Assembly (NCBI RefSeq): GCF_008000815.1
Contig: NZ_CP042806.1
Location: 3,162,001 to 3,226,000, forward strand
Direction: 5' to 3'
Source of the DNA: Terriglobus albidus
GTDB taxonomy: Bacteria > Acidobacteriota > Terriglobia > Terriglobales > Acidobacteriaceae
Length of the DNA: 64,000 nt
A model generated the notes under the pieces. That model was not told the DNA's origin. It did not search any database and saw only the letters and a program-made list of their open reading frames with translations. Both the position numbers and the translations under genes were made by a program. This document shows, piece by piece, positions 1 to 64,000 of this stretch (position 1 is its first letter; every line of letters starts with the position of its first letter).

Positions 1-423
1 CCAGTCGTTGGGGTAGGGGCTATCGTCTTTCAGGACGACAAGGTCTTGCTGGTGCGGCGCGGACGCGAACCGCTCAAAGGCGAGTGGTCGTTGCCTGGCG
101 GCCGGCTGGAGCTGGGAGAGCACCTGGAAGCTGCGGTCGTCCGCGAGGTCAAGGAAGAGACCGGGCTGGACGTCAGTGTCGTGCGGCATGCGGAGACACT
201 GGAACGGATCTTCCGTGAAGAAGAACGTGTCCGGTACCACTACGTTCTGGTGGACTTCCTCTGCGAGGTCACAGGAGGCGAACTGCTCTGCGGAGATGAC
301 GCCGCAGACGCGGCCTGGTTTCCCGTGGACGCTGTTCTACAAAGCGAGATCGCGGTTGCGCAGTTCACCCTTGAGGTTTTGAATCGTGTCTGGGACCGTG
401 CTCGGGCTACTCGACAGCCTTGA
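1..423 (+). CDS. NUDIX hydrolase, 5'-truncated by window edge
   Basis: The frame is open from the first base, so the gene begins outside the window; 140 codons plus stop are visible. The Nudix box is complete: GGRLELGEHLEAAVVREVKE followed by ETGL, matching GX5EX7REUXEEXGU, which binds the divalent metal and the diphosphate. The family cleaves nucleoside diphosphates linked to another moiety; the visible part does not fix the substrate (a MutT/ADP-ribose-pyrophosphatase-like housecleaning role is possible). The 3' end overlaps the convergent downstream gene by 17 bp. Confidence 0.85.
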   Translation, partial: PVVGVGAIVFQDDKVLLVRRGREPLKGEWSLPGGRLELGEHLEAAVVREVKEETGLDVSVVRHAETLERIFREEERVRYHYVLVDFLCEVTGGELLCGDDAADAAWFPVDAVLQSEIAVAQFTLEVLNRVWDRARATRQP

Positions 424-937
424 CGGTGATGGCGGTTAGATTCCGCACCCAGCGGGCGGGCCGCTTCTCTTCCGTGGAGACCAGCTTGAAGGCTCCGTCA
501 GCGGCAATCGGCTTCCCGTCGATCTGGTCAGCGACCAGGACATCGCCGGTGTGGTTGGCGGGATCTACTTCCGCCAGGGAATAGAGCACGCGATAGTGGT
601 CTGTGCCCTCGGCGATGACTCCCAACAGGTAGAGTTTGCCGCGGAGCTTCTCTCCAGTAGGCGCGTCAACCTGCTTCAGCAGGTCCGTGAGAGGAACACC
701 GGTGTAGGTTTCCTTCGCCTTGCTGTGCTCGTTGAAGACCTCTACAGACTTGTGCGGCATGGCTTTCAGGTCTTCCGGCGACACCTTCAGGACCTTGCCG
801 GTTGGGCCGGTCACGGTAAGTGAGGTAGAGGGAGCGGCTGCTTCGTGCGCGTGGGCCGTCGCAGGCTGCTGCGCGGTCTGAGCAAAGGCGGGCGAGACGA
901 TGAAAACGCAGGCGAGAGCAAGGATGGCTGGGCGCAT
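407..937 (-). CDS. Secreted molybdopterin-oxidoreductase-fold protein
   Basis: A 176-residue protein with a clear signal peptide (MRPAILALACVFIVSPAFAQ). The mature part has the small sulfite-oxidase-type fold seen in the oxidoreductase molybdopterin-binding family: 'LTVTGPTGKVLKVSPEDLKA' followed by 'YTGVPLTDLLKQVDAP' and a C-terminal 'RWVRNLTAITV'. Only this small domain is present, and I see no cysteine able to ligate molybdenum, so it may bind a different ligand or act as an accessory periplasmic protein. The ATG at 937 was preferred over longer upstream extensions because it begins the signal peptide. It is divergent from nuoI, only 42 bp away. Confidence 0.7.
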   Translation of the reverse strand: MRPAILALACVFIVSPAFAQTAQQPATAHAHEAAAPSTSLTVTGPTGKVLKVSPEDLKAMPHKSVEVFNEHSKAKETYTGVPLTDLLKQVDAPTGEKLRGKLYLLGVIAEGTDHYRVLYSLAEVDPANHTGDVLVADQIDGKPIAADGAFKLVSTEEKRPARWVRNLTAITVKAVE

Positions 938-979
938 GGCGAATACCAGCGTAACCCCCGTGTGGCATATACTCAAACT

Positions 980-1483
980 ATGTCCATCGTCAGCAACGTC
1001 GCCGCGATTGCCAAAGGCATGAGCATCACCTTCAAGGAAATGCTGCAGCCCACCGAGGTAGAAAACTACCCCGACGGTCCCGGACCGATGCGCGGTGCTC
1101 AGTTCCAGGAGCGCTTCCGCGGCAAGCACCAGTTGCAGCGCGACGAGAACGGTCTGGAGAAGTGCGTGGCATGCTTCCTGTGCGCGGCAGCCTGCCCCTC
1201 CAACTGCATCTTTATCGAAGCGGCGGACAACACGGAGCAAAAGCGCATCAGCTCTTCGGAGCGGTACGCCAAGGTCTACAACATCGACTACAACCGTTGC
1301 ATCTTCTGCGGGTACTGCGTTGAGGCCTGCCCAACGGACGCAATTACTCATGGTCATGGCTTTGAACTTGCCAGCCTGAACGCCACCACTCTTGTGATGC
1401 GTAAGGAAGATCTGCTGGTGCCGATGCCGGCGCTTCCCGCTCATACTGGATCCTCAGAAGAGAAGTCCGAAGTCCTGGCCTGA
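980..1483 (+). CDS. nuoI: NADH-quinone oxidoreductase subunit I
   Basis: A 167-residue ferredoxin-like subunit of respiratory complex I. It carries two [4Fe-4S] motifs, Cys62-x2-Cys65-x2-Cys68-x3-Cys72 (CVACFLCAAACP) and Cys107-x2-Cys110-x2-Cys113-x3-Cys117 (CIFCGYCVEACP), which pass electrons toward the quinone site. Length and spacing fit NuoI. The ATG at 980 starts the conserved N-terminus; a longer open frame from 845 runs antisense into the neighbouring secreted protein and is not credible. No other nuo gene is visible, so the subunit lies apart from any complex I operon. Confidence 0.88.
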   Translation: MSIVSNVAAIAKGMSITFKEMLQPTEVENYPDGPGPMRGAQFQERFRGKHQLQRDENGLEKCVACFLCAAACPSNCIFIEAADNTEQKRISSSERYAKVYNIDYNRCIFCGYCVEACPTDAITHGHGFELASLNATTLVMRKEDLLVPMPALPAHTGSSEEKSEVLA

Positions 1484-1509
1484 CGCTTCTATTGCGAAAG
1501 GCCTCCCTT

Positions 1510-1878
1510 ATGGATTCACCCCAGCGGAAAACTATCCTGCATGTCTGCAGGCGAGACATGCTGCGTCCCCTGCGCGATCAGATCCTGCGCCTCTCAGGCT
1601 ATGAGGTGGATTCGTTCATGAGCGTGGACGAGGGACGTTCGAGCTTCTGGCAGAAGCAATATGACCTCGTCTTGATCGATGTGGAAGGGGAGCGGGGTGT
1701 GCCCGAGGCTGAAGCGCTCTGTGCTGAGCTCAGAGCGGCGCAGCCTGAACAGCTTATAGCCTTCGTCTGCAACTGGCGCGTGGCCATGATGACGGATTGC
1801 CCCGATGAGATTCTGCGCATGGAATTCGATCCGGCCAGCTTCGTCGAAGGTGTGAAAGAGATCGTTAAGCCGGAATAG
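1510..1878 (+). CDS. Receiver-like (CheY-fold) protein
   Basis: A 122-residue single-domain protein with the alternating hydrophobic pattern of a response-regulator receiver: 'KTILHVCRRDML' (strand 1), 'YDLVLIDVEGERG' (strand 3, with a candidate phospho-acceptor Asp) and 'EQLIAFVCNW' (strand 4). The acidic pair expected after strand 1 is replaced by Cys-Arg-Arg-Asp, and the conserved Lys of strand 5 is not evident, so phosphorylation is doubtful. No output domain or adjacent kinase is present. The ATG at 1510 is preceded by a purine-rich AAAGG. It follows nuoI by 26 bp and may be cotranscribed. Confidence 0.6.
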   Translation: MDSPQRKTILHVCRRDMLRPLRDQILRLSGYEVDSFMSVDEGRSSFWQKQYDLVLIDVEGERGVPEAEALCAELRAAQPEQLIAFVCNWRVAMMTDCPDEILRMEFDPASFVEGVKEIVKPE

Positions 1879-1919
1879 GGCACAACAATGTTGAAGCCCT
1901 ATACAGTTGGCCCTTCTAT

Positions 1920-2756
1920 TCACTCACGTATCTGACCGGCTCCCATCAAAACCAACGAACGCTGTGCAAACGGGGAGTACACCAAAAAGCTCATACAAGC
2001 CAAGGCGAGTCCGTCGTTGATGTGATGAAGCAATAGAAAAGGGGAGAGCGTCCACAGAAGATCGCCAGCCAGTGAGAGCCACCACAGTCTCAGGAACCGC
2101 TGTAGAAAATGAGGTGGGCGGAAGAGAGTTGCACAGAGCAAAAAGGTTCGTACCGGAATGAGGAGAACGGCGCTCAGGATAAGCACGCGCAAGATCAACT
2201 GCGCATGAGGAAGTGGAGCAATGAGTTCCTGAATCTCGCCGAGGTTCGCTAACGCTCCGATATAGAAGCTGAGATACATCAGTTGGAACAGGATGAAGAA
2301 GGCCTGGACCAGCGGAGGAGAACTTCGAGGCAGATCTTCGGAGGAGGTAAGGATTCGGCTCGTTACCTGTTCCTGGGTGCTCGGAGTCGGTTGGGATGGA
2401 AGAGTTATGGGGTGGTCCTCGAACTCCTCTACTGATGCAATGAACCGGTAGCCTCGCTTGGCAAGTGTTTCGATAAAGCGCGGATTGGATGCTCTATCTC
2501 CAAGCGCATCCCGCAGGCGATTCATTGCGGAGTTGACGCCGTGCTCATAGTCGACAAATGTGTCCTCCGGCCATAGCCGGCGAGCGATTTCATCGCGGGT
2601 GACAGTCTCACCTGGGCGCTCAAGTAACAACAGCAGCGCCTGGAATGGCTGAGCATGTAAGCGGATGCGGAGCCCTTTCCGGCGAAGTTCACCGGATATC
2701 GGGTCCGCCTCGAAGATGCCAAAACGGTATATCTTGCTCGGCCCGCGTTCGTTCAT
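1920..2756 (-). CDS. CadC-like winged-helix regulator with membrane segments
   Basis: 278 residues. Residues 10-110 form an OmpR-type winged helix ('YRFGIFEADPISGELRRKG', 'PFQALLLLLERPGETVTRDE', 'NSAMNRLRDALGD', 'FIETLAKRGYRF'). After a linker, residues 145-270 contain about four hydrophobic helices, suggesting a membrane-anchored transcription factor. Such one-component regulators are abundant in Acidobacteriota; the usual C-terminal TPR or TolB sensor is replaced here by a small membrane domain. GAGGA lies 6 bases before the ATG. Target and signal cannot be read from the sequence. Confidence 0.75.
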   Translation of the reverse strand: MNERGPSKIYRFGIFEADPISGELRRKGLRIRLHAQPFQALLLLLERPGETVTRDEIARRLWPEDTFVDYEHGVNSAMNRLRDALGDRASNPRFIETLAKRGYRFIASVEEFEDHPITLPSQPTPSTQEQVTSRILTSSEDLPRSSPPLVQAFFILFQLMYLSFYIGALANLGEIQELIAPLPHAQLILRVLILSAVLLIPVRTFLLCATLFRPPHFLQRFLRLWWLSLAGDLLWTLSPFLLLHHINDGLALACMSFLVYSPFAQRSLVLMGAGQIRE

Positions 2757-2919
2757 CGTTGTTCCTCAGTGTACAAAGCGGCTACACGAACAGGCGCGAG
2801 TATTTGAGATCCTCTTGTAAATGACTTATTTCTAATGACTTGTTCCGTGATGATCAATTCTTGGAGAAGTGAGAAGCATTGTATTGTGCCAAAAGTTCAA
2901 CAACTGGCAGGGTGCATTC

Positions 2920-3522
2920 ATGCGCAATTTCAGCCGGTACTTTTTGAAGGCCGTCCTCATGTCCGTTTTCTGCCTGCCACTTTTCGAAGCTGAGGCTCAG
3001 GTGGCTCTGCCGCAAGAGCCAACACCTAATCTCTCCTCGACACCTCCGCGTCAGGTACCAGCGGTGTACCATCCAAACTCATCCGCATCCTATTGGGGAC
3101 GCGCTGGAGTTATATGCGGGTTAGGAGCCAGCAGCTCTAGCGTTGGAACAAAACCAACGGCTGGCTGTGGCGTGGGATTCACAATATTGCCTATTCCCTT
3201 GCCGGTCTGGGCCGAGGTCGGCGTTATGGGGCCACAGGCCAACCGCAGCAATTACTCCGGCTATGTAAGTGTCGATGAGGAAATTCCCTTGTTATGGAAG
3301 AATCACACCTATTTGCCGTTCGCCACAATTGGATACAGTCGGCTCTTTGAGACCGGCCATGCCCTGGACTACGGCGTGGCCTTGGCGCTTCCACGATTCG
3401 TACTTAAGGGAGATGACACTGAGAGCATGCGAATCGAGCTGAAGGACTACTGGACCTTCGCCAATCCGACGCAACACAATGTCATGCTTCGAGTTGGTTT
3501 CATGATGCCGGTACAGGACTAA
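2920..3522 (+). CDS. Hypothetical secreted protein
   Basis: 200 residues beginning with a probable signal peptide (MRNFSRYFLKAVLMSVFCLP, likely cleaved near EAEAQ). The mature part alternates Gly/aromatic-rich strands ('AGVICGLGASSSSVGTKPTA', 'LPFATIGYSRLFETGHALDY', 'NVMLRVGFMMPVQ'), a pattern compatible with a small outer-membrane barrel ending in a hydrophobic strand. I do not recognise the family. The ATG at 2920 starts the signal peptide and has a weak CAGGG upstream; the frame is open further upstream to 2869. It is divergent from the CadC-like regulator, which may control it (inference). Confidence 0.55.
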   Translation: MRNFSRYFLKAVLMSVFCLPLFEAEAQVALPQEPTPNLSSTPPRQVPAVYHPNSSASYWGRAGVICGLGASSSSVGTKPTAGCGVGFTILPIPLPVWAEVGVMGPQANRSNYSGYVSVDEEIPLLWKNHTYLPFATIGYSRLFETGHALDYGVALALPRFVLKGDDTESMRIELKDYWTFANPTQHNVMLRVGFMMPVQD

Positions 3523-3559
3523 GTATTTGCGGCACGCGATAGATTGCGAAGGATGCCCT

Positions 3560-5020
3560 CTACTCCATCCCGTAGAAGGCTCCGAAGAACTTATAGATGG
3601 ACCAGTGGTCTACCTTTGAGCTCATCTCGTAGGTAGCATGCATGCTGAGCAGAGGAATGCCTACGTCCAGCACTTCCATATTTCGCGCCGAGAGGAAGCC
3701 TCCAATCGTGCCTCCTCCGCCAACTTCGACACGAGGTGTCTGCGTCTGCCAGGTGATGTTGTTCTTGTCGAGTAGAGCGATGATGCGGGCAGTGAACTCC
3801 GCGTTCGGATCGAAGCCGGCGCCGTAACGCTTGATGGTCACACCATAGCCGACGATCGCTGCGTTCGAAGCTTCAGAATTGCCTGGAAAGAGGGGATTCA
3901 CGCCGTCATTGCAGTCGGCTGAGAGCACGGCGGCATTGCGCAGCGCGTGGCGGACGTCGAGTGCTGAAGCGCCTTTCTTCTGCGCGTCCATCAGCTCGGT
4001 AAAGACCGTGTCGAGGAACTGCGAGTTGGCGCCGGTGTTGTTGATAGAGCCAACCTCTTCGAAGTTAGTGACGTAGACCATCGCCGTCTTCTTTGGTGTG
4101 CCTTTCAGGTCGAAGATACTGCGTGAGGCCGCATAGCTGAGCGCCTTGTCATCCTGACCCCAGCTTCCGGTCAAGCCATTATCGATACCGACGTCGGCCG
4201 GCTGTGTTGCGGGAACAAGCTCCAGCTCAGCAGCGACCAGGTCCTCGTCCTTGATGTTGAACTTTGCACGGAGGGCCGCCATCACCTGGTCGGCAACGGA
4301 GTTCTTCTCGCTGGGAATCGAACCGGCCACCGGATTCATCTCTTCCCCTGCGAGGACGGTGGTGTAGGTGCGGGTGCGGAGCAGCGAGTCGGAGTGAGGC
4401 GCGGCATCGGCGATCACGAAGACAGGATCGCCGGGAGCAAAGCCGATATTCACCTGCAGGTGCCGGCCGTCGGTGGTGTCGATGCGGCCGACCAACGCCA
4501 GCGGAAGATTCGACCACTGGTACTTCTTGATGCCGCCGTAGAGTGTAGTCTTCAGCAGCGCAACCGAACCCGGAGCTCCGACAACCGGACGCGACTTCAG
4601 GTTCAGGTGCGGAGAGTCCTGGTGGGTTGCGACGATGCGTGTTCCTGTCTCCACGGAATCGGAGCCGATGACGGCAAAGACGACGGCGCGGTCGCGATTG
4701 TCGAAGATGAGTTTGGCTCCCGGTTTGATCTGCGAGGGAGAAGTGAACTCGGTGAACCCTGCCGCCTTGGCCAGACTGAGGAACTCCGCGGTCGAGAGGC
4801 CGGCGCTTTTGGCGTGCCGAAGGTAGTCCTTGTAGGGTTCCGCAAAGGCGAAGACGTCGGACTTCTGCTGCGGCGTTAGCGTGAGCCAAACGGACTTGGA
4901 GGCGACCTTGCCGTCCGGGTTCAACGGGGTCTCCTGTGCGGCGAGGGGAAGCGTAGCTGAGGACGCAAGAGCAACGGAGAGGGCCGTGAAGGCGGTGGTG
5001 CGGACCAGGAATTTCAGCAT
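3560..5020 (-). CDS. M18-family metallo-aminopeptidase, exported
   Basis: 486 residues. The mature part matches the M18 (aminopeptidase I / Lap4) family: 'RIVATHQDSPHLNLKSRP' holds the His and Asp of the dinuclear zinc site, and 'VGGGGTIGGFLSARNMEVLD' and 'LLSMHATYEMSSKVDHW' are typical C-terminal zinc/substrate loops. These enzymes remove N-terminal residues, often acidic ones. An N-terminal signal peptide (MLKFLVRTTAFTALSVALAS..., cleavage near LAAQ) predicts periplasmic or secreted location, unusual for M18. The gene is monocistronic and convergent with the secreted protein upstream of it. Confidence 0.85.
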   Translation of the reverse strand: MLKFLVRTTAFTALSVALASSATLPLAAQETPLNPDGKVASKSVWLTLTPQQKSDVFAFAEPYKDYLRHAKSAGLSTAEFLSLAKAAGFTEFTSPSQIKPGAKLIFDNRDRAVVFAVIGSDSVETGTRIVATHQDSPHLNLKSRPVVGAPGSVALLKTTLYGGIKKYQWSNLPLALVGRIDTTDGRHLQVNIGFAPGDPVFVIADAAPHSDSLLRTRTYTTVLAGEEMNPVAGSIPSEKNSVADQVMAALRAKFNIKDEDLVAAELELVPATQPADVGIDNGLTGSWGQDDKALSYAASRSIFDLKGTPKKTAMVYVTNFEEVGSINNTGANSQFLDTVFTELMDAQKKGASALDVRHALRNAAVLSADCNDGVNPLFPGNSEASNAAIVGYGVTIKRYGAGFDPNAEFTARIIALLDKNNITWQTQTPRVEVGGGGTIGGFLSARNMEVLDVGIPLLSMHATYEMSSKVDHWSIYKFFGAFYGME

Positions 5021-5157
5021 GGCGGAAGAATAAACCGAAAAGGGCGGTTTTCTTGCAATTCAATGCACTTAGCCGCCGTTGAGTGCTGCCATGGCTTGTC
5101 TGGAGCCGTATGGCGTGGTACAAACAATACATTCAAGCGAACCCGCAAGGGTAAGCG

Positions 5158-5269
5158 CGAATTTCATGAAGAGTGGTTGAGGGACGAGCCCTGTGACACC
5201 ACGACAACCGGACAGAACAAAGGCGTACCGGTGTCAACTCTCTCCTGGCGACAGGGAACATGAGATTCG
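5158..5269 (+). promoter_or_regulatory. SAM-I-type (S-box) riboswitch
   Basis: All helices of the SAM-I fold can be drawn. P1 is 11 bp, 5158-5168 with 5259-5269, with one G-U pair. P2 is GTGGT 5173-5177 with ACCAC 5198-5202. The core reads GAGGGACGAGCCCTGTGA, close to the family's GAGGGA-CUGGCCC-GAUGA. The GGCAACC element appears as GACAACC. P3 is ACCGG 5207-5211 with CCGGT 5228-5232, and P4 is CCTG-GCGA-CAGG at 5244-5255. SAM-I aptamers bind S-adenosylmethionine and lower expression of methionine/SAM genes. This one precedes the threonine-synthase-like gene by 113 bp on the same strand. Confidence 0.85.
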
Positions 5270-5355
5270 GAGTAGGAAAGTTGCAAGTTCCCACCCCGCG
5301 CCTCCTCGTTCCCGAGTTAAGGGCGCCATCCAAGAGAGACGGTCATAGGTAAAGC

Positions 5356-5373
5356 CCTCCGCCATATGGAGAG
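5356..5373 (+). promoter_or_regulatory. Shine-Dalgarno within a possible sequestering hairpin
   Basis: GGAGAG at 5368-5373 is the ribosome-binding site of the gene starting at 5383. CTCCG at 5357-5361 can pair with TGGAG at 5367-5371, hiding it. No intrinsic terminator with a T-run lies between the aptamer and the gene, so control of translation initiation is the simpler expression-platform model. The stem is short, so this is only a suggestion. Confidence 0.4.
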
Positions 5374-5382
5374 CAAGGCCCT

Positions 5383-6666
5383 ATGTCTTCCGGTGCGTGT
5401 GCGCCCTACGATCTGAAGTGCAAAGAGTGCGGCAAGAGCTATGGCAAACAGCCGCTTTCTATCTGCGATGAGTGCTTTTCGCCGCTTGAGGTCTTTTACG
5501 ACCTGGACGCGGTGAAGGGCAGCGTGACCCGGGAGTCCATCGCTGCCGGGCCGGCAAGCATCTGGCGCTATCGTGCGCTGCTTCCCATTCCTGAGGGTTT
5601 CCAGCCCGATCTTCCGGTGGGCTTCACACCATTGGTCAAGGCCAAGAACCTGGGCAAGCGTCTCGGCGCTTCCGATATCTACGTGAAGAACGATGCCGTC
5701 TGCTTCCCGACGCTAAGCTTCAAGGACCGTGTCGTCGCTGTGGCCTTGGCCAATGCCCGCTACTTCGGCTTTGATACCGTCGGCGCGAGTTCGACTGGCA
5801 ACCTGGCGAACTCAGTGGCTGCGCAGGCCGCCCGCCTGGGTCTGAAGAGCTGCATCCTGATTCCGGCTGACCTGGAGCCGGCAAAGATTCTGAACACGCT
5901 GATCTACGGCGCGCGCCTGGTGCGCATTGATGGCAACTACGACCACGTCAACCGCCTGTGCTCGTTGATCGCCGACCAGTACAACTGGGGCTTCGTCAAT
6001 GTGAACCTGCGGCCTTACTACGCTGAGGGTTCGAAGACGATGGGTTATGAGATCGCCGAGCAGCTCGGCTGGCGTCTGCCCGACAACGTCGTGGTGCCGA
6101 TGGCTGGCGGATCGCTGATCCGGAAGATCAAGAAGGCCTTCGACGAGCTGGTGTATCTCGGCATCGTCGAGGCAAAGCACGTGAAGTTCTTCGGAGCGCA
6201 GGCTACGGGCTGCTCGCCGATCACCCACGCGGTGAAGAACAACCTTGACCGCCACGAGCCGCAGAAGCCGAATACCATCGCCCGCTCGCTGGCGATCGGT
6301 AACCCGGCGGACGGCCCATACGCAGCCCGTCTGATCCGCGAGACCGGCGGCTGGGGTGAGGATGTCTCCGACGTTGAAGTTGTCTCCGGTATCCAGGAGC
6401 TGGCAGAAACTGAGGGCATCTTTACGGAGACAGCAGGCGGTGTAACCACCGCCGTGACCGCGAAGCTCTTCGCACAGGGCCGCATCGGTAAGGATGAGAC
6501 CACGGTGGTCTGCATCACAGGCAACGGCCTGAAGACGACCGATGTGCTGCAGGGCAAGTACGACGTCGGACGCGCGGTGAAGCCGCGGCTGGCCGAGTTC
6601 GATGCCTATCTGCGGGAGCTGGATGGTCTGCCCGCTGCGGAAGAGGCTGAGCTGGTGGCTCAGTAG
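5383..6666 (+). CDS. thrC: Threonine synthase family PLP enzyme (possible homocysteine-forming)
   Basis: 427 residues. A zinc-ribbon-like start (Cys13-x2-Cys16 and Cys28-x2-Cys31) is followed by a fold-type II PLP domain: the Schiff-base lysine is Lys114 in PTLSFKDR, with 'GASSTGNLANSVAAQAA' for substrate/phosphate contacts and 'AGGSLIRKIKKAF' lower down. The family converts O-phosphohomoserine to threonine. Here the gene lies behind a SAM riboswitch and 52 bp ahead of a MoaD/ThiS-like sulfur carrier, so sulfhydrylation of O-phosphohomoserine to homocysteine is a reasonable alternative (inference). Sequence alone does not separate the two activities. Confidence 0.85.
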   Translation: MSSGACAPYDLKCKECGKSYGKQPLSICDECFSPLEVFYDLDAVKGSVTRESIAAGPASIWRYRALLPIPEGFQPDLPVGFTPLVKAKNLGKRLGASDIYVKNDAVCFPTLSFKDRVVAVALANARYFGFDTVGASSTGNLANSVAAQAARLGLKSCILIPADLEPAKILNTLIYGARLVRIDGNYDHVNRLCSLIADQYNWGFVNVNLRPYYAEGSKTMGYEIAEQLGWRLPDNVVVPMAGGSLIRKIKKAFDELVYLGIVEAKHVKFFGAQATGCSPITHAVKNNLDRHEPQKPNTIARSLAIGNPADGPYAARLIRETGGWGEDVSDVEVVSGIQELAETEGIFTETAGGVTTAVTAKLFAQGRIGKDETTVVCITGNGLKTTDVLQGKYDVGRAVKPRLAEFDAYLRELDGLPAAEEAELVAQ

Positions 6667-6718
6667 TGCTGGGCTGATGCCCAGGTGGACGAGAAACAGA
6701 AAGAGCAGGGAAGATTCA

Positions 6719-7000
6719 ATGTCAATCAAAGTACTTTTGCCGACCGCCTTTGTCCGCCATACCGATGGCGTGAAGAAGGTTGACTCCGCCGCTACCAACC
6801 TGCCGGGCTTGGTCGATGACCTGGGTGTGAAGTTCCCGGCGCTTGGTGCGCATATCAAGGACGAGCAGGGTAAGTTGCGCCCGTTCATCAACGTCTACGT
6901 GAACGATGAGGACATCCGCTTCCTGGGTGGCGAGACCCACACGTTTGAAGACGGAGATGAGATCATGCTGATCCCGTCGATTGCCGGCGGGTGTGTGTAA
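6719..7000 (+). CDS. MoaD/ThiS-family sulfur-carrier protein with C-terminal GGCV
   Basis: 93 residues with a beta-grasp pattern ('SIKVLLPTAFVRHTDG', 'FINVYVNDEDIRFL', 'FEDGDEIMLIPSIAGGCV'). Family members are adenylated and thiocarboxylated at a terminal Gly-Gly. Here Gly90-Gly91 is followed by Cys-Val, so two residues would have to be removed first, as is known for QbsE of thioquinolobactin synthesis, trimmed by a JAMM protease. ATG 6719 begins the beta-grasp strand; GCAGGGAA upstream is a plausible ribosome site. It is in one transcript with the threonine-synthase-like gene and ends at a strong terminator. No E1-like or JAMM gene is in the window. Confidence 0.85.
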   Translation: MSIKVLLPTAFVRHTDGVKKVDSAATNLPGLVDDLGVKFPALGAHIKDEQGKLRPFINVYVNDEDIRFLGGETHTFEDGDEIMLIPSIAGGCV

Positions 7001-7016
7001 GGCTTCGTTCCGCGTG

Positions 7017-7060
7017 AAAAAGAAGAAAGCCCACCAATTCGGTGGGCTTTCTTCTTTTTT
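7017..7060. terminator. Intrinsic terminator, usable in both directions
   Basis: A near-perfect stem of about 15 bp (arms around 7021-7035 and 7041-7055, loop AATTC) is followed by a run of T on the plus strand and preceded by a run of A. It closes the riboswitch-thrC-carrier transcript and can also stop transcription of the minus-strand gene ending at 7150. Confidence 0.9.
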
Positions 7061-7149
7061 TACGACGGAGATGCCTATGAGAAGCAATAAGAAGCAGATT
7101 TCTCCGCTTCGCTACGAAATGACAAACAAAGGTCGTCGTACTTTTCCTT

Positions 7150-7650
7150 CTATTTTCCCTTCTGTGAGAGGGAAGGGAGATGTTCGTCACGAATAGCATC
7201 GAGCCGCTCATCGAGCGTCTCAGGTGAGGACGAATGATCCCAAGGATCGAGTGGGATGTCGCAGCTTCCTTTCGAGTGCCAGTAGGCTGCTGATCGTATC
7301 GAGGCATTAATCGCGAAGAATGCGAGGACGCGAGGAGCAAAGTCGTTCTTCTGATTTTGGGATGGCTCGTGCGACTCGAGTGCTACAACGAAGGCTACCG
7401 CCAGTAGGCCCATGATGGCGTCGGTCATCTTCAGCCAATAAGGCACCCACAGTGGATAGCGAGACCAGAAGGACTTTCGTGGCGGAAAACCCTCGGTGAT
7501 ACTCACCAGCATTGCCAGCCCCAAAATGATCCAGGCTGCTTTCTTCGCGAATGGAAGAAGCGCCTCAAAAAAAGTAGCTACCAAGACAAGCACGCCGCCG
7601 ACACAAAGTGTGACGGCGGCGTGCTTCATTGCGTGTGAGGTCAGTTTCAT
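7150..7650 (-). CDS. Hypothetical membrane protein
   Basis: 166 residues with three hydrophobic segments near residues 12-32, 35-50 and 74-92 ('AAVTLCVGGVLVLVATFFEA', 'AAWIILGLAMLVSI', 'AIMGLLAVAFVVAL'), then a hydrophilic charged C-terminal tail of about 60 residues. No family is recognised. It starts 12 bp after the stop of the aminotransferase on the same strand, so cotranscription is likely; a functional link is not shown. Confidence 0.55.
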   Translation of the reverse strand: MKLTSHAMKHAAVTLCVGGVLVLVATFFEALLPFAKKAAWIILGLAMLVSITEGFPPRKSFWSRYPLWVPYWLKMTDAIMGLLAVAFVVALESHEPSQNQKNDFAPRVLAFFAINASIRSAAYWHSKGSCDIPLDPWDHSSSPETLDERLDAIRDEHLPSLSQKGK

Positions 7651-7662
7651 CGAGGTTGATTT

Positions 7663-8838
7663 TTACAGGGACCGAAGCCGTCTGCAGGCCTCGTCCAACG
7701 CGTCGTCCTTCTTCGCATAGCAGAAGCGCAGCAGGTTCTCTCCTTTGCCCGCACGGAAGAATGCTGACCCAGCCACGGCAGCCACGCCAACCTGTTTGAG
7801 CAGGTTGCGCGCCTTCTCCTTCGAGGTGGAGCCTTCAACGCGGGAGACATCGGCAAGGATGTAATACGCTCCCTGCGGGACAGTCGGCGTGAGTCCGGCA
7901 TCTGCAAGTGCAGCTACGGTCTTGTCGCGCTTGGCGACGTACTCGGTCCGCATGTCGGTATAGAAGCTATCAGGAAGGTCGCACAGGCCTGCGGCCACAC
8001 CATGCTGCAGCGGAGCCGGAGCGGATATGAAGAGCAGGTCGTGGAAGTAGGCGATGGACGGGGTCCAGCGCTTACTGGCGTGCAGGTAGCCGAGACGCCA
8101 GCCGGTGACGGAGAAGGTCTTGGAAAAGCCGGCGATCGTGATCGTCCGCTCCGCCATGCCGGGCAGTGTTGCCGGGGAGATATGCTCGTGACCGTCGTAG
8201 AGGAAGTACTCGTAGATCTCGTCGGTGATGACGAAGAGATCCGCATCGATCGCGATGGTAGCCAGTGCCTCCAGCTCCGTGCGCGTGAAGACCTTGCCTG
8301 ACGGATTGCCGGGCGTATTGACCAGGATGGCGCGGGTTTTCGGCGTGATGGCGTTTGCCAGGGCTTCGGGATCGAAGTCCCAGCGGGGCGCAGTCAACGG
8401 AACAATCACAGGCTTCAGGTTCAGGCCCAGCAGCATGTTGACGTGGTAGCCGTAGAAGGGCTCGAAGACGATTACTTCATCGCCTGGATCGAACAACGCC
8501 ATGCAGGTCGCCAGCATGGCTCCGGTGGTTCCGGTCGTGACCAGGATCTCGCCATCGGGATCGGCGGTAATGGCGTTGTAGTGCGCAAACTTGCGCGCGA
8601 TAGCATGGCGCAGGGAATCGATGCCGTCCATACGCGCATAGATATTGAAGCCATTACGCATCGCGTTGACGGCGCCTTCAATCACAGGATGCGGCGGGTC
8701 CGTATCGCAGACGCCCTGGGACATATTGATGCCATCGATGGCGTTGCATGCGATGGTCATGGCGCGGATCTCAGATTGAACGATGGAGGGAGCCAGTTTA
8801 CTGAGTCGCAGGGCAGAGCTGGTAGAAGCAATTGGCAT
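7663..8838 (-). CDS. PLP-dependent class I/II aminotransferase
   Basis: 391 residues of the aspartate-aminotransferase superfamily. Visible motifs are 'NTPGNPSGKVFTRTELEAL', 'VITDEIYEYFLYDG' (Asp and Tyr contacting PLP) and 'TITIAGFSKTFSVTGWRLGY', in which the lysine forms the Schiff base. The N-terminal half ('GVCDTDPPHPVIEGAVNAMR', 'ILVTTGTTGAMLATCMALF') fits the KAT/methionine/aspartate aminotransferase group, but the amino donor cannot be fixed. ATG 8838 was chosen because AGGAG lies at the right distance and earlier codons do not resemble the family. Confidence 0.88.
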   Translation of the reverse strand: MPIASTSSALRLSKLAPSIVQSEIRAMTIACNAIDGINMSQGVCDTDPPHPVIEGAVNAMRNGFNIYARMDGIDSLRHAIARKFAHYNAITADPDGEILVTTGTTGAMLATCMALFDPGDEVIVFEPFYGYHVNMLLGLNLKPVIVPLTAPRWDFDPEALANAITPKTRAILVNTPGNPSGKVFTRTELEALATIAIDADLFVITDEIYEYFLYDGHEHISPATLPGMAERTITIAGFSKTFSVTGWRLGYLHASKRWTPSIAYFHDLLFISAPAPLQHGVAAGLCDLPDSFYTDMRTEYVAKRDKTVAALADAGLTPTVPQGAYYILADVSRVEGSTSKEKARNLLKQVGVAAVAGSAFFRAGKGENLLRFCYAKKDDALDEACRRLRSL

Positions 8839-8886
8839 CGAAGACGCTCCTGGGATGTGCTTTCGATGATAGCAATTGCCCGTCGA

Positions 8887-8945
8887 GGGCATGTCATCCA
8901 ATTGCCAGTACTGACCTTCATCATCAGCCACTGGATGACATACCC
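8887..8945. repeat. Inverted repeat upstream of the aminotransferase gene
   Basis: GGGCATGTCATCCA (8887-8900) and TGGATGACATACCC (8932-8945) are inverted repeats with one mismatch, separated by 31 bases. They lie about 50 bp upstream of the aminotransferase ATG and 20 bp from the end of the DUF3309 gene. They could be a terminator-like hairpin for the latter or a two-half-site operator for the former. Confidence 0.5.
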
Positions 8946-8965
8946 TGGATTCCGCGAGGCCTGTT

Positions 8966-9115
8966 CTAAACTCCGCGCGTCAGCAGAAGTACCAGCACAA
9001 TCAGCAGGATCAGGCCAAGACCGCCGCTTGGGTAATAGCCCCAGCTGCGGCTGTAAGGCCAGGCCGGAAATGCGCCAAACATCAGGAGAAGCAGAACGAT
9101 CAGAAGGATAAGCAT
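8966..9115 (-). CDS. DUF3309-type small membrane protein
   Basis: 49 residues, two hydrophobic helices (MLILLIVLLLLMFGAFPAWP and GLGLILLIVLVLLLTR) joined by a Tyr/Ser/Gly turn (YSRSWGYYPSGG). This layout is typical of the DUF3309 family, whose function is unknown. A strong GGAGG lies 6 bases before the ATG at 9115; a longer frame to 9403 has no comparable start. Such peptides are often stress-associated envelope components (inference). Confidence 0.75.
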   Translation of the reverse strand: MLILLIVLLLLMFGAFPAWPYSRSWGYYPSGGLGLILLIVLVLLLTRGV

Positions 9116-9252
9116 AAAAACCTCCAGAAAGATCGATGAGGTAGATGCCGAACATACGCATTTGGGCTGCCCTGGCCTGTATCCCGCTAAATATAGGTAG
9201 CTAAAGCAACAAAAACGCCTCTGCGGGACTCTTACTTCCCGCGAATGCCGCG

Positions 9253-9366
9253 CTAGTGCGTTTTCCCTTGGGTGCAGCGTAGGGTTTTCGCATTCTACGG
9301 GCGTTTCCCGCAATGAAAACGCCACTGGACGCCCTTTCCGGAATACCCAGCAACGGGAAAACGGTC
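9253..9366. repeat. Dispersed 114-bp element, copy 1
   Basis: Aligned to the reverse complement of 15866-15985 this stretch matches over its whole length, including the central GGGCGTTTCCCGCAATG followed by AAAACGCC and the ATACCCAGCAAC block. The ends are short inverted repeats (CGTTTTCCC near 9259, GGGAAAACG near 9355). No coding capacity is seen; it looks like a REP/MITE-type intergenic repeat. Confidence 0.7.
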
Positions 9367-9405
9367 TATGGGTGCGGACTTCGACACAAAAGGGAGGACA
9401 CAATC

Positions 9406-9558
9406 ATGTTCCTGCTTCTGGCAATCATCCTGGTTCTGGCGTGGTTTGGTGGATTCACGCTGATGCATGTCTCAGGCTTCCTGATCCATCTGTTGCTCAT
9501 CTTTGCGGTGATCTCGCTGATCATGCACTTCATCGGCGGGTCGCGGAAGGCGGTATAG
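9406..9558 (+). CDS. Lmo0937-type small membrane protein
   Basis: 50 residues with two hydrophobic helices (MFLLLAIILVLAWFGGFTLM, FLIHLLLIFAVISLIMHFIG) and a short basic tail. This matches the lmo0937/DUF5670-like family of tiny membrane proteins of unknown function. AAAGGGAGG is well placed before ATG 9406. It begins 40 bp after the copy-1 repeat and stands divergent from the DUF3309 gene; the two small proteins may respond to similar envelope conditions (inference). Confidence 0.75.
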   Translation: MFLLLAIILVLAWFGGFTLMHVSGFLIHLLLIFAVISLIMHFIGGSRKAV

Positions 9559-9574
9559 AACTGGGGCAGCAAAG

Positions 9575-9604
9575 AAGAAGGCCGGGCAATCGCCCGGCCT
9601 TCTT
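9575..9604. terminator. Convergent intrinsic terminator
   Basis: A perfect 13-bp stem (9575-9587 with 9592-9604, loop AATC) sits between the small membrane protein gene and lon, which converge on it. Confidence 0.85.
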
Positions 9605-9621
9605 GCTTCTCTCATTGCGGC

Positions 9622-12033
9622 TTACTGGTGGGTAACGACCGGCTGGACGGTCTCGGTGAGCGGGACTCCAAGCGCATCCGGTGTTTCTTCCTTCAGATCC
9701 GGTAGCTTGCCTTCCAGGGCGATCTGCAGCACCTCATCCATGTTCTCGACAAAATGCATCTTCATGCTGTTCTTCAGCAGGTCAGGGAGGTCGGCGAGGT
9801 CCTTCCGGTTATCCGCCGGCAGGATCGCTTCAAAGATACCGGCGCGATGAGCGGCCAGCAGCTTCTCCTTCAGACCACCGATCGCCAGTACTTTGCCGCG
9901 CAGCGTGACCTCTCCTGTCATGGCGACGTCCCGGCGTACCGGAATCTTCGTCAGGGCAGAGGAGAGCGCAGTCGCCAACGTAATGCCGGCCGACGGACCA
10001 TCCTTGGGAATGGCGCCTTCGGGCACATGTACGTGGATGTCGATGTTGCGATAGAAGTCCTTGCTGAGGCCCAGGTGATGCGCCCGTGAACGAACGTAGC
10101 TGAGGGCCGCCTGTGCTGACTCCTGCATGACGTCGCCGAGCTGGCCGGTGGTGGTGAGCTTACCCTTGCCGTCCAGCACCTGTACTTCGGTCTGCAGAAT
10201 GCTGCCGCCAACCTCAGTCCAGGCAAGGCCGGTGACCAGGCCGACCTCACTCTTCTCCTGTACCTGCGACTCGCGGAAGCGAGGCACGCCAAGGAAGTCG
10301 GAGAGGTTGTCTTTCGTTACCTCTTCCTTGTGCTTGGGCCCGTTCTTTACGACACGGCGAGCTACTTTGCGGCAGACATTGCCGATCTCGCGTTCCAGGT
10401 TACGAACACCGGCTTCGCGGGTGTAGGAGCGAATAATGTCCTGGAGGGCGTCGTCGGAAAAGACGACCTGCTTTTCGGTCAGTCCCGTCCCTTCGCGCTG
10501 TTTCTTGAGCAGGTACTGCTTGGCGATCTCGAGCTTTTCGATGTCGGTGTAGCCTGACAGGCGCAGAATCTCCATACGATCCTGCAGCGGGCCGGGGATC
10601 GTATGCAGCACGTTGGCCGTCGCTACGAAGAGCACCTGCGAGAGGTCGTATTCGACATCCAGATAGTGATCCTGGAAGCTGTTGTTCTGCTCCGGATCGA
10701 GGACTTCGAGCATGGCCGAAGCAGGATCGCCGCGGAAGTCGGAGGCCATCTTGTCGATCTCGTCGAGCATGATGACCGGGTTCTTCGTTCCGGCCTTCTT
10801 CATCGACTGAATAATCTGGCCGGGAAGGGCGCCGATGTAAGTACGGCGGTGACCGCGAATCTCAGCTTCATCGCGTACGCCACCCAGCGACATACGGACG
10901 AACTTGCGTCCGGTGGCTTTTGCGATCGACATGCCGAGCGATGTCTTACCGACACCCGGAGGTCCGACAAAGCAGAGGATCGAGCCCTTCGGATTCTTCA
11001 CAAGCTGACGCACAGCCAGGAACTCGAGAATGCGGTCCTTGATTTTATCCAGTCCGTAGTGATCCTGGTTGAGGACCTTCTCTGCATGCTCAATGGAGCG
11101 GATCTCCTTGGACTTCTTCTTCCACGGTACCGCGAGCAGCCAGTCAAGATAGTTGCGCGAAACAGTCGACTCGGCAGACATCGGCGGCATCGCTTCAAGC
11201 TTCTTGAGCTCCTGCATCGCCTTATCGAAGGCTTCCTTCGGCATGCCTGCGGCTTCGATCTTCTTCTTTAGATCATCGAACTCGCTCTTCTCGCCGCGGC
11301 CCAGCTCCTTCTGAATAGCCTTGATCTTCTCGTTGAGGTAGTACTCTTTCTGGGCCCGCTCCATCTGCCGCTTCACACGCGACTGGATGGTGCGGTCCAT
11401 GTTCAGCTTTTCGATTGCAGTCTCGAGGGTGTCGGCAACACGCGACAGACGCAGCTCCGGAGCGAAGACCTCCAGCAGCTCCTGCTTCTCATCGATGCGA
11501 AGCTGCAGGTTGGCGGCGATCATATCGGCCAGCTTGGCGGGCTCATCCAGACGAACGCTGGCGGCCATCGTCTCGTAGTTCAGTGACTGCTGCAGCTTGA
11601 CGTACTGCTCGAAGAGCGAGTGCACCTTCTGCACCAGGCCTTCTACCTGCGGAGTCATTTCAAGCTGCGTGCGGCCGGTGCGCAGGGTGGCAACGAAGAA
11701 GCCATCTTCGTCATTGAGTTCGGTGGCGCGGGCGCGTTCAATGCCTTCTACCAGCACCTTGATGTTGCCATCAGGCATTTTGACGCTTTGCACGATGTTG
11801 CCGATGGTGCCTACCTGGTAGATATCGTCGGCGCTGGGATCGTCTACCGTGGCGTCATGCTGTGTCGCCAGGAAGATGCGGCGGTCGCCATTCAACGCCT
11901 CTTCCAACGCGCGTACGCTGGACTCGCGGCCGACGACGAACGGAGTCATCATGTGAGGAAAGATGACCATATCGCGTATGGGCATCATTGGCAGCTTTTG
12001 AACCTCGCTGCTTAGGACTTCTTTCGAGCTCAT
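9622..12033 (-). CDS. lon: ATP-dependent protease Lon
   Basis: 803 residues of LonA type: an N-terminal substrate-binding LAN domain ('[20 protein letters not shown]'), an AAA+ module with Walker [10 protein letters not shown] and Walker [10 protein letters not shown], and a C-terminal protease domain with the Ser681 (PKDGPSAG) and Lys722 (GGLKEK) dyad. It degrades damaged and regulatory proteins in the cytoplasm. The start at 12033 (MSSKEV) is preferred because GGGAGG lies 8 bases before it. It is the last gene of the tig-clpP-clpX-lon array, but a terminator separates it from clpX, so it probably has its own promoter. Confidence 0.97.
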
Positions 12034-12159
12034 ATCTGTCATTCCTCCCATTTAGACGCGCCAGCGCACAGCTGAGATGCGGTAGTGGTTCCGCGGCGTT
12101 CCGATGATTGTAATTCGCTTTGCCTTAACATGCGGGGCAACTCGCTTTGTTGAAGTGAA

Positions 12160-12194
12160 AGAAAATCGCCGTGGCTTGAAAGAGCCACGGCGAT
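12160..12194 (-). terminator. Intrinsic terminator after clpX
   Basis: A perfect 12-bp stem (12165-12176 with 12183-12194, loop TGAAAG) is followed on the minus strand by TTTTC. It lies 30 bp past the clpX stop. Confidence 0.88.
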
Positions 12195-12223
12195 GGGTAC
12201 GAAAGTGTAGAAGAACAGGCTAT

Positions 12224-13510
12224 TTAGCCGGCTTTTTCCAGAGGGAGAGAGGTCGTCATGTCGCGGTTTTTCACCATCTCGTCCGTAATCTCCAGTTCCT
12301 TGATCTTCTTGTTGCCCGGCACGTTGTACATCAGGTCGAGCATCAGCTCCTCCAGGATCATGCGCAGGCCGCGGGCGCCGACCTTGCGGGCAAGAGCTTC
12401 ACGCGCAATAGACTGTGCAGCTTCGGCGGTGAAGGTTACCTTGACGCCCTCGTACTCAAACAGCTTGGAGTACTGCTTCAGGATGGCGTTGCGCGGCTTG
12501 GTGAGAATCTCGATGAGCGCTGCCTCGTCCAGCTCGTCCAGGATGCCAAGCACCGGCAGACGTCCGATGAACTCGGGAATCAGTCCGTACTTCAGCAGAT
12601 CCTGCGGTTCAGCCTGACGCAGCAGCTCGGTATCACGCTGCGCGCGGATCGGTGTAATGTCGCCGGCAGGCGTCTCCGGTTCGGTCAAGGTCTTGAAGCC
12701 AAGGGCCTTCTTGCCCACGCGGCGTGCGATGACGCGCTCCAGGCCGACAAACGCGCCGCCGCAGATAAACAGGATATTCGTCGTGTCAACTGCGGTGAAC
12801 TCCTGATGCGGATGCTTGCGTCCGCCCTGCGGGGGAACGTTGGCAACGGTGCCTTCCAGAATTTTGAGCAGTGCCTGCTGAACGCCCTCGCCCGAGACAT
12901 CGCGGGTGATGGAGGGGTTTTCGTCCTTGCGGCCGATCTTGTCGATCTCATCAATGTAGATAATGCCGCTCTGCGCACGCGCGACATCGCCATCCGCCGC
13001 CTGCAGCAGCTTTAGAATGATGTTCTCGACGTCTTCACCGACGTAGCCGGCCTCGGTCAGCGTAGTCGCATCCACGATCGCGAAGGGAACATCCAGCATC
13101 TTCGCCAGGGTCTGCGCCAGCAGGGTCTTGCCGGAACCGGTGGGACCGACGAGCAGAATGTTGGACTTTTGCAGCTCAACATCGTTGCCGCGCGTCCGGT
13201 TCATCTGAATGCGCTTGTAGTGGTTGTAGACAGCAACTGCAAGCTTCTTCTTCGTCAGGTCCTGACCGATGACGTACTCATCGAGGAAGGCCTTCACTTC
13301 ATGGGGCTTGGGCAAGTGTGCTGGAGCGGCGCCTTGCTGTTTCTCACCGCGGTCGTCTTCGAGAATGGAGTTGCAGACGGCAACACACTCATCGCAGATG
13401 TACGCGCGAGGATAGTCAGAGGGAGAAGAGATTAGCTTGGCGACTGCGTCCTGCGACTTATGGCAGAACGAGCAACGGAGGGATTCATCTGAGCCCCGTG
13501 ATGTTTTCAT
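12224..13510 (-). CDS. clpX: ClpX, ATPase subunit of ClpXP
   Basis: 428 residues. The N-terminal zinc-binding domain has Cys13, Cys16, Cys39 and Cys42; the AAA+ domain follows with Walker A GPTGSGKT (122-129) and Walker [10 protein letters not shown], plus the sensor region '[20 protein letters not shown]'. ClpX recognises, unfolds and feeds substrates to ClpP. Length and domain order are normal. It lies 178 bp downstream of clpP on the same strand with a hairpin between, so part of its expression may be uncoupled from clpP. Confidence 0.97.
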
Positions 13511-13627
13511 CGGTAAGGCGACTCCTGGTTACAACGGGCCGTGCTGGGGAACTTGTTGTCAGTTTACACCCGTTTCGCATGTCCCTTCGGGAACGGGTAT
13601 CGACCTTATTTCCCATAACCAAAATGG

Positions 13628-13658
13628 GAAAACGCCCGGAACCACTCCCGGGCGTTTC
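13628..13658 (-). terminator. Hairpin between clpP and clpX
   Basis: AACGCCCGG (13631-13639) pairs with CCGGGCGTT (13648-13656) around an 8-base loop. On the minus strand the stem is followed by TTTTCCC, resembling a weak terminator or attenuator between clpP and clpX. Confidence 0.6.
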
Positions 13659-13688
13659 ACTGTACGCCGATTGCGTTTGCATTTCAAA

Positions 13689-14285
13689 TCAACCGCGAGT
13701 GCGATCAATAATATCGTCGATCAGGCCATAGTCCTTGGCCTGCTGGGCGCTCATGGTGAAGTCACGGTCGGTGTCGCGTTCGATCTGTTCGAACGTCTGA
13801 CCGGTGTGGCTCGCCATGATGGTATTCATGCGCTCACGCAGACGAAGAATCTCGCGGGCGTGGATGTCGATCTCCGTCGCCTGCCCCTGAATACCGTGGC
13901 CCATGATGAGCGGCTGGTGGATCAGGATGCGGGAGTTGGGGAGAGCAAAACGCTTGCCCTTGCTGCCGGCCATCAGAAGAAATGCGCCCATGCTAGCCGC
14001 CATGCCAATGCACAGCGTTTGCACATCATTCTTGATGTACTGCATCGTGTCGTAGATTGCCATGCCGGCGCTGACCGATCCGCCGGGCGAGTTGATGTAC
14101 AGCATGATGTCCTTCTCCGGGTCTTCACCGGAGAGGAACAGCAACTGCGCAATGATGACATTCGCGATCTGATCGTCGATCGGCGTCCCCAGGAAGATGA
14201 TGTTGTCGCGGAGCAGACGGCTGTAAATGTCGTAAGCGCGTTCGCCACGACTCGTCTGCTCAATCACCATGGGTACAAGTCCCAT
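13689..14285 (-). CDS. clpP: ClpP, serine protease subunit
   Basis: 198 residues, normal length. The catalytic triad is visible as Ser98 (GMAASMGAF), His123 (RILIHQP) and Asp171 (QIERDTDRD), in the same register as other ClpP proteins. It forms the tetradecameric chamber that works with ClpX and with the ClpC encoded at 19.7-22.1 kb. It starts 50 bp after the trigger factor gene, the usual arrangement for a coordinated folding/degradation operon. Confidence 0.97.
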
Positions 14286-14335
14286 ACTTCTCCTCTTCTC
14301 TACCTGTAGTGGCGCCAGGGGCGCGAGTTGATCGC

Positions 14336-15781
14336 CTACGAAGCCAGCTTGTCGTAGAGCACGTTCCCAGTCTTTTCGCGACGAAGTTGTTCCCGGATTC
14401 TATTGAGGCCGCCATCCGACGTCAAACGCTGCTTCAACTGCTCCAGCGGCTCACGCGACTGGATGGAGAGAATCAGCAGCTCGCGATCCACATCTTCATC
14501 GCTGACCTCGACGTTTTCGGTTGCGGCAATCTTGTCCAGGATGAGTGATGCCTTGACCTCACTGACGGCCTGATCGCGCTGTGCGGCGCGCAGGCGGACG
14601 AAGTCGAGCTTGCGCATGTCTTCTGCCTTCATGCCCTGGGCTGCCAGAGCGCGCAGGCCGCGATCCAGACGGGCATCGATCTGCTGCTGTACAAACGACT
14701 CCGGAACAGGGAACTCAAACTTTGCGATCAGCTCTTCGACCAGCTTCTCTTTGGCCTCATTCTCGAGCGCGTGCTTCTTGCGATCGGAAGCATGCTCGCG
14801 GAGCTTGCTGGTGAACTCATCCCAGGTCTCGTAGTCGCCGAGCTGCTTGGCCAACTCATCGTTCTGTTCCGGCAGCGTCTTCTTCTTGATGGCCTTGACC
14901 TTGACGTCGTAGCTGACGGTCTTACCAGCAAGGCGGGGCTCACCGAAGTCAGCCGGATACTCGACCTCAAGGGTCAGCTCATCACCCGGCTTCTTACCCT
15001 GCAGCGCATCGCTGAAAGCGGGAAGGGTGTTCTTACCGCCCAACTCTACCGGTACGTCTTCTCCGGTGATGGGCTCTGACGGTGTTACGTTCTCCAGACC
15101 CTCTTCGCCGACTGTCTGCGCCAGCGGCTTGATCTCGCCGGTGAAGCTGATCTCGGCCAGGTCACCAGTCGTCAGGGTACGGTCGTCCGTAACAGGCTCA
15201 ATGGTTGCCTGCGAGTCCAGCGCGCGATCGAGCTCTGACTGATACTCCTCTTCGGTAAGCTCAACCGACGGCTTGGCTACCTTTACAGAGTCGTAGCCGG
15301 TGATGTCGATCTCAGGCAGCACTTCAAAGGCAGCCTTGAACTTCAGCGGCTGGCCTTCGAACAGTGTCAGCTCAACGATCTGCGGTTGAGAGACCGGGTT
15401 TACGTTCTGCTCTTCCAGCGCGAGACGGAAGCGCTCGCTGACAAGCTGCTCCATCACTTCCTGACGGACGTCCTGGGCAAACTTCCGCTTGATGACGTTG
15501 GCAGGAACCTTGCCCGGACGGAAGCCCGGAATGCGCGCCTGCTTCTGGAACTTGCGGACAACCTTATCGAATGCAGCGTCAACGGCCTCGACCGGCGCTT
15601 CCACAGAGATCTCGCGCGTCAGGTCGGGGTTCAACACCGGGCCATGGTCATGATGATGGTGCGCGTGGTCGTGATCGTGATCATGGTCGTGGGTATGATC
15701 GTGCGCTGCAACTTCGGTGGTCGGGGTCTCGCTCTGAGGCGTCTCCGCCGCGTTCAACTCGTTGGTCTCAGTAGGGGTCAA
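14336..15781 (-). CDS. tig: Trigger factor with His/Asp-rich N-terminal extension
   Basis: 481 residues. The ribosome-binding domain carries the signature FRPGKVP ([20 protein letters not shown]), followed by a FKBP-type prolyl isomerase domain (about residues 190-290) and a helical chaperone domain. Before the canonical N-terminus there are some 50 extra residues, of which 27-47 are almost only His and Asp. The start is TTG at 15781 with GGAAGG upstream; the next Met is far inside the domain, so the extension seems to be translated. It could bind Zn or Ni, as the His-rich tail of SlyD does (inference). Confidence 0.93.
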
Positions 15782-15865
15782 AACAGTGCCTTCCAGGGTT
15801 TGAAAATCTCACGTCGCGGCGCCGGGTCAGAGGACCACTCGACGCGCAGAAACGACTCTCTCTAT

Positions 15866-15985
15866 CCTAGAGCATTTTTCCTGTTGCTGGGTATCCCGGG
15901 AGGAGCGTGCAGCGGCGTTTTCATTGCGGAAAACGCCCATAAATGCACAAGCCCCGCCGTACACCTACAGGAAAAATGCTCCTAG
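15866..15985. repeat. Dispersed element, copy 2, with terminal inverted repeats
   Basis: AGCATTTTTCCTGT (15871-15884) and ACAGGAAAAATGCT (15967-15980) are perfect 14-bp terminal inverted repeats, extended outward by CCTAG on both sides. The centre holds GGCGTTTTCATTGCGG followed by AAAACGCCC, itself a hairpin. In reverse orientation it matches the copy at 9253-9366. It covers the stop codon of the lipoprotein gene at 15982. Confidence 0.75.
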
Positions 15986-17289
15986 GGCCGCGCCGGAACG
16001 GGGTCAAACGTTGAGCCGTCGCTGACCGACTTCACCTGGGCGGACGGGATGAACAATTCCAGACGCACCCTCCATTGCAGCGTTTTTCCAGGAGCCAGCA
16101 TCAAGTCATCCGCTTTTTCCGAATCAAGAGGTTTGCCGGAAGAATCGGTCGGATTGGCGACCGGTGAAACCACAATCCAGTTTTTTCCAGAGGGCGCAAA
16201 TACCCGTATGCCATTGATGGAAGCGGACATACCGACCACGCGCAGGCCATAGTCGATCGCCGGATCACGTAATTCGACGGTCGGTCCGTTGTCGAAGAGG
16301 GCGGGCTTTGGGTTGATGAGAGTAACGTCGAGATCCTGTGTCCCAAATGCTTTGCCCAGGCGGGCATTAAAGCCGTCGGAAGTGCTGAGATTGCCCCCGA
16401 TTGATGTTTTCGGGAGACGCACGGTGGCTTGTGCGCGATTGCCGCTCGGGATGGCAAGCCGGGGATACCACCCACTGCTGACGGGAACAGGCTCTGAACC
16501 GATGTTGGTTGAAGAGATCACCAGATCGATCGCCCTCCCGCTTAGCAGAGTCGATACGGTTACCTGTAGTTTGCCGGGCCAGTGGCCGCCGAAGTTTCCC
16601 GTCTCATAGGTCGCTCGTCCTTCACTTCCATCCGGCATGGTGTTGATCTGAGGGATCGAGGTGCTCATCGGGCTCAACAGGCCGAATCGGGCCATCGGTG
16701 GCGCGGCCGGGCGATCAGGATCGATCACAACGGGCAGGGAAACGGCCTTCCCATGAACGTTCACGACGAGATTCTTTCCGTCGGCACTGACGGAGCCGGC
16801 AAGCGGGTTGGCAAAGGGAACAAGAAACGCTCCACCAGCGATCGCATTGGCTTCTCCATGACTATCCGCGTCTGTTCCTGTCATCAGGGCCGCGATCTGG
16901 CTGAGAGAGGGAGCATTGAGAAGTTCCGTTTCTCCACGGCCGGGCAGGTACGCCTTGATGGATGCGATGTCCATGCCGCGCCCGGGAAGCACCGTGATCG
17001 CAATAAACTCGGGGACCTCGCCGCTGTAAGTCTGAAGGCGCTTCAAGGTCAACGCCTCCTGGCCGCCGAATTTGGGCGGAGCAGGCGGAGCCGGTACTGA
17101 GTCGTCTGTGCGGGCCAGGCGCTTTAGCGCCGCAGCGCCCTGGCCCCGTTTGCAGCCAAGGCCCGGGACCAGCAAGGAACTTGAGAGAGTAAGGGCAATG
17201 AGGCCGTCTCGCAGCCCATTCCGCCGAGGAGTTTGAAGACGAAAAACCTGAGAACCAGTGCTGCGGGGGGCAGGGAAGATTTCGGACAA
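15982..17289 (-). CDS. Mutarotase-like lipoprotein
   Basis: 435 residues starting at a TTG with GGAGAG upstream. A hydrophobic stretch (GLIALTLSSSLLVPGLGC, residues 29-46) ends in Cys like a lipoprotein signal, though the -3 residue is atypical. The body resembles the galactose-mutarotase/aldose-1-epimerase beta-sandwich: 'ATYETGNFGGHWPGKLQVTV', 'IDLVISSTNIGSEPVPVSSG', 'WYPRLAIPSG', 'WIVVSPVANPTD', and 'LMLAPGKTLQWRVRLELF' near the end. The family interconverts sugar anomers; the catalytic His/Glu pair cannot be assigned confidently here. The stop codon lies in the dispersed repeat. Confidence 0.65.
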   Translation of the reverse strand: MSEIFPAPRSTGSQVFRLQTPRRNGLRDGLIALTLSSSLLVPGLGCKRGQGAAALKRLARTDDSVPAPPAPPKFGGQEALTLKRLQTYSGEVPEFIAITVLPGRGMDIASIKAYLPGRGETELLNAPSLSQIAALMTGTDADSHGEANAIAGGAFLVPFANPLAGSVSADGKNLVVNVHGKAVSLPVVIDPDRPAAPPMARFGLLSPMSTSIPQINTMPDGSEGRATYETGNFGGHWPGKLQVTVSTLLSGRAIDLVISSTNIGSEPVPVSSGWYPRLAIPSGNRAQATVRLPKTSIGGNLSTSDGFNARLGKAFGTQDLDVTLINPKPALFDNGPTVELRDPAIDYGLRVVGMSASINGIRVFAPSGKNWIVVSPVANPTDSSGKPLDSEKADDLMLAPGKTLQWRVRLELFIPSAQVKSVSDGSTFDPVPARP

Positions 17290-17398
17290 ACCGTTGCTCT
17301 CCTCGTACTTAACTTCCGGCTAGTATACGCAGCCCGATCCTGAGGCTATCTACAATTGCACTGCACAGATTGCACTATTCTTAAAGCGGATCTGTCTT

Positions 17399-18103
17399 AT
17401 GTCTTCCCGTTTATCGTTGCCCGTGCTGGATCAGGTTGTTCAGTCCATTGTTGCCTGCGAACGGTGTGAGCGGCTTCGTGCCTACTGCAAGGGAATCGGA
17501 GAGACAAAGCGGCGCGCTTATCTGGACCAGACCTACTGGGCCAAGCCAGTGCCCGGATTTGGAGATCCCAGGGCTCGGATCCTGATTCTCGGGCTGGCGC
17601 CGGGAGCCCATGGAGCCAACCGTACGGGACGTCCTTTTACCGGGGACGGTTCCGGAGACTTCATGTATCCGGTGCTGCATGCCATGGGGCTGGCTTCTAA
17701 ACCGACGGCAACGCATCGTGACGATGGTCTGAAGCTGAAGCACAGTTACATCGCGTCCGTAGTGCGATGTGCGCCGCCAGGCGACAAGCCAACACCGCAG
17801 GAGATTCGGAACTGCTCGCCGCACCTCACCGCCGAGATTGCCGCGCTCAAGCGGGTAAAGGTTGTCGTTTGTCTGGGGAAGATTGCCTTTGACGGTTATC
17901 TGGCCCACCTGGTTAATACCGGGGAGCTTGCAAGCAAGCGAGGCTTCGGCTTCGGCCACGGAGCAGAATACGTTTTGCCGGGCGGCGTGCATCTGATCAC
18001 GAGCTACCATCCTTCGCTACGGAACACGCTTACAGGGAAACTGAACGCAGCGATGTTTTCAAAGATCTTTATCCGGGCAAGGGAACTGGCCCGGTTGGAT
18101 TAG
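17399..18103 (+). CDS. Family-5 uracil-DNA glycosylase (UDGb type)
   Basis: 234 residues. Cys20, Cys23 and Cys30 (ACERCERLRAYC) with a later Cys in 'RCAPPGDKPTPQEIRNC' would bind the [4Fe-4S] cluster. The active-site block 'LGLAPGAHGANRTGRPFTGD' is diagnostic of UDGb, which excises uracil and related deaminated bases without the catalytic Asp/Asn of other families; 'ITSYHPSLRNT' is the DNA-intercalating/His motif. It acts in base-excision repair. It stands alone and converges with the small ORF at 18145. Confidence 0.9.
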   Translation: MSSRLSLPVLDQVVQSIVACERCERLRAYCKGIGETKRRAYLDQTYWAKPVPGFGDPRARILILGLAPGAHGANRTGRPFTGDGSGDFMYPVLHAMGLASKPTATHRDDGLKLKHSYIASVVRCAPPGDKPTPQEIRNCSPHLTAEIAALKRVKVVVCLGKIAFDGYLAHLVNTGELASKRGFGFGHGAEYVLPGGVHLITSYHPSLRNTLTGKLNAAMFSKIFIRARELARLD

Positions 18104-18106
18104 GTG

Positions 18107-18143
18107 GTGTCATCAAATCCTGTCGTCAAGAGTTTGATGACAC
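18107..18143. terminator. Hairpin between convergent genes
   Basis: GTGTCATCAAA (18107-18117) and TTTGATGACAC (18133-18143) are perfect 11-bp arms around a 15-base loop. No T-run follows, so termination strength is uncertain. Confidence 0.5.
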
Positions 18144-18144
18144 G

Positions 18145-18351
18145 CTATCGCCGCATCGCAGTGACGGCGTGACGGGTAAGAGGCTTTTTCCGGTTGACGC
18201 GATGCCTGGGCGTCAGGGTCATGCTCTCTAAACTCGGAAGTTCAGCGGTTGATGCCGATTTTGCAACCTTCTCGCGCCCGCCGCGAAAGGCGAGCACTAT
18301 TGGGAGCCCAATGAGCACGAGATACAGTCCAGCCTGAAAAACGTCTTGCAT
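18145..18351 (-). CDS. Possible small membrane protein
   Basis: 68 residues: one N-terminal hydrophobic helix (QAGLYLVLIGLPIVLAF) followed by 'RGGREK' and a basic, Ser/Thr-rich tail. No family is recognised and no good ribosome-binding site is seen. The short architecture 'helix then A-RGG' resembles the still shorter peptide at 18451-18540. The reading frame ends exactly at the 18107-18143 hairpin, which slightly favours a real gene. Confidence 0.35.
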   Translation of the reverse strand: MQDVFQAGLYLVLIGLPIVLAFRGGREKVAKSASTAELPSLESMTLTPRHRVNRKKPLTRHAVTAMRR

Positions 18352-18450
18352 GGCTGCACTGTACGTCTAATTCCAGCAATGGAACTAGACCGTTCTGAGA
18401 AGGAGCACTCGTCTGGATATTGGCGAATCTGGTGCTGGTTTTATCGAGGG

Positions 18451-18540
18451 TTAGCTTTTCCCGCCGGCGCGGGCGGCAACAATAGCGGGGCCGATGAGCA
18501 TAGCAACGAAAACTGCGCCGAGAATGAGGTCGTGCGTCAT
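18451..18540 (-). CDS. Possible 29-residue membrane peptide
   Basis: ATG at 18540 reads M-T-H-D-L then a hydrophobic helix (LILGAVFVAMLIGPAIVAA) and ends RAGGKS before TAA at 18451. AAAGGA lies about 8 bases before the start. The peptide has the helix plus Arg/Gly end of its neighbour. No other gene occupies this interval. Support rests on start context and composition only. Confidence 0.4.
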   Translation of the reverse strand: MTHDLILGAVFVAMLIGPAIVAARAGGKS

Positions 18541-18815
18541 AATGGTGATCCTTTCGGAGGTGCAGTGCTGGGCTGCTTGCTCTGGGGCCCGAGGAGAGAA
18601 TGATTAGAACAATCTAAGGATGTACTGTCATGGTACACACGGCCATTCCACCTTTTGGTCAGCGATGCCACAAAGGTGGATGGCCCAAAGGTGCTATTTC
18701 GGTAGTGGATCTCGAGAGCCGACCCTATTTTTCAGGAACCAACCTCTCCGAAGCTTCATCCATCACAGTAACCAGGGATATGACGTTCCCGTACTTGGCA
18801 AGAAAGGCAAATATT

Positions 18816-19112
18816 ATGAACGCTAAGGGAATCTGGATCGCATTTGGAATCGGCGTCGCAGCCGGCGCGACTGTCGCGCTGCTGTATGCCCCACAGTCCG
18901 GCGAACGTACCCGCCGCCAATTGAGGAAGGGCATTGATGATGCCGGAGATTATCTTGAGGACGCCGCCGATTATCTGAAGGGGCGCGCCGATAAGGTTGC
19001 GAAGGAGTCGCAGAAGCTCTACAAGCGGACCCGTTCGCAGGTGGAAGATGCCATCGATACGGCAGGCGATGCCGTCAATGCGGCAGTCAAGTCTGTCCAG
19101 ACACTGATGTAA
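18816..19112 (+). CDS. YtxH-domain stress-type membrane protein
   Basis: 98 residues: an N-terminal glycine-rich helix (GIWIAFGIGVAAGATVALLY) followed by 'APQSGERTRRQLRKGIDDAG', the YtxH signature, and a long charged amphipathic/coiled-coil helix. YtxH proteins are general-stress, membrane-associated proteins of unknown mechanism. AAAGG precedes ATG 18816. A terminator lies 20 bp past the stop. The about 200 bp upstream show no other gene. Confidence 0.8.
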   Translation: MNAKGIWIAFGIGVAAGATVALLYAPQSGERTRRQLRKGIDDAGDYLEDAADYLKGRADKVAKESQKLYKRTRSQVEDAIDTAGDAVNAAVKSVQTLM

Positions 19113-19134
19113 AACCAATCCGTCTGATTGCAGG

Positions 19135-19164
19135 ACCCCGGGTTCACACCGGGGTTTTGTTATT
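19135..19164 (+). terminator. Intrinsic terminator after the YtxH gene
   Basis: ACCCCGG (19135-19141) pairs with CCGGGGT (19149-19155), followed by TTTGTTATT. It overlaps the stop of the convergent cupin gene. Confidence 0.8.
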
Positions 19165-19597
19165 CCGGCGGACCGACAGTCACTACAAAGTAGGAAACCC
19201 GGGTCTTTCCCGCGTTCGCCACATAGTGACGATCTCCGGCGACGCATAGCCCTACATCTCCGGCGTTGAGCAGATGTGGAGTTCCGTTGATGTTCAGCTC
19301 GAGTGTGCCTTCGGTGATGAGCCAGATTTCGCTATGCAGATGGGTCCCCACTGCTTCGTGTTCTGATCCCGGTTCAATCGAGGTAAAGTGGCTCTCCAGC
19401 CGGATATTGCCGGCCTTCAGCAGCCCCTGGCTCAGGATCGGCCCGGAGGTTCGTCCGGCCTGAGGTGTCGGCTTCAGGGCGCCTCGCTTGTAGCCTCCGC
19501 TCACCAGTTCTTTCAGGTCGGCTGCTTCAGCGGTCTCCGTTATCGTCAGACCCGCCAGCAGCGCAGGCAGAAGCGTTCCAAATTCGCGTCGATTCAT
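19160..19597 (-). CDS. Secreted cupin-domain protein
   Basis: 145 residues. The start MNRREFGTLLPALLAGL has a twin-Arg followed by a hydrophobic stretch, suggesting Tat export. The rest is a single small cupin barrel: 'THLHSEIWLITEGTLELNI' (motif 1 with two metal-ligand His and the Glu) and 'LLNAGDVGLCVAGDRHYVAN' (motif 2). Such single cupins bind a metal and may be sugar- or dioxygenase-related; no substrate is evident. It follows clpC but a strong terminator separates them. Confidence 0.78.
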   Translation of the reverse strand: MNRREFGTLLPALLAGLTITETAEAADLKELVSGGYKRGALKPTPQAGRTSGPILSQGLLKAGNIRLESHFTSIEPGSEHEAVGTHLHSEIWLITEGTLELNINGTPHLLNAGDVGLCVAGDRHYVANAGKTRVSYFVVTVGPPE

Positions 19598-19621
19598 TGC
19601 TCACTCACGCTATCAGAAAGT

Positions 19622-19650
19622 AAAAAGCCCCGGGTAATCCCGGGGCTCTG
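19622..19650 (-). terminator. Intrinsic terminator after clpC
   Basis: AGCCCCGGG (19626-19634) and CCCGGGGCT (19639-19647) form a perfect 9-bp stem with a TAAT loop; on the minus strand TTTTTA follows. Confidence 0.88.
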
Positions 19651-19667
19651 TTGGGTCGGAATGCAGG

Positions 19668-22127
19668 TTACAGGATTGAGAGAGCTGCTCCAGCGAGCTT
19701 CTCTTCGCCTTCTGACGAAACCGGGCGATAGAAGAGCCTGTCGCCTTCGAGATAAACCTCGAGGAATGCGGGCCGGACAGCGATGTTGCCTGCGATCAGT
19801 GCCTCGGAGAGCGGGTCCTCGATATAGCGCTGCAGCGCGCGGCGCAGAGGACGCGCACCATAGGTGCGGTCGGTCAGCGTCTTGTCGAGAATCCACTTCT
19901 TGGCCTCGTCGGTGACGGAGATGGTGATCGCCTTGTGCACCAGGTTGGTGTTCAGCTGCTGCACCAGGAGCTCCAGGATCTGCATCAGGTCGCTATCGCT
20001 GAGCGCCGTGAAGACGATGACCTCGTCCAGACGGTTGAGGAACTCGGGGTTGAAGGTACGCTTTACCTCGCCCTTCACCAGCTCTTCCATCTTTTCGAGC
20101 ACGACATCTTCCTTGCTCGACTGGAAGCCAAGTCCCTCACGCTTCATCAGGTGCTTGGCGCCGATATTCGACGTCATGATGAGGATCGTGTTCTTGAAGT
20201 CGACCGTATTGCCGAGACCATCGGTCAACTGGCCGTCTTCAAAGACCTGCAGCAGCAGATTGAAGACGTCCGGATGCGCCTTTTCGATCTCGTCGAGAAG
20301 GACAACCGAGTACGGCGAACGCTTCACCCGCTCGGTGAGCTGGCCACCCTCCTCGTATCCCACGTATCCCGGAGGTGAACCGATCAGCTTCGATACGGAG
20401 TGCTTCTCCATGAACTCCGACATATCGAACCGGATCAGCGACTTCTCGCTGCCGAAGAGGAACTGCGCCAGGGTGCGCGCCATCTCCGTCTTGCCGACGC
20501 CGGTCGGTCCAAGGAAGAGGAAGCTTCCGATGGGACGTCCGGGGTTCTTCAAGCCGGCACGTGAGCGACGGATCGCGCGGGCGAGGGCACTGATGGCCTT
20601 CTCCTGCGAGATCACCCGCTTATGCAGCTCCTGCTCGACACGCAGCAGCTTCTGGGTCTCTTCTTCCTTGATGGCCGTGATCGGCACACCGGTCCAGCGG
20701 CTGACGACGTCTTCGATGTCTTCGCGAGTGACGATACCCGACGACGAGTCGTCGAGGTGATACTTGTCGCGCAGCGTGCGCAGGTTCTCACGCTCCTTGC
20801 GTTCTTCGTCGGAGTAGAAGCGCGCCTTCTCGAACTCGTGGTTCGCGATGGCATTCTCCATGCGGTGCACGATGAACTTGATGCGCTTCTGCACCTCGGT
20901 GATCTCATCGGGCAGGGAGGTCTGCTTCAGCTTCACGCGGGCGCCGGCCTCGTCGATCAGGTCGATGGCCTTATCGGGAAGGAAGCGATCGGGAATATAG
21001 CGGTTCGAGTGCGAGACAGAGAACGTGATCGCATCGTCGGTGTAACTGACGGCGTGAAACTTCTCGTAGCGCTCCTTGATGCCCATGATGATCTTGATGG
21101 CATCTTCCTCGTTCGGCGGCGGAACCTTGACGGCCTGGAAACGGCGCTCGAGCGAACGATCCTTTTCGATCGACTTGCGATACTCAGCCGGTGTGGTTGC
21201 GCCGATGCACTGAATCTCGCCGCGGGAGAGCGCCGGCTTCAGAATGTTGGCGGCATCGAGCGAGCCTTCGGCCGATCCGGCGCCGACGAGCGTATGCAAC
21301 TCATCGATAAAGACGATGGAGTTCTGGTTCTCCATCAGCTCCTTCATGATGGTCTTCAGGCGCTCTTCGAACTGGCCGCGGTACTTGGTGCCGGCCACGA
21401 TGAGTGAGAGGTCCAGAGACAGGACGCGCTTGTCCGCCAGGAAGCTGGGCACGTCGCCGTCGGCGATCTTCTGGGCCAGGCCCTCGACGATGGCGGTCTT
21501 ACCGACACCAGGCTCACCGATCAGGACTGGGTTGTTCTTGGTGCGGCGGCACAGGATCTGGATGACGCGATCAACCTCAGCGTCACGGCCGACCAGCGGG
21601 TCGAGCTGGGCGTCCATGGCGGCCTGGGTCAGGTCGCGCGAGAACTCGGCGAGCATGGACTGCTCACGCTGCTGCTGCTGACGCTGCGCCGGCTTCTCCT
21701 GGGTGGTGCGCTGCAGCTCCTCGCGAATGGCGGGCAGCCGCAAGCCGCGCTCCTGCAGAATCTCCGCCGCAAAGCACTTTTCTTCGCGGAGCAGACCCAG
21801 CAACAGGTGCTCCGTACCGATGTGCTTATGGCTCAGGCGCTCTGCCTCTTCGGCGGCATAGGCTAAAACGCGCTTGCACTCATTGGAAAGGGGCAGGTCA
21901 ACAGAGGTCGAGACCTTCTCCCGAATGGTCGTATGTCCTTCAATCTGCTTGCGAATGGATTCAACTGAGGCGTGCGACCGCAGAAAGCGGTTCGTCAGCG
22001 CCTTATCTTCGCGGAGCAGACCCAGCAATAGGTGCTCCGTCTCGATGTAAGGTGACCCGAACTGACTGGCCTCGTACCGGGCGAAGAAGATCACCCGCCG
22101 TGCTTTCTCCGTATACCGTTCGAACAT
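19668..22127 (-). CDS. clpC: ClpC, HSP100 ATPase
   Basis: 819 residues. There are two N-terminal Clp repeats ('[20 protein letters not shown]' and '[20 protein letters not shown]'), a first AAA+ module (Walker A GEPGVGKT), a middle UVR/coiled-coil domain ('[20 protein letters not shown]'), and a second AAA+ module (GPTGVGKTE). ClpC unfolds proteins and delivers them to ClpP. Start 22127 ([17 protein letters not shown]) is the conserved one and has AGGGGGA upstream. No ctsR or mcsAB genes accompany it, unlike Firmicutes, so its regulation must differ. Confidence 0.95.
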
Positions 22128-22615
22128 GTTCCCCCTGCAGCCCACCGGATATCCCGGCAGTTTATCCGCCGGAGACTCGCGGTGCCTTCGGTACTTCAGA
22201 CCATCACCGAATCAATTATTTGATGCGGTGACACTCAGGTTGGGTGCCGCTCAAACGTCGGAACACCGCCCACATCTACTACTTCCAGTAGTGTAGCCGC
22301 TTGCCTAAAACCCTACTGGATGGAAACTTACCGCCCACCATACCAGTAAACGGCTGCACCATCTACTGTGAAAATCCGGGTATCTAACCCAAAGTGCCGA
22401 CACATTCCCAACTCAGGAAAAACTCCGCGGATATAGATATGGACGCGGAATTGACCCCGAATGTGATGAACGTCAGGCTTTAGCTTTTGATTTGACTAGA
22501 AAATCCATAGCGATGGCAACATCTCAACTCAAACTAAGAAGCGATTGATGGGCGATCGGTACGGGACTACTTCAACAACGTTGCCGGTCCGGCTTTGTGT
22601 AAAGATGGTTCCACC
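22128..22615. other. Intergenic region between clpC and the dihydropyrimidinase gene
   Basis: About 490 bp between divergent genes. I see no coding frame of note. A short palindrome ACTACT-TCC-AGTAGT lies at 22278-22292, about 150 bp upstream of clpC, and could be an operator. No CIRCE element or riboswitch was recognised. Confidence 0.4.
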
Positions 22616-24004
22616 ATGGGCCTTCTGCTCAAGAACGGTGAGATCGTTACGGCGACCGAACGCTATGTCGCCGACGTTTATGTTGAAGGTGAGACCATCG
22701 CCCGTATCGGGCAGAACCTGGATGTTGCTCCCGGTACAGAGGTGATCGATTGCACGGGAAAGTTTGTCTTTCCTGGCTTTATCGACCCTCACGTCCATAT
22801 CTATCTGCCGTTTATGGGAACCTTCGCCCGGGATACTTACAGGACTGCCTCTGTGGCAGCTCTGACCGGAGGGACGACGACTCTGATTGAGATGTGCTGT
22901 CCTTCGCGCGGCGAGGATGCGCTGGAAGGGTACAAACTCTGGAAGTCGAAGGCAGAGGGGCAATCGGCGTGTGACTATACCTTCCACATGGCGGTCAGCC
23001 GCTTTGACGAGGGGACGGAGGCACAGCTTCGCGAGATTGTTGCCGACGGAACTACGAGCTTCAAGATATTCCTCTCCTATAAGAACTTCTTCGGTGTGAC
23101 CGACGACGAGATGTATCAGACACTGAAGCTCGCGCACGATCTGGGCGTGATCGTGACGGCGCATTGCGAGAACGCGGAGCTGGTGGGGCGTCTGCAGCAG
23201 AAGCTCCTCTCTGAAGGAAAGACCGGACCGGAGTGGCACGAGCCCAGCCGTCCGGAGGTTGTGGAGATGGAGGGCACGACCCGGTTCTGCACTTTCTTGG
23301 AGACGACCGGAGCCAGGGGGTATGTCGTCCACCTTTCGTGCATGCCTGCATTGAAGGCGGCCTCCGATGCGAAGAAGCGCGGTGTCAAAGTTTCCGTCGA
23401 GTCGGTGCTGCCGCATTTTCTGCTTGATAAGACCATGGCGGAGCGCCTGGGCGTCGAGGGGATGAAGCATGTCATGTCGCCTCCGCTGCGGCAGAAGCAC
23501 AACCAGCAGGCATTGTGGGAGGCGCTCGCGGCAGGTGAGGTCGATACGGTTGGAACCGATCACTGTCCGTTCACCACAGAACAGAAACTGATGGGGAAGG
23601 ACGCGTTTACCGCGATCCCCAACGGCATTCCGGGCGTGGAGGAGCGGGTGCCGCTGATCTACACCTATGGCGTAAGCCGGGGAAGTCTCGGTTTGAACCG
23701 GTTTGTGGATGCGCTGAGCACCAGGCCGGCGAAGCTCTTCGGGCTTTATCCGAAGAAGGGAACCATCGCTTTGGGGAGCGATGCGGATCTGGTGGTCTAT
23801 GACCCTGCCTATCGCGGTGCGGTCTCAGCAAAGACACACAAGACCAACACGGACTACAGCGGTTTTGAAGGATTCGAGCTTGACGGTCGGCCCTCCCTGG
23901 TGACGGTGCGTGGGCAGGTGCAGGTTCGCGATGGAGAATTTGTAGGGACAATCGGCCGTGGTCAGTTCCTGCGCCGGAAACCGGAGCTGCAGCATGCCGA
24001 TTAA
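22616..24004 (+). CDS. Dihydropyrimidinase / hydantoinase
   Basis: 462 residues of the cyclic amidohydrolase family. His59 and His61 (FIDPHVHIYL) and the carboxylated Lys150 (TTSFKIFLSYK) hold the two zinc ions; 'GVIVTAHCENAELV' and 'VDTVGTDHCPFTTEQK' supply the remaining His and Asp ligands. It opens dihydropyrimidine or hydantoin rings to N-carbamoyl amino acids. The ATG at 22616 fits the family start; a TTG at 22595 is in frame. It overlaps the next gene by 11 bp, and that gene hydrolyses the expected product. Confidence 0.9.
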   Translation: MGLLLKNGEIVTATERYVADVYVEGETIARIGQNLDVAPGTEVIDCTGKFVFPGFIDPHVHIYLPFMGTFARDTYRTASVAALTGGTTTLIEMCCPSRGEDALEGYKLWKSKAEGQSACDYTFHMAVSRFDEGTEAQLREIVADGTTSFKIFLSYKNFFGVTDDEMYQTLKLAHDLGVIVTAHCENAELVGRLQQKLLSEGKTGPEWHEPSRPEVVEMEGTTRFCTFLETTGARGYVVHLSCMPALKAASDAKKRGVKVSVESVLPHFLLDKTMAERLGVEGMKHVMSPPLRQKHNQQALWEALAAGEVDTVGTDHCPFTTEQKLMGKDAFTAIPNGIPGVEERVPLIYTYGVSRGSLGLNRFVDALSTRPAKLFGLYPKKGTIALGSDADLVVYDPAYRGAVSAKTHKTNTDYSGFEGFELDGRPSLVTVRGQVQVRDGEFVGTIGRGQFLRRKPELQHAD

Positions 24005-25235
24005 TCCGCAACGCATGCTTGCCGATCTGCGGGAGCTGCGCTCGCTGACCGCTGATGAGGATGGGGCTCAACGTGTGGCTTGGACGCCCACCTGGTTGAA
24101 GGCCCGGGCCTGGTTCTACGAAAAGCTGAAAGCGCTTCCAGTCACGCAGCACCTGGACGCCGCCGGCAATAACTGGGTGACGCTTCCGGGTAAGAGCGGG
24201 AAGACGCTGGTTCTTGGCAGCCACCTGGACTCAGTTCCAAACGGTGGATGGCTCGATGGCTGTCTCGGTGTGCTGTGCGGCCTCGAGATTCTGCGTGGTC
24301 TCAACGAGGACTATGACGGCAAGCCGCCGTTTACTGTTCGGCTGGTGGATTGGGCAGACGAAGAAGGCGCGCGCTTCGGCCGTAGTCTGTTCGGCTCATC
24401 TGCTTTTGCTGGAACGCATACGATCGGAGCCGATCGTGTTCGCAGAGATCGTGACGGCATCACGCTGGAAGATGCGTTGCGGCAGTGTGGCGTAGACGTT
24501 GAGAAGATTGGTGGCGCCTCGGTCGAGCGTGGCGACATAGCCGCGTATCTCGAGCTGCATATCGAACAGGGACCGGTGCTGGAGCGCCTGGGGTTGCCTC
24601 TCGGTGTCGTGTTGGGGACGAAGGGAGTGGAGCGGCACGCGATTACCTTCCATGGCCAGGAGGCGCACTCGGGATCGACCCCGATGGGAGATCGCCGGGA
24701 TGCCCTGGCTGCTGCCGCCAAGCTGGCGCTGGAGATTCGCTCGATCGCGGGCAAACACGCGGATGCGGTGTGCACCATGGGCAGTGTGAAGACCTTCCCC
24801 GGCATTGTGACGGCGGTCGTCGGCAGGTGTGAAGCGACACTCGATCAGCGCGATCTCGATGTCGATGTCCTGGCAGGAATGTATGCCGATGCCAAAGCCG
24901 CCAGCGAGCGATTTGCAGCAGAGGAACGCTGTACGGTGGAGTGGTCGAAGATCTGGAATATCGAGCCGATTCCGTTTCATCCTGAGCTGATTGCGCTGTG
25001 CGATGAGGCGGTCCGCGAGGTTTCGGGAACGTCGCACCGCATGCCTTCCGGTCCGCTGCACGATGCAGCAGAGGTCTGCCGCGCCGGCATCCCAACCGTG
25101 ATGATGTTTGTTCAGTCGCTGCAGGGCATCAGTCACAACAAGATCGAAGACACCCGTCCCGAACATCTGGAGATGGCTGCTCTCGCCTTTGACCGGCTCG
25201 CGCGTAAGACGCTGGGATGGATGGCGAGCGCGTGA
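23994..25235 (+). CDS. M20-family N-carbamoyl-amino-acid hydrolase / allantoate amidohydrolase
   Basis: 413 residues. Zinc and catalytic motifs are 'VLGSHLDSVPNGGWLDGCLG' (His, Asp), 'DWADEEGARFGRSLFGSSAF' (Glu pair) and 'LELHIEQGPVLE' (His), ending with 'GISHNKIEDTRPEHLEMA'. The dimerisation insert 'HAITFHGQEAHSGSTPMGDR' is present. With the preceding hydantoinase it would convert dihydropyrimidines or hydantoins to amino acids, CO2 and ammonia. GGAG precedes ATG 23994, which overlaps the upstream stop. Whether carbamoyl-beta-alanine, carbamoyl-L-amino acid or allantoate is the substrate is open. Confidence 0.88.
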   Translation: MPINPQRMLADLRELRSLTADEDGAQRVAWTPTWLKARAWFYEKLKALPVTQHLDAAGNNWVTLPGKSGKTLVLGSHLDSVPNGGWLDGCLGVLCGLEILRGLNEDYDGKPPFTVRLVDWADEEGARFGRSLFGSSAFAGTHTIGADRVRRDRDGITLEDALRQCGVDVEKIGGASVERGDIAAYLELHIEQGPVLERLGLPLGVVLGTKGVERHAITFHGQEAHSGSTPMGDRRDALAAAAKLALEIRSIAGKHADAVCTMGSVKTFPGIVTAVVGRCEATLDQRDLDVDVLAGMYADAKAASERFAAEERCTVEWSKIWNIEPIPFHPELIALCDEAVREVSGTSHRMPSGPLHDAAEVCRAGIPTVMMFVQSLQGISHNKIEDTRPEHLEMAALAFDRLARKTLGWMASA

Positions 25236-26461
25236 GATTTGAGCTCTTTATTGCTGCGCGGTACCTGCGGGCCAAGCGGAGACAAGCTGTCATCGGCATC
25301 ATTACCGGGATTTCCGTCGCCGGTGTCGCCGCCGGCGTGATGTCGCTGATTATTGCGCTGGCTATCACCAATGGCATGCAGCGCGACCTGCAGGATCGGC
25401 TGCTGAGCTCTACGGCGCACGTGGATCTGATGCGCATCGCCTCCGACGGCATCTCCGACTGGCAGACGCTGTTGGCTCGCCTGAAGCAGCAACCCCATGT
25501 CACCGCCGCTGCTCCCGGACTATATGGGCAGGTTCTGGTCTCCCGAGGCGCAAAATCCGGGGGCGCTCTTATTAAAGGAGTCATCCCGGCAGATGAGCGC
25601 ACCGTCAGCGGCCTGTTGCAGCAGGTAAATCAGGGCTCGGCAGCGGCACTGGAGAAGCAGGGGCCGATCGCTGTTCCTCCAATCGTTATCGGTAAGGACC
25701 TGGCGGAGACCATTGGAGCTGCCGTAGGGGACACGGTGCTCGTGACCAGCCCTCAGGGAGGTTTGACGCCGATCGGGATCGTACCGAAATATCAGCGGTA
25801 CTCGGTCGTCGGCATCTTCCACTCCGGCTTCTATCAGTACGACTCCAGCTATACCTTCATGCGGCTGGCGGATGCGCAAAGACTCTTCTCCGAGCCCGAT
25901 CTGATTTCGGTCATCAGCTTCAAAGTGGATGACCTCTACAAAGCCAACGAGATCGGCCGCCAGATCGAGGCAGCCGCCGGGCAGGGCTTCCAGACGACCA
26001 ACTGGATGGAGCAGAACCGTGAGCTCTTCCGCGCTTTGAAGCTCGAACAGATTGTGACGTTCATTGTGCTGGGATTGATCGTGTGTGTCGCCGCGCTCAA
26101 CATTCTGATCGCTCTGACCATGATGGTGATGGAGAAGACCAAGGATATCGCCGTCCTGATGAGCTTCGGAGTCCGTGCCGACCAGATACGCCGGATCTTC
26201 CTGTTCCAGGGGTTGTTGATTAGCGTCCTGGGAACCGCTATCGGCCTGGTGCTGGGGTACGGACTCTCTGTCTTCGGCGGCCACTATCGGTTCCCCCTGG
26301 ACGCATCGGTTTACTCGATCGATCATCTGCCGTTCGCGCCCAGCATCACAGATGGGCTTCTGGTCTCAGCGGTATCGCTGGGCGTCTCGCTACTGGCGAC
26401 GCTCTATCCTTCCACCTCAGCGGCGCGGGTGCTGCCGGCGGAGGCGCTGCGATATGAGTAA
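25217..26461 (+). CDS. LolC/LolE-type ABC permease
   Basis: About 414 residues: an N-terminal membrane helix (FITGIS-type 'VIGIITGISVAGVAAGVMSL'), a large periplasmic MacB-like domain, and three C-terminal FtsX helices ('IVTFIVLGLIVCVAALNILI', 'LFQGLLISVLGTAIGLVLGY', 'LLVSAVSLGVSLLATLYPST'). With the next ATPase it fits LolCDE-type release of lipoproteins from the inner membrane. Starts at ATG 25217 or GTG 25232 are both possible; the latter gives a 4-base stop/start overlap with the carbamoylase gene. Confidence 0.85.
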   Translation: MDGERVRFELFIAARYLRAKRRQAVIGIITGISVAGVAAGVMSLIIALAITNGMQRDLQDRLLSSTAHVDLMRIASDGISDWQTLLARLKQQPHVTAAAPGLYGQVLVSRGAKSGGALIKGVIPADERTVSGLLQQVNQGSAAALEKQGPIAVPPIVIGKDLAETIGAAVGDTVLVTSPQGGLTPIGIVPKYQRYSVVGIFHSGFYQYDSSYTFMRLADAQRLFSEPDLISVISFKVDDLYKANEIGRQIEAAAGQGFQTTNWMEQNRELFRALKLEQIVTFIVLGLIVCVAALNILIALTMMVMEKTKDIAVLMSFGVRADQIRRIFLFQGLLISVLGTAIGLVLGYGLSVFGGHYRFPLDASVYSIDHLPFAPSITDGLLVSAVSLGVSLLATLYPSTSAARVLPAEALRYE

Positions 26462-27146
26462 GACCCTGCTCGATGTCCGCAGCCTTTCAAAGTCCTATGC
26501 CACGGGCCGGGGCCGCCTGGATCTCTTCCGCGAGCTCTCCTTCGAGGTTGCGGAAGGCGAGATGGTTGCCATCGTTGGTGAGTCGGGGGCGGGGAAGTCG
26601 TCGCTGCTGCACCTGCTGGCGGCGTTGGACAAGCCGGACGCCGGCGAGGTGTACCTCGACACTACCCGTGTCGATCAGCTCAACCTGCGGGAGCAGGCCG
26701 AGTTCCGCAACCGCCAGATCGGGTACGTATGGCAGTTTCACTACCTGCTGCCGGAGTTCACCGCGGAAGAGAATGTCGCCATGCCGCTGCTGGCACGTGG
26801 GACAGGCAGGGCGGAGGCTATTTCGGCGGCGCGGCGCTGGCTCACGGAGGTGGAGCTCGGAGACCGCTTCACCCACCGTACGGGTGAGCTCTCCGGAGGC
26901 GAGCAGCAACGTGTCTCGTTGGCCAGGGCCCTGGTAACGCAGCCGCGGCTTCTGTTTGCGGACGAACCGACGGGCGATCTGGACAACAGGACTGCGGACG
27001 TCGTCTTCAGCCTGATCCAGCGGCTACACAAGGCACACGGCCTGACCTCGGTTCTGGTGACGCATAATCTTGAATTTGCGGCGCGGTGCGATCGCATCCT
27101 GCGGTTGAGGAACGGCGGCCTAAGTCAAACACCGGTAACGGTATAA
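26454..27146 (+). CDS. lolD: LolD-type ABC ATPase
   Basis: 230 residues. Walker A GESGAGKSS, Q-loop 'GYVWQFHYLLPEFTAEENV', signature LSGGEQQR and Walker B LLFADEPTGDLD are all intact; the 'FHYLLPEFTA' stretch is close to the LolD signature. It powers the permease with which it overlaps by 8 bp. Transcription is probably coupled to the two pyrimidine-degradation genes upstream, since all four genes overlap. Confidence 0.9.
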   Translation: MSKTLLDVRSLSKSYATGRGRLDLFRELSFEVAEGEMVAIVGESGAGKSSLLHLLAALDKPDAGEVYLDTTRVDQLNLREQAEFRNRQIGYVWQFHYLLPEFTAEENVAMPLLARGTGRAEAISAARRWLTEVELGDRFTHRTGELSGGEQQRVSLARALVTQPRLLFADEPTGDLDNRTADVVFSLIQRLHKAHGLTSVLVTHNLEFAARCDRILRLRNGGLSQTPVTV

Positions 27147-27240
27147 AGCCAGCCACATCGACGACGGACCGATGGCATAATTCATCGGCGTGCTCCGCCG
27201 TGGCGGGGTATGTTAGTTGGGCGAACCTCACGGAGGGCAG

Positions 27241-27702
27241 ATGCTCCTGCTGCAAGTGTTTGGGATTGGAATCGTTGCCGGTATGCGCACCATGATGCCG
27301 CTGGTGATGCTGAGCTGGGCGGCTCGGCTTGGCGTGCTGCATCTGGAGAACACCAGCCTGGCGTTTCTGGGGGCGGCCTGGGCGCCGTGGGTCTGTTCGG
27401 CGGCAGGAATTGCCGAGCTGGTCGCGGATAAGCTTCCCTTTACCCCCAGCCGCAAGACGCCGCCACAGTTCGGCGCGCGGATCGTCACCGGAACCTTCGG
27501 CGGTATCGTGTTGGGACTGGCGGGAGGCTCTCTCCCTCTGGGAATCTGCGGAGGAGTTGCGGGCGCGGTTGTGGGTACGCTGTTCTGGGCGTGGGCTCGC
27601 GGCAAGATGGCCGAGATCTATGGCAAAGATATGCCAGCTGCGCTTACCGAAGATGTGGCGGCCGTTGTTCTGGGATTGGTGACCAGCGGCCTGTTGTACT
27701 GA
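27241..27702 (+). CDS. DUF4126-family membrane protein
   Basis: 153 residues, about four hydrophobic helices with many Gly ('FGIGIVAGMRTMMPLVMLSW', 'ARIVTGTFGGIVLGLAGGSL', 'GICGGVAGAVVGTLFWAWAR', 'VAAVVLGLVTSGLLY'). The 'GMRTMMPL' start and repeated Gly-rich helices match DUF4126, of unknown function. GGAGGG is well placed before ATG 27241. It lies 94 bp after lolD and may be read from the same transcript. Confidence 0.78.
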   Translation: MLLLQVFGIGIVAGMRTMMPLVMLSWAARLGVLHLENTSLAFLGAAWAPWVCSAAGIAELVADKLPFTPSRKTPPQFGARIVTGTFGGIVLGLAGGSLPLGICGGVAGAVVGTLFWAWARGKMAEIYGKDMPAALTEDVAAVVLGLVTSGLLY

Positions 27703-27846
27703 AAGGGACCGGGCCGGAAGCTCCTCTTTTCCTGATTTATACTTGTAGCTTGCCCTGCCAAATGCCGACTGACGGCGCGTAGCAAATTCCGGGCAATGCG
27801 CCTCAGACGAGAGGCCGCGTGTGAAGTGAAGGTTTAGTCGCCAAGC

Positions 27847-29799
27847 ATGATCCGCATTCTTCAGAAAGACAATCGCCTCACGAAAGCTCTCTTCGCCGTC
27901 ATCATCGGCGCTGCCGTTGTCACCATGGTCATTACGCTGGTCCCTGGCATCTTTGACAACGATGCGACTACCAGCGGGATCTATGCCAGTGTCCGGCGGC
28001 CGGGCGTCTTTGGCCGCTTTGGCCAGGCGGAAGATATCCCCACCACCCAGGTGAACGCGATCGCGGAGCGTCAGCTTCAGGCGCAGCGCCTGCCGGACTT
28101 CGCTCTGCCGTTCATGGCACAGCGTGTCGCCCAGGGCCTGATCCAGCGTGCGGTTCTGAAGCAGGAAGCGGCGCGGCTGCACCTGGAAGTGACTGAGAGC
28201 GATGTTCGCAATGAGCTTCGCACCCGCTACGCACAGATCTTCTTCCCGGGTGGCAACTTCATCGGGGAAGAGAAGTACAAGCAGCTCATCACGTCGCAGG
28301 GCATCTCGGTTTCGGACTTCGAGAAGGACGTACGCGACAGCCTGCTGCTGGATCGTCTGCAGTCGACGATTACCGGCGGCGTGACCGTCAGCGACAACGC
28401 GGTCCGCGAGGCGTTTCGCAAGCAGGGTCTGAAGGTAAAGTTCGACTACGCATTGATCAGCGCCGACGATCTTAAGAAGAGCCTGAACCCCACCGATGCG
28501 GAGCTGGAGGCGTTCTTCAAGACCAATGCGGCTCGCTATGCCACGGCGGTTCCTGAAGCTCGTAAGCTGAGCTACATCGCTTTCGACGTGTCGAGCCTGC
28601 CGGGTGGACGTCCGCAAATCTCCGATGCCGATATCCAGAGCTACTACAACCAGCATCTGGCTGAGTACAAGGTCGACGCGCAGGTAAAGGTACGTCACAT
28701 CCTCATCTCCGTGGCTCCTGGTTCTGACGCCAAGACCGATGCCGCTGCCAAGGCCAAGGCCGAGAGCCTGCAGAAGCAGGTGAAGGGCGGCGCCGACTTT
28801 GCCAAGCTGGCGAAGGAGAACTCTGACGATCCGGGCAGCAAGGAACGTGGTGGTGACCTCGGAATGGTCCGCAAGGGACAGATGGTGCCCGAGTTCGAGA
28901 AGCAGTCGTTCTCCACGCCCGTCGGCCAGACCTCGGATGTCTTCAAGACCCAGTTCGGCTACCACTTCCTGCAGGTGACCGAGAAGCAGGATGAGCGCAC
29001 CAAGCCGCTGGCCGAGGTGAAGGACACCATTCGCCCGATCCTGGAGCAGCAGAAGGTGGGCGGCGCGATGCAGAACTTTGCCAACCAGCTTGCGGCGGAA
29101 GCTGCCAAGCAGGGACTGGCTGGTGCTGCCGCGGCACACGGTCTCAAGGTACAGACGACCGATTATCTGGGCGCGGACGGCGTGATCGCCGGCGTTCCTG
29201 ATGGCTCGTCGATGCTGAGCAAGGCCTTCTCCACCGTCAAGGGTGCTGCTCCTGTCTCGGTGGCGACCGGCGAAGGTTTCGCTATCTTCCAGGTTGACGA
29301 TATCCATGCGGCACATGCGCCGGCCTTCGCTGACTGGAAGTCGCATGTTGCCGATGACTATAAAGCTGATAAGGTTCCCCAGTTGCTGAATGCGAAGCTG
29401 AAGGCTCTGGCTGATCGCGCCAAGCTGCTGAACGATCTGAAGAAGGCTGCGGCGGAGGAGAAGATCACGGTCAAGACCAGCGATCTGGTGGATGCAGCCG
29501 GAAGTGTTCCGGACGTGGGCAGCATGAGCGGCCCGGCCTCGGCGGCCTTCGATCTGCCGAAGGGCGGCGTCTCCGGCCCGATCAACAGCGGCGCCAACGG
29601 CATTGTGTTGGCTGTGGTCGAGAAGCAGGAGCCGACGGCGGAAGAGATTGCCAAGAACTTCTCCCGCACCCGTGATGCCATGCTGAACCAGCAACGCCAG
29701 GAGGTCTTCTCGGTTTACGTCACCAAACTGGTGGAAGACTATGAGAAGGCGGGCGCCATCAAGCTGAACAAGCAGGCGGCTCAGACCGGACTTCAGTAA
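27847..29799 (+). CDS. Membrane-anchored parvulin-type peptidyl-prolyl isomerase (PpiD/SurA-like)
   Basis: 650 residues. A single N-terminal helix (ALFAVIIGAAVVTMVITLVP) anchors the protein, followed by a SurA-N-like chaperone region and one parvulin domain at about residues 280-380 ('QVKVRHILISVAPGSDAKTD', 'FAKLAKENSDDPGSKERGGD', 'FKTQFGYHFLQVTEK'). The C-terminal 270 residues resemble a second, degenerate chaperone/parvulin region. The protein would help outer-membrane proteins fold in the periplasm. It is monocistronic and ends at a strong terminator. Confidence 0.88.
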   Translation: MIRILQKDNRLTKALFAVIIGAAVVTMVITLVPGIFDNDATTSGIYASVRRPGVFGRFGQAEDIPTTQVNAIAERQLQAQRLPDFALPFMAQRVAQGLIQRAVLKQEAARLHLEVTESDVRNELRTRYAQIFFPGGNFIGEEKYKQLITSQGISVSDFEKDVRDSLLLDRLQSTITGGVTVSDNAVREAFRKQGLKVKFDYALISADDLKKSLNPTDAELEAFFKTNAARYATAVPEARKLSYIAFDVSSLPGGRPQISDADIQSYYNQHLAEYKVDAQVKVRHILISVAPGSDAKTDAAAKAKAESLQKQVKGGADFAKLAKENSDDPGSKERGGDLGMVRKGQMVPEFEKQSFSTPVGQTSDVFKTQFGYHFLQVTEKQDERTKPLAEVKDTIRPILEQQKVGGAMQNFANQLAAEAAKQGLAGAAAAHGLKVQTTDYLGADGVIAGVPDGSSMLSKAFSTVKGAAPVSVATGEGFAIFQVDDIHAAHAPAFADWKSHVADDYKADKVPQLLNAKLKALADRAKLLNDLKKAAAEEKITVKTSDLVDAAGSVPDVGSMSGPASAAFDLPKGGVSGPINSGANGIVLAVVEKQEPTAEEIAKNFSRTRDAMLNQQRQEVFSVYVTKLVEDYEKAGAIKLNKQAAQTGLQ

Positions 29800-29823
29800 A
29801 CCGATTTCAGCCCTTATCCATCC

Positions 29824-29857
29824 GAATGGCCGGGAATTCCGGCCATTCGCTTTTCTT
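29824..29857 (+). terminator. Intrinsic terminator after the parvulin gene
   Basis: GAATGGCCGG (29824-29833) pairs perfectly with CCGGCCATTC (29839-29848) around GAATT, followed by GCTTTTCTT. Confidence 0.9.
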
Positions 29858-29884
29858 AGGGATTTCATCCGGCAAAGCGGCATC

Positions 29885-31468
29885 ATGAAGAGGGGGAGCA
29901 TCAGATTGAGCGTGGACAGGTCTCGTAGAGTTTCAGGAATTCTTCTTCATCTCACATCGCTTCCCTCGCTGGGTGGTATCGGCGACATGGGCCCTGCGGC
30001 CTTTGCCTTCGTTGATTTTCTGCGTAACGCCAAGCAGCGGTTGTGGCAGGTGCTTCCGCTCAACCCGGTCGGCTATGGAAATTCTCCGTATGCGGCCTTG
30101 TCTGCCTTTGCGGGAAACCCATTGCTGATTAGTCTGGAGAAGCTGGCTGATGGTGGTTGGCTCTCGCGCGAGCGGCTGCAGGGATTGCCCTCCGCGCAGG
30201 GCCCGGTGAACTTCGCCGTAGCCTCAGAGAAGCTTGCGTTGTTGGTAGAAGCTGCGCAGAACTTTCTGGACGCTCCCAAAGGGGATGCGTGGCGGCATTT
30301 TGAGCACTTTTGCGAAGAGCATCGGAGCTGGCTGAACGACTGGGTCATGTATGCCGTGCTGCGTCGCCGTTTTGGCTACGCCTGCTGGTGCGATTGGCCT
30401 AAAGAGTTTGCGACCCGGCAGCCGGAGGCTCTTGAAAGCCTGCTCCGTGAAAGCGGGCGCGAACTGGCGATCGAGCAGATCATTCAGTTCTTCTTCGCGG
30501 TGCAGTGGGGAGAACTGCTCGCCTATTGTCACGAGCGCGATGTGAAGGTGATGGGAGATGTCGCCATCTTTGTGAACCATGACAGCGCGGATGTATGGAT
30601 TTACCCCGATCAGTTCTCCCTCGACGCCGATCTCAGACCGGTGGAGGTTGCTGGTGTGCCTCCGGACTATTTTTCCGAGACGGGGCAGAAGTGGGGCAAT
30701 CCCCTCTACAACTGGGAGGCGATGCAGCAGGGAGGCTTCTCCTGGTGGGTCGCCCGGGTGCGCCGCGCCATGCAGCTCTATGACCTGATCCGGCTGGATC
30801 ATTTCCGCGGGTTCGAGGCTTACTGGGCAGTTCCGGCCGCCGATGAGACGGCAATCAACGGGCAATGGGTCAAGGCCCCCGGCGATGCGTTGTTTGCCGC
30901 GTTGCGCCGCGAGTTGGGCGTGCTTCCGTTTGTGGCGGAGGACCTGGGGATGATTACTCCGGAGGTCGATGCGCTGCGCCTGAAGTTCGAGATGCCGGGG
31001 ATGAAGATTCTGCAGTTCGGCTTCGGCAACCGTGGAGCGCAGGGCTACCTGCCTCATCTCTACGAAGAGAACGCGGTCGTCTATACCGGGACGCACGACA
31101 ACAATACGACGCTGGGCTGGTGGGTCGAGAATACGAGCGAGGCGGAGCGCCTGAACGTGCAGACCTACATGGGAAACTTCACGCATGAGGCGCAGGTGGT
31201 GTGGGCGATGATCCGCGCGGCAGAGGCATCGGTGGCGCGCATCTGCATCCTTCCTCTGCAGGATGTGTTGCACCTGGGCAGCAGTGCCCGGATGAACACA
31301 CCGTCCCTGCCGGATGGCAACTGGAGCTGGCGGTATGAGCCCGATGCGCTGCATCCGGACTTTGCCACTCAGCTCGCAGCGTTGATGGAGATGACGGACC
31401 GTGATGGCTGGGTCGATCCTGAGGCTGAGTCTCTTGGGCCTCCCGAGGAGCAGGGCACCGAGGATTGA
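29885..31468 (+). CDS. malQ: 4-alpha-glucanotransferase (amylomaltase)
   Basis: 527 residues of GH77. Asp305 (LIRLDHFRGFEAYW) is the nucleophile, Glu352 (LPFVAEDLGMITPEV) the acid/base and Asp405 (YTGTHDNNTTLGWW) the transition-state stabiliser. 'NPVGYGNSPYAALSAFAGNP' near residue 60 is also typical. It transfers alpha-1,4-glucan segments between maltodextrins in glycogen/maltose metabolism. The N-terminus is uncertain: a TTG a few codons after ATG 29885 has a better-spaced GGGGGAG. No other glycogen gene is adjacent. Confidence 0.93.
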   Translation: MKRGSIRLSVDRSRRVSGILLHLTSLPSLGGIGDMGPAAFAFVDFLRNAKQRLWQVLPLNPVGYGNSPYAALSAFAGNPLLISLEKLADGGWLSRERLQGLPSAQGPVNFAVASEKLALLVEAAQNFLDAPKGDAWRHFEHFCEEHRSWLNDWVMYAVLRRRFGYACWCDWPKEFATRQPEALESLLRESGRELAIEQIIQFFFAVQWGELLAYCHERDVKVMGDVAIFVNHDSADVWIYPDQFSLDADLRPVEVAGVPPDYFSETGQKWGNPLYNWEAMQQGGFSWWVARVRRAMQLYDLIRLDHFRGFEAYWAVPAADETAINGQWVKAPGDALFAALRRELGVLPFVAEDLGMITPEVDALRLKFEMPGMKILQFGFGNRGAQGYLPHLYEENAVVYTGTHDNNTTLGWWVENTSEAERLNVQTYMGNFTHEAQVVWAMIRAAEASVARICILPLQDVLHLGSSARMNTPSLPDGNWSWRYEPDALHPDFATQLAALMEMTDRDGWVDPEAESLGPPEEQGTED

Positions 31469-31509
31469 CGTAGACTGGTGGAGAAAGATTCACCAGGAGA
31501 AGTGACCCT

Positions 31510-31692
31510 ATGCCGCTGTCCGGCGAAGCCATCCGCACGATGAACTATGTCGACGATATTGCTGTTACCCTGCGCCGGATTCTGGCTGTGTTGCCGACGC
31601 TGAACGCCGAGGAACGGCAGCGTCTGCTGGACCACGTCTCCAAGTCGGAGCCGAGCTTCGAGTCCGTTCTGGCTGCCATCAAGGCAAAGTAA
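31510..31692 (+). CDS. Small hypothetical protein
   Basis: 60 residues, mostly helical and charged ('MNYVDDIAVTLRRILAVLPT', 'LNAEERQRLLDHVSKSEPSF'). AGGAG lies upstream of the ATG at good spacing, and the next gene starts directly after its stop, so it seems to be a real two-gene unit. No family or function is recognised. Confidence 0.6.
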   Translation: MPLSGEAIRTMNYVDDIAVTLRRILAVLPTLNAEERQRLLDHVSKSEPSFESVLAAIKAK

Positions 31693-32211
31693 ATGCTTCC
31701 GTTACGCGTTGCCGTCATTGGTGCAGGCCGGCTGGGCCCCAGCTTCGCTCTGGAGTGCGCCCGGGCCGGCTTTTCCACCGTGCTCGAAGATGTAATGCCC
31801 CACAAACTGCGCCGCGCCGGGGAACAGATCGAGCAGGCCGGTCTTGATGTCGAGCTGGCCAGCACGGTCGAGGCGGCCGTGCGCGAGGCCGACATCGCCA
31901 TCGACTTCGTTCCCGACGAGTTGGAGTCGAAGCTCGAGATCTTCTCGCTGATCGACCGCATGGCTCCCCCCAAGACCATCATCTGTACGCCCACCGGCGC
32001 ACTCAGCATCACAGATCTGGCAAGCTGCACCTACCGTTCCGAACGCTGTGCCGCACTTCGTGGCCTGTCGGAGAAGGAAGTAACTCTCGTTCGGGGCGAA
32101 ACTTCGTCTAATGAAACGGTTGCGCTTGTAACCCGCCTCCTGGAGAGCCTTGGCCGTTCGGTTCGCGTCGAAGCGGACACCATGGCCCCCATGCTGACGA
32201 AGAATCTGTAA
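31693..32211 (+). CDS. Stand-alone NAD-binding domain of 3-hydroxyacyl-CoA dehydrogenase type
   Basis: 172 residues. A Rossmann start 'LRVAVIGAGRLGPSFALECA' is followed by 'ADIAIDFVPDELESKLEIFS' and 'TIICTPTGALSITDLAS', the layout of 3HCDH_N where an NAD-linked beta-hydroxyacid or acyl-CoA is oxidised. The usual C-terminal substrate domain (about 100 residues) is missing, yet the reading frame ends naturally, so the protein is either a degenerate or specialised single-domain form. The Ser-His-Glu catalytic residues are not evident. Its ATG touches the stop of the small gene upstream. Confidence 0.65.
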   Translation: MLPLRVAVIGAGRLGPSFALECARAGFSTVLEDVMPHKLRRAGEQIEQAGLDVELASTVEAAVREADIAIDFVPDELESKLEIFSLIDRMAPPKTIICTPTGALSITDLASCTYRSERCAALRGLSEKEVTLVRGETSSNETVALVTRLLESLGRSVRVEADTMAPMLTKNL

Positions 32212-32276
32212 GTTACGGTCTAAGCTACGGAACTCCGGCACCTGTCTTTGCGTAGAGCAGGATACGCGTCCTTTGT

Positions 32277-33527
32277 ATGGGTTTCTTCGGTGATATTGTC
32301 GGTCAGGTCTTCCGTGCCATCTGGGCGCACAAGCTGCGCTCATTCCTAACGATGTTCGGCATTGCCTGGGGTGTCGCGTCCCTGCTGCTGCTGATCGGCA
32401 TGGGCGAGGGCTTCCGGTCCGGACAACAGCGGCAACTGAAGAGCCTGGGAGAGAACATCATCATGATGTGGGGAGGCACCATGCTCTCCAACCAGGGCAC
32501 TCTCCGTCCCTACCAGCTGACCATCAATGACGAGGCGGAGATTCGCACCCAGGCGCCGGACGTCGCCAACGTCACCGGGTTTATCCAGCGCGGCGATCTG
32601 AAACAGCAGAGCCAGTACCAGAGCGCCGGCGGCGCGGTGATGGGCATCGAAGCCAACTATCATACCGTGCGCAATCTGCCGCTCGGCAAAGGCCGCTACC
32701 TGAATGACCAGGACATCAAGGACCGCCGCATGGTCGCCATCATCGGCAAAAAGAGTGAGACGCTGCTCTTTCCGAATGGCGGCAATGGTCTGGGAGAGTT
32801 CATCACCGTCAACGGCTACCGCTTCCAGGTGATCGGTGTCGCGCAGTGGATTGGCCGCGGCAACCGCGACTTCGACAATCAGAAGGTCTATATCCCGCTC
32901 AGCGTGATGGCGGATATCTTCCCCATCAAGGGCAATAACATCGCCCAGGGAGCGCTTACCTCTATCCAGTATCAGCCGATTGACCCCACCCACAACACGC
33001 TGGCCAAGGAAGAGGTCCATAAGATCGTTGCCCAGAACCATAACTTCGACCCTGAAGACCTGGAGTCGATCGAAGAGTGGGACACGATCAAGAGCCAGCA
33101 GACCGTTGGAAAGATCTTTACCGCGATGGATGTCTTTCTCGGCGGCGTGGGTATCGTGACACTTGCTCTTGGCGCTGTCGGCATTGTGAATATCATGCTG
33201 GTCACGGTCTCGGAGCGTACCCGTGAGATCGGTCTGTTGAAGGCCCTGGGCGCAACCCGTACCAGCATCCTGGGGCAGATCATGATGGAGGGCCTGGTGC
33301 TGACCGGCGTCAGCGGCTTCGTGGGGATATCCGCCGCTGCTATCTTCATGGCCGTGCTGCACGCCCTCATGGGGAATAACCAGATAGGCTTCGACCCGCC
33401 GCGTATCGTTCCGTGGTCGGCTGCCCTTGCCATGGGAACACTGACCCTGTGCGGCCTGCTCGCCTGCTTTTATCCCGCTCGCCAGGCGGCAATGCTGGAG
33501 CCGGTGGAAGCCCTGAGAAAGGATTAG
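32277..33527 (+). CDS. MacB-type ABC permease 1
   Basis: 416 residues: one N-terminal helix ('LRSFLTMFGIAWGVASLLLL'), a periplasmic MacB_PCD domain, and three C-terminal FtsX helices ('GIVTLALGAVGIVNIMLVTV', 'GVSGFVGISAAAIFMAVLHA', 'AALAMGTLTLCGLLACFYPA'), with the cytoplasmic coupling motif 'SERTREIGLLKALGATRTSI'. MacB-type pumps need an ATPase and often a membrane-fusion protein; neither is next door. It is followed 3 bp later by a paralogue. Confidence 0.85.
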   Translation: MGFFGDIVGQVFRAIWAHKLRSFLTMFGIAWGVASLLLLIGMGEGFRSGQQRQLKSLGENIIMMWGGTMLSNQGTLRPYQLTINDEAEIRTQAPDVANVTGFIQRGDLKQQSQYQSAGGAVMGIEANYHTVRNLPLGKGRYLNDQDIKDRRMVAIIGKKSETLLFPNGGNGLGEFITVNGYRFQVIGVAQWIGRGNRDFDNQKVYIPLSVMADIFPIKGNNIAQGALTSIQYQPIDPTHNTLAKEEVHKIVAQNHNFDPEDLESIEEWDTIKSQQTVGKIFTAMDVFLGGVGIVTLALGAVGIVNIMLVTVSERTREIGLLKALGATRTSILGQIMMEGLVLTGVSGFVGISAAAIFMAVLHALMGNNQIGFDPPRIVPWSAALAMGTLTLCGLLACFYPARQAAMLEPVEALRKD

Positions 33528-33529
33528 CC

Positions 33530-34768
33530 ATGTTGAAGGACATCTTTGGACAGGCCATTGAAGCTATGCGCCACAACCTGCGGCGCACGATGATCACCAT
33601 CATCGGCATGGCATGGGGCATCGCCACCGTCGTCCTGCTGCTCGCTTATGGGAACGGCTTCGGCAAGGCAATTGAGGCGATCTTCTCGCAGTGGGGAACC
33701 AACCTGCTGGGAGCATTCCCCGGCAAAACCAGCGAACAGGTAGGTGGCTCCAAGGCAGGCGTCATCATCAAGTTCACCCTGGACGACGTTGAGCACATCA
33801 TGGAGACGGTCCCGGGTATCCAGCACGCCACTCCAGTTTTGTGGAAGCAGGTTCCGGTGAAGAACGACCTCCATATCTTCACATGGGAGACCGACGGCGT
33901 CATGCCGGAGATCGCTGATGTGCAGAAGTGGTCCATCGGTCAGGGACGCTTCATCACCGCCGAAGACGTGAACTCCCGCGCGCATGTGACCGTCATCGGT
34001 CCTGAGGCGAAAGACAAGCTCTTCGGCGGAGTGGATGCGTTGGGTCAGACCATTCGCGTGAACGGCATCGCATTTCAGGTCGTAGGCATTCTGAAGCCGA
34101 AGATGCAGGAGGGCGACGACAACGTTAACCGCATCATCAATATTCCGTACTCGACGATGTCCGATATCAAAGACATCAAGTATCCGGACGGCATCTGGAT
34201 GAGCTACCAGGGCAACCATACCCAGATTGCACAAGCGGTTCGCAAGGCTCTGGCGCAGACTCATCACTTCAAGCCAACGGACAAGACCGCCGTCTTTACC
34301 GCCGACATCATGGAACAGCTCGCGCAGTTCCAGATCATCACCATCGCACTTCAGGTGCTGCTCACGTTCATCGGTGCGCTGACGCTCGGCATCGCCGGCA
34401 TCGGCCTGATGAACATCATGCTGGTGAGCGTGCAGCAGCGCACGAAAGAGATCGGTGTAGAGAAGGCCCTCGGCGCGCGGCGCAAAGACATCCTCTTCCA
34501 GTTCCTGTCAGAGGCGATGGTCATCACCGGTATCGGCGGTATGGGCGGCATGCTGCTGGCCTGGCTGGTAAGCGTCTTCGCCGGACGTATTACCTTCTAC
34601 AGCGCGATCGCTAAGGGCGGGGAAGCCGCGGATATCCGCCTGATTCTCTCGCCTACTATCGTGCTTGTCTCGACTACGATCCTGATCGTGGTGGGCCTGG
34701 TGAGCGGAATGGTGCCAGCGCTGAAGGCTTCGCGCCTGAATCCGATTGATGCTCTGCGGTATGAATAG
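33530..34768 (+). CDS. MacB-type ABC permease 2
   Basis: 412 residues with the same plan as its neighbour: N-terminal helix 'MITIIGMAWGIATVVLLLAY', periplasmic domain, and C-terminal helices including 'VLLTFIGALTLGIAGIGLMN' and 'TTILIVVGLVSGMVPALKAS', with coupling motif 'QQRTKEIGVEKALGARRKDI'. The two differ clearly in the periplasmic part, which suggests a heterodimeric transporter. It begins 3 bp after permease 1 with a GAAAGGA upstream. The ATP-binding partner must be encoded elsewhere. Confidence 0.85.
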   Translation: MLKDIFGQAIEAMRHNLRRTMITIIGMAWGIATVVLLLAYGNGFGKAIEAIFSQWGTNLLGAFPGKTSEQVGGSKAGVIIKFTLDDVEHIMETVPGIQHATPVLWKQVPVKNDLHIFTWETDGVMPEIADVQKWSIGQGRFITAEDVNSRAHVTVIGPEAKDKLFGGVDALGQTIRVNGIAFQVVGILKPKMQEGDDNVNRIINIPYSTMSDIKDIKYPDGIWMSYQGNHTQIAQAVRKALAQTHHFKPTDKTAVFTADIMEQLAQFQIITIALQVLLTFIGALTLGIAGIGLMNIMLVSVQQRTKEIGVEKALGARRKDILFQFLSEAMVITGIGGMGGMLLAWLVSVFAGRITFYSAIAKGGEAADIRLILSPTIVLVSTTILIVVGLVSGMVPALKASRLNPIDALRYE

Positions 34769-34856
34769 AGAGCATTTCGAAATTCGAGAGATCTTCTCAT
34801 CGGAGATCCGGGACTTTGTATCGCTGACCGAAGGCGTCAGTATGTTCCGGAGATTA

Positions 34857-34873
34857 TCTCAGCAGCGCTGAGA
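34857..34873. terminator. Short hairpin between convergent genes
   Basis: TCTCAGC (34857-34863) and GCTGAGA (34867-34873) form a 7-bp stem with a 3-base loop in the gap between permease 2 and sthA. There is no T-run, so its role as a terminator is uncertain. Confidence 0.35.
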
Positions 34874-34936
34874 CAATGATGTATGCCAGCCGAAAATCCC
34901 GCTACGTCGGAGTAGCGAACTACTTAAGAAACGCCC

Positions 34937-36343
34937 TCAGCTATTGGCTAAATGGGGTTCGCCCGAATAATTGATTCGATTGAGACCGTTTAGCGCGGCG
35001 ACCTTGTAGCACTCAGCCAATGTTGGGTAATTGAAGACGGTGTTTATCAAGGAGTCGATGGTGCCCTCGAATCCTATGACGGCTTGTCCGATGTGAATGA
35101 GTTCGGTTGCGCCTTCACCGACGATATGAACACCCAGAAGCTGGCGCGTTTCCCGGTGAAACAAGATCTTCAGAAGTCCGCTGGTGTCGTTTAGGATCTG
35201 GCCTCGTGCTATCTCGCGATAATGTGCGATGCCAATCTCGTAAGAGACACCTGCTTCCGTCAGTTGCTCTTCTGTTTTGCCAACGAACGAAATCTCCGGA
35301 ATTGAGTAAATGCCGTAAGGGAACAGCTCTGGGACTGACACTACCGGTACGCCGAACGCACGGCACACGGCCACGCGGCCTTGCTCCATTGCAACGGACG
35401 ATAGGCTGGGGAAGCCGATCACATCGCCCGCCGCGTAGATGTGCGGCTGCGAAGTCTGAAAGTTGGCATTTACTTGAATTCTGCCTCGGGCATCGGCAGC
35501 GAGTTCACATGCCGCAAGATTCAAGGAATCTGTATTTGCCTGCCGTCCTACCGCGTAGAGCAAAGCATCCGACCAGATTTGCTTTCCGCTCTTCAGCTTC
35601 GCGCAGACTTTTCCCTCAGAAGATCTCGTGACTTCCTCGACTTCTTCACCCAAACGAAAGGTGACGCCCTGACTGCGCATGTGATAACTCAGTGCTTCTG
35701 CGATCTGCTGGTCGACAAAATCCAAGATGCGAGGGCGGCGTTCAATCAGTGTCACCGGAATATCCAGTGAGGCAGCCATACAGGCATACTCGATACCGAT
35801 TACACCTCCCCCGACGATGGTTAACACGTGGTGCTCTGTTCGTAACCGGCGAATTGTGTCCGTATCAATAATGGAAACGTCGTCTACGGGAATCGCTTCG
35901 TTGTGAGCCGGCCGCGATCCAGTAGCGATTAATATATGATCCGCGTCGCAGAACTGCTCTCCAGCCTCGTTCGTAACCCGAACGGTGTGGGGTCCAAGAA
36001 AGGAAGCGTCGCCCCTCAATACATCGATATCATTGCGGCGAAACTGACTCTCAAACACTCGAACTTCTCTGGACGCGACCTCCTCGATTCGAAGCGCCAA
36101 GTCAGAGGCCGAGATGCGGTGATCCGTTGAACCTGATCGGGTAAAGCGCAGGACAGCCTCCCGAAGTGTCTTGCTGGGAATCGTACCTGTGTTGATACTG
36201 GCTCCGCCCAGAGCTTCAGAACGTTCGACTACCGCTACTTTCTTGCCCAGTTTGGCCGCCTGAATTGCCCCGTGATGCCCGGCTGCGCCTGAGCCGATCA
36301 CTACCATGTCGTAATGCTTTGCCGAACGAGTCATTTCGTTCAT
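34937..36343 (-). CDS. sthA: Soluble pyridine nucleotide transhydrogenase
   Basis: 468 residues of the FAD-dependent disulfide-oxidoreductase family. The FAD motif is 'DMVVIGSGAAGHHGAIQAAK', and the NAD motif is 'VLTIVGGGVIGIEYACMAAS'. At the position of the redox disulfide it reads 'GGASINTGTIPSKTLREA', with no cysteine pair, as is characteristic of SthA, which moves hydride between NADPH and NAD. The C-terminal dimerisation domain is complete. ATG 36343 has AGGAG upstream. It lies in an accessory-looking region with redox and efflux genes, and would adjust NADPH/NADH balance. Confidence 0.9.
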   Translation of the reverse strand: MNEMTRSAKHYDMVVIGSGAAGHHGAIQAAKLGKKVAVVERSEALGGASINTGTIPSKTLREAVLRFTRSGSTDHRISASDLALRIEEVASREVRVFESQFRRNDIDVLRGDASFLGPHTVRVTNEAGEQFCDADHILIATGSRPAHNEAIPVDDVSIIDTDTIRRLRTEHHVLTIVGGGVIGIEYACMAASLDIPVTLIERRPRILDFVDQQIAEALSYHMRSQGVTFRLGEEVEEVTRSSEGKVCAKLKSGKQIWSDALLYAVGRQANTDSLNLAACELAADARGRIQVNANFQTSQPHIYAAGDVIGFPSLSSVAMEQGRVAVCRAFGVPVVSVPELFPYGIYSIPEISFVGKTEEQLTEAGVSYEIGIAHYREIARGQILNDTSGLLKILFHRETRQLLGVHIVGEGATELIHIGQAVIGFEGTIDSLINTVFNYPTLAECYKVAALNGLNRINYSGEPHLANS

Positions 36344-36410
36344 CCCGGTTATTCTCCTGCACAAAAATTGCTAGTTGTTGGTTCCCAGTTCTCAGTTGTG
36401 CTTCCGATCT

Positions 36411-36785
36411 TCAAGATGTGCCTTGCTTCAACAGCTGACACAAACGGGAAGCAATGAGGTGCTCCGGCAGAATGTCATCGATGCCGTATTCGAGTGCATC
36501 CCACCAGAGTTCAGCGGTACTGGAAGGTGTCGTGAGCACGATAGGGACAGAGATATCAATACTCTGCATCCGTTCGACCAGGTCTCTCCAATTACCGTCA
36601 GCCATGGCCAGTTCCGTGGCGATTACGGTCTTCTCATCCGCCAGGTTGACGAAATCAATCGCCCCTCGGATGGTGCGTGCCCACTGCAGCGCCAGCCCGC
36701 ACGCTGCGACCTCCTGCGCGACGGTCGCTCCCGGCCTTCTGTTGGATACGAAAATTACTGTTCCTGCTGGTTTCTCGGTTTGCAT
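36411..36785 (-). CDS. Pseudo-receiver protein with Glu at the acceptor position
   Basis: 124 residues resembling a CheY-fold: 'GTVIFVSNRRPGATVAQEVA', 'KTVIATELAMADGNWRDLVE' (where the usual acceptor Asp is replaced by Glu) and 'SVPIVLTTPSSTAELWWDAL'. Glu at this position often mimics the phosphorylated state, so the protein may be permanently active or act as a dimerisation partner. There is no output domain. It lies 67 bp upstream of sthA on the same strand and divergent from the TolB/TPR regulator. Confidence 0.6.
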   Translation of the reverse strand: MQTEKPAGTVIFVSNRRPGATVAQEVAACGLALQWARTIRGAIDFVNLADEKTVIATELAMADGNWRDLVERMQSIDISVPIVLTTPSSTAELWWDALEYGIDDILPEHLIASRLCQLLKQGTS

Positions 36786-36839
36786 CAATTCTCGAATACT
36801 GCCTGACTCGACGCTAAGACCTCAGGTCTTCGATCGGCC

Positions 36840-36865
36840 GTAAGCCGACGTAAGCTTGCCGTAAC
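36840..36865 (+). promoter_or_regulatory. Tandem GTAAG repeats upstream of the TolB/TPR regulator
   Basis: GTAAG at 36840 and 36850 and GTAAC at 36861 are spaced 10 and 11 bp, so they lie on one face of the helix. They are about 45 bp before the regulator start. The stretch GTAAGCCGACGTAAGCT also occurs, with one base inserted, on the opposite strand upstream of the RND operon. This is the layout of a multimeric regulator operator. Confidence 0.6.
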
Positions 36866-36908
36866 GTTGTGAAGCTTTGTGGCGCATAATTGAAAGGGGA
36901 AGAAGCAA

Positions 36909-38705
36909 GTGTCCGCGCCGTCACCATCATTCGGAAAATCTCCCGCTAACTTTGCAGCCGATCCTGTACCCGCGACGGCGGTCCGCGAGCAATTGGCGCG
37001 CGTAGTGAATAGCCCTGTTTTTGTCTCCTCACCGCGGCTATGCAGGTTTTTGACACACATCGTGAATCAGACGATCGATGGAGATGTCGATAGCCTCAAG
37101 GAGTTCTCGATTGCAATGGAGGTGTTCGACCGCACCTCGGAGTACAACCCGAACATCGACGCGATTGTTCGGGTCGAGGCCCGCCGCCTGAGAGCAAAGC
37201 TAAAGGCGTATTACGAAAAAGAGCAGGGCATGGTTGATCCAGTTCTGATTGGATTACGACCGGGCAGTTATGTCCCGGTTTTCCGATGGCTCGATGCCCA
37301 GCCGGCAAAACATCGCGAAAGCATTGACAATGTGCCGGCATCCGGCCGCATATGCGTCGCTGTGTTGCCGTTTGTAAACATGAGTCCGGAGCCAGAGCAG
37401 GACTATTTTTGCGACGGGATCAGTGAAGAGATTACGAACTCGCTTACGCGGATATCCGGCTTGAACGTGATTGCGCGGACGTCGGCCTTTCACTTCAAGG
37501 GTGCCAACATCGATATCCGGGAAGTAGGGCAGCGTCTCGGCGCGAGTCTAGTCATCGAAGGAAGCGTGAGGAAGGCCGGCGAACAACTTCGGATTACTGC
37601 TCAGGCGATTCAGACTGAATCAGGTCATCACATCTGGTCGGAGACGTTCCGTCGCGAGCTCCAGGACGTGTTTGCGATCCAGGAAGAGATCGCGCAATCC
37701 GTTGCGGACTTACTCAGGCTTCACATGCCCGATGTTCAAGGGCCAACGCGAACGTTCCCGCCCGACCTTGACGCGTATACAAGGTATCTGCGCGCTCGAT
37801 TTCTAATTCATCAGCAGTCGCCTGAAACGCTGCAGGCCGCCCTGGAGCAGCTACGACGGCTTACCGAGAGTTATCCGGACTACGCTCTTGCTTATAGCGG
37901 CATGGCTGCGGCGAGCGGTCTTCTGGCCCAGTTCGGGGTGGTCTCGGGTCGTGACGTGTATCCAGACGTGAAGGCAAACGCAGAGCGCGGTTATGCGCTC
38001 GATCCTGAATCTGGTGACACATGCACGGTGCTGGGCGCACTTCGTGCCTGGTTTGAGCATCGTTGGGACGAAGCGGACAAGATGTTCGACCGCGCGCTAA
38101 AGTTACAACCCAGTCATGCTCAGGCTCACATGTTCCGTGCCATGGCTTTGCTGTGCCAGGGGGACATCAAAGGAGCCGAGGCAGGACTCCGCTGCTCGAC
38201 TGAACTGGACCCGCTCTCAGCCAGCGATTGCGCACGGATGGCTTATCTTCACTATGTAAAAGGGGAGTATTCGTCAGCCGTAGAACATCTCCGGCAGTCT
38301 TTCGAACTGGATCGAGATTATCCTGAAGCACGATTCTATGAAGGACTCCTGCAATTCCAGCAGCAGCGTTACGACGCGGTGATCGAGTGTCTTTCTTCGT
38401 CTGCCTCACCATTGGATATCGGTCTGCTTGCCGCAGGGTACGCGCAGGGAGGCAGCTTATCGCGAGCCGAAGAATGTATCGAGAGACTGCATCAACTCGC
38501 GAGTCGGCAATACGTTACTCCCCTGGCAGAAGGTCTCGCTGCAGTCGGGATGGGAGCTTTCGACCTGGCAGTCGAGTGCCTTGAGGAAGCGATCAGCCAC
38601 AAAACAAACTTCGTGAATCTGCTGGCGATCGAGCCGTTTTTTCATCCTCTTCATGCTGACCGCAGGTTTGTCAAGTTATTGAAAACGCTTAACTTGTCGT
38701 CCTGA
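36909..38705 (+). CDS. Regulator-like protein: DNA-binding-type N-terminus, TolB/FlgO-like domain, TPRs
   Basis: 598 residues, GTG start with AAGGGGAAG upstream. The N-terminal about 110 residues ('SPRLCRFLTHIVNQTIDGDV', 'VEARRLRAKLKAYYE') occur widely in Acidobacteriota/Proteobacteria adenylate-cyclase-like regulators. Next is a TolB/FlgO-like fold ('ISEEITNSLTRISGLNVIAR', 'GQRLGASLVIEGSVRKAGEQ', 'ESGHHIWSETFRRELQDVF'), then TPR repeats to the end. It is upstream of and codirectional with the TolC-MFP-RND operon, with which it shares repeats, so it may control the pump. Confidence 0.8.
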   Translation: MSAPSPSFGKSPANFAADPVPATAVREQLARVVNSPVFVSSPRLCRFLTHIVNQTIDGDVDSLKEFSIAMEVFDRTSEYNPNIDAIVRVEARRLRAKLKAYYEKEQGMVDPVLIGLRPGSYVPVFRWLDAQPAKHRESIDNVPASGRICVAVLPFVNMSPEPEQDYFCDGISEEITNSLTRISGLNVIARTSAFHFKGANIDIREVGQRLGASLVIEGSVRKAGEQLRITAQAIQTESGHHIWSETFRRELQDVFAIQEEIAQSVADLLRLHMPDVQGPTRTFPPDLDAYTRYLRARFLIHQQSPETLQAALEQLRRLTESYPDYALAYSGMAAASGLLAQFGVVSGRDVYPDVKANAERGYALDPESGDTCTVLGALRAWFEHRWDEADKMFDRALKLQPSHAQAHMFRAMALLCQGDIKGAEAGLRCSTELDPLSASDCARMAYLHYVKGEYSSAVEHLRQSFELDRDYPEARFYEGLLQFQQQRYDAVIECLSSSASPLDIGLLAAGYAQGGSLSRAEECIERLHQLASRQYVTPLAEGLAAVGMGAFDLAVECLEEAISHKTNFVNLLAIEPFFHPLHADRRFVKLLKTLNLSS

Positions 38706-38729
38706 CGTGCTGCCAGCCTCGCCGTTAGC

Positions 38730-38766
38730 TTACGTCGGGCTTACATAGGCCTTACGAGGCATTACT
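38730..38766 (-). promoter_or_regulatory. Four phased TTAC/GTAA repeats upstream of the RND operon
   Basis: TTAC occurs at 38730, 38741, 38752 and 38762 (spacing 11, 11, 10). Read on the minus strand these are GTAAG-type units like those at 36840-36865, and the block GTAAGCCCGACGTAAGCT is nearly identical. They end about 35 bp before the TolC start, a place for a class II activator or repressor. Confidence 0.65.
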
Positions 38767-38801
38767 CCTTCCCGCTTCCGCGTTCGAGGCACCATTGCCT
38801 C

Positions 38802-40196
38802 ATGAAACGACGCACTCGAACAACCTGCTTGGCATTCACTTTCGGGACGCTGGCACTGCTGGCGCGAGGTCAGAATCCCGTATCTCTGTCCTCCCCGCCC
38901 ACGGTTGAACGGGCCGCGGGACAAACGTCAAACCTCCCTGAACTGACTCTCGAACAGGCGGTTGAACAAGCTGTTGCGAACAACAGCAGCCTGAAGATCG
39001 CCGGTCTCGATACCGTCCGCGCTGCCGACGATCTGGCTGCGAATCAGACAAGGCGTTTTGCGAATACGCAGGTCACGGCGCTCGGCGCTCAACTGGTTAC
39101 GAAGCCGTCGGTTACCTATCCGGCAGGCTCACTTGGGGTATACAGCGCGACCGGGCCGATTCCGGCAACGAATCAGACGGTCAAGATTCCGCGCAAACCC
39201 GTAGGAACAGTGAACGTCCTCGTTGCCCAGCCGCTTTCGACACAGTATCAGTTGCATTTGCAGTTGAAAGCCCTTGAGCTGGGTCTGGAAGGTACACGTC
39301 AGGACCAGGCGAAGACACGTCTGGAGGTTGTCGACCAGGTTCGACGTGCTTACTACGCGGTTGTCGAGGCACAGAGCGCGTTGGATAGCCTTCAGGCGTC
39401 CCTCCCTTATTACCGGGAATCGCATCGTCTGGCATCCGTGAACCGCGGCAAAGAGACGATTCTCGAATCGGATTTGCTGAACGCCGATGCGCAGCTTTTG
39501 AAGATACAGAATGCCATCAGCGATGCGAGCGACAGAGTCGCGTCGGCGAGCGAGAGATTGAATGATCTGGTGGGCCGGGACGTTCATACGCAGTTCCGGG
39601 TTGCGGCGATCAACGATGCAGATACAGATCTCGCCACATCCGAAGCCATGGAAGCCCGCGCTCTTCAAAACCGGCCGGATGTGAAGAAGGCGATGCTTCA
39701 GGTGCGGCAAGCCAACTACGACGCACGGGCGAAGAAGGCGGAATATATCCCCGACGTCAGCCTGGCATTCAGTTACTACACAACTGCGAATTTCGAAAAT
39801 GTTTTTCCAAGCAACGTAGGGACCGTGGGAATGTCGCTCCGGTGGGAACCATGGGACTGGGGACGCAGGCACCAGGAATACCAGGAAAAACGAGCGAAGG
39901 AAGAACAGGCCAAGGTTGGAGTTGGCGCTACGGAACGCGCCGCTCTTCTGGAGGTGCGAAATGCGTGCAGGCAATTGGAGAATACCCGCCGGCAACTGAC
40001 CCTCAGCAATGCAAACGGTGCGGCCAGACAGAAGGTTAAAGAGGTGCAGGAGAAGGTGAAAAGCGAAGCGGTATTAAGCAGGGATTTGTACCAAGCACAG
40101 TCGGACCTGGCGTCCGCGGATAGCCAGCAACAACAGGCCCTCACTGCCTTCTGGAAGGCCAGAGCCGATTTGAAAAAGGCGATTGGAGAAGAATGA
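38802..40196 (+). CDS. TolC-family outer-membrane efflux protein
   Basis: 464 residues. After a signal peptide ('TTCLAFTFGTLALLARG') there are the two long coiled-coil stretches of OEP repeats: 'LTLEQAVEQAVANNSSLKIA', 'VDQVRRAYYAVVEAQSALDS', 'RVASASERLNDLVGRDVHTQ', 'ALQNRPDVKKAMLQVRQANY'. It forms the outer-membrane channel of the tripartite pump with the two genes that follow. It overlaps the next gene by 4 bp. A 'WEPWDWGRRHQEYQEKRAKE' block in the last third is typical of the family. Confidence 0.9.
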   Translation: MKRRTRTTCLAFTFGTLALLARGQNPVSLSSPPTVERAAGQTSNLPELTLEQAVEQAVANNSSLKIAGLDTVRAADDLAANQTRRFANTQVTALGAQLVTKPSVTYPAGSLGVYSATGPIPATNQTVKIPRKPVGTVNVLVAQPLSTQYQLHLQLKALELGLEGTRQDQAKTRLEVVDQVRRAYYAVVEAQSALDSLQASLPYYRESHRLASVNRGKETILESDLLNADAQLLKIQNAISDASDRVASASERLNDLVGRDVHTQFRVAAINDADTDLATSEAMEARALQNRPDVKKAMLQVRQANYDARAKKAEYIPDVSLAFSYYTTANFENVFPSNVGTVGMSLRWEPWDWGRRHQEYQEKRAKEEQAKVGVGATERAALLEVRNACRQLENTRRQLTLSNANGAARQKVKEVQEKVKSEAVLSRDLYQAQSDLASADSQQQQALTAFWKARADLKKAIGEE

Positions 40197-41410
40197 TGCG
40201 TATCTCAATTGGAATTCTAAGTTTTGTCGTGTTTTCAGTTCTCGCCGGCTGCGCAAAGACGCAAAAGGCAGGTCCGGAGCCGGTACCCGTTGTGATGGAG
40301 ATGGTGGCCACGCAGCAGGTCCAGCCCAGTTGGACTTACTCCGGCGAGATTCGCCCGGACACCGAGGTTCAACTGGCCTTCAAGCAACCAGGTTATATCG
40401 CTGCTCTGTATCGAGTGAAGGGCGTCGATGACCGGATGCGCGACCTGCAGGTAGGCGACGAAATACCTGTCGGCGCCACACTTGCCCGACTGCGAAGTTC
40501 CGATTATGAAGCCTCATTCAACTCAGCGGTCGGCCAGCAGCGCTCAGCGCAGGGTACGCTTGAAGCTTCGCAGGCGGAACTTAACCGCGCGAAGGCCGAT
40601 CAGGTAAAGGCAGATTTTGATTTTGAGCGTGCACAAGCGCTCTATGCCGCCAAAGCGATGACCCGCCCGGATTACGACGCGGCGGTGGATCAGCACACCT
40701 CGGCGACCGCCAACCTGGAAGCGGCCGTGCGCCAGATCGAAGCTCGCAGCGGCCAAGTGACCGCTGCAGCGGCGCAGGCTGTCTCCGCGCGGATCAATCT
40801 TAGCGACACGAGTCTGAACGCTCCTATGCCTGGAGTCATCGTCGAAAAGAGTGTGGAAGCGGGCAGCCTGGTTGCTGCAGGGACGCGGGCGTTCACGCTC
40901 GACGATACGCGCGTCGTCAAAGTGAACTTCGGGATTCCCGACAGCATGCTGGCGCACCTCAAGCTAGGAACACAGGTGCCTGTGCAAGTTGATGCCTTGC
41001 AGGCGCGGACCTTCACAGGGCAGATTACAGGAATCTCCGCCTCGGCAAATCGTGAATCCCGGGTCTTCAACATCGAGGTCAGTCTTCCCAATCGAGATCG
41101 TTCACTCAAAGTGGGCATGATCGCGCGCATCCGCATAGCGCAAGCGAATCCTCAAGCTGTGCCAGTAGTACCACTAACCGCGTTGATGACTGCGGAGTCT
41201 GGTTCGAATAACTATTCGGTCTTCACCGTATCGGAGCGCGGTGGAAAACAGTTTGCCCAGTTGAAGAGTGTGAGGGTTGGTGAAACCTTCGGCAAGTCCG
41301 TCGTCATCGACGAGGGCCTTACTCCTGGCGAACGAATCATCGTCAACCGGACTAATCAGCTAAGCGACGGAAGCCTGATCCGGATCGCCAACCAGGAGAC
41401 GCAGCAATGA
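40193..41410 (+). CDS. RND membrane-fusion lipoprotein
   Basis: 405 residues. The signal ends in LAGC, a good lipobox, so it is anchored as a lipoprotein. It has the barrel-sandwich ('GYIAALYRVKGVDDRMRDLQ', 'GVIVEKSVEAGSLVAAGTRA'), a helical hairpin of some 100 residues, and a C-terminal membrane-proximal domain ('QITGISASANRESRVFNIEV'). The adaptor joins the RND transporter to TolC. ATGATG at 40193 overlaps the upstream stop, and its stop overlaps the RND start: strict translational coupling. Confidence 0.9.
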   Translation: MMRISIGILSFVVFSVLAGCAKTQKAGPEPVPVVMEMVATQQVQPSWTYSGEIRPDTEVQLAFKQPGYIAALYRVKGVDDRMRDLQVGDEIPVGATLARLRSSDYEASFNSAVGQQRSAQGTLEASQAELNRAKADQVKADFDFERAQALYAAKAMTRPDYDAAVDQHTSATANLEAAVRQIEARSGQVTAAAAQAVSARINLSDTSLNAPMPGVIVEKSVEAGSLVAAGTRAFTLDDTRVVKVNFGIPDSMLAHLKLGTQVPVQVDALQARTFTGQITGISASANRESRVFNIEVSLPNRDRSLKVGMIARIRIAQANPQAVPVVPLTALMTAESGSNNYSVFTVSERGGKQFAQLKSVRVGETFGKSVVIDEGLTPGERIIVNRTNQLSDGSLIRIANQETQQ

Positions 41411-44400
41411 CACACACACAGAACGAACGGTCCACGGACACGAAACAGAATCTCGCCCGCTTCTTCCTTGAGCAGAAGCATGTAGCCTGGGTCTCTCTCG
41501 CGGTTGCGCTCCTATGGGGAATCTATGGGTTATTGAAAATGCCGCAACGGAAAGATCCGGATATTCCTGTACGCCAGGCGATGATTATCGTGCCATGGCA
41601 GGGAACATCTTCCGAACAGGTCGAACAACTTGTGACCAGGAAGATCGAGCAGGCTATTGCTCTGAATCAATGGGTAACGGAGATCAAGAGCGCCTCCAGA
41701 ACCGGCTCGGCGATGGTCCAATTCGAACTGGCGGAAAAGGGGAAGTACGACAGGAACAAAGAACTGGACGACGTCAAGACCAGGCTGGACGCTATCCACG
41801 ATCTGCCGCAGGGTACCGGACCGATTCTGTACATCAAGGACTTCGGAGATACATCCGCATTGATGCTTACAGTAGCGAGTCCACCGGCCGACCCAGCCCA
41901 GGTCGCTTGGATAAGCAAGCTGGTTGAGACCCAGATCCGGCAGATCCGGACTGGTTTGGATGCCGGTACTCAGTCGCGGCGTTCTATCGTCGTGGTTTTT
42001 CCGAAGTCGATCGACAGCAACGAAGTCGAGCGCAAGTTGTCGTGGGTGACCCGAGATATGGCAACCCAACATCTTTGCTCCGATGTGCACGAATTTTCGG
42101 GGGCGGGTTTCATCGGTGTCGACCTATCAACGAATCTCAGTAGTCCTGACCTTCAGTCGGCCTTGAGGAAGTTCGCGCATCAGGACCTGCAAACCGATGA
42201 GCTTCACCCGGATGCCTGGAAGCCCGCAATCATCGACGAACCAGCAAATACCGACGTGGCGCTTCAGGCCGTGGCTGGTGACAAGTACACATATCGCGAC
42301 CTGGACGACTTTACCGATACCCTTCAGCGAAGTCTCAAAACGTTACCGATCGTGGCGAAGGCGGAACGCTCAGGATTGCTGGACGAGAACGTATTTCTCA
42401 ATTTCTCGCAGGAGCGCCTGGCGCAATACAAGCTAAAGCCGGCAGATCTTCCCAACATCCTTGCCGCCCGGAATCTATCGGAGAGTGGCCAAACGATTAA
42501 TGCAAGCGGACGCACGGTCAGCGTCAACACCACAGGCGAGTTCAAGAGCATCGACGATCTGCGGAATGTCGTAATCGGCGCATCACCGAACGGAACGCCC
42601 CTTTACCTGCGGGATCTTGTGGACATCGATAGGGGGTACGAGAATCCGCCTTCGTTCTCGAACCGGTACACGCGCCGCGACGAAAACGGCAGATGGATCA
42701 CGACACGTGCGATTACGCTCTCAGTCCAGATGAAGAAGGGAGAACAGATCGGTTCTTTTGGAAAACAGGTGGACGCCAATCTTGCGAACGTCAGAAAGAC
42801 ATTGCCGGCCGACCTGGTACTGGCGAGGACATCGGACCAGCCACTGCAGGTACATGACAGCATTGAGCTGTTCAGCCACAGCTTGATCGAGGCGCTGGTT
42901 CTGGTGGTCGTTGTGGCTTTGATTGGCTTCTGGAGCTGGCGGACAGCCATTCTGATTGCGGCATCCATGCCGATTACGCTCGCGATCACGTTTGGAGTTA
43001 TCAACACGCTCGGAATCGATCTGCAACAGGTTTCGATTGCTTCGCTGATCATCGCGCTGGGATTGTTGGTCGATGTTCCGGTAGTGTCCGGCGACGCAAT
43101 TGTGCGCGAACTGGGCGCCGGCCAGTCACGATCCGTCGCTGCGTGGCTGGGACCGACAAAGCTGTTCAAAACGATGGCGTATGCCACTATCACGAATATC
43201 GTTTCGTATCTCCCATTTCTGCTGCTGCCTGGAGATACAGGGAAGTTCCTCTACAGTCTGCCTATCGTTATTAGCTGTTCGCTGCTGGCGGCCCTGCTCG
43301 TTTCGATGACCTTTGTGCCGCTCATCAGCTCGTTTCTCTTGCAAAGCCAGATCGAAACTCCAATTGAGGAAAGGCGGCAGCGTGGGTTCACTGGCTGGTA
43401 TTTCCGAACTGCAAAGAAGGCCATTGAACACAGGAAGCTGTGCCTGGCAGGATCGCTCATTCTGCTGATAGCGGGCGGCGTTGTCTTCTCCAGTCTTAAA
43501 CCGCAGTTCTTTCCAAAGGACCTTCAATACTTTTCTTATATCGACGTGTGGCTGCCTGAGGACACTCCCGCAAGCGCGACCAGCGCCGCCGCTCAACAGG
43601 TGGAATCCATCACCCGCCGAGTAGCGGAAGAGTATGGCAAAAGTCATTCGGAGCACGGACACCCAAAGGATGTCTTGCAATCCATGACCACGTTCGTGGG
43701 CGGCGGCGGTCCGCGCTTCTGGAGCAGCGCCACGCCCGAGGACAGGCAAACCAACTATGCTCAGGTGATTCTGCGAACGAAAGACAATCATGATACGACC
43801 CCTCTGCTTGCCCTTTTGCAGCCGGAACTGGACAGGCAAATTCCTGGGGCAATCATTGATACGCGGACTCTCGAAACCGGCAAGCCGGTCGGAATTCCGA
43901 TTCAGGTCAGAATTTCCGGCGAGGATTTGCCGCGTCTTAGAGCGGAAGCCGAGCGGCTGAAGCAGATCTTTCGCGAAATTCCCGTTGCCGTCAGAGTTCG
44001 AGACGACTGGGGCGAACCGAGCGCGAGAGAAATGGTGCACGTCGATGCGGACCGGGCAAACCTGGCGCACGTCACAAACGCAGATGTCTCCGACTCTGTC
44101 AGTGCGGCTCTTCATGGCATTACGGCTGGAGTTTTGAGAGATGGCAACAAGCAGGTGCCGATTGTTGGACGCATGCAGATGGAGGAGCGGTCTCAACTCT
44201 CCGATTTGCGCAGTCTATACGTCTTCTCGCGACAAGGCACACCGCCCGTGCCTCTCGAGCAGGTGGCAACGACCGCTCTGAGCCCGGTAACGCCCAAAAT
44301 TCGACGCTTCGATCAGTACCGCACCATTACTGTGCAGTGCTGGCCTACGCAGGGACATTTGCCGTCGGAGGTAATTGCGGCGGCGATGCCAAAGCTGGAG

Positions 44401-45045
44401 GCATTCCAGAAGCAGCTTCCCGACGGGTTTATCTTCCGCTTCGCTGGTGAGCAGAAAGAGCAGGTCAGCGGCTTTGGTGACCTCACTACGGTGCTGCTGA
44501 TTTGTGTCTGCGCCATTTACCTGGCACTGCTCGCTCAGTTCAAGCACGCGTTCAAGCCACTCATCGTCTTTGCCGCCATTCCATACGGCGTTGTCGGTGC
44601 GATTTTTTCACTTGCCATTATGGGCCAGCCATTCGGATTCATGGCGTTCCTTGGGATCATTAGCCTTATTGGGGTGATTGTGAGCCACATCATTGTGTTG
44701 TTTGAATTTATCGAGGAGCGACGAGAAGAGGGCGAGGAGCTTGAGTTGGCGCTGATCGATGCCGGCATCCTTCGTCTGCGGCCGGTGATGATCACGGTTG
44801 CGGCCACAGTGATTGCGCTGTTTCCGTTGGCTGCCCACGGCGGCCCTCTTTGGGAGCCTCTCTGCTATGCGCAGATTGGGGGACTGACGATCGCTACCTT
44901 CGTGACGCTACTGCTCGTTCCTGTTCTCTATTCTTTCGTCGTACTGGATCTGAAACTGATCCGTTGGGAACGAGAAGAGCAGCCTGTTTCCGCCGATCAG
45001 GAAAAACACTCAACGATGCCTCTAACATCCGGGATACCGGGATGA
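41407..45045 (+). CDS. RND-family efflux transporter
   Basis: 1212 residues, longer than the usual 1030-1060. A first helix ('VAWVSLAVALLWGIYGLLKM') precedes porter and docking domains, and twelve membrane helices are evident, for example 'SLIIALGLLVDVPVVSGDAI' (a conserved TM4 region) and 'PIVISCSLLAALLVSMTFVP'. 'GYENPPSFSNRYTRRDENGR' suggests the periplasmic part resembles the AcrB/MMPL-type. TM4 shows 'LLVDVPVVSGDAI', where metal- or drug-specific pumps differ; the substrate is not predictable. It is the third gene of the operon. Confidence 0.9.
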   Translation: MTHTQNERSTDTKQNLARFFLEQKHVAWVSLAVALLWGIYGLLKMPQRKDPDIPVRQAMIIVPWQGTSSEQVEQLVTRKIEQAIALNQWVTEIKSASRTGSAMVQFELAEKGKYDRNKELDDVKTRLDAIHDLPQGTGPILYIKDFGDTSALMLTVASPPADPAQVAWISKLVETQIRQIRTGLDAGTQSRRSIVVVFPKSIDSNEVERKLSWVTRDMATQHLCSDVHEFSGAGFIGVDLSTNLSSPDLQSALRKFAHQDLQTDELHPDAWKPAIIDEPANTDVALQAVAGDKYTYRDLDDFTDTLQRSLKTLPIVAKAERSGLLDENVFLNFSQERLAQYKLKPADLPNILAARNLSESGQTINASGRTVSVNTTGEFKSIDDLRNVVIGASPNGTPLYLRDLVDIDRGYENPPSFSNRYTRRDENGRWITTRAITLSVQMKKGEQIGSFGKQVDANLANVRKTLPADLVLARTSDQPLQVHDSIELFSHSLIEALVLVVVVALIGFWSWRTAILIAASMPITLAITFGVINTLGIDLQQVSIASLIIALGLLVDVPVVSGDAIVRELGAGQSRSVAAWLGPTKLFKTMAYATITNIVSYLPFLLLPGDTGKFLYSLPIVISCSLLAALLVSMTFVPLISSFLLQSQIETPIEERRQRGFTGWYFRTAKKAIEHRKLCLAGSLILLIAGGVVFSSLKPQFFPKDLQYFSYIDVWLPEDTPASATSAAAQQVESITRRVAEEYGKSHSEHGHPKDVLQSMTTFVGGGGPRFWSSATPEDRQTNYAQVILRTKDNHDTTPLLALLQPELDRQIPGAIIDTRTLETGKPVGIPIQVRISGEDLPRLRAEAERLKQIFREIPVAVRVRDDWGEPSAREMVHVDADRANLAHVTNADVSDSVSAALHGITAGVLRDGNKQVPIVGRMQMEERSQLSDLRSLYVFSRQGTPPVPLEQVATTALSPVTPKIRRFDQYRTITVQCWPTQGHLPSEVIAAAMPKLEAFQKQLPDGFIFRFAGEQKEQVSGFGDLTTVLLICVCAIYLALLAQFKHAFKPLIVFAAIPYGVVGAIFSLAIMGQPFGFMAFLGIISLIGVIVSHIIVLFEFIEERREEGEELELALIDAGILRLRPVMITVAATVIALFPLAAHGGPLWEPLCYAQIGGLTIATFVTLLLVPVLYSFVVLDLKLIRWEREEQPVSADQEKHSTMPLTSGIPG

Positions 45046-45557
45046 TCACTATGAACATTGGGCACGTCATCCAATACGCGACGTTGTTCTCACTTCTGAT
45101 GGGCGGTCTCGGTGTGGCCGTCGCAGTGTTCAATCACCGTGTGCAAGTGAAGACGCAGATCTTTCTGGCGATGTCAGCCCAGTATGACGGACTGTTGAAG
45201 AACTCTTCGCCGTCATTCTGGCTGAACGTGCCAGACGGTACTGAGCTCCCTGAGCGGACGGAAGAGTTGACCATCTCGATGTTACGATTCTGCACGCTCG
45301 TTTCATTGACCTACCTTCTATTTTGCGAACGCCGTGTCCCGAAACGAATGTGGGAGCTGATGCTCCGTTCTGCTGAGCGGAGGTTCCGCAGTCCCTTGTT
45401 TGTACGAGAGTGGGAGCATTTGAGGATTGAATTCGAATCGTTCCCGGAATTCATATCTCTTGTTGCCTCAGTGCATCGTATGACGCCCGGTATTGAAACC
45501 CTTGGCTCCGAGCCCGTGCTACACGCACAGAAAGAAGGACGCCGTTTGCCATGCTGA
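45042..45557 (+). CDS. Hypothetical membrane protein, operon member
   Basis: 171 residues starting at ATG 45042, which overlaps the RND stop by 4 bp. One N-terminal hydrophobic helix ('IGHVIQYATLFSLLMGGLGV') is followed by a mixed, Arg-rich cytoplasmic region with a second possible helix near residue 85 ('FCTLVSLTYLLFCERR'). No family is recognised. Its coupling to the pump genes suggests an accessory part, and its 3' end overlaps the start of the next gene by 7 bp. Confidence 0.65.
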   Translation: MITMNIGHVIQYATLFSLLMGGLGVAVAVFNHRVQVKTQIFLAMSAQYDGLLKNSSPSFWLNVPDGTELPERTEELTISMLRFCTLVSLTYLLFCERRVPKRMWELMLRSAERRFRSPLFVREWEHLRIEFESFPEFISLVASVHRMTPGIETLGSEPVLHAQKEGRRLPC

Positions 45558-47200
45558 CATCCCCGGAATTGAAGAGAATACCAATCTTTTCCTGCTTGGA
45601 TGACGCGAACCTTATGTGGCTTTCGCAGCAGGTTGCCGATCTTCATTTGGAACGGGGTGAATATCTCATTCACGAAGGGGAACTCACCCCTTTCTTTGTA
45701 GTGATGAACGGAACTACGGAAGTGCTCAAAGATGTGATGGGGCGTCGCACTGAAGTCTCGGAGCACAAGTCGGGCGATTTCTTTGGTGAGTTGGCGATTC
45801 TTATGGGGTCAGCGGCTCCTGCTTCCGTTCGCGCAAAGACGGTATGTCACGTGGCGCGCCTTGATTCCCAGCACCTCCAGGAATTGATTCGACGCTCGCC
45901 CGAGTGCAGCGCGGTGATCTTGCAGACTCTTAACGAGCGTGTACAGGTCGTGCAGAAGTACATGCTGAGCCTTCCCTCGACTCGCGTTCAGATAGCCGGA
46001 TCGAAATTTGATGACGACTGCCGGGAGATACGCACATTCCTGAGCATGAATCGAATTCCTTATGAATGGGTTGATCGCGATCGTAGCTCACAACCGACTT
46101 CAGGGAATCCGGCCTGCAATGTCGAAGGGATATCCGTCATCGTGGATGACTCGTTCTGTGTCAGCCATCCCCCTTCGGTTCGTAAGGTAGCTGAGGCGCT
46201 CGGGTTTCAAACGGCTCCCTATCAACAAACCTATGACGTGGTGATTATTGGTGGCGGCCCAGCCGGACTGGCGGCTGCCGTCTACGGAGCCTCGGAAGGG
46301 CTCAGCGTCCTATTGGTCGAACGCAAGGCTCCTGGCGGTCAGGCCGGAACATCTTCCCGCATCGAGAATTATCTCGGCTTTCCCAATGGCGTCTCAGGAG
46401 ATGACCTCAGTCAGCGCGCGTTCCGGCAGGCGGTTAAGTTTGGCGCCGAAGTGGTCCTCACCCGAGAAGTCCAGAAGGTCATTCCGCGTTCCACTGGCGG
46501 ATACGCGATTGGACTTGATGGCGAAGAGAGAGTTATCACAAGGACGGTGATCCTGGCGACCGGAGTCGCGTGGCGCAGACTTGAGGCGGACGGAGTCGAT
46601 CGCTTCATCGGGCGCGGGGTCTTGTATGGGGCGGCGCGTACTGAGGCACCAACTGTGGCGGGAAGACAAGTCTTTATTATCGGCGGCGGCAACTCTGCCG
46701 GCCAGGCTGCCCTGTTCTTTGCAGATTATGCGAGTTCAGTGACCATGCTGGTCCGAGGCGAAGGCCTGGAGCACAGCATGTCGCAATACTTGATCGATCA
46801 GATTGCTCTCGCGCCAGGCATTCGGGTAGAGACGGAAACTCAGGTCGTCTCCGCACATGGCACGGATTGCTTGAAAGCAATTGAAACCCAGAAAGCGGGG
46901 AAGCCTGTTATCCGGCGGGCCGCAGATGCATTGTTTGTCATGATTGGCGCCGATGCCGTAACCCATTGGTTGCCACCTCAGCTCCGACGCGAGAACGGCT
47001 ATGTGCGCACGGGGCGCGAGGTGACTGACCAGCCAGGCTGGGCGGCAGATCGTCCTCCATTTCCGCTGGAAACAAATCTTCCGGGCTTCTTCTGTGTAGG
47101 CGACGTTCGCTACAACTCGATCAAACGCGTTTCCAGCAGCGTAGGAGAAGGCAGCATGGCCATTGCTTTCGTGCATCAATATCTCTCATTGACGGCCTGA
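45551..47200 (+). CDS. cNMP-binding domain / glutaredoxin-like / thioredoxin-reductase-like fusion
   Basis: 549 residues in three parts. Residues 1-140 form a cyclic-nucleotide-binding domain ('GEYLIHEGELTPFFVVMNGT', 'SGDFFGELAILMGSAAPASV'); 150-220 look glutaredoxin-like ('REIRTFLSMNRIPYEWVDRD'); 230-549 are thioredoxin-reductase-like with FAD motif 'VVIIGGGPAGLAAAVYGASE' and NADPH motif 'VFIIGGGNSAGQAALFFADY'. Where the Cys-x2-Cys should be (about 358-364) the sequence reads VLYGAARTEA, so the redox disulfide is absent. It closes the RND operon and could be a cAMP- or c-di-GMP-sensitive FAD oxidoreductase (inference). Confidence 0.78.
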   Translation: MLTSPELKRIPIFSCLDDANLMWLSQQVADLHLERGEYLIHEGELTPFFVVMNGTTEVLKDVMGRRTEVSEHKSGDFFGELAILMGSAAPASVRAKTVCHVARLDSQHLQELIRRSPECSAVILQTLNERVQVVQKYMLSLPSTRVQIAGSKFDDDCREIRTFLSMNRIPYEWVDRDRSSQPTSGNPACNVEGISVIVDDSFCVSHPPSVRKVAEALGFQTAPYQQTYDVVIIGGGPAGLAAAVYGASEGLSVLLVERKAPGGQAGTSSRIENYLGFPNGVSGDDLSQRAFRQAVKFGAEVVLTREVQKVIPRSTGGYAIGLDGEERVITRTVILATGVAWRRLEADGVDRFIGRGVLYGAARTEAPTVAGRQVFIIGGGNSAGQAALFFADYASSVTMLVRGEGLEHSMSQYLIDQIALAPGIRVETETQVVSAHGTDCLKAIETQKAGKPVIRRAADALFVMIGADAVTHWLPPQLRRENGYVRTGREVTDQPGWAADRPPFPLETNLPGFFCVGDVRYNSIKRVSSSVGEGSMAIAFVHQYLSLTA

Positions 47201-47258
47201 CTGTTTTCCAAGGTGATTGCGGTCGTTCCAGCCATCTGTAAAAAAAGTTGAAACTAAA

Positions 47259-47306
47259 AGCATATGCTCCTACTCATATTCTATATGCGAGCATATGCTC
47301 GCATAT
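47259..47306. promoter_or_regulatory. Twin palindromic operators of the MarR/NmrA unit
   Basis: A perfect 24-bp palindrome covers 47283-47306, with AGCATATGCT at its core (47290-47299). A second AGCATATGCT lies at 47259-47268, centres 31 bp apart (three helix turns). They lie just before the ribosome-binding site of the gene at 47323 and are typical of MarR dimer sites; the MarR gene follows at 48248. Confidence 0.75.
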
Positions 47307-47322
47307 CGGAGGGAGGGGCGTC

Positions 47323-48204
47323 ATGAATGAATTTGAGATTTTGGTGAGCGGAGCAACTGGACGGACCGGGGGAACAGCCATCGATGAATTGCTCAAAATG
47401 GGTAGACGGGTGCGGGCTTATGTGCGCGCCGATGACGATCGAGCTGCCGAACTGAGACATCGCGGAGTCGATATCGCCGTAGGGGATTTCACAGACGTCG
47501 ACCAGATCCGTGCTGCGATGGAAGGTATCCGGTCGGCTTATTTTCTTCATCCAATTGCGCCGGGAATTATTGGAGCTGCCGCCTATTTCGCTCAGGCTGC
47601 AAAGGAAGCAGGCGTTACGACAATCGTCAACATGTCGCAGATTTCCGCACGGCGCGAGTCGGCAAGCCACGCTGCGCAGGACCACTGGATCTCAGAGCGG
47701 GTTTTTGACTGGTCAGGCGTACCCACGACACATCTCCGCCCGACCTTCTTCGCCGATTGGCTCGTTTACCCACATTTTGCGAAGGAGATCTGGGCCAAGA
47801 AAAAGATCGAGTTTCCCTTCGCCAACGGACGCCACGCGCCCATCGCGACCGACGACCAGGGCAGGGTCATCGCCCATATCCTGGCCAATCCCGAGGGGCA
47901 CGAAGGCAAGATCTACACACTGCACGGACCAGTCGAGATGAACCATACTGAAATTGCTTCCGTCATGAGCGATGTACTCGGCGCAGAGATCGAGTATGCG
48001 CCGACAACGATCGAGGAGTTCAAGGACAAAATGGAGAATCTTTATAAGTTTCCCCCATTCCTGGTGCAGCACCTGGTCGAGGTCGCTCAGAACTATCGAG
48101 ACGGCATTTTCTCCGGTGTCAACGACAATGTCGAGACGATCACCGGGACGCCTGCGCTTTCGGTCGCAGCTTTCATCGAGAAATACCGCAAAGCATTCGC
48201 GTGA
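47323..48204 (+). CDS. NmrA-like NAD(P)-binding oxidoreductase
   Basis: 293 residues of atypical short-chain dehydrogenase type: N-terminal 'EILVSGATGRTGGTAIDELL' (GxxGxxG dinucleotide motif), 'RGVDIAVGDFTDVDQIRAAM', 'AKEAGVTTIVNMSQISARRE' and a C-terminal substrate-binding half ('HGPVEMNHTEIASVMSDVLG'). Members reduce quinones or act as redox sensors. ATG 47323 follows GGAGGGAGGGG. It forms a unit with the MarR gene 43 bp downstream, under the twin operators. Confidence 0.85.
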   Translation: MNEFEILVSGATGRTGGTAIDELLKMGRRVRAYVRADDDRAAELRHRGVDIAVGDFTDVDQIRAAMEGIRSAYFLHPIAPGIIGAAAYFAQAAKEAGVTTIVNMSQISARRESASHAAQDHWISERVFDWSGVPTTHLRPTFFADWLVYPHFAKEIWAKKKIEFPFANGRHAPIATDDQGRVIAHILANPEGHEGKIYTLHGPVEMNHTEIASVMSDVLGAEIEYAPTTIEEFKDKMENLYKFPPFLVQHLVEVAQNYRDGIFSGVNDNVETITGTPALSVAAFIEKYRKAFA

Positions 48205-48247
48205 TGAGAGCTTGAACAATCAATGGAAATCGAGAGGGTAAAAACGT

Positions 48248-48709
48248 ATGCTGCAGCTCAACCAACCGCTCGGGATCGATCAGTGCTACTGCTTCGCAGT
48301 AAGGAAGGCGAGCAGACAGGTCTCACGCCTTTATGACAGCTATCTGGAGCCTGCGGGCGTGCGCATTACGCAATTCCTTACACTCGCTGCATTGAACGAA
48401 GTGGATAGCGCCCCGGTCAACGCCCTTGCGGAGCGGTTGGATATCGAACGGACAGCGATGGGAAAGATGGTTGGCTTCCTTGAACGTGATGGCTTCGTTA
48501 CGATCAAGCCGTCGCCGACAGATGGCCGAAGCCGCCTTGTAGAACTCACCAGGGAAGGACAGCGCCTCCACGATAAAGCAGCCCCTCTGTGGCGCAAAGC
48601 GCAGCACGAATTCGAGGAGCAGAATGGCGCGAAAAATGCTGGGGAGTTGCGGAGGCGACTCAAAAGCATCGCTATTGGCGATGTCACGACAGATGCATCG
48701 AAAGGCTGA
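48248..48709 (+). CDS. MarR-family regulator with N-terminal Cys-x-Cys
   Basis: 153 residues. A winged helix is visible: 'GVRITQFLTLAALNEVDSAP' (helix 2 region), 'NALAERLDIERTAMGKMVGF' (recognition helix), 'GFVTIKPSPTDGRSRLVELT' (wing). Near the start 'DQCYCFAVRKASRQVSRLYD' has two Cys that could sense oxidants or electrophiles, as in related OhrR/MarR proteins. It most likely represses itself and the NmrA-like gene through the palindromes at 47259-47306. Confidence 0.85.
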   Translation: MLQLNQPLGIDQCYCFAVRKASRQVSRLYDSYLEPAGVRITQFLTLAALNEVDSAPVNALAERLDIERTAMGKMVGFLERDGFVTIKPSPTDGRSRLVELTREGQRLHDKAAPLWRKAQHEFEEQNGAKNAGELRRRLKSIAIGDVTTDASKG

Positions 48710-48879
48710 GCACAGGGTGGTAATGCGAGACAGTATCGATGAACGGGGCTTTATCGCCGCAAAGAGGGGAACGTCCGGCAAATCTGACCGAGAGGTTTCC
48801 CCCAGGTTTCCCAGTCGGCCCTGGATATACGGTAAGGCCTGTTATCGCCAGTTGAATCGTTGATTCGCCCACTATACGC

Positions 48880-49436
48880 CTAATGCGGAGTTTGGGCGGA
48901 AATCTGTCCGTCGATTGCCAGTTCTTTGATACCCAACTGTCGGAAGAGGCCGATCTGATCCACTTGCAACCAGACTTCTGCAATCTTTTCTCCTTCGAAC
49001 CGGTAGAAGACCACAGCTCGTTCCGTAACCGTCCTGCCCGTCGCTGGATTACCAGCAATAGGAGCCGAGTTGATCGCAGTCATACTCCAATGTGCTGCTA
49101 CGTTATTGCCAGACGCCACAATGTCTTCGATCACGAAGCGCCCATCTGGAAATATCCCAGTAATACGTTGCACTGCGCGCGTAAAAGCCTCAATTCCGAT
49201 TTCGTCCTTGTCATTGAAATGATTGATGACGCCCGGGCTCACCAGTTCTGGAAGAATACTCATATGCCGCCGGTTCAAACATCCTCGTAAAATCTGTGCA
49301 CAGTCATTTCGTTTCTCTTCGAAACGTCTTGAGAGGAAACTAGCGTCTGCGCCTGTAGAACGGTGCAGCCAACGAGGAGCGAGATCACGATGATCGACAT
49401 CATCGTCGGCAAACCCTTATGGAATTCCTTGGTCAT
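48880..49436 (-). pseudogene. SnoaL-like secreted protein, frameshifted
   Basis: An ATG at 49436 (AGGAG upstream) reads a signal peptide (MTKEFHKGLPTMMSIIVISL...) and continues as 'SKRNEMTVHRFYEDV' before a TGA at about 49275. In the next frame the protein goes on as 'LNRRHMSILPELVSPGVINH' and through 'AEVWLQVDQIGLF' to TGA at 48880. Joined, these give one SnoaL/NTF2-like polyketide-cyclase-fold protein. A single missing base near 49275-49280 explains the break; it could be a real mutation or a sequencing error in TTT. It sits 9 bp after the hydrolase gene. Confidence 0.7.
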
Positions 49437-49445
49437 GAAGATCTC

Positions 49446-50867
49446 CTATGATTCTTGATGGTCAGGGTCAACAGTCCCTGACGAAGATTGCGATGAGTCT
49501 ACGAAGTTCCGGATTTCCGGAATCATCTCCTCTCCTTCATCCTCGAAGAAGAAGTGATCTGCATTTGGAAACTCCACAACGTGATGCACGGGAAATATCT
49601 GCTTGAAGCGATCGATATCTGATCGAGGAAAGCCAACGTCATGAAGGCCCCAGAAGATCAGCGCTCTCTTGTCGCGGAGTCTTCCAAGGTTTCTCTCCAC
49701 GCCCTCGAAGAAATCTCTCGCCGCGATGATTTGACCTGGATAGAAGCTACCAACGCCACGTTTGTTGGGCGGGACAGATGGAGCAATGTAGGCATCAAGC
49801 GTGCTTGCAGGCAGCTTCTTCACGATGCCATTTTGTATTCCCATCCTGGTGAATCCGTTGAAACTTGTCTGTAGGAACTCTCCTATGGGACCGCCCGCAA
49901 TAACCGAGAACTTCCCTAGGGTAGTCCTGTTGTCACTCGGCCAGGCCCAGGTATTTCCGAGAATCATTCCACGTATCAACTCGGGCCGTCGTTCGGCGAA
50001 GGCCAGACCTATCGGACCTCCCCAGTCCTGCATGACCAGGGTTATGTCTCGAAGTCCAAGACGGTCTACGAACTCCTCGACGGACGCGCTCTCTTCGGCG
50101 GGTGTGAATCCAAAGCCGGAGGGCGCGGAGGAGAAGCCAAACCCCGGATAATCCAGCGCGACACACCGGAAAGATCCGTGCAACTGTTGAACGAGGCCGC
50201 GCCACTGGAACGAGTAGGAGGGATTGCCATGCAGGAACAGGAGGACGGGGCCCCGGCCCTCATCGACATAGTGAATGTTAGCTCCGCTTCGCAGCGTCAT
50301 GAAGCGATGCTCGACGTTCCACGTGTCTTTGGATATGTCGCGCAGCTCAATCCTGCCAGTCGATCCTACTCGTTCGCTTGCAAACGATAAACCGACTCCA
50401 AAAACTTCAAGCGCTCCCACGACGTATGCGAGGACAATAGTGACCGCGGAAAGGGAAGCGACGCGATGTCCCTGCGGACTTAACGCAAAGATTGAAAGTA
50501 CCAGAAGAGTCAATGCCGGAAGACTTTGCAGGGCAAGTTCCTCTCCTCCACGTCGATAGAGAAGAAATAGCAAGAAAACAGCAATGGTAAGAGTTTCAAA
50601 GATAAACCGCGATCGCGTAGATCTGGATGACCTGGTAATTTGCGTATGTCGAAAAGCGGCTAAGACGCAGACGATAATGCAAACGGTAGCGTTTATGCCG
50701 TAGCGCAGCTCAGGTCTGAATCCAATGCCTCGAACATGTGGAGTCGCCAAAATGGCAACGTTTACGATGCCCACGGTAGGGATAGAAATCAGTAACCCCC
50801 ACAGAATGCAACGAAGGATTCCACGCCAGTTGTAATGACCGGTCCGGTCGTTCATGATCTCACTCAT
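49446..50867 (-). CDS. Membrane-fused alpha/beta hydrolase, haloalkane-dehalogenase-like
   Basis: 473 residues. Residues 1-165 hold about five hydrophobic helices ('ILWGLLISIPTVGIVNVAIL', 'NATVCIIVCVLAAF', 'ALTLLVLSIFALS', 'AVTIVLAYVVGALEVFGVGL'). The C-terminal hydrolase has the oxyanion motif HGNP (213-216), nucleophile Asp281 in VMQDWGGP with the adjacent Trp282 typical of halide binding, and a catalytic His438 (NADHFFFEDE). This is the haloalkane dehalogenase pattern rather than a lipase; epoxide hydrolase is the alternative. It lies in the LysR-divergent three-gene unit, 10 bp after the SDR gene. Confidence 0.78.
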   Translation of the reverse strand: MSEIMNDRTGHYNWRGILRCILWGLLISIPTVGIVNVAILATPHVRGIGFRPELRYGINATVCIIVCVLAAFRHTQITRSSRSTRSRFIFETLTIAVFLLFLLYRRGGEELALQSLPALTLLVLSIFALSPQGHRVASLSAVTIVLAYVVGALEVFGVGLSFASERVGSTGRIELRDISKDTWNVEHRFMTLRSGANIHYVDEGRGPVLLFLHGNPSYSFQWRGLVQQLHGSFRCVALDYPGFGFSSAPSGFGFTPAEESASVEEFVDRLGLRDITLVMQDWGGPIGLAFAERRPELIRGMILGNTWAWPSDNRTTLGKFSVIAGGPIGEFLQTSFNGFTRMGIQNGIVKKLPASTLDAYIAPSVPPNKRGVGSFYPGQIIAARDFFEGVERNLGRLRDKRALIFWGLHDVGFPRSDIDRFKQIFPVHHVVEFPNADHFFFEDEGEEMIPEIRNFVDSSQSSSGTVDPDHQES

Positions 50868-50876
50868 TTTCTGTTC

Positions 50877-51719
50877 CTAGACAAAGCGCTGCTTGTTTTC
50901 TCGTGCCCAGGTCGCGAAGGTGCGCGGCCTATACCCCATCACGCGTTCGAAGGTATGTAACAGATCGGTACTCGAACCCGTCCGTACAGCGGCATATAGT
51001 TCGACCACAGCGGCGGCCAGCGGACGCGGGAAGCCTCCGCGCATGATCTGCTCAACGGCCTGTTCATCCGTGACGTCAACGCGTTGAATGGGAACTCCGA
51101 GAATTTGCGAAAGAGTCGCGATCTGCTTCGAAACAGTGAGAAGTTCCGGCCCTGTGATAGACGATATTTCCTCGTGGTTTCCATCATCGATTAACAGGTG
51201 TACGGCAAACGTGGCTATATCTTCCGGCGCAATTGGAGCGAAGCTGCCGTCTCCCATTGGGTTGTAAACAACCCCTTGTGTCTTGATTGACTGCGCCCAC
51301 TGCAGAGCATTGGACATGAATGCGGTCGCACGTAGGATCCTCGCTTGGATCGAAGATGCGAGGATGCGCTGTTCCTGTTGCAGATGCAATTTCCCGAGTG
51401 TCAGTTCAGGAAGCTTTGCCGCGATGGAAGAGAGAAATACCATCCTCTTGCACTGGTTCCCGTGGGCGATATCAAGAAGGTCTCCAAGAGACTCGTCCGT
51501 CAGCCCGCGGTTCATGAGGAACAGGTGAGAAACACCCGCTAAAGCTGTTTTGAGTACATCTGGCTGGCCAAGTCCACCTACAACAACTTCGACCTTGCTT
51601 TCGAATTTCGTAGCTTTATTTGGATCGCTCGTTAGAACCCGGACCTGTTTTCCAAGATTCTGCAATTCCGCCAGAACCCGGCTGCCAATATTCCCGCTTG
51701 CTCCCGTGACTAGATACAT
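50877..51719 (-). CDS. NmrA/SDR-type NAD(P)-binding protein
   Basis: 280 residues. Dinucleotide motif 'MYLVTGASGNIGSRVLAELQ', then 'VEVVVGGLGQPDVLKTALAG', 'QCKRMVFLSSIAAKLPELTL' and a C-terminal half with 'EEISSITGPELLTVSKQIAT'. It resembles the QOR2/NmrA group that reduces quinones or acts as a sensor. It begins a unit with the hydrolase and SnoaL-like genes and is divergent from the LysR gene at 51832, the usual layout for an activator and its target. Confidence 0.85.
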   Translation of the reverse strand: MYLVTGASGNIGSRVLAELQNLGKQVRVLTSDPNKATKFESKVEVVVGGLGQPDVLKTALAGVSHLFLMNRGLTDESLGDLLDIAHGNQCKRMVFLSSIAAKLPELTLGKLHLQQEQRILASSIQARILRATAFMSNALQWAQSIKTQGVVYNPMGDGSFAPIAPEDIATFAVHLLIDDGNHEEISSITGPELLTVSKQIATLSQILGVPIQRVDVTDEQAVEQIMRGGFPRPLAAAVVELYAAVRTGSSTDLLHTFERVMGYRPRTFATWARENKQRFV

Positions 51720-51831
51720 TGCGTTCCCTTTCGGTGATGCGAAACTCCGACGACTTCGCTACGGTACTGAGATAATGGCAGCGCAACAATGGATTCGCAT
51801 GAGACAGACTGTTGCTGGAGAGGAACAATAG

Positions 51832-52725
51832 ATGTTGGATCTGAATGGAATGCAAATCTTCGCGGAAGTCGCAAAACAGGCCAGCTTCACCACGGCAGCG
51901 AAGGCTCTTGGGCTTCCGAAATCAACCGTAAGCCGTAGCCTGGCAAATCTTGAAGATCGTCTCGGTGTGCAGCTCTTAGAGAGGACCACTCGCAACGTCA
52001 GGCTGACGGATGCTGGTGAGATTTATCTCGAGCGATGCCGGCGGATGCTCGATGAGGCCGAAGATGCTGACCTGGTCATGAATAGTCTGCGAGGGACACC
52101 GCGAGGCCGGCTGAGGATAGGAGCGCCCATTGCATTCATCCGATTTTCTCTTGGACCGCAGCTACCGTCCTTTCTTGCGAAGTTTCCCGAGATGAGCGTC
52201 AGCCTCCATATCCTCAATGGTTCTGGACAATCACGCGAAAATGCCCTTGATATAGCCATCAGATCCGGGGATCTGGAAGATTCTGAACTGATTGTTAAGC
52301 CCCTGAAGACTATCCGCCTGGGCATATATGCAAGCCCCTTCTACCTGAAGAAGCAAGCGCGCGCCCATCATCCGTCAGACCTCAGAGGAATGAGCTGCAT
52401 CACTACAACCTGTGGTGCTCTAGGAAGCGCAGCCGATGGAACGTTGTGGCGCCTCAAGCGGGGGGCTGAAGTGCAGGACGTCCGGGTGGAGTCTCGGATC
52501 GCAGTACCGGACCCATTCCTGAATTACGAGCTGGCATTACACGGTCTGGGCCTTGCTCAACTCTCGCAAGCGCTTGTCAAAGAACACGTAGAGGCGAAGC
52601 GTCTGATTCGGGTACTTCCCGAGTGGGAACCGGATACGGTCCGACTCCGGGCCCTTTACTCTGCCCGTCTCAGCGCTTCGCCAAAGCTTCGGGCATTCCT
52701 GTCATTTTTGGAAGGCTGCGTATGA
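51832..52725 (+). CDS. LysR-family regulator
   Basis: 297 residues. The N-terminal winged helix ('FAEVAKQASFTTAAKALGLP', 'KSTVSRSLANLEDRLGVQLL') is followed by a periplasmic-binding-protein-like effector domain ('FLAKFPEMSVSLHILNGSGQ'). GGAGAGGAAC precedes the ATG. It faces the SDR-hydrolase-SnoaL operon across 112 bp, so it probably regulates that operon. The IS110 element begins shortly after its stop, without disrupting the gene. Confidence 0.9.
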   Translation: MLDLNGMQIFAEVAKQASFTTAAKALGLPKSTVSRSLANLEDRLGVQLLERTTRNVRLTDAGEIYLERCRRMLDEAEDADLVMNSLRGTPRGRLRIGAPIAFIRFSLGPQLPSFLAKFPEMSVSLHILNGSGQSRENALDIAIRSGDLEDSELIVKPLKTIRLGIYASPFYLKKQARAHHPSDLRGMSCITTTCGALGSAADGTLWRLKRGAEVQDVRVESRIAVPDPFLNYELALHGLGLAQLSQALVKEHVEAKRLIRVLPEWEPDTVRLRALYSARLSASPKLRAFLSFLEGCV

Positions 52726-52837
52726 CCGTTGAAGCCGACTGCGGACCGTGACCTTCGCGATGTTTTGACCGCTGAATGGGAACGTTCCGTCTGTTTGGAT
52801 GTATAGGCGGTGAGGGGGCGTGGGCGGAAATGCAACA

Positions 52838-52913
52838 GGGTTCTCCTGGAGATTACGCTGCTGAGACTGGCTGTATCGAGCAGCCGGCTCAGAAATCCCA
52901 AACAGGAGAACCC
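52838..52913 (+). ncRNA. Structured leader: candidate IS110 bridge RNA and SD-hiding hairpin
   Basis: GGGTTCTCCTG (52838-52848) pairs perfectly with CAGGAGAACCC (52903-52913), enclosing an inner hairpin: CTGAG 52861-52865 with CTCAG 52888-52892, and GGCTG 52869-52873 with CAGCC 52881-52885. The 3' arm holds the GGAG ribosome site of the transposase starting at 52915. IS110 elements are known to encode a bridge RNA next to the transposase; the identity here is inferred. Confidence 0.5.
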
Positions 52914-52914
52914 C

Positions 52915-53997
52915 ATGGATGTCCTTCACTATATCGGATTAGATGTGCACAAGAGGAGCATCAGCTACTGCATCAAGACGGTAGCTGGGCAGATCGTGCA
53001 AGAAGGCAAGCTACAGGCAAGCCGGCAGGAGCTGCGACGTTGGGCAGAGGAACTCCAGAGATGGAGCGGAGCGATGGAAGCGACGCTGTTCAGTGCCTGG
53101 ATCTACGATACGTTGAAGCCGTACGCGGAGCGGCTGGTGATGGGACATCCTGCGAAAATGCGAGCCGTCACTGCTGGCAAGAAGAAGAGCGATACGATCG
53201 ATGCGCGAACGATCGCCGATCTGTTGCGATGCGATCTGTTACCGGAGTGCTATGTGATGCCGCCGCAGATGCGCGATCTGAGACGGCTGCTGCGTTATCG
53301 CAGCATGGTGGTCCAGCAATCGGTGCGGATGCAGAACAAGATGGCTGGGCTGCTGATGGAAAGCGGGACTGTCTTCCACAAGGAAAAGCTGCACGGCAAG
53401 AAATACTTCTCCGCTCTGATCGAGACACTGGAAGAAGTGCCGGAGTCAGTGAAGGATCTGCTGCGGATGAGCCGCAGTTCGATGGAGCTGTTCCAGTCGG
53501 CACAGAAGCAGATCGCCCAGAGGCTGTTATCGGAGCCGGCCTTAGAGCAGCGGATCGAGCGTCTGATGAGCATCCCCGGAGTGGGTCCGATCACGGCGTT
53601 GACCTGGGCCTTGGAGGTTGGCGATCCGTATCGCTTCTCCTCCATCGGGGACGCGGTGAGTTACTGCGGTCTGACGGCTGCGTTCCGGTCCTCTGCCGGC
53701 AAGCAGCAACGAGGACCCATTTCCAAACAGCGCAATGCGTGGCTGCAGACGGTGCTGATCGAAGCAGCCAAACTGGCGCCACGCTGGAACCCGCAACTGG
53801 CGGCGCTGCATGCCAAACAACTGGAGCTCGGACATCGCAATCGGGCCACGCTGCAACTAGCACGCAAGCTGGTGGCTTATCTGCTGGCGGTGGACAAGAG
53901 CGGCCAGCCCTTCCGGATCGTGACTTCGCCACCGGAAACAAAAGACGCCATGAAGACAAAAACGAAAAAGCAGCCTCTGCTCACTCAAGCTGCCTAA
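52915..53997 (+). CDS. IS110-family transposase
   Basis: 360 residues. The N-terminal RuvC-like DEDD set is Asp10 (YIGLDVHKR), Glu55 (SGAMEAT), Asp93 and Asp96 (KKSDTIDARTI). The C-terminal Tnp20 domain reads 'RLMSIPGVGPITALTWALEV' and 'AVSYCGLTAAFRSSAGKQQR', which includes the conserved serine region. The enzyme recombines DNA guided by its own RNA. Full length, no frameshift, so it may be active. An open frame on the same strand runs across it in another phase but has no support. Confidence 0.92.
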   Translation: MDVLHYIGLDVHKRSISYCIKTVAGQIVQEGKLQASRQELRRWAEELQRWSGAMEATLFSAWIYDTLKPYAERLVMGHPAKMRAVTAGKKKSDTIDARTIADLLRCDLLPECYVMPPQMRDLRRLLRYRSMVVQQSVRMQNKMAGLLMESGTVFHKEKLHGKKYFSALIETLEEVPESVKDLLRMSRSSMELFQSAQKQIAQRLLSEPALEQRIERLMSIPGVGPITALTWALEVGDPYRFSSIGDAVSYCGLTAAFRSSAGKQQRGPISKQRNAWLQTVLIEAAKLAPRWNPQLAALHAKQLELGHRNRATLQLARKLVAYLLAVDKSGQPFRIVTSPPETKDAMKTKTKKQPLLTQAA

Positions 53998-54336
53998 TAC
54001 CAGTTCGACCTGTCAGCGATCCACCGGCCGGTCCTTGCTCGCTTGGGGACTGTGCAACGGAGCAGCAGCTCCGGATACACTTTACCGTCTGTTTCGAGGC
54101 CGGCCGGTCAACTCTCACTCAATCTTCGCCGACGCCGTTCCACCAATGGTGTTCCCGCAAATGGATGTCTGGCCACGCTGCCTATGCGTTGGTCTTATCT
54201 AAGGATCGAGAACAGTTCGACTTCACTCATAACCAAGCGCCGGGAGAATACCTTCCGCCTCGCCATGGGAAATCTCCGTTTTCCCTTGACTCTTACCTAT
54301 CATGGATGTCCCCAGGTTTCCTTTCGATAGATGCCA
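53998..54336. other. Gap between the IS110 transposase and the histidine kinase
   Basis: Contains the IS right end (to about 54094), with repeated GGCCGGTC at 54023 and 54101, and a solo copy of TGTCCCCAGGTTTCC at 54307-54321 matching the end of the IS3 element at 59.5 kb. I see no gene with support here. Confidence 0.4.
54307..54321. repeat. Solo copy of the IS3-element end motif
   Basis: TGTCCCCAGGTTTCC is identical to 59502-59516 and inverted relative to 58127-58141. No IS3 gene accompanies it, so it may be the scar of a departed or deleted element, or a shared target. Confidence 0.45.
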
Positions 54337-55716
54337 TCAAGCAACTGCGGTTGGCAGAGTGCAATGAAACGTAGCGCCTTGTCCGTCGTAGGATGTGGCC
54401 CACAAACGGCCACCATGCGATTCCACGATTGAACGGCTGATTGCCAGCCCCATGCCGGTGCCTTGAGGTTTCGTGGTGAAGAAGGCATTGAATATCTCGT
54501 CCGCTCTTCCGTCCGGCAATCCTACTCCGGTGTCGCTGACTGAGATCAGCACTTGACCGCCCTCGCCTGGTCCAGTCTTGACCGTGAGCACTCCGCCGGT
54601 CTCCTTCATCGCCTCGATACCATTGAGCATGAGGTTCATCAGTACCTGCTGCAGTTGCACCCGGTCCGCCATGATTTTGGGAAGATCGGCGGCAAGGTCC
54701 ATACGAATCGAAACGGCATACCGGTTGGCTTCGCCCCGCAGTAGCAGGACCATCTCGCCGATGATTTCGTCCGCATCGACCGATTCTCGCTGTGGAGGAG
54801 TCTTCTTAAACAACGACCCCAAACGATCGATGATGTGGGCTGCACGCACCCCGTCCTTCACGCTCTCTGCTGTTGCCCGGCGCGCCTCGTCCAGGTCCGG
54901 CCGGTCCCGGTTCAGCCATCGCAAGCTGGCCTGCGAACTGGTCACGGCCGCGCTAATCGGTTGCTTTAACTCGTGAGAGATTGAGGCCGCCAGTTCTCCG
55001 AGTGTGCTGACCCGATTGGTGTGTGCAAGTTCTGCCTGGAGCTCTTCCGCAAGCTTGCGATCTTGAATGTCGGTCGCCGCACAGTACCATTTCACGACCT
55101 TTCTTCGCTTGTCCCGCAGCGGTACGGCGCGGGCCAAAAACCACCGATACTCCCCGTCGGTTCGGCGGACGCGCATCTCGTCCTCGTACGGTTCACCACT
55201 GGCAAAGCACGCGCCCCATCGTCGTAAAGTTCGGTCCAGATCTTCGGGATGAATAGCAGTTTTCTCGAATCCCTCCGCGTTTCCCAGCTGCGACAGCCCG
55301 GTATATTCAACCCAGCGTCGATTCCGAAATTGAACGCCCCCGTCGGGTCCAAGGATCAACACCATCGCCGGAATGGTCTCAATGGCTTCGCGAAGTTTTC
55401 CTTCCTGCCGCCGCAATTGTTGTACTCGGAGTTGATGCAGCCCCCAAAGGAATGCCAGAAGCGCGGCCACGCACAGGAAGCGGAACCAGGTGGTCTGGTA
55501 GAAAGCCGGCAGTATGGTCAAAGCCACGTTTGCGGGTGCGCCGGACCAGACGCCGTCCGGCGTTTGCCCGAGCGACGACGGACATCGTAAACAGGTAACG
55601 ATCATTAAGACAACAAGCCAGCAGAGCTGCGAGGCTGTGACACGGATTGAGTGTGCTGAGCGGTCGCAATCTTCGACGGGAACAAAGGACCGCGCTCGTT
55701 GGTGTTTTCCCCGCAC
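54337..55716 (-). CDS. PAS-domain sensor histidine kinase
   Basis: 459 residues. The N-terminus has a hydrophobic segment, then 'LTILPAFYQTTWFRFLC' and a membrane helix, which in Acidobacteriota normally follow a Reg_prop beta-propeller sensor; the propeller is missing. A PAS domain ('GVQFRNRRWVEYTG', 'AAIHPEDL'-like) precedes HisKA with His248 (ASISHELKQP) and HATPase_c (N-box 'LMLNGIEAM', 'DTGVGLPDG', 'GTGMGLAISRS'). A response regulator usually follows this kinase type, but here the IS110 region does. It is probably an orphan or rearranged two-component kinase. Confidence 0.82.
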   Translation of the reverse strand: MRGKHQRARSFVPVEDCDRSAHSIRVTASQLCWLVVLMIVTCLRCPSSLGQTPDGVWSGAPANVALTILPAFYQTTWFRFLCVAALLAFLWGLHQLRVQQLRRQEGKLREAIETIPAMVLILGPDGGVQFRNRRWVEYTGLSQLGNAEGFEKTAIHPEDLDRTLRRWGACFASGEPYEDEMRVRRTDGEYRWFLARAVPLRDKRRKVVKWYCAATDIQDRKLAEELQAELAHTNRVSTLGELAASISHELKQPISAAVTSSQASLRWLNRDRPDLDEARRATAESVKDGVRAAHIIDRLGSLFKKTPPQRESVDADEIIGEMVLLLRGEANRYAVSIRMDLAADLPKIMADRVQLQQVLMNLMLNGIEAMKETGGVLTVKTGPGEGGQVLISVSDTGVGLPDGRADEIFNAFFTTKPQGTGMGLAISRSIVESHGGRLWATSYDGQGATFHCTLPTAVA

Positions 55717-55856
55717 AGTACCGACATTTTAGTCGTAACCCCACAACACTGAACACGAGCTGACACGGGAGAAAAGCCGACGCTAGGTTTGCAAGATAGT
55801 GGAGGTCACGACAGCAAACGTCAAAAATCGTACGCTAAGACAGTTCCGAGCGATGT

Positions 55857-56741
55857 TCAATCTGAAAGTCGAAGCGTGTTGATCAGGGCGGCAAGAGCAG
55901 CCGGCTGATTTCGACGGCTTGGGTAGTAAAGAAAATAGCCGGGGAAGGTGGGACACCAGTCCCTCAGGACCTGAACCAAGCGCCCTTTTGCGATCATCTC
56001 CGATATTGGTTGTTCCACTGTCGTTGCGATACCTACACCGTTCAACACTGCCTGGACAACCAAGTCTGGATCGTCGAACGTCGCCGGTCCCTGCGGATTG
56101 ACGGTTAGTGCCTTACGGCCTTTCTCAAACTCCCATCGGTAGATGCCACTGCTAAAGCGAAAGCCTATGCAGGCATGATCTTTCAGATCTCGAGGCGTTC
56201 GGGGAATCTTGTGGGACTTGAAGTATTCCGGTGAGCCGACAACTGCGAGGCGCAGGTCCTTGCTGACACGGACTGCGATCATGTCACGTTGGATGAACTC
56301 ACCGATCTGTACGCCAGCATCGTACTCTCCGGCCACGAGATCGACCGGGTCATTCGAGGACGTGACCTCCAAGACGATTTCAGGGTAGGTGCGTGCAAAC
56401 CGCGCTAATTTCGGTAGAAGCACCATATACGTGGCTGGTCGCGGAATGATCAGACGAATCCGGCCTGTCGGACTCTCTCTCCGTTTTCGTGCTTCGGCCA
56501 ACGATCGCTCGATACGTTCCAGAGCGGGGGTGAGATCTTGAAGGAGTGCGGCACCTGCTGCTGTGGGTGATACGCTTCGCGTCGTTCGGGCGAGGAGCTG
56601 GAGACCTAACCTCTTTTCCAAGCCTCGCATGGAATGGCTGAGTGCGGATTGAGAGATACCAAGCCGGGCGGCGGCGCGGGTAAAGCTTCGTTCTTCAGCA
56701 ACAACTGCGAATGCGGCAAGTTCGCCAAGATCATTCTTCAT
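55857..56741 (-). CDS. LysR-family regulator
   Basis: 294 residues. Winged helix 'FAVVAEERSFTRAAARLGIS' and 'QSALSHSMRGLEKRLGLQLL', then the effector domain ('LARFARTYPEIVLEVTSSND', 'DLRLAVVGSPEYFKSHKIP'). Divergent from an aldo/keto reductase gene with 195 bp between; ATTCATGAAT at 56743-56752 is a palindrome just at its own start and could be an operator. It probably governs the reductase gene. Confidence 0.9.
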   Translation of the reverse strand: MKNDLGELAAFAVVAEERSFTRAAARLGISQSALSHSMRGLEKRLGLQLLARTTRSVSPTAAGAALLQDLTPALERIERSLAEARKRRESPTGRIRLIIPRPATYMVLLPKLARFARTYPEIVLEVTSSNDPVDLVAGEYDAGVQIGEFIQRDMIAVRVSKDLRLAVVGSPEYFKSHKIPRTPRDLKDHACIGFRFSSGIYRWEFEKGRKALTVNPQGPATFDDPDLVVQAVLNGVGIATTVEQPISEMIAKGRLVQVLRDWCPTFPGYFLYYPSRRNQPAALAALINTLRLSD

Positions 56742-56816
56742 GATTCATGAATTTTACTCATAACTTCATCCAATTCCCATGGTCTAGTCTCATAAACGAT
56801 CCGGGCCTAGACTTGA

Positions 56817-57932
<1,116 letters not shown>

Positions 57933-58067
57933 ACCTTCTGGCGCAGCTTGTAAAGATCCAGCGTCGGTGGCGGTGGTAGCTTTCTTGCTACCTAAACCGA
58001 CTTCTGCAAGTGAGCTATAGGGAAGCTTTGGAATACACGATTTGCACGCGCAACGGCGGGGCAGATT

Positions 58068-58128
58068 AGTCGAGCAATACGAGGCGCTCCCAGGGGGACA
58101 GGGCCTCGAAATCTTTGATGGCGTTCTG
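58068..58128 (-). pseudogene. Possible 3' remnant of a gene cut by the IS3 element
   Basis: From the IS3 end the minus strand reads FQNAIKDFEALSPWERLVLLD followed by TAA near 58068. It looks like a natural C-terminal helix but starts inside the terminal repeat. No matching 5' part is found beyond 59.5 kb. Weak evidence. Confidence 0.25.
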
Positions 58129-58201
58129 AAACCTGGGGACAGACGGGTGGAGTGCACCCCTGAGGTGAGACACAGTAATCTGGGGACAGGCAGGTTAGTA
58201 G

Positions 58202-59083
58202 TTATGGGTTGGCGCTGAGAGCTACGGTGGTGGAAGTAGCGGAGAGCGAGGCAAGCTCGAACTCTACTGGTGATAGATAGTCGAGAGCAGAGTGGAGCCG
58301 ATGGCGATTATAGACGTCTTCGATGAAGCGGCGCATGGCGGATCTGGCATGTTGGATATTGCGATAGGAAGTGGCGTTGACTTCTTCCGCCTTGAGGGTT
58401 TTCATGAAGCTCTCGGCCATGGCGTTGTCGTAGGGACATCCTGGGCGGCTCATACTCGGTTGTATCCCCGCGGCCTGCAGGCGTGTGATGTAGTCACCAC
58501 AGGCGTATTGGATACCCCGGTCTGTGTGGTGAACAAGTTCGCCAGGCGCGATCTTGCGATCACTTAGGGCCATCTCTAACGCTCCCAGCGCTAGGTTCGC
58601 GGTGAGCTGATTTCCCAACGCCCACCCCACGACCTTGCGGCTGAACGCATCCAGCACGACAGCCAGATACACGAAGGCCTCCGCCAGATGGACATAGGTG
58701 ATATCTGCTACCCACAGCCGATTAGGGCCCATGGGAGTTATGTGCCGCGCCAGATTCGGCCATACCCGCCAACGATGATTGGAGTCCGTTGTCGCAGGGC
58801 GGAACGCAGCTTTGCGCAGGCATAACAGGTTGTCCTCCCGCATGACCCGTATCAGCCGTTTGTGGTTGACCACACGCCCTTCCCGCCGCAGAAGAGCTCC
58901 TATTCTCCTGTAGCCATAAGTACGATGGGCCAGAGCCAGGCGGTGTATCGTGTCTCGCAGCTCTGTCTCTTCACCCAGCGGCGCTGACTTTTCCCAGTCG
59001 CGATAGAAGCTCGCCCGGCTCACGCCGGCCAGCTTGCACATCCGCTCCACGGATCTCGATGGAGAGCCTTGCGGTAGCGTCAT
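58202..59083 (-). CDS. IS3-family transposase OrfB (integrase core)
   Basis: 293 residues. The rve domain has the DDE triad at Asp127 (LWVADITYVH), Asp188 (VHHTDRGIQYA) and Glu224 (DNAMAESFMKTLKAE). The N-terminal 'RTYGYRRIGALLRREGRVVN' is the HTH_21 region. It starts at ATG 59083, which overlaps the OrfA stop by four bases (ATGA), so it may be made by translational coupling rather than the classic -1 frameshift. Confidence 0.93.
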   Translation of the reverse strand: MTLPQGSPSRSVERMCKLAGVSRASFYRDWEKSAPLGEETELRDTIHRLALAHRTYGYRRIGALLRREGRVVNHKRLIRVMREDNLLCLRKAAFRPATTDSNHRWRVWPNLARHITPMGPNRLWVADITYVHLAEAFVYLAVVLDAFSRKVVGWALGNQLTANLALGALEMALSDRKIAPGELVHHTDRGIQYACGDYITRLQAAGIQPSMSRPGCPYDNAMAESFMKTLKAEEVNATSYRNIQHARSAMRRFIEDVYNRHRLHSALDYLSPVEFELASLSATSTTVALSANP

Positions 59084-59481
59084 CGTCTGGATGCTGGCGA
59101 AGATGCTGTTGCGCCACGCGCGCTGTTTCGCTGCCGTGGAGCCTCGATGTGCCGCAAGGCTTGTTTGAAAAAATCCAGATCCAACTGCTGCTGGCCTATC
59201 TTGCGCTCCAACTCTGCGATCTTGCGCCGCGCCTGGGCTAACTCGCTGGCTTCTTCCTCGCCGTGCTCACGCTTCAGCAGTTCCGTCTTCGATGGGCGGC
59301 CAGACTTCCTTCGAAAGGCCTTCTCTCCATCCTGCCGAACAGCATCGCGCCAACGATAGAGCAGGGTTCGCTTCACTGCCAGTTCTACCGACAACGCACT
59401 GCTGCTCTCGCCAGCCTCCATTCGCTTTACTGCCCGCAGCTTGAACGACCGGCTGAACGCCCTTTTCTCTTCCTGGGACAT
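59080..59481 (-). CDS. IS3-family OrfA (HTH_8-type)
   Basis: 133 residues. An N-terminal helix-turn-helix ('KRAFSRSFKLRAVKRMEAGE', 'ALSVELAVKRTLLYRWRDAV') precedes a leucine-zipper-like coiled coil ('QARRKIAELERKIGQQQLDL', 'DFFKQALRHIEA'), the OrfA pattern that binds the terminal repeats. The start at 59481 lies 20 bp inside the inverted repeat. Confidence 0.9.
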   Translation of the reverse strand: MSQEEKRAFSRSFKLRAVKRMEAGESSSALSVELAVKRTLLYRWRDAVRQDGEKAFRRKSGRPSKTELLKREHGEEEASELAQARRKIAELERKIGQQQLDLDFFKQALRHIEAPRQRNSARGATASSPASRR

Positions 59482-59564
59482 CGCTCCTCTTTCGATTCGC
59501 CTGTCCCCAGGTTTCCTGATCTGGGTAACAGCACAGACCGACCGGACAAAAGGGAGCGAGTAAG

Positions 59565-59606
59565 ACTTATCGTGTCTATGATGAAAACATCATGGACACG
59601 ATAAGT
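59565..59606. repeat. 42-bp inverted repeat
   Basis: ACTTATCGTGTCTATGATG (59565-59583) and CATCATGGACACGATAAGT (59588-59606) are 19-bp arms with one mismatch around AAAA. It lies between the IS3 end and the stop of the glycosidase/FGE gene. Either a strong hairpin without T-run, or an operator from a lost promoter. Confidence 0.6.
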
Positions 59607-59705
59607 CGTTTGCAAAGCCACGAATGCGGTATCCGGCATTTGTCCTGGGCAGCTAAGACTCCGGTCACGGTGTCGACGTCGTGTCTGTAAGCATCCAACT
59701 ACAAG

Positions 59706-61922
59706 TCATTGTGCGTCTTTGACACAGCGGAATCCTACCGCTGCCGAACGATCATAACTGGGAGCCATGAGCAACAGCTTGCCATGCTGGTCGTTTTTGT
59801 AAGCCTGCGGGAAATACCATATCGAGCCCTGCGGCTGATAGTGGCTGCCGCCACGAAGAATCGCAGCGCGAGTGTGCTCATCGACGTACTCGTCGGTCCA
59901 CTGCCACACGTTACCGACCATATCCATTACGCCAAACGGACTTGCTCCTTGCGGGTGCGCATCTACGTCACTGGGAGGAAGTATGATGCGACCCTTGTCC
60001 GGTGTCGGCGCAAGATTTGCGGCATCCGCCGGGCAGCCACGACCGCCGCCTTGTGACGCAAGCCAGTCGCAATTTCCCCAGGGGTATGTCCGGCCGTCGC
60101 CGCCCTGCGCGGAGTACTGCCACTCCCACTCGTGAGGCAGTCGCTTACCCGCCCACTTCGCATACTCACGTGCGTCTTCCAGTGACACCCAGGTGACAGG
60201 TTTGTTCGCCCACCCCTCTGGATACGTGCCATTTTTCCAGTCTTTGAGAAAGTTCAGGGGATCTTTGGGACGATATTGCGCCGCATCAAGAAACTTTTTG
60301 AAGTCCGCGTTGGTCACCGGGAATTTGTCCATATAGAAGGGCTTGATCTGCATAGGATTTTCATGAAAGCGGCGAGCGCTATCTTCCCAGGGGAATTGAA
60401 CGTCTACACCGATATCGTTTGCGCCTTCAATCTCTATCCCCTGCACACGGAACAAATAGGCGCCGCCGTCGATCCGAACCATGTTTTCAGGTGCGGACGC
60501 AGCGAGCGGAGAGGCGGCGATCTCGACGGCGTGCTGCGGCAAAGCTTGCCACTCGTGTGAGTAGCTGGACAAAGGTTTTGCAGTCATCTCCTTCATTTTT
60601 CCCATCAGATCTCTGAACTTAGGGCCGGGCTCGCCGGCTGTGGCTAAGATCGCCCCAAACCCATGCGCTTCGGTTGAAAAGGAAAGAGTTGCTTCATCGC
60701 CCTTGATCTCGGGTTTGAGTTCAGTGCCGTGGTAAAGATCGAAGAAGCGCATGCCCTGCTTGTAGGGCGCAGTCATTTGATTTCCGTCGACATCGTACTC
60801 ACTGCGGTTCACGATCGTCCAAACGGTCTCATCTGCCTGAGGCCAGCGGCTCGCGTAAACACCGTATCGCAGCATCGGGTAGAGTGGCTCCCATCCATCA
60901 CTTGCGAAGAAAGGAGCCACGGCACGTTCGATTGTGGCTACACGACGTGTTGCCTCTCCATCGCGCGGAGTAATGCCATTCCAGATACCCCAGACGTTTT
61001 CCCAACTCTCCCAACCTTCACCGTTGAAGAATGCATATTGCAGAGCGTTGGTTTTATCGCGATCCCAACGGCCTTGAATATTTACCTGGTGCCGAGGTTC
61101 AAGCCAACGATATTTGTCCACACCAGGAACAGGCGTGTACTGATACTGCCCCCATGTGAGCACATTCCATGCGAGCGCCTCATCGCTGGGTCCGCCCTCC
61201 GGCTCAAACGCGAGCGGATGGCCGGCCTTTTCAGCCGCGAGAGAGAATGCCAGCGGCACGCCATCCTGGGTATCACCATTGACTCCGTCAGCATCGATCT
61301 CTTTCAAGAATTGCGCAAAGGCCGTCGGCCAGTCTGTTCCCGGGTCTTGCGTTCCCTGATCCCACATCATCATGGGGAACAATACCTTCACGCCGCGGCG
61401 ATGGAAATCCGCGACCATTTGCTTTAGTCCGGTTACCCCTCCGGGCATGGTTCGCGTGATGTCGTGCTGATTCCGGTCGTCGACGCCTACATTCGGATAC
61501 ACCGCCCAGACGAGGACCGCATCGATGCCGCCGTAGCGCTTCTGAAGGTCATCAAGGTACCGGTCAACGGTGTATTTCCCGCTGGCGGGATCGTACAGAT
61601 AACGGTCGTGCACCATCATCTGGGGCTGGATGAAACTGTGCTGCGCCCATTGAAGCTCCGGAAGCTTGTAGCGGGAGCCGTCGTAACCGATACGGATGAG
61701 ACGCTCTGTGCGCCAATGCCTGGTCTCGGCGAGCCAGTCTCGATGGGTGGAAGGCGTGCAACCCGTCCCGGGCCGTGTGACGGCGCCCATCGTGAGGCAC
61801 GGGGGCGGAGAAATGAGTTGGCCGGTGGGATTCCCGAACTGCGCATTGGCCCGTGCAATCATCATGCCGGACAACACAACCAGGCTTGCAGTACGCCAAA
61901 CCTCTCTATAACTGATCCTCAT
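59706..61922 (-). CDS. Secreted glycosidase-like / FGE-fold fusion protein
   Basis: 738 residues. After a signal peptide (near 'SLVVLSGMMIARANAQ') residues 30-470 look like a TIM-barrel sugar enzyme ('DDLQKRYGGIDAVLVWAVYP', 'GVKVLFPMMMWDQGTQDPGT', 'EIDADGVNGDTQDGVP' with candidate catalytic Asp). Residues 481-735 are an FGE/SUMF1-type C-type lectin fold ('FYMDKFPVTNADFKKFLDAA', 'KRLPHEWEWQYSAQGGDGRT', 'GNVWQWTDEYV', 'LRGGSHYQ'). The Cys pair of true formylglycine-generating enzymes is absent, so this is probably a binding or related role. GGGAG precedes ATG 61922. Confidence 0.75.
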   Translation of the reverse strand: MRISYREVWRTASLVVLSGMMIARANAQFGNPTGQLISPPPCLTMGAVTRPGTGCTPSTHRDWLAETRHWRTERLIRIGYDGSRYKLPELQWAQHSFIQPQMMVHDRYLYDPASGKYTVDRYLDDLQKRYGGIDAVLVWAVYPNVGVDDRNQHDITRTMPGGVTGLKQMVADFHRRGVKVLFPMMMWDQGTQDPGTDWPTAFAQFLKEIDADGVNGDTQDGVPLAFSLAAEKAGHPLAFEPEGGPSDEALAWNVLTWGQYQYTPVPGVDKYRWLEPRHQVNIQGRWDRDKTNALQYAFFNGEGWESWENVWGIWNGITPRDGEATRRVATIERAVAPFFASDGWEPLYPMLRYGVYASRWPQADETVWTIVNRSEYDVDGNQMTAPYKQGMRFFDLYHGTELKPEIKGDEATLSFSTEAHGFGAILATAGEPGPKFRDLMGKMKEMTAKPLSSYSHEWQALPQHAVEIAASPLAASAPENMVRIDGGAYLFRVQGIEIEGANDIGVDVQFPWEDSARRFHENPMQIKPFYMDKFPVTNADFKKFLDAAQYRPKDPLNFLKDWKNGTYPEGWANKPVTWVSLEDAREYAKWAGKRLPHEWEWQYSAQGGDGRTYPWGNCDWLASQGGGRGCPADAANLAPTPDKGRIILPPSDVDAHPQGASPFGVMDMVGNVWQWTDEYVDEHTRAAILRGGSHYQPQGSIWYFPQAYKNDQHGKLLLMAPSYDRSAAVGFRCVKDAQ

Positions 61923-62005
61923 TGAATAGCTCCCTTCAGTGCTCATACTTACGAATCTTTCCCCGGCCAGCTGTCATATAGCCGCACGCTCGAATGGCCG
62001 GCAGA

Positions 62006-62962
62006 CTACCGCTCATGGCCGGCATACGCGATGTCTCCTGATTGGCTCCGGACAAACTCCTCTACCTCAGGCATGCTGGGCATAGAAGGCTGTGCGCCGA
62101 TCCGGGTTACCGATATAGCGGCAACGGCAGCCGCAAAGGCTGCACTCTCGACCGGAGACTTCCCGAGCATAAGAGCAGTCGCAAACCCTCCATTGAACGC
62201 ATCCCCGGCTGCCGTCGTGTCGATTGCGTTCACGGAATACGCCGGAACGCGAGTACCGGCAACCTTCGCCGAGCGCAGATACGTTCCGTGCGCGCCCATC
62301 TTGAGGACGACCCCATCGCAGCCACGGGAAAGAAGTATCCGTGCTGTTTCAGGAGCTGTCGGTTGCTCGACGGCGCCCTCCAGATAGAAGGCTGCCTCGG
62401 TTTGGTTCGGAGTGAACCACGCTACATCCTGCAAGAGGCTCCGCGGCAGCTCTCTTGCGGGCGCCGGGTCAAGAATCAAGGGTACGTTTTCCCGTGCGCA
62501 GATGCGGCCAAGGTATTCGACGGTTTCGAGTGGAATCTCAAGCTGTGCCAGCACCATTCCGGCGCCTCTCAGGATAGCGACGTTAGCATCCAGATCTTCC
62601 GGTGTGATCTTGTAATTCGCCCCGGGAGTTACCAGAATGCTGTTGTCTCCCCCCTCAGACACAATGACCACGGCGACGCCTGAGACACCTTCGCTGGTAG
62701 CGACGCCGCTGACATCCACCCCCGCACTATGCAGTTGCGTTTTGAGCTCAACGCCGAAGGTATCGCTCCCCACTCGTCCAATGAGACGGACGGGGTATCC
62801 CAATCGGGCTACGGCTACGGCCTGATTCGCGCCCTTTCCGCCGGGATGGATCGCAAAGTCCGATGCGATGACAGTCTCGCCCACTGCAGGCATCTTCCTG
62901 GTCATCGTTACCAGGTCTGTGTTGATGCTTCCGACGACGATAATTGGCTTTTGTGCAGACAA
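62006..62962 (-). CDS. rbsK: Ribokinase (PfkB family)
   Basis: 318 residues. 'PIIVVGSINTDLVTMTRKMP' and 'FAIHPGGKGANQAVAVARLG' (PfkB motif 1) plus 'AIDTTAAGDAFNGGFATALM' (motif 2, catalytic Asp in TAAGD) are diagnostic. It phosphorylates ribose or another sugar at C5 for entry to the pentose phosphate pathway. TTG start with GGGGAGG six bases upstream. It lies 36 bp after the sugar transporter on the same strand. Confidence 0.88.
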   Translation of the reverse strand: MSAQKPIIVVGSINTDLVTMTRKMPAVGETVIASDFAIHPGGKGANQAVAVARLGYPVRLIGRVGSDTFGVELKTQLHSAGVDVSGVATSEGVSGVAVVIVSEGGDNSILVTPGANYKITPEDLDANVAILRGAGMVLAQLEIPLETVEYLGRICARENVPLILDPAPARELPRSLLQDVAWFTPNQTEAAFYLEGAVEQPTAPETARILLSRGCDGVVLKMGAHGTYLRSAKVAGTRVPAYSVNAIDTTAAGDAFNGGFATALMLGKSPVESAAFAAAVAAISVTRIGAQPSMPSMPEVEEFVRSQSGDIAYAGHER

Positions 62963-62998
62963 CGGGTTCCTCCCCTCAAGTAACAGTGAACGATGCGA

Positions 62999-63988
62999 TT
63001 AGAAGATAGGTGCGCAGGCGACCGCGGTTAGACCGCAGAGAAACAGAACGAACATCCAGCCCAGAATGGCTTTTGCCCGAGCAGGCGCTACGCTGAATTC
63101 ATGCCAAACAAATACCCCCCAGCAGGCGGAGATCATCGTGGCGCCTTGCCCGATGGAATAAGAAACGGTTGGTCCCACGATGTGGGCTTGTGAGGCTACG
63201 AAGTTCGCCATCGCGCCCGTTCCCCAGATTGCTCCCCCGATCATTCCCCAGAGATGCCAACCCGCTTGCGCCTGCCAATATCCCTGCATGAAAACGGGTT
63301 CGCGACCGTCGAGCGGAAAGCGCATCAAAAAATAGTTCACAGGAACAGCACAGACGGCTACCCCAAGCGCAAAGAACAGGAGTGCGGCATACGGCCCAGG
63401 GCCGGCGCTCACTGTCATTGCTTTTGAGACGAGGGGATAGAACGTGCCCATCAACAGCCCCGCGACCAGGCTGATAATGATGCCGCGACGACTCATGGCA
63501 GCGTGTTCTGTTTCGCGAAGCCGGTAGGCGATCGCATCGAATAGGATCGCGGCCGAGACAAGCGCGATTCCTCCAAAGAGGAGAACCGGATTTCCCTGGG
63601 GTGAGATGACATAGGTACTGACCGCGCCGACGATAAGTGCAAGACCGATACCGACGGGGAACGCCACCGCCAACCCGGCGATGTCGATGGCGGCGACCAA
63701 TAGAAGATTCGCAACATTGAAGATGGCGCCACTCGCCATGGCGAGAAGAATCGGATACGCGCCCGTATGAACGATGTCCGTGAGGAACGAACGGCCGGCC
63801 GATCCCATACTTCCCAGAGCCACTCCCCATAGAACTGCGCCAGCGACCAACCCTATGACGTAGTCCCAGTAGAACAATTGAAACCGGTATCCGGGACACA
63901 ACTTCATGGAGTTCGCCCATGATCCCCAGCACAGCATGCTGACGATCATGAACAGGAGTGCCACGCCGTACGTTTCAGGCTGGTACAT
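62999..63988 (-). CDS. GRP-type sugar transporter
   Basis: 329 residues, ten hydrophobic helices, of the glucose/ribose-porter (GRP, DMT superfamily) type: 'LFMIVSMLCWGSWANSMKLC' at the N-terminus is typical, as are 'LAVAFPVGIGLALIVGAVST' and 'GAIWGTGAMANFVASQAHIV'. It would carry a monosaccharide by proton symport. The partner ribokinase just downstream suggests ribose or a related pentose; a rhamnose-type substrate is possible. Its start lies 12 bp from the window end. Confidence 0.85.
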   Translation of the reverse strand: MYQPETYGVALLFMIVSMLCWGSWANSMKLCPGYRFQLFYWDYVIGLVAGAVLWGVALGSMGSAGRSFLTDIVHTGAYPILLAMASGAIFNVANLLLVAAIDIAGLAVAFPVGIGLALIVGAVSTYVISPQGNPVLLFGGIALVSAAILFDAIAYRLRETEHAAMSRRGIIISLVAGLLMGTFYPLVSKAMTVSAGPGPYAALLFFALGVAVCAVPVNYFLMRFPLDGREPVFMQGYWQAQAGWHLWGMIGGAIWGTGAMANFVASQAHIVGPTVSYSIGQGATMISACWGVFVWHEFSVAPARAKAILGWMFVLFLCGLTAVACAPIF

Positions 63989-64000
63989 TCTGCGGAATCC

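Follow-up and report, generated by a model that had tools for sequence, protein, structure and literature searches.

The operon described here is very probably a metM-metO pair under SAM feedback, and its comparison with related genomes points to carrier-dependent synthesis of homocysteine from O-phosphohomoserine. This route is not new: a 2024 report described it in Streptomyces as the MetM/MetO pathway. The operon lies within the window, by which we mean the whole 64-kb stretch of Terriglobus albidus DNA that was analysed, and has the following features.

5158..5269, + strand: SAM-I riboswitch aptamer (RF00162, by cmscan), with P1 formed by 5158-5168 and 5259-5269
5270..5382, + strand: probable expression platform, from the fold of the leader
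5383..6666, + strand: MetM-like PLP enzyme, 427 aa, matching PALP and TIGR00260; the standard model names it thrC
6719..7000, + strand: MetO-like sulfur-carrier protein of the ThiS family, 93 aa, with a ThiS match and ending ...IPSIAGG-CV
7016..7061, + strand: intrinsic terminator, fold of -42.5 kcal/mol

A covariance search with cmscan places RF00162 at 5161-5266 on the forward strand, where it scores 71 bits (gathering score 44.4; E=1.4e-14) in a full-length match covering model positions 1-108. The window has no other Rfam match above gathering, and the 6,405,582-base genome, in which 150 of the 468 candidates from a first look were scored, gave no second RF00162 match at E<=0.001. The original prediction of a SAM-I aptamer with an 11-bp P1 is borne out: the helix is legible in the sequence, and the MFE fold contains 10 of its 11 pairs, with C5158 pairing elsewhere. 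The aptamer is predicted to sense SAM and to repress the operon. Downstream, a predicted hairpin of CUCC (5357-5360) with GGAG (5368-5371) can mask the purine-rich ribosome-binding region 5' of the ATG at 5383, which weakly suggests control at the level of translation. Among relatives' leaders, 69 of 79 had a start and were compared with mononucleotide shuffles. In all 17 such leaders of the same genus, the 40-nt fold pairs one or more bases of a Shine-Dalgarno-like 4-mer. Fold z-scores average -1.46 in these 17 and -1.27 in a further 28 from the family; in more distant leaders, where the masking signal is absent, they average -0.17 (n=11) and 0.15 (n=13). A MAFFT alignment of 16 of the 17 same-genus leaders (G015, a copy of G012, being omitted) set the short hairpins out of register.

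We infer that the riboswitch, the metM-like gene and the carrier gene form one transcript, since they share a strand, are separated by short gaps and are followed by a single terminator. The terminator, which had been anticipated after the carrier gene, consists of GCCCACC-AATTC-GGTGGGC followed by TTTCTTCTTTTTTT. It was not listed by a pattern scan, we think because the T-run was taken into an A/T stem. A pattern scan for promoters gave no match, with 0.5 expected by chance.

The two open reading frames had been described as a thrC-like gene followed by a MoaD/ThiS-like gene, and profile searches agree with this. The first matches Pfam PALP at 2.5e-67 and TIGR00260 thrC at 272.8 bits (cut-off 167.1), a pass that signifies family membership and is not proof of the product; the second matches ThiS at 9.2e-11. 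Near its N-terminus the enzyme carries four cysteines (C13, C16, C28 and C31) that would make up a zinc ribbon, and its PLP lysine, K114 within SFKDR, is invariant in 11/11 and 28/28 alignment rows. The arginine of the P[YH]RxEG loop, which we take to bind phosphate in threonine synthase, is kept in both of the T. albidus ThrCs and in three PDB threonine synthases, whereas the MetM clade has Tyr213 at that position. The conserved arginine of this substrate loop is shifted, from PYRxEG in ThrC to LRPYYxEG in the MetM clade, and R210 and Y213 are invariant there. The enzyme is 57% identical to a Nonomuraea protein that is accompanied by SAM-I and a carrier, and only 32-33% identical to its own genome's ThrCs. 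In a tree, 38 MetM-type rows stand apart from three ThrC rows with support of 100/99; the outgroup branches are long, and the S. albulus MetM sequence was not among the rows. An AlphaFold model (pLDDT 86.6) has threonine synthases as its PDB matches ranked 1-21.

The closest PDB matches of the carrier are 3dwg (1.4e-17) and 4n6e (9.5e-17), the matched 3dwg chain being presumably M. tuberculosis CysO. The carrier contains the expected Gly-Gly, but this is followed by Cys-Val and is not C-terminal, so that trimming should be needed. The original prediction, which spoke of carriers with a C-terminal thiocarboxylate, overlooked this capped Gly-Gly-Cys-Val tail. Trimming is probably carried out by the JAMM protease encoded elsewhere in the genome with cysM, cysO and an E1; this protein scores 80 bits against Prok-JAB and has an intact HSHP...SSTD motif. 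Carrier caps are also Cys-rich in relatives, and JAMM is found in 144 of the 150 relatives surveyed, so its presence cannot separate capped from uncapped carriers. One speculative and unlikely idea is that the cap is a control point: both MetO and CysO of Acidobacteriota would be inactive precursors with fast-changing, Cys-rich tails, and ripening of both by one JAMM would determine how sulfur is shared between methionine and cysteine. The cysteines of the tails would then act as sensors of metal, redox or persulfide state, or would allow Gly-Gly-Cys to form a thioester on its own.

Elsewhere in the genome, a separate threonine synthase adjoins homoserine kinase (ThrB) and a third ThrC is also present, in line with the expectation that another threonine synthase would be encoded. 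With two other ThrCs available, one of them beside thrB, we rejected the ThrC-like gene as the housekeeping threonine synthase. Loss of the classical homocysteine pathway had been proposed as a check, which the genome answers only in part. No match to MetA was found in the genome, and the best MetX candidate (L026, 94 bits) was rejected because it scores 424 bits against PRK06489, another alpha/beta hydrolase family; the canonical acyl-homoserine route thus appears to be missing. However, paralogues of the CGS and CBL types remain. Four strong Cys/Met-metabolism PLP enzymes (PF01053) are encoded, the other 11 of 15 matches scoring no more than 38 bits, and none of the four passes TIGR01326 or TIGR01325. 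Genes resembling CGS and CBL are direct neighbours at 198.7-201.0 kb of the genome, and since such enzymes are still encoded, transsulfuration is possible if the CGS accepts phosphohomoserine. The cysM-JAMM-cysO-E1 cluster is at 151-154 kb, and its E1, of the ThiF/MoeB type, has a rhodanese domain.

We surveyed 150 relatives' genomes, T. albidus included, of which 100 carry MetM, and found the predicted MetM route to be common in the class of T. albidus. SAM-I is present on the same strand within 600 nt upstream at 79 of the 100 metM genes (one of these, in G042, narrowly misses the cut-off with 44.3 bits), and these 79 account for most of the 88 SAM-I matches in the 150 genomes. A SAM-II-type aptamer stands upstream in 12 of the 21 metM genes that lack SAM-I; neither type was found at five metM genes whose upstream sequence could be examined (those of G022, G023, G029, G036 and G067). 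A carrier gene lies within 1.2 kb downstream of metM in 82 of 100 cases, with four more inside longer ORFs and one cut by a contig end, and none was found nearby at the other 13 loci. In a set of 80 named loci spanning several phyla, a carrier follows MetM in 75. MetX, at a threshold of E<=1e-60, is found in 29 of the 150 relatives and not in the other 121. MetM and MetX co-occur in five genomes where 19 would be expected (p=1.2e-9 by Fisher's test), and the near exclusion persists within one family with one genome per genus (p=4e-5), kinship being handled by per-family splits. At the thresholds used, 26 relatives have neither.

Individual loci vary in composition. In one relative (G148) the carrier is detached from metM, yet has its own SAM-I, while another (G128) has a single SAM-I-MetM-MetY-MetX-MetW cluster with no carrier in the fetched stretch. 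Locus L215 reads SAM-I-MetM-carrier::NIL-E1-PALP-JAMM. Two further SAM-I sites lie upstream of NifS-like genes, whose scores of 433-456 bits do not reach the nifS cut-off (530.75), and two relatives with neither MetM nor MetX detected (G116 and G142) have a CGS-type gene under SAM-I, with which the closest T. albidus gene shares only 47-49% identity. On most of the points that it can address, the comparison of genomes supports the original proposal that homocysteine would be made from O-phosphohomoserine in a carrier-dependent manner.

Three other explanations were weighed. The gene could encode an ordinary, perhaps third, threonine synthase, with the SAM riboswitch governing threonine flux, and both the TIGR00260 score and the ranking of PDB fold matches favour this, as does a cyanobacterial homologue: according to PMC12172450, Microcystis ThrC, which is 51.6% identical to S. 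albulus MetM, acted in vitro as a threonine synthase and as a deaminase, and its authors did not consider it a fully working MetM. We regard this explanation as very improbable given the two other ThrC genes, the greater identity to the Nonomuraea protein than to those ThrCs, the shifted loop arginine, the carrier linkage over several phyla, the control by both SAM-I and SAM-II, and the near exclusion with MetX.

Homocysteine might instead come mainly from transsulfuration, with cystathionine gamma-synthase acting on O-phosphohomoserine, a beta-lyase following, and MetM being secondary. The adjacent CGS-like and CBL-like genes and the SAM-I-controlled CGS-type genes of G116 and G142 are in its favour, but none of the four T. 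albidus genes has SAM-I, the genome's single RF00162 match being that of the operon, and the modest identity to the G116 and G142 enzymes also makes this quite unlikely. Synthesis of homocysteine from free sulfide, with the carrier merely helpful or serving another acceptor, would suit the 13 relatives' MetM genes with no carrier found nearby and the carrier-free stretch of G128 with its MetM and MetY/MetX. Against this are the carriers found downstream of MetM in 82-87 of the 100 genomes and at 75 of the 80 named loci, and the detached G148 carrier under its own SAM-I, and we consider it unlikely.

In the metM-metO reading that we prefer, ThrB would make O-phosphohomoserine, and the JAMM protease of the 151-154 kb cluster would trim the C-terminal Cys-Val of the carrier, exposing Gly-Gly. 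The ThiF/MoeB-rhodanese E1 of the same cluster would then adenylate the carrier and swap AMP for sulfur, giving MetO-COSH. On PLP, MetM would eliminate phosphate from O-phosphohomoserine and add the thiocarboxylate sulfur instead of water, yielding homocysteine either directly or by way of a carrier-homocysteine adduct that the JAMM protease then releases. High SAM would close the riboswitch, possibly via the masked ribosome-binding site, and so stop phosphohomoserine from entering the methionine branch, while the thrB-linked ThrC would go on making threonine.

The MetM route suggests how many Acidobacteriota, abundant bacteria of soil, can make methionine, and it warns that, in several phyla, a gene named threonine synthase by the standard model may encode a homocysteine synthase. 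That MetM and MetX nearly exclude each other, and that SAM-II can take the place of SAM-I ahead of the same gene, provides independent support for the Streptomyces discovery, and the capped, Cys-rich carriers raise the question of their maturation.

In Streptomyces, a MetO carrier encoded downstream reportedly gives its thiocarboxylate sulfur to O-phosphohomoserine. PMC12172450 describes the Streptomyces homocysteine synthase MetM, from the work of Hasebe et al. (2024; Appl Environ Microbiol 90:e01247-24), and a SAM riboswitch upstream of S. albulus metM. This, with the SAM-I, MetM and carrier found together in Nonomuraea, agrees with the similar pairs in actinomycetes named in the original prediction. 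Both systems combine a ThrC-like PLP enzyme with an upstream SAM riboswitch, but here the host belongs to the Acidobacteriota, JAMM, CysM, CysO and E1 are encoded in a separate cluster, and SAM-II replaces SAM-I in some relatives. The T. albidus carrier has a Cys-Val cap. Searches of open-licence PMC papers found none on MetM in Acidobacteriota.

In M. tuberculosis, CysM, CysO and Mec convert O-phosphoserine to cysteine with sulfur from the carrier. That system resembles the present one in the fold type of its PLP enzyme, in the family of its carrier and in having a JAMM protease and a MoeB-type E1, although T. albidus has its separate cysM-JAMM-cysO-E1 cluster for cysteine. The HcyS/MetY/HcyD system of Wolinella succinogenes is said to trim its carrier and to act on O-acetylhomoserine through a MetY-type enzyme, whereas the operon here has a ThrC-type one; by its title, Krishnamoorthy and Begley 2011 (a reference in PMC5764234) concerns protein-thiocarboxylate-dependent methionine biosynthesis. 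Capped carriers are also described in PMC6006322, in which PtmS2 (GG-MV) and PtmS3 (GG-C) need a protease, as exemplified by QbsD, to expose the diglycine, and Streptomyces requires ptmS1, a gene of the JAMM family. Like the T. albidus carrier, PtmS2 and PtmS3 have one or two residues after GG, but they serve thioacid natural products, whereas the capped carrier here sits in a putative methionine operon.

A full SAM-I aptamer (RF00162, covariance search) was found where the original prediction had placed one, before a thrC-like gene and a MoaD/ThiS-like gene, and it is the sole match at E<=0.001 in the 6.4-Mb genome. The operon consists of the following:

5161-5266, + strand: SAM-I aptamer, full model, 71 bits
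5383-6666, + strand: ThrC-like PLP enzyme, 427 aa, profile matches
6719-7000, + strand: ThiS/MoaD-type carrier, 93 aa, profile match

A strong hairpin with a T-run lies 3' of the carrier gene, and all four elements share one strand. The claimed 11-bp P1 is readable in the sequence, with 10 of the 11 pairs kept in the MFE fold. The leader holds a weak hairpin signal for a control mechanism of the riboswitch.

The window enzyme passes the generic thrC model, and annotation by that model would therefore name it a threonine synthase. The genome encodes two further ThrC proteins, one adjoining homoserine kinase (genome position 4161579; thrB at 4160683) and the other at 2817622. The enzyme of the operon shares 32-33% identity with them and 57% with a Nonomuraea protein, which served as the actinomycete comparison in place of S. 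albulus MetM. A tree of 41 rows splits 38 MetM-type rows from three ThrC rows with support of 100/99, to be read with caution since the outgroup branches are long. A loop reading NPYRLEG in the thrB-linked ThrC, EPYRIEG in the other, and NPHRLEG, NPYRLEG or NPYRIEG in three PDB threonine synthases is usually NLRPYYAEG in the MetM clade, although the motif pattern missed the loop in one ThrC row and in four of the 38 MetM rows. R210 and Y213 are invariant in 28/28 rows of one alignment and 11/11 of another (the window row is common to both), and Y213 occupies the position of a lost ThrC Arg, presumably the substrate phosphate binder in threonine synthase. The predicted structure (pLDDT 86.6) has threonine synthases as its closest PDB folds, ranks 1 to 21.

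Among 150 relatives, including T. albidus itself, SAM-I gives 88 matches over 86 genomes, and 79 of these precede MetM on the same strand at a distance below 600 nt (median 138 nt). A conserved riboswitch-thrC-moaD order had been suggested as something to look for in other Acidobacteriota; in this set SAM-I stands at 79 of 100 MetM genes and a carrier ORF follows within 1.2 kb at 82, with the carrier within a longer ORF in four more, cut by a contig end in one, and not found near MetM in 13. Twelve of the 21 MetM genes without SAM-I have a SAM-II-type aptamer upstream. RF00521 matches fall below the gathering score in 10 of 15 loci searched (23-35 bits vs 36; E 0.0004 to 0.6), and other families, matching terminator hairpins, score similarly in the same lists. 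Locus L145 has a further SAM-II-type aptamer upstream of MetM. A custom model built from 15 of these SAM-II-type sites adds L134 and a second copy in L149, and matches four named loci outside its building set (L191, L194, L195 and L197; L195 and L107 are one locus, their leaders being identical and their contigs equally long); it has no match in the other 30 MetM loci. By eye, each of the 12 leaders inspected shows one or more hairpins with a T-run on the 3' side of an aptamer. Five loci carry tandem pairs upstream of metM, below the Rfam gathering score or unseen by Rfam:

L142, 1201-1395
L138, 2812-3006, - strand
L135, 2855-3042, - strand
L144, 1173-1359
L149, 1197-1390

These tandem loci belong to other Acidobacteriota families, and several then have a hairpin and T-run. 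Tandem SAM-II is already known, with 44 examples (PMC9481103). Nine MetM genes have neither aptamer upstream; those of genomes G009, G040, G101 and G110 start within ~210 nt of a contig end, and the others are in G022, G023, G029, G036 and G067.

MetM (E<=1e-100) and MetX (E<=1e-60) tend to exclude one another: in the 150 relatives MetM occurs in 100, MetX in 29, both in five and neither in 26 (Fisher p=1.2e-9). With one genome for each other genus of the family (n=71), two have both, 34 MetM only, 17 MetX only and 18 have neither gene (p=3.9e-5). For the 60 genomes beyond the family the corresponding counts are 3, 42, 7 and 8 (p=0.0013). These are plain genome counts and family splits, and the strict MetX cut-off of 500 bits is reached by none of the 29, nor by the control genomes.

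The genome of T. albidus has no match to MetA, and its best MetX match (94 bits) is better fitted by another family. Among 15 matches to PF01053 (Cys/Met-metabolism PLP enzymes) four are strong, and none of the four passes the MetY or MetZ cut-offs; from these searches, the acyl-homoserine route seems absent. Two adjacent strong PF01053 proteins resemble cystathionine gamma-synthase and beta-lyase, albeit under the curated cut-offs of those models, so that transsulfuration from another activated homoserine is possible.

Named genomes were represented by the best 80 of at least 580 loci, picked by MetM similarity alone and partly overlapping the 150; by record title they include Acidobacteriota, Cyanobacteria, Nitrospirota, Nitrospinota and Planctomycetota. 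Among these 80, a carrier ORF lies up to ~1.6 kb after MetM in 75 and SAM-I is present in 22. Several SAM-I-led arrangements are informative. L128 reads SAM-I-MetM-MetY-MetX-MetW (MetX 489 bits). In two SAM-I-led clusters the carrier is fused past its diglycine to a NIL domain (L215 4268-4783; L216 4257-4772), the orders being SAM-I-MetM-carrier::NIL-E1-PALP-JAMM and SAM-I-MetM-carrier::NIL-PALP-CysM-JAMM. At L266 (238-2219) a stand-alone carrier, 60% identical to that of the window, has its own SAM-I and precedes an aspartokinase gene. SAM-I leads NifS-like cysteine desulfurase genes at L267 and L270, and CGS-type genes at L268 and L269 (500 and 504 bits, cut-off 513), in whose genomes neither MetM nor MetX was detected.

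The window carrier ends in Gly-Gly-Cys-Val, and its best PDB match is 3dwg, which we take to be M. tuberculosis CysO. Residues extend beyond Gly-Gly in 67 of the 82 clean carrier ORFs beside the 100 MetM genes, and Gly-Gly is terminal in 15; Cys is the first residue of the cap in 27 of the 67 and accounts for 21% of the tails (84 of 396 residues) vs 1.0% in the rest of the same ORFs, these rows being related and the counts not independent. Seven MetO carriers (L072-L077 and L079) share a Cys-rich tail containing CSYCG. Cyanobacterial carriers among the best 80 of at least 580 loci mostly terminate at Gly-Gly. The genome's own CysO is also capped, by 12 residues ending CCR, and is encoded at 151-154 kb in a cysM-JAMM-cysO-E1::rhodanese cluster (JAMM motif HSHP...SSTD). 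Capped carriers of other systems require a protease (PMC6006322), and Iyer et al. (PMC1779556) propose that JAB peptidases could cut off a Ubl-like moiety, freeing the C-terminus for sulfur transfer. From translations, L170, L180 and L184 appear to fuse a CysO-type carrier past the diglycine straight to a MoeB/ThiF-type E1. At L045 (5545-10157) a further ThiF-domain gene precedes one with a JAB domain, and another three ORFs come next; the set may be a ubiquitin-like system of a different kind.

None of the cyanobacterial loci among the best 80 of at least 580 has SAM-I at gathering score, and Microcystis ThrC had threonine synthase activity in vitro (PMC12172450); the MetM clade may hold both homocysteine- and threonine-forming activities. 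Our search of open-licence literature found no report of MetM in Acidobacteriota, MetM/MetX exclusion, SAM-I/SAM-II exchange at metM or Cys-rich capped MetO. At L155 (648-3528) a CGS/MetY-like gene, a JAB-domain gene and metX are consecutive, a row that recalls the Wolinella carrier route. The MetM route itself was reported for Streptomyces in 2024, as described in PMC12172450, and the window operon is, judged by its sequence, a new member of that route, in Acidobacteriota.
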